Shown here in pieces: positions 1 through 10,413 of a stretch of 10,413 bases of DNA. Each line of letters opens with the position of its first letter. Position 1 is the first letter of the stretch. A program made the position numbers and the translations under genes. The notes under the pieces are model-generated. The model was not told the origin of the DNA. It worked only from the letters and a program-made list of their open reading frames with translations, and did no database searches. Origin of the DNA: Planctomycetota bacterium (GTDB lineage: Bacteria > Planctomycetota > GCA-002687715 > DRQF01); contig WFTN01000588.1 of assembly GCA_015485455.1 (NCBI GenBank), forward strand, positions 1 through 10,413. Reading direction: 5' to 3'.

Positions 1-93
1 TTGGCGGCGCAAAGAGTCGAGGCGAGAATCGGATGCAAGATTCTGAACATCATGACGGCACTCGGGATGCCTGAGAGCGAGATGAGCGGATGA
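1..93 (+). CDS. C-terminal end of an unidentified protein (partial)
   Basis: The frame is open from the first base to a TGA at 91-93, giving 30 residues; the start lies outside the window. The visible tail is mildly amphipathic (for example KILNIMTALGMPESEM) and has plausible codon use, but it carries no motif I recognise. Its stop overlaps an ATG at 90-92 (ATGA), the kind of junction seen between coupled genes, and the following stretch also reads like former coding sequence. A terminator about 330 bp downstream would suit the end of this + strand transcription unit. With only 30 codons the reading frame itself is not certain. Confidence 0.4.
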   Translation: MAAQRVEARIGCKILNIMTALGMPESEMSG

Positions 94-344
94 ATATAGT
101 CGGTAACGATGGCGAACTACGACCTATTTTGAGTTGTGCACCAAGGCAGAAGATGATTGGCTAAGTTCATTGGCGAGAGGGCACAGGAATTGGTATTTGA
201 CCCAAGTTCGATGGCGTTGTATCGTTGAAATCTGAAGGTCATAAGCCTCTATTAGGTCTGGCTTTGGAGTATTCGGGAGGGAAAGCCATTGCTGAAGTCG
301 CGCCGAGGCAGCTTGCAAAAACGCCATCCGAAGATGACGAATAA
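90..344 (+). pseudogene. Possible degraded or frameshifted small gene
   Basis: No single frame is open through this stretch, yet protein-like segments occur in all three forward frames. One frame gives MANYDLF from an ATG at 109, broken by TGA at 130-132 after a TTTT run. A second continues at once with ELCTKAEDDWL. The first resumes with LAKFIGERAQELVFDPSS up to about 210. The third is open from 201 to a TAA at 342-344 and contains VVSLKSEGHKPLLGLALEY. Three small indels would join these into one protein of roughly 80 residues. The third frame also begins with an ATG at 90 that overlaps the preceding stop. This is an inference from sequence texture only; I do not recognise the product, and chance is a real alternative. 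Confidence 0.3.
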
Positions 345-369
345 CTTGGGAACTCAGACGAATTCCAGA

Positions 370-419
370 AGTTCGACTGAGAGTCCAACTCGGGGAGCTT
401 CGACACCCAAAGTCGAACT
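370..419. repeat. 9-bp inverted repeat upstream of the terminator
   Basis: AGTTCGACT (370-378) is the exact reverse complement of AGTCGAACT (411-419), with a 32-base interior that holds a smaller GAGT/ACTC hairpin (381-391). It lies just before the terminator and could form a structured 3' end for the upstream transcript. No RNA family is recognisable. Confidence 0.4.
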
Positions 420-427
420 CAAGCAAG

Positions 428-455
428 AGCCCGCGGCAAACGCCTCGGGCTTTTT
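428..455 (+). terminator. Rho-independent terminator
   Basis: AGCCCG (428-433) pairs with CGGGCT (446-451), and GGC (435-437) pairs with GCC (442-444). This makes a ten-position GC-rich stem with one internal mismatch and a four-base loop, followed directly by a T tract to 455. It is oriented to end + strand transcription from the gene or genes at 1-344. Confidence 0.78.
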
Positions 456-806
456 CTGTGTCAACTCCAAGAGCTAATCCCCAACCCGTTCCCGCATTAC
501 GACTTCTGCACCGGCCATCTCAAAGTCGTTCACAGTTCAACAACCGACCCGTTAATCAGTTCCACTGCGTCCATGTCGCACCCCCGAGGCGAACCTCTCT
601 GTAGGCTCTCTGTTTCAGGGGAGGTTTTTGGCGAAACGCTTAACACTCTCATCCAAGGGGTGACGTTAACTCGTCACGAAATCTGGATAGACCCGCGTGG
701 GTGGCAATGCCGGCGAGTAGGGAAGGAACGTCCAGGTGCTGGCTGACACCTTTCTGGGTGATCGTGATAGACTGTGTGTGATCGGCAAATCGCCGACGGA
801 AAGGGA
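456..806. other. Non-coding stretch with two weak dyads
   Basis: No convincing coding frame is seen on either strand. Two dyads are present. AACCTCTCT (592-600) can pair with GGGGAGGTT (618-626) with two G-T wobbles, followed by T625-T629; this would be a weak + strand terminator. GTGACG (660-665) and CGTCAC (672-677) form a perfect 6-bp dyad around TTAACT, which could be an operator for the next gene. Neither is strong enough for a firm call. Confidence 0.35.
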
Positions 807-1217
807 ATGACCGTGTCGTCTGCATTCAAATCTATTCTTGGCACCCAACGCTGTGTGGTGGCTGAATACACAAGCGATCAGGGCCCATACCTTGATGACT
901 TTTTCTTATGTCTGGCTTATGAGGACGGGGAAACCCATGAATGGGTAAGAGGAGACTCTCATCGTCAGGCTCAAGTCATGGCAGAGATAGAAGAGAAAGT
1001 GGGAGGCCCTATTCACCAGAGTCCCTTGAACAGCAGTGCCGATTACGCCACCCGAATTCTCTACCCCCCGGAACTCGTCAACAGTCCCTATTACGATTTT
1101 GATGAGCGAAGCCCGACTAAGGACGAGATGGGGTTCTTGGGCCGACTGTTTGGTGTAACAGTGATTGACCGAAAACTCAGCCGGGAAGTTATGGACTACC
1201 TGGGCTGGGAGGAGTAA
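807..1217 (+). CDS. Hypothetical protein, 136 aa, acidic
   Basis: I do not recognise this protein. The ATG at 807 is preferred because a purine-rich GGAAAGGG sequence (798-805) precedes it. The same frame can be opened from a GTG at 774, but that start has no ribosome binding site. The product is soluble-looking and acidic, with no signal peptide and no membrane segment. It is rich in aromatic and Asp/Glu residues, with clusters such as YLDDFFLCLAYEDGE near residues 29-43 and a C-terminal GWEE. It sits alone on the + strand with non-coding sequence on both sides, about 350 bp before the phosphoesterase-STAND gene, so it is probably a separate transcription unit. A weak promoter could lie at CTGACA (743-748) and TAGACT (768-773), but the 19-bp spacing is poor. 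Function unknown. Confidence 0.65.
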   Translation: MTVSSAFKSILGTQRCVVAEYTSDQGPYLDDFFLCLAYEDGETHEWVRGDSHRQAQVMAEIEEKVGGPIHQSPLNSSADYATRILYPPELVNSPYYDFDERSPTKDEMGFLGRLFGVTVIDRKLSREVMDYLGWEE

Positions 1218-1384
1218 CGGCACGTAACCTCCGGTTTTGGCTGCGCTTCCCGTGAACCTAATCCGCTTCAGCCTTCCAACCCTCGCAAGTTGACATCATT
1301 TGGGCGGGGATTGCGGTGCGGTGCAGGGCCTCCTCTTGGCGCTAAGAAGGTTATCGACCATTTGGCAATTGAGAGGAGATAATC

Positions 1385-1447
1385 ATGCAAAAAGACCGTT
1401 CGCCCTCTCGATTGCTACAGTTTCGACAGTCTCATGTTGACAACTGA
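1385..1447 (+). CDS. Possible 20-aa leader peptide or interrupted gene start
   Basis: An ATG at 1385 follows GAGAGGAG (1371-1378) at good spacing. This is one of the best ribosome binding sites on the + strand, yet the frame closes after 20 codons at TGA 1445-1447. The peptide is basic and polar (begins MQKDRSPSRLL). It may be a leader or regulatory peptide, or the 5' remnant of a gene cut by insertion of the element; its sequence does not tell which. A TTGACA hexamer overlaps its last codons. Confidence 0.35.
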   Translation: MQKDRSPSRLLQFRQSHVDN

Positions 1448-1464
1448 TTCACCGCATGTAACGA
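1437..1464 (+). promoter_or_regulatory. Candidate promoter upstream of the phosphoesterase-STAND gene
   Basis: A perfect -35 hexamer TTGACA (1437-1442) is followed after 16 bp by TAACGA (1459-1464), a partial -10 match. Transcription would start about 95 bp before the ATG at 1565. It is supported only by hexamer matching. Confidence 0.3.
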
Positions 1465-1521
1465 TTCAGCCAAGGAGTGGGGCTTGAGTCCTCTGACACC
1501 TTTGGGCCATCCAAAATCAAG

Positions 1522-1551
1522 AATTAGAGCTTAAACCTAACAGCTCGAATT
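1522..1551. promoter_or_regulatory. Imperfect 10-bp dyad before the STAND gene
   Basis: AATTAGAGCT (1522-1531) and AGCTCGAATT (1542-1551) are reverse complements at nine of ten positions, with a 10-base interior. The dyad ends 13 bp before the start codon at 1565. It could be a repressor site or an RNA hairpin limiting ribosome access; no strong Shine-Dalgarno sequence is seen there. Confidence 0.4.
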
Positions 1552-1564
1552 AAGAGTATCGACG

Positions 1565-4500
1565 ATGATTGGTTTACTTCAGATAAGTGATATTCACCTC
1601 AGCCATAATTCAGAGAACCCCATTGTCGACCGAGCAAACCTCATTGCCAGGGCAGTGTGCTCGCGTACCAAGGATTGTGAGACACTAATTGTCATCGTGA
1701 GCGGTGACATTGCAAATACTGGAGCTACGCTGGAATATGAGATTGCCGAAAAGTTCTTAACCGTATTGCGAGAAGCCATTCTTCGGGAATCCCCCAATTT
1801 GGACGGTGTTTATGTGATAACCGTCCCAGGGAACCACGATTGTGACTTTAGTATCGAAGACGACGTGCGCGATATCGTGATTGAGCACGCATCGACAAAG
1901 CGTCTTTCCCCAAAACTCATTGAGACCTGTACTTCAGTCCAAGACAACTACTTTGTATTTCAAGAAATCTGGGATGCAGACAAGGATGATGGCGAATTCT
2001 CAAGAATCCTATCGACCGTCCGCTTCGAACACACACACGGTATAATCGAAATCGTTCGACTCAATACTGCATGGGTTTCAAGAATTGAGGAAAAACAAGG
2101 TACTCTATATTATCCGAGCGAACTGCTGAACAATCTTCCGAAGAGTGATGATGACACTACCAGAATCGCCGTCATGCACCATCCTTTGCATTGGCAGAAT
2201 CAAAACCAAGTTCACGATCTGAGAAAGAAAATCGAAGGTTTATTCGACTTGATCTTGACTGGGCATGAACATTTCTCGGACGCATATCTAAAACAAAACG
2301 AACTGGGCCCCCTAGTAAACTACCTCGAAGGAGGAGAACTCCAATCCACCAGCAAACCAAACTTGTCTTCGTTCAATCTCCTAACAATTAATCCACAACA
2401 GAAGTTGAAGAGGATCACGCGCTTTCAGCTGCGAGGCGAGCTTTATGAGCCAGATCAAGATGAACAATGGACTCAATTCCAACCAGCTGCAGCCTCCCGC
2501 AACGAATTTCTAGGCTGGACGTCAGAATTCAAGGGCGAACTAAACGATCCCGGCGCAGGATACCGTCATCCACGGGAAAGCACCCTCAAATTGGATGACT
2601 TGTTTTTGTATCCAGACTTTCAAGAACAAGAGGCTGAGGGTGATGGGCAGCAGCGGATTGTGAGGGGTGCAAATGTCTTGGCAGAAATACTGAAACGCAA
2701 GCGAATGGTCATCACAGGAGATGCGAATGCCGGAAAGTCTGCGTTGTGCCGTCGAGTTTCTATTGATTTGAGGAAAAAGGGAATATTCCCAATCTTAATA
2801 ACCAAAGAGATCTTGGAATTTGGTCACTCATCGACTCGACTCTCAAACTTCATCGATGATTCGATCAAAGAGCAATACGGCGTTGAAAACGTCGAGTCAT
2901 TTAAGCAACAAGAAACTTCCAGCAAGGCAATAATTGTCGACAACTTCGGAACTAACGGAGTCGACAACCAGGCAATCGAGAATTTCATCGACCATATCAG
3001 CAAGAGATTCGAAATAATCATGTTAGTGGCGCCTGTGTCAATGCAGATTCAAGACTTCTACTCCGACTCGGACCAAATCGCAGTCTTGGTCGGCTTTGCA
3101 TGGCAGACAATTCGAGAATTCGGTCACAAGCAACGTTGGGCTCTAGTCGAACGGTGGGTTGATCTTGGCTCGGATGCAACAGATGATCGGAAGGACCTTC
3201 AAAGGGGAATCGATCGAAAACTGCGCTTGATAGAGTCCGTTCTGCACAGCGGGTTAGTGCCTTCTCGTCCTTTCTACATATTGGTTCTTCTCCAAGAACT
3301 TGAACTGGAATCTACACTTTCCGATCAATCAGCCGGATATGCTCACCTCTACGAAGTCTTGGTTATGGAGGCAGTTCACCAACTCCCTGGTAAGCATTCA
3401 ATTGATATCGCGAACAACTATCTTTCCGAGCTTGCATTCCACTTGCAGAAAGAAAATCGGAGCGGCCTCTCGCGAACGGATATAATTCAGTGGCATCAGG
3501 AATACTCTGCTAAGTTTGATGAACAAATCGATATAGATTCTTGGCTCGACAACTTAGTCGTGGCCGGCGTCTTTCGAACAGTTTTCGGAGAGTATCGATT
3601 CCGGTATCCATACATCTATTACTTCTTCGTTGCGAAACATCTCCGGGATCATCTTAATGAAGAGTCAATCCAAGAAACCATCAAGTCACTCTGCAAGTTG
3701 ATGCATCAGGAATCCACATCGAACCTCATGCTAATGATCTGCCATATGTGTAAGGATGATTTCATTCTCGACTCTCTACTTCGAACAGCGAATGAACTAT
3801 TCAATAGTTCGCCCTTATTCGATGCCAAAACATCAGGACGATTTTTGGAAATTCCATCAGAATCTCCTTTAGAACTTAGCAATAGCGACTTTGAAACACA
3901 AAAGAACAGGCAGAAACGCCTGGAGCAGTTGGACAACCGTGATCAAAGAATGACTGCCAGAGAGGACGCCCGATCTGATGAAGAAAATGAGCGCGATGAT
4001 GAGAAGGATCTAGGCCAAATGAGCCATGCCGCCGCTTCAAGGATAGTGCAGGTCTTGGGTCAAGTCCTAAGGAACTACTCAGGATCTCTCACCGCGAGAC
4101 GAAAACGGGTTGTACTTGAAACGACTTATGGCTTAGGGTTGCGAGCATTAGGTAGCGTCTTTTCAGAGATCAAAGAACACAGATCCACATTCTTGCGATC
4201 CGTTGAACGTGGTCTCAAGGAGAACTGGGAGAAGGATCAAATTGGAATCTCTGAGGCAAAAGAGATTCGGAGCAAGGCTGAGAAGTTCATTTCCTTGCGG
4301 CTTCGCGAATTCGCCTTCTTTGTGGTTAAGCACATTTCGAGATCAATCGGCACCGAACGCGTTGATAAGGCGCTAACTGACGTGGCAAATAGGATGGGAC
4401 TTACCGCTGCAATAATAGACCTTTCTATTAGGCTTGATCATTTTGACGAATTTCCAATGCACCAATTGGAGAAAGTTCGCAAGGAATGTGGAAAACATTG

Positions 4501-4645
4501 GTTCCCAAATTCGATCACGCAGTGGATAGTCGTTGACCACCTCTTCCTAAACAAGGTCGCTTACCATGAAAGACAGAAAGCCTGTTCTATTCTCAAGATC
4601 AAATTGACAGAAAAAAAGGTCATTTCAATTCAAGCAGCACGATGA
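1565..4645 (+). CDS. Metallophosphoesterase-STAND/NACHT-like NTPase, putative defence protein
   Basis: This 1026-residue cytosolic protein joins a calcineurin-like phosphoesterase to a P-loop signalling NTPase. Residues 1-290 hold all phosphoesterase metal motifs: D9-x-H11, G47-D48, G89-N-H-D92, M204-H-H-P207 and G233-H-E-H236, so the enzyme looks intact; the layout resembles CpdA-like phosphodiesterases. After a linker (TLKLDDLFLYPDF), residues 370-500 form the NTPase, with Walker A GDANAGKS (385-392) and a Walker B-like IIVDNF (456-461). A STAND-type winged-helix end follows, with YRFRYPYIYYFFVAKHL at 677-693. A highly charged linker (about 780-820) leads to a helical C-terminal domain with VLGQVLRNYSGSL near 830-845. 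There is no signal peptide or membrane segment. The gene looks more AT-rich than its neighbours and converges on the recombinase operon, as cargo would. In family terms such proteins are STAND/NACHT/Avs-like sensors carrying effector domains; that this one blocks phage, and the substrate it cleaves, are inference. The ribosome binding site is weak. Confidence 0.85.
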   Translation: MIGLLQISDIHLSHNSENPIVDRANLIARAVCSRTKDCETLIVIVSGDIANTGATLEYEIAEKFLTVLREAILRESPNLDGVYVITVPGNHDCDFSIEDDVRDIVIEHASTKRLSPKLIETCTSVQDNYFVFQEIWDADKDDGEFSRILSTVRFEHTHGIIEIVRLNTAWVSRIEEKQGTLYYPSELLNNLPKSDDDTTRIAVMHHPLHWQNQNQVHDLRKKIEGLFDLILTGHEHFSDAYLKQNELGPLVNYLEGGELQSTSKPNLSSFNLLTINPQQKLKRITRFQLRGELYEPDQDEQWTQFQPAAASRNEFLGWTSEFKGELNDPGAGYRHPRESTLKLDDLFLYPDFQEQEAEGDGQQRIVRGANVLAEILKRKRMVITGDANAGKSALCRRVSIDLRKKGIFPILITKEILEFGHSSTRLSNFIDDSIKEQYGVENVESFKQQETSSKAIIVDNFGTNGVDNQAIENFIDHISKRFEIIMLVAPVSMQIQDFYSDSDQIAVLVGFAWQTIREFGHKQRWALVERWVDLGSDATDDRKDLQRGIDRKLRLIESVLHSGLVPSRPFYILVLLQELELESTLSDQSAGYAHLYEVLVMEAVHQLPGKHSIDIANNYLSELAFHLQKENRSGLSRTDIIQWHQEYSAKFDEQIDIDSWLDNLVVAGVFRTVFGEYRFRYPYIYYFFVAKHLRDHLNEESIQETIKSLCKLMHQESTSNLMLMICHMCKDDFILDSLLRTANELFNSSPLFDAKTSGRFLEIPSESPLELSNSDFETQKNRQKRLEQLDNRDQRMTAREDARSDEENERDDEKDLGQMSHAAASRIVQVLGQVLRNYSGSLTARRKRVVLETTYGLGLRALGSVFSEIKEHRSTFLRSVERGLKENWEKDQIGISEAKEIRSKAEKFISLRLREFAFFVVKHISRSIGTERVDKALTDVANRMGLTAAIIDLSIRLDHFDEFPMHQLEKVRKECGKHWFPNSITQWIVVDHLFLNKVAYHERQKACSILKIKLTEKKVISIQAAR

Positions 4646-4668
4646 TGGTGCAGTTGCAACAATCAAGC

Positions 4669-4983
4669 TCAAGCCAGGCAGTCAACCTTGGCGCCTGCAA
4701 TGAATCGGATTTGATCCGGTACCCGCAATCCAGAAAGCACATCGTCTTTGCGTGAAACAGCCATTAGCATCAAATCCATCACCTGCGTCATCCGCGCCCT
4801 TGTGATCCCCAATCGCCTGGCAGCATCCGCATAGCTCTCAAGCGTTCCATCCTCAATGCACCGCTCAACGTAGTAGGCCAGCGCCAACCTCATCTCCAAC
4901 TTACTTGGCACGTCGCACACCACGTTGGCCTGTGTCGGTTTCTTCTTGGCTTCCTTGAACCGGTAGCTAACTCGTTCGCTCAT
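4669..4983 (-). CDS. ParB-like helix-turn-helix protein linked to the recombinase
   Basis: This 104-residue protein has a helix-turn-helix around residues 50-72 (ADAARRLGITRARMTQVMDL), matching the ParB/KorB-type pattern of a G-[IV]-[ST]-R-A-R turn followed by TQ. Similar short HTH ORFs are commonly found directly after serine recombinases in Alphaproteobacteria and related elements. The N-terminus is basic (RFKEAKKK). Its ATG (4983-4981) overlaps the recombinase stop as ATGA, and AGGAG lies seven bases upstream, so it is translationally coupled to the recombinase. A plausible role is recombination directionality or operon regulation; the sequence does not decide between them. It is the last gene of the operon, and only 23 bp separate its stop from the end of the convergent STAND gene. 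Confidence 0.82.
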   Translation of the reverse strand: MSERVSYRFKEAKKKPTQANVVCDVPSKLEMRLALAYYVERCIEDGTLESYADAARRLGITRARMTQVMDLMLMAVSRKDDVLSGLRVPDQIRFIAGAKVDCLA

Positions 4984-6509
4984 GCCATTCTCCTTTTCGT
5001 CAAGGCGCTCAAGCCAGCAGGATGGTAACTGATGGCAATATCTCCAGTCTCGGGCTCAAACCGGATCTCCTCCACAAGAAGGCTCAAGATCCTCTGCTTT
5101 TCTTTCGGAAGCAGTTCATGCCAGATCTCGTCGAACTCCCCAAGAGCCTTTGCCACCTCATCCTCGCTCACAGTGCCATTCTTAAGCGCTTCCAGTTCAC
5201 CATCGATTTCCTCGACTCGCGTCTCAACCCCAAAGATCTCCTGATCAATCTCAAGCAGCCTATCTGTTATGGCACCGGTTGCGCGTCTGTCTTTCGCCAA
5301 AGCAACAAACAAACCCTTGCGCTCCTTCTGGAGTTTTTTGAGCTGGCTCGCAACCGTTCTCTTCTCAGCCAGAAGCGTTGGCTTCTTCTTTCTTGCTTCC
5401 GCAAGGGCAGCCTTCACCGTTGCGGCTACGACGTTTTCGTCCTTGCCAATGGCTCGAATCTTGTCAATGACAAAAGTCTCGACCTCGTGGGCATTGAGCC
5501 GTGCCCCCGGGCATTGAAAGTCGGTTGGCAATTTGGATGCGCGGCAAACATAATAGTGGTAAAGCGCGTCCTTTTTTCTGGTGTAAGTGTGGCCCATGGG
5601 CAGGCCGCAGCCTCCGCAAACCAAGAGCCCCCTCAACAACAGGTTCCACTTGTTCTTGGCTCTTGAGCCTCCAGCGTGGCCATTGCCTCGCAAAAGTTCC
5701 TGGACGTCGTCGAATAACTCTTGGCTTACGATAGCTTTGTGAAGGCCGTTGAAAACTTCCTCATGATGGCGAACCTTGCCAATGTAGATGACTTGCTTCA
5801 GGTGGACCGATAGCGAGGAGGTTTTCCACTTTCCGCCACGCTTTGTACGCCAGCCTCTTCGATCGAGTTCTGCAACGGTTTTCGCCAAGGAACCATGTTG
5901 AAGATAAAGCTCAAAGATCTCTCGGACCCGCTTGGCCTCGTCCTTGACAATCTCCAGCTTTCCATCTTTGCCGACATAACCAAGAGGGGCATGGCCGCCG
6001 GGCCAGATGCCTCGTTTCCTTGAGGCGTGGATCTTGTCACGGGTTCGCTCTGAGATGACGTCCCGCTCAAACTCAGCGAAGCTCATTAGAATATTGAGGG
6101 TCAGTTTGCCCATGGAGTTGGCGGTGGAAAACTGCTGGGTGACCGAGGCAAACTCAACCCCGTGTTGGTCAAAAATATCCATGACTTTGGCGAAGTCCCT
6201 GATGGATCGGGAAAGCCTGTCGACCTTGTAAACAACGACACAGTCAATGAGGCCAAGTTCAATGTCTTGAAGGAGTCTTTGGAATCCCGGGCGGTCAATA
6301 TCCTTGCCCGAAAAGCCGCCATCTGAATAGACACCGGGTATCGCTTCCCATCCATCAAAGGCTCGACTCTTGATGTAAGCCTCAATGGATTCCTGCTGCG
6401 CTTCAAGAGATCCGAAGTTGGAGTCAGTGGAGCGGTCTACCGATTGTCGGACGTATATGGCCACACGCTTTTTCTTGGTGCCTCGTCTTTGGCCAGCGAG
6501 AGCGTTCAT
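4980..6509 (-). CDS. Large serine recombinase (site-specific integrase)
   Basis: This 509-residue enzyme catalyses DNA integration, excision or inversion through a Ser-DNA intermediate. Residues 15-165 are the resolvase/invertase catalytic domain: Y19-x-R21-x-S23 supplies the catalytic Ser23 and Arg21, YSDGGFSGKDIDRPG (61-75) is the usual conserved block, VDRLSR (96-101) carries further active-site arginines, and FAEFERDVISERTRD (144-158) starts the dimer-interface helix. A recombinase DNA-binding domain follows (about 175-290), then a zinc ribbon with Cys298, Cys301, Cys322 and Cys333. The coiled-coil segment at about 370-445 is typical of large serine integrases. All key residues are present and the length is normal, so it should be active. 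AGGAG sits eight bases before the ATG. The start overlaps the stop of the 56-aa gene (ATGA) and the stop overlaps the HTH gene start (ATGA). It is the likely mobiliser of the element. Confidence 0.97.
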   Translation of the reverse strand: MNALAGQRRGTKKKRVAIYVRQSVDRSTDSNFGSLEAQQESIEAYIKSRAFDGWEAIPGVYSDGGFSGKDIDRPGFQRLLQDIELGLIDCVVVYKVDRLSRSIRDFAKVMDIFDQHGVEFASVTQQFSTANSMGKLTLNILMSFAEFERDVISERTRDKIHASRKRGIWPGGHAPLGYVGKDGKLEIVKDEAKRVREIFELYLQHGSLAKTVAELDRRGWRTKRGGKWKTSSLSVHLKQVIYIGKVRHHEEVFNGLHKAIVSQELFDDVQELLRGNGHAGGSRAKNKWNLLLRGLLVCGGCGLPMGHTYTRKKDALYHYYVCRASKLPTDFQCPGARLNAHEVETFVIDKIRAIGKDENVVAATVKAALAEARKKKPTLLAEKRTVASQLKKLQKERKGLFVALAKDRRATGAITDRLLEIDQEIFGVETRVEEIDGELEALKNGTVSEDEVAKALGEFDEIWHELLPKEKQRILSLLVEEIRFEPETGDIAISYHPAGLSALTKRRMA

Positions 6510-6676
6510 TGTTCTTTCTCCTGCTTGGTTGGGGCAGGGGACGTGTTGGCCTCCAAGGCCGAAGCTATGCGCTCAGTGGCAAGCCGTAGTTTCTTCAACT
6601 CCCGAAAAAACTCTGGCACCTGCTTCTCTAAGAGGATCCTGCCAGCCACCGTCTTCTCGAATGGTATGTCTCTCAT
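6506..6676 (-). CDS. Small helical protein between DUF2924 and recombinase genes, 56 aa
   Basis: The ATG at 6676-6674 overlaps the stop of the DUF2924 gene (ATGA) and follows an AAAGG ribosome site at seven bases. The stop overlaps the start of the recombinase (ATGA). A longer in-frame version would start inside the DUF2924 gene, and I reject it because the coupled start is so well placed. The 56-residue product is charged and largely helical (FFRELKKLRLATERIASALEA, about 23-43), consistent with a short coiled coil, and has a polar Lys/Glu/Gln tail. I recognise no family. The position suggests a partner of the recombinase or of the DUF2924 protein, which is inference from synteny. Confidence 0.75.
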   Translation of the reverse strand: MRDIPFEKTVAGRILLEKQVPEFFRELKKLRLATERIASALEANTSPAPTKQEKEQ

Positions 6677-7170
6677 TGTTTCGCCTTTCCAGCCTTGAGC
6701 CCGAAGAAGGCTCGTCCGTTGCAATGCTGACCTGTGGCTGCCTTAGCGACGGCGCTTAGGCTGCGGAAGGTTTCGCCTTTGAATTCAAATCCCTTGGTTA
6801 GGACTCTTACCGCGATCAGCTTGCCCTTGTACTCCCGCGTGAGGCTAATGCCGGGGGTAATCTCAGGTGCCTTGGGCTTCTTGGACTCGCTGCCCGTGAT
6901 CGGTTGTGATAAGTCAATGCCAAGTTGGCTGATGAGTTCTTCAAGTCTCGCCTTGGCAACCATGGAAAGGCCGCCAGTGCGAATCTCCTCTAACTTCCAA
7001 GCGATGCGTTTCCAGAGATAGGCTCGATGTTTGACTCTTGGCTTCTTGCCAAAGACTCGTTGGTACTCGTCAAGTAGATCGGACATAGAGAGATCTCTGA
7101 GTTTGTTGATCTCCGCGACCCTTGCGGGAGTGTCCGATATCGTAGGGAATCCGACGTCTTTTCTGGCCAT
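6673..7170 (-). CDS. DUF2924 family protein
   Basis: This 165-residue protein has the two-part pattern I associate with DUF2924. The N-terminal helical region carries LRDLSMSDLLDEYQRVFGKK (25-44) and RAYLWKRIAWKLEE (49-62). The C-terminal core carries PGISLTREYKGK (106-117), then GFEFKGETFRSLSAVAKAATG (127-147) and NGRAFFGL (151-158). Family members are recurrently found beside serine recombinases in mobile elements, as here; the biochemical role is not established. The ATG at 7170 is preceded by GGAG six bases upstream. It follows the 48-aa gene by 17 bp and overlaps the 56-aa gene by four bases. The ending KAGKAKQ is basic. An accessory role in recombination or DNA binding is a guess from neighbourhood. 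Confidence 0.9.
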   Translation of the reverse strand: MARKDVGFPTISDTPARVAEINKLRDLSMSDLLDEYQRVFGKKPRVKHRAYLWKRIAWKLEEIRTGGLSMVAKARLEELISQLGIDLSQPITGSESKKPKAPEITPGISLTREYKGKLIAVRVLTKGFEFKGETFRSLSAVAKAATGQHCNGRAFFGLKAGKAKQ

Positions 7171-7187
7171 GGGTTTCTCCGTTGGTG

Positions 7188-7334
7188 TTAAACGTTTTGC
7201 TGTCCGCCATACACGCTTGAGTCGCCAGCCATATCAAGTTGCTTCTGCTGGTATCTGAGAAAGCCCCGAGCAAGGAGCAAAGAAACTTCATGAAGCCGCT
7301 TTTCCTCGCTCAGGTCTTGTAAGTGCCGGGCCAT
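7188..7334 (-). CDS. Small hypothetical protein, 48 aa
   Basis: This gene opens at an ATG (7334-7332) whose A is the last base of the upstream SpoVG-like stop codon (TAATG junction), and it ends at TAA 7190-7188. The 48 residues are charged and mostly helical, with a centre of LSEEKRLHEVSLLLARGFL (8-26) and then RYQQKQLDM. I recognise no family. The evidence for a real gene is the one-base overlap with the gene before it, the 17-bp distance to the DUF2924 gene, and the lack of any other use for this interval in an otherwise gap-free operon. Translation probably depends on re-initiation after the SpoVG-like gene, since no strong ribosome site is visible. Confidence 0.7.
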   Translation of the reverse strand: MARHLQDLSEEKRLHEVSLLLARGFLRYQQKQLDMAGDSSVYGGQQNV

Positions 7335-7615
7335 TAGCTTGCGGTTCTCTGGACGGAGATTGACAGTTGATTAAAGACTTGGCCCTCGATTTCTATGCGA
7401 GTGGCATGGTCAATTGGTCGCATGTACGGGTGATCGCGTCCTTCACGGTCTCGGCGGGCGGGGTACGAGAGGCAAAGCCTGCCATCTGCAGTCCGGCGTA
7501 GCGTGATGCCATCCATTCGGAGCTTGCCATCCAATACGCACGTGATGTAACCAAGCAAGCCTGTCGCTGATTGCGATGAGTCTGCACATTTGAATCTAAC
7601 TTCACTAACTTTCAT
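7334..7615 (-). CDS. SpoVG-like protein
   Basis: This 93-residue protein resembles the SpoVG fold. It opens with a short strand (MKVSEVRF), followed by GYITCVLDGKLRMDGITLRR (22-41), then LSYPARR (49-55) and a C-terminal block HPYMRPIDHATRIEIEGQV (62-80). That block matches the SpoVG pattern of HPI, then ATR, then I and V. SpoVG proteins bind nucleic acid and act as regulators in Firmicutes, and relatives occur on phages and mobile elements. The call rests on motif order, so a divergent relative is possible. The ATG at 7615 is chosen over an upstream TTG because GGAG lies six bases before it. Its start lies inside the zinc-ribbon gene (11-bp overlap). Confidence 0.72.
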   Translation of the reverse strand: MKVSEVRFKCADSSQSATGLLGYITCVLDGKLRMDGITLRRTADGRLCLSYPARRDREGRDHPYMRPIDHATRIEIEGQVFNQLSISVQRTAS

Positions 7616-7757
7616 TTTTCTCTCCAAAGAAGTATTCGATTGTTTCGTGGTCTTCGCCTTGCCATCCGCAAGAGTGGCAGCGGCACCATTTGGTTGCCAA
7701 GTTCCTGCAGTTGCCTAAACATTTTGGGCAGATGAGAGGCCCTTGTTTTCTTTGCAT
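7605..7757 (-). CDS. Small zinc-ribbon protein, 50 aa
   Basis: The ATG at 7757 follows AGGAG at seven bases, and the frame ends at TAG 7607-7605. The 50-residue product has CPKC (10-13), then WCRCHSCGW (24-32), so Cys10/Cys13 and Cys27/Cys30 can form a zinc ribbon; Cys17 and Cys25 are extra. The C-terminus is acidic. It is the first gene of the coupled operon, directly downstream of the primase-helicase. P4-type primases often carry such a ribbon fused to the catalytic domain, whereas the primase here lacks one. This stand-alone ribbon could therefore supply nucleic-acid contact in trans, or act as a transcription regulator. That role is inference; the zinc ribbon itself is plain from the cysteine spacing. 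Confidence 0.8.
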   Translation of the reverse strand: MQRKQGPLICPKCLGNCRNLATKWCRCHSCGWQGEDHETIEYFFGEKNES

Positions 7758-7782
7758 TCTGTTTCTCCTATCCATAATTGAT

Positions 7783-7872
7783 GAATGACACTCGGAACGT
7801 CATTCTCGGCATTACTACTTTTGAGTTTTTGAATTGGGAACTAACCCCGAAATGACAGTTCTGAATGTCATT
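7783..7872. promoter_or_regulatory. Paired AATGAC/GTCATT dyads between primase and operon
   Basis: GAATGAC (7783-7789) and GTCATTC (7799-7805) form a 7-bp dyad. AATGACA (7851-7857) and TGTCATT (7866-7872) form a second of almost the same size, about 67 bp away. The interior is AT-rich. The right-hand dyad overlaps the primase stop codon, and the left-hand one lies about 25 bp before the zinc-ribbon start. Two similar dyads in the only sizeable gap of this strand suggest a shared regulator site controlling the downstream operon. An origin or processing site is an alternative. Confidence 0.55.
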
Positions 7873-10057
7873 CCCGAAGCGCCAGCCCTTTGATACCTCG
7901 ACCGGCAGTGTTGCGACTTCTTTCGTAGCCTCGTTTCGTCAGTCGCGAAGTCAAAACACGGTCCGTAAGTGGTGTGTCGACCTGATTCTTCTTAGCCCAT
8001 TTGCGATAACAGCCCGTCAACTCTTTGTTGAAGAGGATGCTCTCGGACTGGACAAGGCAATCAGCGATGAAATCGGAAAGTTCGTCTTCTTCGGCGCGGT
8101 AGTTGTCGGTGGCAAAAATGACAGATTCGGGAGGCGTAAGACCCTCATCTTGAAAACGTTGACAGCCTTCAAGGAGCCAATTGAGGATTCCCGGCGCTTC
8201 TTGAATTAGTTTCTTGCCAAGATTGTGATCTTGTTCTGCCGCAGGAATGACTTGTTCGAATGGAATTAGGCGGAGTCGCCGCCAGATGCCATGATCGGTC
8301 CCGGTTATTCGTGGCTTGTGATTGGTGCTGATGAACAACTTGTGTGTCGGTGAGAATTTCCAGAAATCTTCCCGCATTCGTCGGGCGGAGATGGTGTCGT
8401 TTCCAGTCAGAGATTTGACGAGATTCTCATTGAGTTGGCCGTCCTCTGGTGTTTCCGAACAGAAGACAACTCTCTTTCGATGAAGGGTGACCAACTCCGT
8501 AGGATGTCGGTCGCCTGTTGACTTTAAGAGGAGTGATGACGGCGCGGTTTGGCCGTAGTCACCTAATACGGCGAGAATAGTCTCGACGAGCGTTGACTTG
8601 CCATTTGCGCCACAACCAACAAAAAGGTGGATTACGTGATCTCTTATATCCCCTGTGATGGCATAGCCGAGAGCTTTTTGGAGGTAGTCTCGAATCGTCG
8701 CATCCGGTAGAATTCTCTCCAAGAAACTCAGCCAGTTGGGGCACGTAACTTGGCTGTCAAAGGACACGGGGGCAAGTTGCGTAATGAGATCCTCTCGTCG
8801 ATGCGGGCGGAGGCAGTTGTTCTTCAAGCACAAGGTGCCGGTATTCGTGTTTAGCAGCATCGGATCTTTGTCGAGGTGTTCTGGCAGAATGGGAACCCCG
8901 GGTTCGGAGCGTGCCAGTTTCATGAGATTCTCAAGACTGGCGAGTTTTTCACAGCTTCTTGCCCACTTGTAGATCTCCTCTCGGATTGTTTGCTCCTTTT
9001 CCTGACTCGCCTCTTTTGCAATGAGTCGCACAGTCCGTTTGGATAGTTGTTGGACTTTTCCAGTATCATCGGTAGTCCATTGTCCGCCATCAAAATGGAG
9101 CCACTTGCTCCATGGGAAGCAGTAATGCAGGTCAATGCCAAAGTTGTCCAAGAGGCGTTCCGCGTTGCCCATGTCCGTTCGTGGTCTCGAAGAGGTTTTC
9201 TTGCTGCCATCAGTGGCAACTTGCCGTGGCTCTTTGATTCCAGAATCGAGCCCGGAATTAATGGTGCGGGCTGCTTCTTGTTCTGTGAAATCCTCTGAGA
9301 AGTGAGCTGACGCGGCCGTCAGAAGCCGCACTTCCACCTCCTCTCGTGAAAGGAGTCCAGCTCCGACGATTGTGCCGAGTTTGAACGCAGCGGTGTTCAG
9401 GGTTTCATTCCGCTGTCCTTGGACGGCAAAAGATACTGCCTGGCATTCGTTCGCTAACGCTGCTTTGTAGTATTTTGGGTTGGTGGTGCAGGAAGGGTGG
9501 ACAGCGTGATTGCCTTCCTTTTTTTGTGTAAGCAGACGTTGAGCGATTTCGAGAGGAAGCTCTGCTATCTTCAATTCACTTGGTGCGTGGCCCTCAAGCC
9601 AGCGATAGCGCCCACCTGTTTCTGGGTGTAACGATCCTACCGAGACGATCTGCCCGTTCTCACCTCGAACGTCAATCCCGGTGCCAAGGCGACCCGCGGA
9701 ATTGCGAATCTCCATGTTTGGAGGGATAAGGAAATAGGCGTGCTTACCTTTTGCGGTGCCGCCGCTGACAGCTGTTACTGTCTGTGGGAGATCGAAAAGT
9801 GAGAGGTCACCTCCGTTTTGGGGGTCCTCGTCGATGACAACAATGCCAGAAGGCGAACCTGTCCGAATTCCAATGTTCCCGCTTTTGGCCCAGCGGGTTA
9901 CAGTTTCGCGATCAGGTATTGAAGCATTGTGCCAGTTCTTTTGTGTTGGCGTCTTGCCATTAAGTGGGGTGGGAATCCAGCCTCGGGCTAAGGCTGCGAG
10001 TGCCTCCTTGACCCTTACAGGTTGATTTGCATCGGACGCGACGTTCTTGATGTTCAT
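7868..10057 (-). CDS. Prim-pol / SF3 helicase replication protein (P4/D5-type)
   Basis: This 729-residue protein combines primase-polymerase and helicase for element replication. The N-terminal prim-pol domain (about 15-175) shows GWIPTPLNGKTP (26-37), the acidic pair in VVIDEDP (73-79), SGGTAKGKHAYFLIP (98-112) and GIDVRGENGQIVSVGSLHP (127-145). A helical region follows, then a D5-type N-terminal part (about 310-470). The SF3 helicase has Walker A GCGANGKST (481-489), Walker B VVFCSE (530-535) and motif C LFISTNHKP (574-582). A C-terminal winged-helix segment ends the protein (about 650-729). All catalytic motifs are present. The ATG at 10057 is chosen because GGAG lies eight bases upstream; a GTG 33 bp further up is in frame but poorer. 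A dyad-covered promoter-like site lies about 70 bp upstream. This is the replication core of a plasmid-, satellite- or phage-like element. Confidence 0.94.
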   Translation of the reverse strand: MNIKNVASDANQPVRVKEALAALARGWIPTPLNGKTPTQKNWHNASIPDRETVTRWAKSGNIGIRTGSPSGIVVIDEDPQNGGDLSLFDLPQTVTAVSGGTAKGKHAYFLIPPNMEIRNSAGRLGTGIDVRGENGQIVSVGSLHPETGGRYRWLEGHAPSELKIAELPLEIAQRLLTQKKEGNHAVHPSCTTNPKYYKAALANECQAVSFAVQGQRNETLNTAAFKLGTIVGAGLLSREEVEVRLLTAASAHFSEDFTEQEAARTINSGLDSGIKEPRQVATDGSKKTSSRPRTDMGNAERLLDNFGIDLHYCFPWSKWLHFDGGQWTTDDTGKVQQLSKRTVRLIAKEASQEKEQTIREEIYKWARSCEKLASLENLMKLARSEPGVPILPEHLDKDPMLLNTNTGTLCLKNNCLRPHRREDLITQLAPVSFDSQVTCPNWLSFLERILPDATIRDYLQKALGYAITGDIRDHVIHLFVGCGANGKSTLVETILAVLGDYGQTAPSSLLLKSTGDRHPTELVTLHRKRVVFCSETPEDGQLNENLVKSLTGNDTISARRMREDFWKFSPTHKLFISTNHKPRITGTDHGIWRRLRLIPFEQVIPAAEQDHNLGKKLIQEAPGILNWLLEGCQRFQDEGLTPPESVIFATDNYRAEEDELSDFIADCLVQSESILFNKELTGCYRKWAKKNQVDTPLTDRVLTSRLTKRGYERSRNTAGRGIKGLALRE

Positions 10058-10127
10058 TTGAACTTCTCCAAGGAACTCTACTGTGAGCACACCAGCAAAT
10101 AGGTGCGCCGCCGTAGTGGGGAAGTTC

Positions 10128-10149
10128 GTTCGCTATATACCAAGCGAAC
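10128..10149 (-). promoter_or_regulatory. Extended -10 promoter covered by a GTTCGCT dyad
   Basis: Read on the minus strand, TGGTATATA (10142-10134) is an extended -10 element; no good -35 is visible. It sits at the centre of a perfect dyad, GTTCGCT (10128-10134) and AGCGAAC (10143-10149). It is correctly placed to drive the primase-helicase gene with a leader of about 70 bases. A protein bound to the dyad would block the promoter, so repression is likely. Confidence 0.5.
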
Positions 10150-10150
10150 T

Positions 10151-10178
10151 ATCCCAATGACTCGTAAGCCATTGGGAT
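10151..10178. repeat. 9-bp perfect inverted repeat
   Basis: ATCCCAATG (10151-10159) and CATTGGGAT (10170-10178) are exact reverse complements around a 10-base loop. The repeat lies between the promoter dyad and the right-hand partial gene. No T tract follows directly on either strand, so a terminator is unlikely on its own; an operator or replication-origin hairpin fits better. Confidence 0.5.
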
Positions 10179-10182
10179 GTAG

Positions 10183-10413
10183 CTACTTGTGATTTTGATT
10201 TTTTTTGGGAGCAGTTCGCGAACTACTTTTTCGAGCCCTATGCTCCATGGCTACTTTGTCCCCGGACCAGTGAATCCAACTTTTCCGCCACTGCGCCGCT
10301 GCCTTTCCTTTGAGTCTTCGGAGTGCCGCCTGAAATTTCTCACGGAGGTCCACATCATCGAGGCCCGTGTAGATCTTTCCGACCTTGGCGTGGGTGGTAA
10401 CGCGCCGCCGCTG
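10183..10413 (-). CDS. C-terminal end of an unidentified basic protein (partial)
   Basis: A minus-strand frame is open from the window edge for 76 codons to TAG 10185-10183; its start lies outside the window. Codon use is GC-rich at third positions in the proximal part, as expected for a real gene. The visible part is basic, with KVGKIYTGLDDVDLREKF (11-28), a Lys/Arg-rich helix (LRRLKGKAAAQWRKSW, 31-46) and a Lys/Arg/Ser tail that suggests nucleic-acid binding. I recognise no family. It precedes the primase-helicase on the same strand, with the repeat-rich control region between them, so it may be another replication or regulatory gene of the element. Confidence 0.58.
   Translation of the reverse strand, partial: QRRRVTTHAKVGKIYTGLDDVDLREKFQAALRRLKGKAAAQWRKSWIHWSGDKVAMEHRARKSSSRTAPKKNQNHK
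10213..10224. repeat. 12-bp perfect palindrome AGTTCGCGAACT
   Basis: This palindrome repeats the AGTTCG half-site that also occurs at 10123-10128 and, inverted, at 10145-10150. It lies inside the last codons of the partial gene at the right edge. It is likely a second binding site for the same factor that would cover the primase promoter. Confidence 0.5.

Follow-up and report, generated by a model that had tools for sequence, protein, structure and literature searches.

Gene content and domain architecture of the locus

The stretch of DNA analyzed here, referred to as the window (10,413 nucleotides), carries on its forward strand a single intact open frame of 1026 aa at positions 1565-4645. 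A genome search recovered one copy of this gene in its own genome, a 4.13-Mb draft of 614 contigs that is 77.3% complete. Downstream, on the reverse strand, lie a small HTH-like gene (4669-4983; Pfam HTH_37 below cut-off), which is context outside DS-8, a large serine recombinase (4980-6509; with Resolvase, Recombinase and zinc-ribbon Pfam matches, each above its cut-off), a DUF2924 gene (6673-7170; Pfam E = 3.1e-38) and a Prim-Pol/D5-type primase (7868-10090; Pfam Prim-Pol, D5_N and DUF5906 over cut-off; TIGR01613 at 278 bits, over cut-off). A SpoVG-like gene, with a Pfam match below cut-off, was also present on the reverse strand. Upstream of the 1026-aa frame, positions 774-1217 hold a 147-aa frame with no Pfam match over cut-off, and short dispersed repeats occupy positions 1-149, 147-285, 369-460 and 1242-1309, with copies 76-93% identical on other contigs of the same genome and on those of G001, a sister genome. 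The tRNA and Rfam scans of the window were both empty.

The N-terminal part of the protein (residues 1 to ~300; 1565-2464, forward strand) is a calcineurin-like phosphoesterase and probable effector, recognized by Pfam Metallophos (residues 4-236, over cut-off), by the presence of all eight metal-ligand positions and by structural matches. It is followed by a junction motif, HPRESTLKLDDLFLYPDF (~residues 333-352; 2561-2620), identified in the alignment of phosphoesterase and TIR forms and in an 81-row alignment of homologues, and by a NACHT/STAND ATPase with a winged helix at approximately residues 345-690. This ATPase contains a Walker A sequence, GDANAGKS (residues 385-392; 2717-2740), in which K391 is present, a Walker B aspartate, D459 (IIVD459; 2939-2941), and a winged helix that belongs to the STAND module (residues 635-689; 3467-3631) and is matched over cut-off by Pfam nSTAND_NTPase4 (E = 3.3e-12). 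The remaining region (~residues 700-1026; 3662-4642) is helical in the model secondary structure, is common to TIR-headed relatives, and would be the probable sensor. The metal motifs, Walker A and Walker B can be read straight from the protein sequence, and the open frame, Pfam and these motifs together confirm the proposal of an earlier, sequence-only reading that a complete set of metal motifs is fused to a P-loop NTPase. The STAND/NACHT identity proposed in that reading also held, with residues 370-700 predicted to adopt an NLR-like STAND fold; in a fold search, the predicted STAND body aligned with Avs4, EfAvs5 and the animal NLRs NLRC4, NOD2 and NLRP3, at 9-15% identity in the aligned parts.

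Assignment to the DS-8 family

The protein matched the NCBI equivalog model NF053861 (DS8_antiphage) at 865.6 bits, over the cut-off of 790, and did so end to end (profile 1-994 of 994; residues 6-1012). Across 99 genomes searched with this model, its own included, the window's copy alone exceeded the cut-off. The cut-off probably misses true siblings, because a full-length relative in genome G056 (L003; profile 1-993) remained below it at 729.8 bits. With an E threshold of 1e-3, the NCBIfam DS8 model matched all 45 of the family members that were scanned. Two PADLOC models of the candidate system PDC-S60 also matched, PDLC05050 at 263 bits over residues 319-1021, corresponding to the STAND and C-terminal module, and PDLC05051 at 100 bits over the N-terminal half. 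At E up to 1, PADLOC listed only PDC-S60 and one effector model for this protein, and no paper describing PDC-S60 was found in the open-access literature.

DS-8 was named by DefensePredictor (DeWeirdt, Mahoney and Laub, Science 2026, PMC13092281). According to the available text of that paper, the E. coli DS-8 combines a metallophosphatase with a NACHT domain in a single protein, is validated as anti-phage, and loses protection when either domain is mutated; SMPDL3A, a cGAMP-cleaving enzyme, was proposed as its analogue. From the name and architecture we infer that NF053861 and this published DS-8 are one thing, as supported by the existence of a companion model, DS9_1, for the DS-9 of the same paper. 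By its alignments, at 20-28% identity to aligned relatives, the window protein is a divergent member of the family. The phosphoesterase-NACHT fusion is therefore not new and belongs to a published, named family; an undescribed fusion was rejected as an explanation since the equivalog model and the paper already describe the system. The defense role first suggested for this gene is well founded at the level of sequence, given the equivalog match and the validation reported for DS-8 in E. coli.

Distribution of relatives

Scanning genome contigs with a three-sequence alignment yielded 126 relatives, the best 80 of which were kept; both scan patterns lie in the phosphoesterase (~residues 44-51 and 88-95), and TIR-headed forms were thus not collected there. 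A further five phosphoesterase forms were detected by alignment scan in viral contigs. A single-sequence scan of the viral contigs found no relative, nor did tblastn of the window and the L045 module against 50,697 phage records (E threshold 1e-5) or blastn searches of E. coli genomes with the window and the L045 gene.

The alignment of 81 near-full-length homologues omits 15 frames from 11 loci that were broken or partial (L015, L048, L059, L086, L092, L096, L104), TIR-headed (L016-L018) or short (L019), as well as L003, whose protein is identical to that of L071 (Planctomycetota). As L003 stems from G056, a genome of the window's phylum, the window's host is probably a planctomycete. L015, L048, L059, L086, L092 and L104 are split over two frames or have their N-terminal part out of frame, and could be either genes in decay or artifacts of assembly.

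The shared module was placed on a quick tree of 85 rows, 73 of them phylum-labeled and covering 13 phyla. The labels, taken from record titles of which many are metagenome bins, required 17 changes on this tree, the least possible being 12, and the family as sampled is broad, largely clustering by phylum. The window row forms a long branch, and its nearest rows by path belong to Chloroflexota, Verrucomicrobiota, Gammaproteobacteria and Planctomycetota. Within the window's own phylum, 6 of 392 genomes, the window's own among them, contained the module at an E threshold of 1e-10; three of these six were read, revealing phosphoesterase forms in the own genome and G056 and a TIR form in G286.

Exchange of the probable N-terminal effector

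Nine plasmid records were matched by tblastn. Five of them, three from V. parahaemolyticus, one from Streptococcus and one from Lactococcus, matched solely from residues 311-341 onward, and the annotated gene in these records is a TIR protein; the others comprised two phosphoesterase forms (one in two frames) and two phosphoesterase-only matches. Pfam TIR_2 and nSTAND_NTPase4 were both over cut-off in all three TIR plasmid proteins scanned. The TIR form in G286 is an 863-aa frame whose body matches PDC-S60 and whose first 157 residues match the Thoeris TIR model ThsB. The alignment showed that the phosphoesterase and TIR forms have in common the junction motif (consensus LxLxDxYVYPDL), the P-loop, the winged helix and the C-terminus, and located the effector swap upstream of the junction motif. 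Phosphoesterase and TIR were the only effector types seen on the STAND and C-terminal module, and PADLOC assigns both forms alike to PDC-S60. The four TIR rows required two changes on the quick tree of the module, both forced by starred branches; this tree deserves less trust, and the changes do not separate gain from loss. Because TIR replaces the phosphoesterase on the same STAND and C-terminal module, these alignments suggest that the phosphoesterase occupies an effector slot, which supports its proposed role as the N-terminal effector.

Further TIR-form relatives were observed in two viral contigs (L135 and L136, at 53% and 27% identity), where the match to the TIR form starts at residue 1 or 7 and reaches the end region. 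On one V. parahaemolyticus plasmid (L016, 4929-8142), the TIR-STAND sibling lies 3' of a small unnamed gene and adjoins a recombinase-family gene.

The principle of effector exchange is already in print: in its available text, Kaur et al. 2021 (PMC8195603) places calcineurin-like phosphoesterase and TIR domains among the exchangeable N-terminal effectors of STAND-linked systems. No paper stating the swap for DS-8 was found in the open-access literature. The present analysis adds the sensor body common to both effector forms and, as described below, the map of constrained residues and the branches lacking the Walker A lysine.

Conservation of the active sites

The metal ligands D9, H11, D48, N90, H91, H205, H234 and H236 were identical in 79 of the 81 near-full-length homologues, although columns at ~44-51 and 88-95 are partly conserved through scan selection, positions 9, 11, 205, 234 and 236 lying outside the scan patterns. 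The two exceptions, L055 and L057, are missing the N-terminus. W210 and N167 were identical in 81/81. The window member, far outside E. coli, reveals constrained residues together with its 80 relatives.

Conservation in the ATPase was distributed differently between the two Walker motifs. The Walker B position D459 was an aspartate in 80 of the 81 homologues and a glutamate in one, whereas the Walker A lysine was retained in 64 and replaced by alanine in 7, arginine in 6 and cysteine in 4. The 17 homologues without this lysine (L034, L036, L037, L043, L046, L053, L062, L063, L065, L070, L073, L076, L077, L078, L080, L091 and L094) required four changes on the quick tree. These substitutions, in 17/81, speak against a uniform mechanism and are at odds with a single simple switch driven by ATP.

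Probable chemistry of the phosphoesterase

Structural neighbors of the phosphoesterase (residues 1-312, with residues 1-307 as the well-tested part) were YydB, Rv0805, purple acid phosphatase, Lmo2642, GpdQ and SMPDL3A/B, and its sequence profile was nearest to Lmo2642 and GpdQ. The predicted fold and the profile would therefore place it nearer to small-molecule phosphodiesterases than to Mre11/SbcD nucleases, not decisively, and a small-molecule substrate chemistry would rest on this fold resemblance. The SbcD family model did not match the window protein even at an E threshold of 1, and a simple SbcD identity was rejected for it. This model was matched by 5 of 45 DS-8 relatives, however, and the PADLOC 'Endonuclease' effector model matched the window protein itself (E = 3.6e-16). 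Both matches would be consistent with an Mre11/SbcD-like nuclease that, once the NACHT body is triggered, breaks down nucleic acid of the phage or the host, an explanation that we consider unlikely.

Likeness to SMPDL3A might instead indicate that the phosphoesterase removes a signal made of a cyclic nucleotide, tuning another immune or stress pathway instead of serving as the killing effector. This appears rather improbable, since the same slot is taken by TIR domains and the homologues share no adjacent signaling gene, the largest cluster among their immediate neighbors containing 3 of 144. The TIR swap favors considering the phosphoesterase as a possible effector acting on the infected cell, and not only as an eraser of cyclic messengers.

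Genomic neighborhood and the recombinase module

Ten stretches around related recombinases were read, originating from 10 of the 12 same-phylum genomes matched besides the window's own. DUF2924 adjoined the recombinase in 10/10 of these stretches, the HTH gene in 9/10 and the SpoVG-like gene in 4/10; the primase and a DS-8 relative were each found in 0/10. The DUF2924-recombinase-HTH integration module (4669-7170) is therefore real, and DS-8 is no fixed part of it. In 800-base windows, GC content was 0.443-0.475 where the window lay within the DS-8 gene, against 0.484-0.540 where it lay entirely beyond it, and 23 bases separate the gene from the convergent HTH gene; this compositional contrast and convergent placement fit a recent acquisition of the DS-8 gene.

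The suggestion that the gene is cargo of a mobile element fared less clearly. The recurrence of the DUF2924-recombinase-HTH module is in its favor, but the searches revealed neither attachment sites nor the ends of an element, with no evident att pair among the window repeats and the contig ending at position 10413, and none of the ten stretches held a DS-8 relative. No clean empty site was recovered either, as a search with window positions 1-1560 returned only short dispersed repeats. Among the matches listed by PADLOC for 44 genes downstream of related recombinases (L137-L146, HTH genes included) were PDC-S11, PDC-M30, PDC-M41, QatC, RmrA and capP/capH; these defense families would fit a cargo region, as raw counts with no background set.

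The neighbors of the DS-8 homologues themselves were varied. From 151 immediate neighbor genes, seven were removed, one being a very long frame and the others fragments of broken DS-8 copies, and the largest cluster among the remaining 144 contained three genes. Phage integrase was the commonest Pfam family among the matches listed (25 of 137 families), occurring in 6 of the 144, and type I restriction and MADS models accounted for 3-4 neighbors each among the matches listed (25 of 324 families); these counts stand without a background set and imply no enrichment. Several neighbors are plain metabolic genes. Membership in a conserved housekeeping operon, which would have spoken against the earlier proposal of a defense gene, was rejected because the neighbors of homologues are not shared. 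On this genomic evidence, DS-8 would act as a single gene without a fixed partner. STAND proteins can also regulate non-defense processes, and the convergence of the DS-8 gene on the recombinase module across so short a gap would be consistent with a gene that serves that element instead of phage defense, for instance by maintaining it or by keeping rival elements out, but this is very improbable given the equivalog match to a validated defense family, the occurrence of relatives across many phyla with no fixed neighbor, and the lack of a DS-8 relative in any of the ten related stretches.

Proposed function

We consider the window gene to encode a stand-alone DS-8 anti-phage sensor, in which C-terminal cue detection, a NACHT switch and a phosphoesterase effector would act together to stop infection, and assign this reading a probability of roughly 0.65. 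It builds on the domain make-up, intact motifs, NLR-like predicted fold, curated family match and phosphoesterase/TIR interchange computed here. This sensor reading is favored because of the equivalog score, the validated family, the TIR swap, the ligand identity in 79/81 homologues and the NLR-like fold, as well as because the phosphoesterase is nearest to enzymes such as YydB, Rv0805 and GpdQ and no partner gene is fixed; it is weakened by the 'Endonuclease' effector match, the SbcD matches in 5/45 relatives and the 17/81 homologues without the Walker A lysine. In the proposed sequence of events, the C-terminal helical region would detect an infection cue, and the NACHT ATPase would change state and the protein oligomerize, by analogy with its NLR and Avs relatives. 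The activated N-terminal two-metal phosphoesterase would then hydrolyze a phosphodiester, more probably that of a small molecule of nucleotide type than that of DNA; this hydrolysis would stop the infection.

A more far-reaching proposal, which we advance tentatively and at slightly less than even odds, is that DS-8 and its TIR siblings constitute one exchangeable sensor platform, with the shared C-terminus reading one infection cue to which either TIR or phosphodiesterase chemistry responds, the phosphoesterase being the nucleotide-destroying equivalent of TIR, and part of the family working without the canonical Walker A lysine. The TIR versions offer a route to the trigger, as their cue, readable by NAD+ loss, may also hold for DS-8.

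Comparison with known systems

The closest described system is DS-8 itself (PMC13092281, NF053861), which the window protein resembles, within the available description, as a single protein with an N-terminal metallophosphatase and a NACHT domain and by its full-length model match over cut-off; the E. coli DS-8 comes from a different phylum and is likened to the window protein through the model, not by sequence identity. The PADLOC candidate PDC-S60 (PDLC05050, PDLC05051) covers both halves of the protein, and PDLC05050 takes in TIR-headed proteins as well. The TIR-STAND siblings of V. parahaemolyticus (L016), Streptococcus (L017), Lactococcus (L018) and G286 (L109) share the motif, P-loop, winged helix and C-terminus of DS-8, with a TIR domain where DS-8 has the phosphoesterase. 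The systems of Kaur et al. 2021 (PMC8195603), in the available text, are built on bDLD3/FGS and TRADD-N domains and are not DS-8. DS-9A (NF053862, DS9_1_antiphage) has a phosphoesterase homologous to that of the window protein (E = 1.1e-9), and its model was matched by 44 of 45 DS-8 family members, but the window protein reached only 37.7 bits against a cut-off of 420; according to the available text of PMC13092281, DS-9 consists of two genes and includes a HAD phosphatase, unlike the single-protein DS-8. Avs4 and EfAvs5 are similar to the window protein by predicted fold, as is the STAND body of NLRC4, NOD2 and NLRP3, whereas the effector and C-terminus of all of these proteins differ from those of the window protein.
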